Shown piece after piece: positions 1 through 6,294 of a stretch of 6,294 bases of DNA. The stretch is from Bacillota bacterium (GTDB taxonomy: Bacteria; Bacillota; Bacilli; Alicyclobacillales; SLC66). The stretch is from positions 1-6,294 of the forward strand of contig JAJZCJ010000194.1 of assembly GCA_021846145.1 (NCBI GenBank), given 5' to 3'. The translations under genes and the position numbers were made by a program. Each line of letters begins with the position of its first letter. Positions within the stretch are counted from its first letter, which is position 1. The notes under the pieces are model-generated. The model was not told the DNA's origin, did no database searches, and worked only from the letters and a program-made list of their open reading frames with translations.

Positions 1-351
1 GCCTACCTTGCGCAGCACTGCAGGCTCTGCAAGCAGGTCACTCATGTAAAGGTATCCACCAGGCAAAATACGATCCCCATGACTCAATTGATCAATGGCA
101 CCACTAATAAAATGTTCCGCGCGAACCCTAGAAATCCCTGGTTGATACACGACACCACCCATAGCGCCTGTCTGTGTATGCAAATTTCCTGCTTGTTCTG
201 TCTCGATCACCGATCGAATAATGGCAAGGTCTTCACTCAGTGAAGATTTAGCTGCGTCATACTCTTCAGCCATCTCCGTCAGGGAAAGCGGTTTGCCGGG
301 ATGATCCAGCAATTGGCGAGTCAACCGCACAATTCGTTCATTCCTGCGCAT
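1..351 (-). CDS. purR: Purine operon repressor PurR, N-terminal part (cut by the window edge)
   Basis: This is the first 117 codons of a PurR-type repressor; the 3' part lies beyond position 1. In B. subtilis PurR (about 285 residues) represses purine synthesis and transport genes, and PRPP relieves the repression. The visible part carries the winged-helix DNA-binding domain (residues 1 to about 74; recognition segment AAKSSLSEDLAIIR, residues 38-51). It also shows the start of the phosphoribosyltransferase-like PRPP-binding domain, including the conserved RILPGGYLYMSDLL. The PRPP loop itself is outside the window. The start is the ATG at 351, preceded by AAAGGAG eight bases upstream. It follows ispE by 98 bases, as in the standard Bacilli order. 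I see no PurBox (CCGAAC-type) pair in front of it, so autoregulation as described in B. subtilis is not apparent here. The family assignment is secure. Confidence 0.95.
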   Translation of the reverse strand, partial: MRRNERIVRLTRQLLDHPGKPLSLTEMAEEYDAAKSSLSEDLAIIRSVIETEQAGNLHTQTGAMGGVVYQPGISRVRAEHFISGAIDQLSHGDRILPGGYLYMSDLLAEPAVLRKVG

Positions 352-398
352 CCGCTGTTCTCCTTTCAAATCAACCTCTCATTCCTTATCCAAATCTG

Positions 399-428
399 AC
401 TATAGCACTCCTAGAATTCCCACTGCAA
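399..428 (-). promoter_or_regulatory. Possible sigma-A promoter for purR
   Basis: On the minus strand a -35-like TTGCAG (423-428) is separated by 18 bases from TATAGT (399-404), which is preceded by TGC, giving an extended -10. The -10 box matches five of six consensus bases but the -35 box only three. It lies in the 98-base gap between ispE and purR and would give a leader of roughly 40 bases. No terminator is visible between ispE and purR, so readthrough from ispE is also likely. Confidence 0.4.
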
Positions 429-449
429 CCTCCCCCTGATAATGCGCGA

Positions 450-1298
450 CTAACAGGTTTGACATAAATACACTTCTTTCATCACATTGCGTAAACTATT
501 ATAAATCCGTTTTGCCTTCTGTTCCTTGTCTGTGAGTCCAAAAACAGTCGGTCCACTTCCCGACATCAAACTAAAGACAGCCCCATGTTTGCATACCTGC
601 TCTTTTATCTTTTCAATTTCTGGGAATCGAATCAAGGTCACTTGTTCTAACACATTACCCGCCGCGTCTGCCACTCGTTGCAAAGATCCATCCTGCAACG
701 CTTCAACCATCAACTGTGCCTTGGGATGCTCCGTAATCTCATCTAACCTCAAATCTGCATAAATCTCCGCCGTAGACACCGCAATTGGTGGCTTAGCCAA
801 TACCACCCAATAAGTAGGATGTAACGGCAATGACTCCACCCATTCTCCTCGACCACGAACAATTGCCGTTCCGCCGGTAATACAAAATGGGACATCAGAA
901 CCCACTTGTGCTCCCAAGGCACTAATTTCCGAAATTGACAGCTTCATATTCCAAAGCTGATTTAACCCCCGAAGTACTGCCGCAGCATCAGATGAGCCTC
1001 CTGCCAATCCTGCAGCCACAGGAATGCGCTTGTCAATATCAATGTGCACACCTTTTTTAATTCCGTATAGGTGCCGAAATACTTGGGCTGCTTTATAAGC
1101 TAAATTTCTATCATCGACTGGTAAAAAGGGAACATTGACAGTAAGCGATAATTCCCCGTCATCTCGCGGATAAAGCGTAATATAGTCACTTAAATCAACT
1201 GTTTGCATAACAGATTCCAATTCGTGATAGCCATCATTACGCTTGTACTTCACATCAAGGGTGAGATTGATTTTCGCCCTAGCCCTTTCATAAATCAT
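450..1298 (-). CDS. ispE: 4-diphosphocytidyl-2-C-methyl-D-erythritol kinase (IspE)
   Basis: This cytoplasmic enzyme uses ATP to phosphorylate the 2-hydroxyl of CDP-methylerythritol in the MEP (non-mevalonate) route to isoprenoids. The 282-residue length is normal for the family (E. coli 283). All GHMP-kinase motifs are visible: ARAKINLTLDV at 6-16 with the catalytic Lys9, RNDGYHE at 20-26, the ATP-binding glycine-rich loop PVAAGLAGGSSDAA at 93-106, the catalytic aspartate in GSDVPFC (Asp135), and motif 3 MSGSGPTVFGL at 245-255. The ATG at 1298 is supported by AAGGGAG seven bases upstream; a nearby ATG five bases earlier is out of frame and stops at once. In most Bacilli ispE directly follows sspF, but here cphB and cphA lie between. 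Only about 40 bases separate the hairpin after cphA from ispE and they hold no clear sigma-A promoter, so its expression may depend on readthrough or on a promoter I cannot recognise. The gene looks intact. Confidence 0.97.
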   Translation of the reverse strand: MIYERARAKINLTLDVKYKRNDGYHELESVMQTVDLSDYITLYPRDDGELSLTVNVPFLPVDDRNLAYKAAQVFRHLYGIKKGVHIDIDKRIPVAAGLAGGSSDAAAVLRGLNQLWNMKLSISEISALGAQVGSDVPFCITGGTAIVRGRGEWVESLPLHPTYWVVLAKPPIAVSTAEIYADLRLDEITEHPKAQLMVEALQDGSLQRVADAAGNVLEQVTLIRFPEIEKIKEQVCKHGAVFSLMSGSGPTVFGLTDKEQKAKRIYNSLRNVMKEVYLCQTC

Positions 1299-1336
1299 CC
1301 CATCACTCCCTTAACTCATTTTACATGAATGCAATC

Positions 1337-1374
1337 AAAAATAGCACGAAATCCCCGCAAATCATTGCGGGGAT
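1337..1374 (-). terminator. Probable rho-independent terminator after cphA
   Basis: A perfect 10-bp stem (1365-1374 pairing with 1351-1360, sequence TTGCGGGGAT-type arms) closes a 4-base loop, 20 bases after the cphA stop codon. The tail reads TTCGTGCTATTTTTG on the minus strand, so the run of five Ts (1337-1341) sits about nine bases beyond the stem rather than next to it. That displacement suggests an imperfect, possibly leaky terminator. On the plus strand there is neither a T-run nor a gene for it to serve. Confidence 0.6.
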
Positions 1375-1394
1375 CCCTAACGTAAAAATTGTAC

Positions 1395-4031
1395 TTACCG
1401 TGCCTCAATAATTTCGCGACTCATCTGCATCAAACTAATTTCTTGACCACCATGATTCTCGATAATCTTGACTAAAGGTGCAAGCTTTTCGAAAAACATG
1501 ACCAGTACCTCGTAATGACTAAACTTGTTCAATGCATACTCCAGTGATTCCAATTCATTTAGCACTTTTGTCACCGCTACATTCGGACGCTCGCTTACTA
1601 CTGCATTGACAATCAAATTAGCTAGTTCACCTTGCCTGCGACCCCGCAGATCTACATCTTCTTTAACGACAATAGGTGAAAAATAGTGTGCCGCCATTCG
1701 CGCAGCGCCTTCAATCACATTGTCATGACGATCTCCAGGATAACCGATAATCGCCGGCACTGAACCTGTTGCCCATTTTTTTATCATATTCCCAATTGCT
1801 TTCATCCCATCTTCATTATGCCCGTAATCGAGAATGACTTTTAATCCCGATGGCATTTGATACATCTGAACACGACCCGGATTATGCAGTAATGGATGAA
1901 AACTATTCACAGCTGACCTGCAAATGGCTCTAGACACTCCCAGTTGCCTTGCCGCGGCAATCGCACAAAGCAAATTGTAAATATGAAAATCAGCAGTACC
2001 TTGAACCGATAGCGGAATATCTTGAATTTTTGCAATCGGCCATAATAGCGACCCTGCACCCTCCATCAGCCAACCATTACTTGCAAAAAAAGCTTGACCA
2101 TCCTCTTTTAAATGAGTATTAACGATAACATTGTCCTCTTCTTTACTTATCCACACAATCCGTGTTTTTAATTGTGCCGCTAATTTTACAAGTTCCTTAT
2201 CATCAGCATTTAATACCACCGTCCCACCTTCACGGACACATTCCGCGATCAGTGATTTAACGTGAACAATGTCGTCAATGGTCTTCAGTCCGTCTTGCCC
2301 AATATGATCACTCGTAATGTTGGTAAGCACCGCCACATCTGCTAAATCGTAACCCAACCCTTCGCGCAGGATTCCACCCCTTGCTGTTTCTAACACCGCC
2401 ACATCCACGGTAGGGTCAGACAGCACCATGTGCGCACTTTTTGGACCCGAGGCGTCTCCTGACCAAATTTTCTGATCACCGATAACCACCCCATCTGTGG
2501 TTGTCATTCCTACCACACGATTAGTTTTCTGTAAAATATGACTGATTAAGCGTGTCGTAGTGGTCTTCCCATTCGTGCCCGTCACACTAACAATTGGCAC
2601 ATGTGAATTGCTCCCCCTAGGAAACAGCGCATTGACAATGGCTTCACCCACATCCCGCGATTCACCAATGCTAGGAAAGTGATGCATGCGAATACCTGGT
2701 GCCGCATTGACTTCAATAATGGTTGCCTCCGAGTGCTCATCACTTATTTCACGGGCAATCAAATCTACCCCGCATACGTCTAACCCGATGACCACTGCAG
2801 CCTTCACTGCCGCGCTTGCATGCACAGGATGTACACGCGCAGTGACATCAATCGCGATCCCCCCTGTACTCAAGTTCGCACCATCGCGAAGAAATACCAC
2901 TTCTCCCACACCGGGAATTTGTGCCAATGTAATATTTTTTCTAGCGAGAAATTGTTGCACAAATTCATCCACAGGAATTTTTGTTAATGGTTTTTCATGG
3001 TCATCTCCACGTAACGGATCAAGATTAGCGATCTGAATTAACGCTTCTACTGAATGTTCCCCATCACCAACCACATGAGCAGGAACCCTCTCTGACGCTG
3101 CGACAAGCCTGCCATTTACCACTAACAATCGGTACTGTTTACCCACCATTTGTTCTTCAACAATCACTTGACTAGAAATTTTTTGTGCAAAGTAAAACGC
3201 CTGCTCCAAATCTGCAATTTGTTCTACTTCCAGCGTGACCCCTTGCCCCTGGCAGCCATCAAGTGGTTTGACGACTACTGGTTTACGCAAATTCCAAAAC
3301 CAGTGGCGCGCTTCTTCCAAAGTGATTGCCATGCCCCCCGCAGGCACGCAAAGACCGGCATCTTGCAACAAAAGTTTTGTCAGTTCTTTATCGCTGGCAA
3401 TATCAACTGCGACGGCTGAAGTTTGACTAGTCAGCGTCGCCTTTATCCACTTGCGATATTGCCCTGTCCCCAATTGTACTAGGCTATGCGTTCCCACCCG
3501 ACGAACTGGGATTTTCCTTTTTTTCGCCGCCCACACAATGGCTTTCGTACTCGGCCCCAAATCAGTAACAGCCTGCAGTCTCTGGACATCTGCCAGACGG
3601 CGCTCTAGATCAAATTCTAAGCCATTCACGCCAGCCTGAACGAGTTCGATTGCGATGTTGATCAATTGCGTCGCTACCGGCCTTGATTCTATCTCCATTA
3701 CCACGTCGTAAAGATTCGGCATCCCTGCATTGCGTGTTTTGCCATAGATCACTTCATACCCTAGCACGTGCTCCATTTCCAACACCACATGTTCTACAAT
3801 GTGGCCAAAATAAGTGCCTTCTCGCAACCTTTCCAGAAACCCGCCTTCCCGTCCTAGACCGCAATAATGCACAGCTAAACCTGGCAACTTTTGCAGCAGC
3901 CAATCTACAAACCCTGGGTATTGATTGCTTTCGCGAACTGTCAATTCCTCCAGATCTAGCCTCATTACAATAACCGGCCTGTGCAAGTACACGTTAGGTC
4001 CTTCAAGCACCCGCAAATTGACCACTTTCAA
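1395..4031 (-). CDS. cphA: Cyanophycin synthetase CphA
   Basis: CphA polymerises cyanophycin, a poly-aspartate backbone with arginine on each side chain, using two ATP-dependent ligations per step. The 878-residue length matches CphA1-type enzymes (about 870-900). The N domain (1 to ~160) has VIVMRLDLEEL (20-30) and GREGGFLERLREGTYFGHIVEH (60-81 region); HIVEH (77-81) resembles the metal-binding HxxEH of the primer-generating site reported in cyanobacterial CphA1. The ATP-grasp domain (~215-470), which adds aspartate, has VVKPLDG (253-259), a glycine loop reading CQGQG (260-264), and EVNAAPGIRMH (440-450). The Mur-ligase-like domain (~480-860), which adds arginine, has P-loop GTNGKTTTT (485-493), VLETARGGILREGLG (546-560), NPGR (717-720) and DYGHN (735-739). 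The start is TTG at 4031: it matches the family's N-terminus, has GAGGGGTG seven bases upstream, and overlaps the cphB stop by four bases. Oddities: the glycine loop lacks the usual Asn-His-x-Arg residues. No frameshift is seen. Confidence 0.97.
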   Translation of the reverse strand: MKVVNLRVLEGPNVYLHRPVIVMRLDLEELTVRESNQYPGFVDWLLQKLPGLAVHYCGLGREGGFLERLREGTYFGHIVEHVVLEMEHVLGYEVIYGKTRNAGMPNLYDVVMEIESRPVATQLINIAIELVQAGVNGLEFDLERRLADVQRLQAVTDLGPSTKAIVWAAKKRKIPVRRVGTHSLVQLGTGQYRKWIKATLTSQTSAVAVDIASDKELTKLLLQDAGLCVPAGGMAITLEEARHWFWNLRKPVVVKPLDGCQGQGVTLEVEQIADLEQAFYFAQKISSQVIVEEQMVGKQYRLLVVNGRLVAASERVPAHVVGDGEHSVEALIQIANLDPLRGDDHEKPLTKIPVDEFVQQFLARKNITLAQIPGVGEVVFLRDGANLSTGGIAIDVTARVHPVHASAAVKAAVVIGLDVCGVDLIAREISDEHSEATIIEVNAAPGIRMHHFPSIGESRDVGEAIVNALFPRGSNSHVPIVSVTGTNGKTTTTRLISHILQKTNRVVGMTTTDGVVIGDQKIWSGDASGPKSAHMVLSDPTVDVAVLETARGGILREGLGYDLADVAVLTNITSDHIGQDGLKTIDDIVHVKSLIAECVREGGTVVLNADDKELVKLAAQLKTRIVWISKEEDNVIVNTHLKEDGQAFFASNGWLMEGAGSLLWPIAKIQDIPLSVQGTADFHIYNLLCAIAAARQLGVSRAICRSAVNSFHPLLHNPGRVQMYQMPSGLKVILDYGHNEDGMKAIGNMIKKWATGSVPAIIGYPGDRHDNVIEGAARMAAHYFSPIVVKEDVDLRGRRQGELANLIVNAVVSERPNVAVTKVLNELESLEYALNKFSHYEVLVMFFEKLAPLVKIIENHGGQEISLMQMSREIIEAR

Positions 4032-4852
4032 ACAGGTTCACCCCTCGTAAGGCGTTCTATATCCGGTTGCCGCTCCCGCAATAAAAAGTGATATCCTGCC
4101 GGCAACACATGAAGCTTTACCCCGTAAAGTGCCATTGGGTCATCCTTTTGTAATCTATCTATATTGGAAAACAGCAGCGCTCCCGCATCCACAATTACCA
4201 CTGCGCCTTTGCCAATGACCTCTAGCTCATTTCCATTCACGATGACCGCCGTATTTTCATCAATGCCAAGCCCTAAATGGTGTGGATATTTAGCGACAGC
4301 AGCAAGCAACCTACCCAGCCTTCCTCGCTGCGCAAAGTGCTGATCGATGACAACGCCATCAATAAATTCCATCCCCGGTGCCATCGTCACAATTCCTTGT
4401 CGCGGATTAGTGTCGCCTGAGCCATCGACAATCATCGTACTACTCATCATCGAGGCACCTGCGCTTGTTCCACCTAACACCACCCCACTTGCATGCCTAG
4501 CATGCAACGCAGCATCGACCGTAGTGCCTCCCAAAAGCTCAGTAATACGGATTTGTTCTCCCCCCGTAAAAAAAACGCCTGTGGCCTGTTCAATGGCTTT
4601 ACATGCGCTATCTCGATTGGCCGCCTGCCTAGAGGACACATCAAACGTACGCACATCCTCCACGCTCAAGCGTCCAAATGCGTCAATATAATCTGCCCCC
4701 ACTTCAATCGGCACCTTCGTCGCTACCGTCATGACCACAATGCGCGCATGTGTTCCACCAGCCAAGCGAACAAACTCTCGCAAAATCGACATGTCTTCAT
4801 GCTTATCTTCTGCACCGCCAACAATGACAAGAGGACCCCTGTGTCCACTCAT
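4028..4852 (-). CDS. cphB: Cyanophycinase CphB
   Basis: CphB is a cytoplasmic serine exopeptidase (family S51) that degrades cyanophycin to beta-Asp-Arg dipeptides. The 274 residues compare with 271 in Synechocystis. The nucleophile elbow GGTSAGA (127-133) places Ser130; FFTGGEQIR (94-102) supplies the conserved Gln; DQHF (170-173) gives His172, and GIDENTA (196-202) gives Glu199. These match, with a constant offset of two, the Ser132/His174/Glu201 set I recall for Synechocystis CphB. The N-terminal VIVGGAEDK (9-17) is also typical. There is no signal peptide or membrane segment, so it acts inside the cell. The ATG at 4852 is forced by an in-frame TAA just six bases upstream, yet the only good Shine-Dalgarno match, GGAGG (4866-4870), is 13 bases away, which is long. 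The gene's TGA overlaps the TTG start of cphA (TTGA, 4028-4031). The promoter is not evident: only about 38 bases separate the sspF terminator from this start. Confidence 0.96.
   Translation of the reverse strand: MSGHRGPLVIVGGAEDKHEDMSILREFVRLAGGTHARIVVMTVATKVPIEVGADYIDAFGRLSVEDVRTFDVSSRQAANRDSACKAIEQATGVFFTGGEQIRITELLGGTTVDAALHARHASGVVLGGTSAGASMMSSTMIVDGSGDTNPRQGIVTMAPGMEFIDGVVIDQHFAQRGRLGRLLAAVAKYPHHLGLGIDENTAVIVNGNELEVIGKGAVVIVDAGALLFSNIDRLQKDDPMALYGVKLHVLPAGYHFLLRERQPDIERLTRGEPV
4039..4046 (-). promoter_or_regulatory. Ribosome binding site of cphA, deciding its TTG start
   Basis: GAGGGGTG on the minus strand lies inside the last codons of cphB, seven bases before TTG at 4031. There is no ATG or GTG in frame close to this site, and the conserved CphA N-terminus begins right at the TTG. 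The four-base TTGA overlap points to translational coupling of cphA to cphB. Confidence 0.75.
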
Positions 4853-4890
4853 AATTTACAATCGACCTCCAAATTGACTACCCTTTATTC

Positions 4891-4917
4891 AAAAGAGGCG
4901 GCCTCCACAGCCGCCCC
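4891..4917 (-). terminator. Rho-independent terminator after sspF
   Basis: On the minus strand GGGGCGGC (4910-4917) pairs with GCCGCCTC (4895-4902) in an 8-bp stem with one G-U pair and a 7-base loop, followed directly by TTTTGAAT. It begins about 18 bases past the TGA-TAA double stop of sspF. The GC-rich stem is convincing but the T-run is only four long, so some readthrough into cphB is possible. Confidence 0.65.
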
Positions 4918-4935
4918 AGTCGCAACTCTCTGTTA

Positions 4936-5124
4936 TCATCCCGACCCCTTCGTACGCATCGCTAAAGACTCCTCAGCAATTTCGATGGCGCGTTTGACCA
5001 TATTTCCGGCATCACGCGTAGTAATTCCACCCCATCCTTCTTGCATCAAAGTAGGGTAAAAACCTAATTCTTTCGCCAATTCGTACTTCAGCGACTCAGA
5101 CATCATTGTTCGCCTTCGTCCCAT
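4936..5124 (-). CDS. sspF: Small acid-soluble spore protein SspF (minor alpha/beta-type SASP)
   Basis: This 62-residue protein closely resembles B. subtilis SspF (61 residues). Shared blocks include the MGRRR start, [11 protein letters not shown] (13-23), GWGGI (30-34) and [15 protein letters not shown] (37-51), with a lysine- and glycine-containing tail. SspF belongs to the DNA-binding SASP group made in the forespore, which coats and protects spore DNA. The reading frame is open for 25 more codons upstream, but the start is placed at the ATG at 5124. There the family's N-terminus begins and a strong AAGGGGGGT Shine-Dalgarno (5131-5139) sits six bases away; the open upstream part overlaps the promoter and veg terminator. 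The gene ends in a double stop, TGA TAA. It appears monocistronic, with a terminator on each side and a sigma-G-like promoter of its own. Its 3' neighbour is normally ispE; here it is cphB. Confidence 0.95.
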
Positions 5125-5159
5125 GTCGGAACCCCCCTTCGGGAAATTGCGTCCTTTTG

Positions 5160-5188
5160 TAGCTTGCCCCCCTATTACCTGCTTATGC
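5160..5188 (-). promoter_or_regulatory. Candidate sigma-G (forespore) promoter of sspF
   Basis: On the minus strand GCATA (5184-5188) fits the sigma-G -35 pattern GHATR. CAAGCTA (5160-5166) matches five of seven bases of the -10 pattern CATNHTA, at a 17-base spacing. Transcription would start near 5152, leaving a leader of about 28 bases with the Shine-Dalgarno in the right place. The -35 box lies immediately after the tail of the veg terminator. B. subtilis sspF is known to be forespore-expressed, which supports the reading; the -10 match is imperfect. Confidence 0.45.
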
Positions 5189-5190
5189 CT

Positions 5191-5237
5191 TAAACACAAA
5201 TAAGGCTGTCTCCCGCCAACTCGACGGAAAACAGCCT
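5191..5237 (-). terminator. Strong rho-independent terminator after veg
   Basis: On the minus strand the arm 5223-5237 (AGGCTGTTTTCCGTC) pairs with 5203-5217 (GGCGGGAGACAGCCT) over 15 bp, including three G-U pairs, around the 5-base loop GAGTT. The tail TTATTTGTGTTT (5191-5202) is U-rich. It lies about 58 bases past the veg stop codon and isolates veg from sspF. Confidence 0.85.
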
Positions 5238-5264
5238 CAGTAGATCAATTACCAGAGTCACTAA

Positions 5265-5298
5265 CACAATCATTTAAAAATTAAATCACAATCATTTA
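5265..5298. repeat. 12-bp direct repeat spanning the veg stop codon
   Basis: CACAATCATTTA (plus-strand reading) occurs exactly at 5265-5276 and again at 5287-5298, a period of 22 bases. The second copy contains the veg stop codon (TAA on the minus strand, 5296-5298). The AT-rich stretch between the copies, TAAAAATTAAAT-like, is nearly self-complementary. It could be a replication-slippage duplication or chance; no function is evident. Confidence 0.5.
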
Positions 5299-5571
5299 TT
5301 CAGCGCTACCGACTCGGATTTGTTCATCCTCACGAAGCACCAGTAATTCAACAGTTGCAGTCAAGACATCGGCATAACTATAAGATACTCGCTTAAACGA
5401 ACTCTCCGCCTGATCAAGTTTAACAACAAAAACCGAAGGATAGGTTTCCTCCAAAACGCCTGTCCTCTCCACCGTTTTGCGACGTCCACCATTGGCACGC
5501 AGCAAGATCTTTTCACCCACAAGAGTTTCCAGATTACGCCGAATATCCTGCAAAGCGTTCTTTGCAGACAC
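5296..5571 (-). CDS. veg: Veg protein (DUF1021 family)
   Basis: Veg is a small, highly expressed protein of Bacilli. In B. subtilis (86 residues) it was reported to stimulate biofilm formation by counteracting the repressor SinR, and was earlier linked to spore outgrowth; its biochemical activity is not established. This copy has 91 residues. The diagnostic blocks are all present: [12 protein letters not shown] (25-36), [13 protein letters not shown] (42-54) and [11 protein letters not shown] (61-71). The C-terminal tail is acidic, variable and slightly longer than in B. subtilis. The fold is expected to be a small beta-barrel. The start is GTG at 5571, with GAGGTGGAG ending five bases upstream; no in-frame ATG exists near it. 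Upstream are two tandem sigma-A promoters in an AT-rich region, fitting the very strong veg promoter known in B. subtilis. Downstream is a strong terminator, so the gene is a single transcription unit between yabG and sspF, its usual place. Confidence 0.96.
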
Positions 5572-5596
5572 CTACTCCACCTCGTTTCATAGATGA

Positions 5597-5625
5597 AGTA
5601 TAGCACAAGTCAAAAAATGTGTCAA
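5597..5625 (-). promoter_or_regulatory. veg proximal sigma-A promoter (P2)
   Basis: On the minus strand a consensus TTGACA (5620-5625) is followed after exactly 17 bases by TATACT (5597-5602), which is preceded by TGC, making an extended -10. Transcription would start near 5590, giving a short leader of about 20 bases that still includes the Shine-Dalgarno site. Confidence 0.85.
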
Positions 5626-5635
5626 GGAATTAGTC

Positions 5636-5665
5636 ATTATATCAATGCTGGATTGTTCTTGTCAA
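5636..5665 (-). promoter_or_regulatory. veg distal sigma-A promoter (P1)
   Basis: On the minus strand both hexamers are perfect: TTGACA (5660-5665) and TATAAT (5636-5641), separated by 18 bases. AT-rich tracts lie just upstream (about 5666-5692), as in UP elements that bind the RNA polymerase alpha subunit. The two -10 boxes are 39 bases apart, so P1 and P2 are tandem and their polymerase footprints would overlap. Confidence 0.88.
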
Positions 5666-5708
5666 TATTATAAAATAAGTTTTTCATATTTTCATTGCTC
5701 CCATGTGG

Positions 5709-6294
5709 TCAAAATCGAGAACGGGGCAAGCCGATTCTGTATTTTCCCCGAGATTCAATCCCACCTAACCCCTCAATCCCAGTGATAGTGGATTGCACCA
5801 CTTCATAGATATCAATCGTTTCGTGAATCGGCGTAAAGGCAATTTTTTCGGCCACCAATACGGGATCAAGCGCATGAATCAAAATTCGTTCCGGCGAACT
5901 GGCAAAGTTGGCTCCTGCTTCTAATAACGCTTCAAAATGAGACTGGCAGGCTCCTGCAAAGATGATTAACTCATCCAAACTTCGTTCATATCGCCTCGCC
6001 GCACGCACTGCCTGTACGAAATGATTCGAGTTGCGGTATTGATCCATACGCAGCATTTCACTGTGCTTACCTTCGCGCAGTACACTGTCATGGCCTGTGA
6101 TAATTAAAATATCTGGTTCATACTCGCTTAAAAGTTTGGGCATGAAATTCACCATTTCTGCCTCAGGTAAATTTTTCCCGACCGCGCGAATGCCTAGTTT
6201 ATTATACGTCTGCAGGCATTTCTCCAAGTAGGTGCCATCGCCATCTAGATGAAGCACACGGCCAGGCAATTCAAAAAAATCTTCGAATTTTCGC
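5709..6294 (-). CDS. yabG: Sporulation-specific cysteine protease YabG, C-terminal part (cut by the window edge)
   Basis: The frame is open to the right-hand edge, so the start lies outside the window; an internal TTG at 6269 is not the start because the family sequence RKFEDFFELPGR continues through it. About 194 residues are visible of a protein that is about 290 long in B. subtilis. YabG is made in the mother cell and processes spore-coat proteins such as SafA and SpoIVA. Recognisable blocks are PGRVLHLDGDGTYLEKCL, EPDILIITGHD, FAGACQSHFEALLEAGANFASSPERILIH (key residues Cys, His, Glu) and the end IGLPRSRF. The His in ITGHD and the Cys in AGACQSH lie 48 residues apart and probably correspond to the catalytic pair reported for B. 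subtilis YabG (His172 and Cys218, from memory). The gene ends with TGA at 5709-5711, and no terminator is seen before the veg promoters, so yabG transcripts may run on into veg. Confidence 0.95.
   Translation of the reverse strand, partial: RKFEDFFELPGRVLHLDGDGTYLEKCLQTYNKLGIRAVGKNLPEAEMVNFMPKLLSEYEPDILIITGHDSVLREGKHSEMLRMDQYRNSNHFVQAVRAARRYERSLDELIIFAGACQSHFEALLEAGANFASSPERILIHALDPVLVAEKIAFTPIHETIDIYEVVQSTITGIEGLGGIESRGKYRIGLPRSRF

Follow-up and report, generated by a model that had tools for sequence, protein, structure and literature searches.

It has been reported that cyanophycin is implicated in spore assembly of Clostridium perfringens (Liu 2016, cited in PMC5532821 and PMC13241827), and that in C. 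ljungdahlii cphB is found among sporulation genes that are upregulated (PMC13241827). In segmented filamentous bacteria, cphAB and ispE are located beside a ger operon (PMC9482736). A survey of Firmicutes listed CphA1 in 179 genomes, all of which had cyanophycinase and just 10.1% of which had a known isoaspartyl dipeptidase, that of the others being described as yet undiscovered (PMC10206079). Neither published cphBA synteny beyond segmented filamentous bacteria nor a forespore promoter of cphBA was found in the literature searched, which lay mostly outside subscription journals.

The window, i.e., the whole stretch of 6,294 nucleotides analysed here, resembles segmented filamentous bacteria in that cphBA adjoins ispE in a spore former, but it has yabG-veg-sspF upstream and purR downstream and no ger operon. 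It likewise resembles C. perfringens, a spore former in which CphA has been tied to sporulation; however, C. perfringens belongs to another class, and the role proposed there came from work on spores, whereas for the window lineage it is only predicted.

Gene content of the locus

All genes of the window are located on the minus strand, in the order yabG-veg-sspF-[cphBA]-ispE-purR:

5709..6293, minus strand: yabG, sporulation protease, 5' end beyond the window (TIGR02855, 283.8 bits; PF05582)
5296..5571, minus strand: veg (PF06257, NF046033)
4936..5124, minus strand: sspF-like alpha/beta SASP gene (PF00269, 31.5 bits, cut-off 22; similar genes in relatives)
4866..4870, minus strand: GGAGG, likely ribosome binding site of cphB, 13 nt before the ATG, a long spacing (read from the sequence)
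4028..4852, minus strand: cphB, cyanophycinase (peptidase S51), 274 aa (TIGR02069; matches 7uqv, 7uqw and 3en0)
1395..4031, minus strand: cphA, cyanophycin synthetase 1, 878 aa (TIGR02068; 7lg5; Cx19HxxEH motif)
450..1298, minus strand: ispE (TIGR00154, 301.5 bits)
1..369, minus strand: purR, N-terminal part (PF09182, TIGR01743)

The earlier note had placed a complete cphB-cphA pair at 1395-4852 in the sspF-ispE junction, and both the profile matches and the coordinates confirmed this. The pair lies directly upstream of ispE on the same strand, with sspF and cphB 83 bp apart and the cphA stop 96 bp from the ispE start. The start codon of cphA is TTG and overlaps the cphB stop, and both reading frames are uninterrupted over their full length. 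The start of sspF was set at the conserved MGRRR, the listed open reading frame extending to 5199. Because the SASP gene of the window had no match among the NCBIfam profiles, its exact name was taken from its position in the veg-ispE interval and from the similar genes in relatives. An Rfam search of the window gave nothing at gathering score.

CphA scored 1123.9 bits against the TIGR02068 equivalog (cut-off 850) over residues 2-860 of 878, contains the N domain, ATP-grasp and Mur-ligase domains in this order (PF18921, PF08443, PF08245, PF02875), and aligns with structure 7lg5 over residues 1-858. The motif Cx19HxxEH, which is that of self-priming cyanophycin synthetases (PMC9262961), corresponds to C57, H77, E80 and H81, and was also present in 47/47 Bacilli and 102/104 other junction copies of CphA. 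The window protein is like the CphA1 structures (7lg5, 7wac and others) in length, domains, TGTNGKTT loop and this motif; it differs from them in falling into a Bacilli junction clade and in that its product is predicted from sequence. CphB scored 303.9 bits against the TIGR02069 equivalog (cut-off 126.6) and matches the cyanophycinases 7uqv, 7uqw and 3en0 over nearly its whole length with no notable difference. Like them, it contains the GTSAG segment. By its sequence, the cphBA of the window is a standard cyanophycin system, and the equivalog scores and gene order thus upheld the proposal of a canonical CphA1/cyanophycinase pair within a spore-gene block. CphA1 would spend ATP on forming the Asp backbone and on adding Arg to it, the metallopeptidase-like site of its N domain would let it produce its own primers, and CphB would cleave the polymer to beta-Asp-Arg.

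Address and inheritance of cphBA in Bacillota

In the phylum sample, cphA was directly upstream of ispE for 107 of the 123 cphA genes, which came from 122 Bacillota genomes; the same held for 48 of 53 cphA-bearing Bacilli genomes, and the exact gene order of the window was found in 41 of the 52 Bacilli regions retrieved. An SspF-type gene precedes cphB in six phylum-sample loci. The cphA search was begun from loci of other Bacillota; at least one (G291) of the 16 unlinked cphA genes of the phylum sample adjoins the end of its contig and could be linked after all, genome G401 of that sample gave no IspE match, and the locus of G635 in the Bacilli sample stops at a contig edge. The cassette had been regarded beforehand as an unusual insertion, and these counts speak against that description, the junction being the usual site of cphA. 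In 24 of 24 spore-forming Bacilli lacking cphA, which were hand-picked from the 185 SpoIVA-positive, CphA-negative Bacilli of the sample, the junction was closed, with a veg-ispE interval of 442-856 bp; judged from this spacing, the statement that sspF and ispE are usually adjacent fits. Scattered, unrelated cphBA loci in close relatives, named beforehand as evidence that would count against a sporulation link, were looked for and were not encountered. The spore-gene junction is the usual and probably ancient place of cphBA in those spore-forming Bacillota that have it.

In trees of CphA, CphB and IspE (144 loci) and of YabG (69), which were built without the cphA-less Bacilli, the Bacilli were split from the rest without exception (support 0.995-1.0), "non-Bacilli" being assigned from the trees and from absence from the class sample. 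CphA of the window was located inside the Bacilli junction clade (56 leaves, support 1.0), and a 185-leaf clade near the root changed in support on rerooting (0.95 vs 0.68). The clean split in four gene trees favours an old, vertically inherited pair that was lost elsewhere. IspE of the window had its best scores against cphA-less Bacilli, which argues against the arrival of ispE with a clostridial block. Outside Bacilli, the distances of CphA and Veg correlated poorly (0.21), which counts against the main reading given below. Neither varied addresses in close relatives nor a tree place among unrelated taxa, as would mark a mobile or horizontally acquired cassette, was observed. Vertical inheritance with loss is thus supported by distribution, synteny and trees, while we infer the direction of change.

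That the cassette entered the sspF-ispE junction of this lineage recently, by insertion or transfer, would be in keeping with the closed junctions of the cphA-less Bacilli, with the grouping of the unlinked copies of G659 and G365 with proteobacterial sequences (weak support, 0.44), and with the existence of cphA relatives on plasmids, of which 142 records were retrieved, all with less than 60% identity and none close to the window cphA. The address common to most CphA-positive Bacilli and to cphA genes phylum-wide, together with the clean Bacilli clade in the four trees, largely contradicts such a recent entry. We consider it very improbable; the form that remains is a single very early transfer at the Alicyclobacillales stem into exactly this junction.

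Transcription signals and the proposed sporulation link

The signals recognised between the genes of the window were as follows:

5636..5665, minus strand: veg promoter, sigma-A type (12/12 matches; second site 5625-5597, 11/12)
5201..5239, minus strand: terminator-like hairpin after veg (terminator/promoter scan)
5160..5188, minus strand: forespore-type promoter-like site of sspF, GCATA, 14 nt, GGGCAAGCTA (promoter scan)
4895..4917, minus strand: intrinsic terminator between sspF and cphB (-19.8 kcal/mol for 4885-4938, with flanks, z -2.96; conserved in relatives)
4886..4890, minus strand: GAATA, sole -35-like element noted between this terminator and cphB (-10 element not recognised)
1348..1377, minus strand: intrinsic terminator after cphA (-25.1 kcal/mol for 1330-1394, z -5.19)

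Of 44 loci, 39, among them the window, had a terminator after sspF that scored at least 18, a score reached by 6% of shuffles. Since sspF has its own terminator, cphBA appears to be transcribed as a unit distinct from it, and the sporulation link which the earlier note had drawn from the position directly behind a forespore gene was not sustained on that ground.

The consensus strings of the promoter scan were those which we presume to be typical of the sigma factors; the sigma-F string was tightened after the first matches had been seen and before the scan reported here. The loci were reduced to representatives at 80% CphA identity, which left 27 of 44 Bacilli (25 long enough) and 74 of 94 others (from 98 linked loci), with the start codons of relatives assigned by script. 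A forespore (sigma-F/G) type signal was found before cphB in 33/74 non-Bacilli and 11/25 Bacilli representatives, with none before the control genes veg and ispE and 15/72 upstream of cphA in the non-Bacilli set. A matrix trained on 22 sites, all of them from Bacilli, whose layout (5-mer, 14-16 nt, 10-mer) had been fixed when some non-Bacilli matches were already known, gave z >2.5 before cphB in 49% of the 74 non-Bacilli loci, compared with 4% on the reverse strand, 4% before ispE, 0% before veg and 31% upstream of cphA. Of the signals upstream of cphA, part may be real promoters and part coding-sequence bias. Fewer than half of the representatives in the family reached the promoter threshold, so the signal is a common and not a defining one. 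In the set of "unlinked" cphA genes it was present in 5/18, a point against the main reading given below, although the loci of two of these five, L214 and L320, carry the yabG-veg-sspF flank and stop at the edge of a contig. A sigma-A scan gave a mean z of 0.07-0.20 upstream of cphB and of 4.3-5.1 before veg. Sigma-F sites have been described as having G upstream of the -10 element, and sigma-G sites as having A downstream.

Before cphB of the window itself, a forespore promoter was not recognised (consensus score 3.0 vs a shuffled mean of 3.6), and in a matrix scan of the 330 bp upstream, 77% of shuffles were as good; the sporulation link is therefore inferential for the window strain. SpoIVA was present in 118/122 CphA-positive vs 217/276 CphA-negative genomes of the phylum sample and in 51/53 vs 185/295 genomes of the Bacilli sample; both the counts and the Fisher tests ignore kinship. 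Since four of the 122 and two of the 53 CphA-positive genomes had no SpoIVA match, sporulation is not strictly required. The proposed link is thus plausible from this co-occurrence and from the family signal, but was not matched by a recognisable forespore promoter in the window.

We give a probability of about two in three to the reading that the window holds a standard cyanophycin pair at an ancestral, vertically kept address, as its own unit, with a promoter that is of forespore type in the family and not recognisable here. According to this reading, the ancestral address of cphBA in endospore formers of the Bacillota would be the interval that separates the veg-sspF side from ispE. The pair would have come down vertically in Alicyclobacillales and many non-Bacilli lineages, would have been lost from most other Bacilli, and would be transcribed on its own behind the sspF terminator. 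If the family-wide cphB promoter is of sigma-F/G type, the forespore is probably where cyanophycin is made or recycled, and the polymer may be a store of Arg and Asp for outgrowth or a material of the spore. The window would have kept the address and the genes without a recognisable promoter, so its cphBA expression may have changed or may rely on sspF read-through. More tentatively, and at somewhat less than even odds, cyanophycin metabolism belonged to the endospore programme from the start: cphBA was already under forespore control, next to veg-sspF and ispE, when Bacilli and Clostridia last shared an ancestor, and it disappeared from the model Bacillus lineage; if so, this loss would explain why cyanophycin is missing from the stores listed by spore biology. 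The protein functions are already known, and what is added is a testable prediction for the family, namely cyanophycin metabolism within the forespore programme. For the role of cyanophycin in Firmicutes, the conserved spore-gene address and the forespore-type promoter offer a concrete and cheap test, and if the prediction is true, an amino-acid reserve joins the known contents of spores.

Among the other readings, cphBA could be an ordinary vegetative nitrogen store that is unconnected with sporulation and stayed by ispE through chance or little rearrangement. In other organisms cyanophycin serves as a nitrogen reserve (PMC10206079), cphB transcripts of C. ljungdahlii rose while spo0A fell (PMC13241827), the window cphB has no recognisable forespore promoter, and six CphA-positive genomes of the two samples lack a SpoIVA match. 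However, cphBA co-occurs with SpoIVA, and cphB of the family has the forespore-type signal and no sigma-A signal in the same scan that detects sigma-A before veg, which makes a purely vegetative store unlikely. Somewhat less likely still is a spore link through co-transcription with the preceding forespore gene: the window contains a forespore-type site for sspF, cphB has none that was recognised, and the gap is only 83 bp, but sspF is followed by a terminator here and in most other loci, and in many relatives the gap holds a separate promoter signal. That the synthetase makes a related polymer (e.g., with Lys or other residues) and not classical cyanophycin could be argued from CphA2-like enzymes reported for a Bacillus (PMC5532821); the full-length CphA1 equivalog score and the adjoining cyanophycinase gene make this improbable.

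The conserved neighbours of non-Bacilli cphA loci were surveyed for the missing dipeptidase by a Pfam scan of representatives of 18 of the 30 largest clusters, the other 12, several of them on the strand opposite to cphA, being left out. The 18 clusters include SipL/LysM, SpoVG, SpoIIR, RsmA, GlmU, an NTP transferase, an amidase, TatD and a weakly matched serine-protease-like protein, and no isoaspartyl dipeptidase was evident among them. The dipeptidase IadA was found in 36/53 CphA-positive Bacilli genomes (35 above its cut-off), either on a different contig from the junction cphA or, where both share a contig, about 0.8 Mb or more away.

Genes of the window and the usual address of cphA

Seven genes were found in the window, all on the minus strand: yabG, veg, a gene for an alpha/beta-type SASP (SspF-like), cphB, cphA, ispE and purR. 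The outermost two, yabG and purR, were truncated by the window edges. The cyanophycin pair (cphBA) lies at:

4852-1395, minus strand, cphB (cyanophycinase) and cphA (cyanophycin synthetase 1)

Both genes are complete and overlap, the TTG start of cphA lying at the cphB stop. Their products scored well above the family cut-offs (CphA, TIGR02068, 1123.9 vs 850; CphB, TIGR02069, 303.9 vs 126.6), and solved structures of cyanophycin synthetase and cyanophycinase aligned across almost their full length. The N domain of the window CphA carries the Cx19HxxEH motif (C57, H77, E80, H81), which has been linked with primer-independent synthesis (PMC9262961). This motif was complete in 47/47 Bacilli junction copies (cphA directly upstream of ispE), 102/104 other junction copies, 19/20 unlinked copies and 50 of the 70 sequences of a comparison set, in which 5/70 were from Bacillota. 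Since the nearest named proteins were those of Sulfoacidibacillus and Ferroacidibacillus, whose sequences also adjoin the window in the CphA tree, the window was assigned to an Alicyclobacillaceae-like spore former. In this group, both the cphBA proteins and the way their genes are arranged are ordinary.

The earlier note had described cphBA as an insertion splitting the sspF-ispE junction. In a phylum sample of 398 genomes, CphA was called at E <= 1e-150 and the position of IspE was determined alongside. CphA was present in 122 genomes (118 above the cut-off), and 107 of the 123 cphA genes immediately preceded ispE in the same orientation, with a median gap of 156 bp. Among 348 genomes of class Bacilli, 53 had CphA, which was upstream of ispE in 48; four of the remainder had cphA at another site and one stopped at a contig edge. 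The exact order of the window, yabG-veg-sspF-cphB-cphA-ispE-purR, was recovered in 41/52 Bacilli regions, so most of these regions do carry cphBA between sspF and ispE, and the junction is the usual address of cphA rather than that of an unusual insertion. The neighbourhood was more variable in the phylum sample, where veg was found in 37/120 regions (one region, L183, belongs to a Bacilli genome) and an SspF-type SASP preceded cphB in 6/120. Five named Bacillota had a full cphA match, and in four of them (Clostridium rectalis, a Syntrophomonadaceae bacterium, a Peptococcaceae bacterium and a Bacillota MAG) the gene was directly upstream of ispE; in Acetivibrio straminisolvens, cphA and ispE were on separate contigs. 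One phylum-sample genome, G043, carries a second full cphA gene (contig C3) in addition to the one that precedes ispE (C7).

Inheritance of the junction

Fifty cphA-less genomes (24 Bacilli, 26 others), hand-picked from the SpoIVA-positive lists, were searched for IspE and Veg. The veg-ispE distance was 442-856 bp in all 24 Bacilli (24/24), which leaves space for barely more than sspF, and with cphA present the two genes were 3998 bp apart in the window, the range across 83 loci being 3310-10909 bp. Among the 26 non-Bacilli, veg had no match in 6, was on another contig or strand in 7 and was at least 4.7 kb away in 13; the tight veg-ispE pair is thus not general in these genomes.

In the CphA tree, which the earlier note had suggested building, the linked Bacilli copies, the window and its relatives grouped in a single clade of 56 leaves (support 1.0), which contained no outside sequence. 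It takes in L320, a locus scored as unlinked whose contig stops before ispE. The unlinked CphA of genomes G659 and G365 grouped with proteobacterial sequences at a weak support of 0.44. Bacilli were separated from the rest without exception in the CphA, CphB and IspE trees (144 junction loci) and in the YabG tree (69), with support of 0.995-1.0. Pairwise CphA and IspE distances were correlated (Spearman 0.59 overall, 0.72 within Bacilli), and the CphA-Veg correlation outside Bacilli was barely present (0.21). Against the window IspE, 23 of the 24 cphA-less Bacilli scored above all 56 genomes from elsewhere, and the remaining one, G519, fell below two of these. These results favour an old cphBA-ispE junction that Alicyclobacillales retained and other Bacilli lost.

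All junction CphA fell inside a clade of 185 leaves (support 0.95, or 0.68 once rerooted), which also holds 17 unlinked Bacillota copies, five loci from named Bacillota and four from actinobacteria. One early transfer into the same junction might instead account for the arrangement, although old inheritance is the favoured reading. The four actinobacterial CphA (L003, L006, L008, L014) are nested among the Bacillota junction sequences, a possible transfer out of Bacillota.

Transcription and the proposed link with sporulation

Terminator-type hairpins were found after veg, sspF and cphA in the window, with folding z scores of -2.96 after sspF and -5.19 after cphA; the total of such matches in the region was near expectation (5 vs 3.8). 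At a score of at least 18, a terminator followed sspF in 39/44 Bacilli loci vs 6% of shuffled sequences. A looser count (43/44) was inflated, as 61% of shuffles also gave a match, and the terminator after cphA (33/44) comes from a loose scan without shuffle control. Because of the terminators after sspF and cphA, cphBA is probably a separate transcription unit.

A sigma-F/G type consensus (GYATA, 14 to 16 nt, GGNNANAMTA; score at least 9) was scanned in representatives thinned at 80% CphA identity. It was found upstream of cphB in 11/25 Bacilli and 33/74 non-Bacilli (shuffled 0 and 0.3%), ending 22-100 bp before the cphB start in the 11 Bacilli and 28-45 bp before it in 28/33 non-Bacilli. The same scan gave 0 matches upstream of veg and ispE, 19% for sspF in Bacilli and 21% (15/72) for cphA outside Bacilli; veg was preceded by a sigma-A signal in 96% of Bacilli and 76% of non-Bacilli. 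A matrix built from 22 Bacilli sites and tested on the 74 non-Bacilli cphB regions gave a mean z of 2.38, with 49% above 2.5, and controls of 4% (reverse strand), 4% (ispE) and 0% (veg); sspF in Bacilli, the positive control, reached 44%, and cphA 31%. Among loci scored as unlinked, 5/18 had the cphB site, of which L214 and L320 have the yabG-veg-sspF side. Sigma-F and sigma-G elements have been reported to resemble each other closely; a G before the -10 goes with sigma-F and an A after it with sigma-G (PMC3789822). The cphB motif carries both. The promoter type of cphBA predicts forespore expression and, together with an arrangement that looks ancestral, makes up the useful result.

SpoIVA (TIGR02836) was found in 335/398 phylum-sample and 236/348 Bacilli genomes, more often with CphA than without it (phylum sample, 118/122 vs 217/276, p = 9e-7; Bacilli, 51/53 vs 185/295, p = 1e-7; Fisher tests ignoring kinship). 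The two CphA-positive Bacilli without a match, G659 (cphA unlinked) and G715 (linked), may reflect genome gaps. Outside Bacilli, where 18 cluster representatives were scanned, further spore genes occurred at the cphBA address: a SipL/LysM cluster (59 loci), SpoVG (22) and SpoIIR (10). The first, present in L235 and 58 other loci of the phylum sample, is a frequent neighbour on the upstream side of cphB, and the domains of its representative are those of a LysM/SipL-type spore morphogenesis protein. In segmented filamentous bacteria, cphAB and ispE adjoin the ger operon and a use in germination was proposed (PMC9482736), and cyanophycin of C. perfringens was connected with spore assembly (Liu 2016, via PMC5532821, PMC13241827, PMC6174930). 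A literature search, with most subscription journals outside its coverage, returned no paper on a phylum-wide cphBA-ispE junction or a cphBA forespore promoter.

Before the window cphB, no forespore promoter was recognised by the consensus scan (best score 3.0 vs shuffled mean 3.6) or by the matrix over 330 bp (77% of shuffles equally good). Behind the sspF terminator GAATA alone is left, and 13 nt separate the ribosome binding site from the ATG. Of the nearest relatives with sequence available before cphB, L303, L299 and L305 reached 8.0-10.5 by the first consensus and L306 reached 4.4; L320 had a strong site by the matrix. The sporulation link proposed in the earlier note thus gains a promoter signal across the family and finds none at the window cphB; we infer it at family level, and it is weaker for the window genome. 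Two neighbouring near-perfect sigma-A promoters (12/12 and 11/12 matches, each with TG before the -10) lie in front of veg at 5665-5597.

Cyanophycin breakdown

IadA was present in 36/53 CphA-positive Bacilli, and among 179 Firmicutes that have CphA1 a known isoaspartyl dipeptidase was reported for just 10.1% (PMC10206079). Alicyclobacillales therefore seem better equipped than average for the final step of cyanophycin catabolism; the remaining Firmicutes with CphA1 are still without a known last step. No IadA match was obtained in 17/53 CphA-positive Bacilli (including G462, G415, G507, G496, G529, G449, G572, G551, G518 and G540), where the step may fall to an unknown isoaspartyl dipeptidase or to a different enzyme. 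Two Bacilli whose cphA is unlinked (G419, contig C4; G412, contig C10) have, judged by coordinates, iadA roughly 1 kb upstream of the match to cphA, unlike at junction copies, and these loci look like self-contained catabolic clusters.
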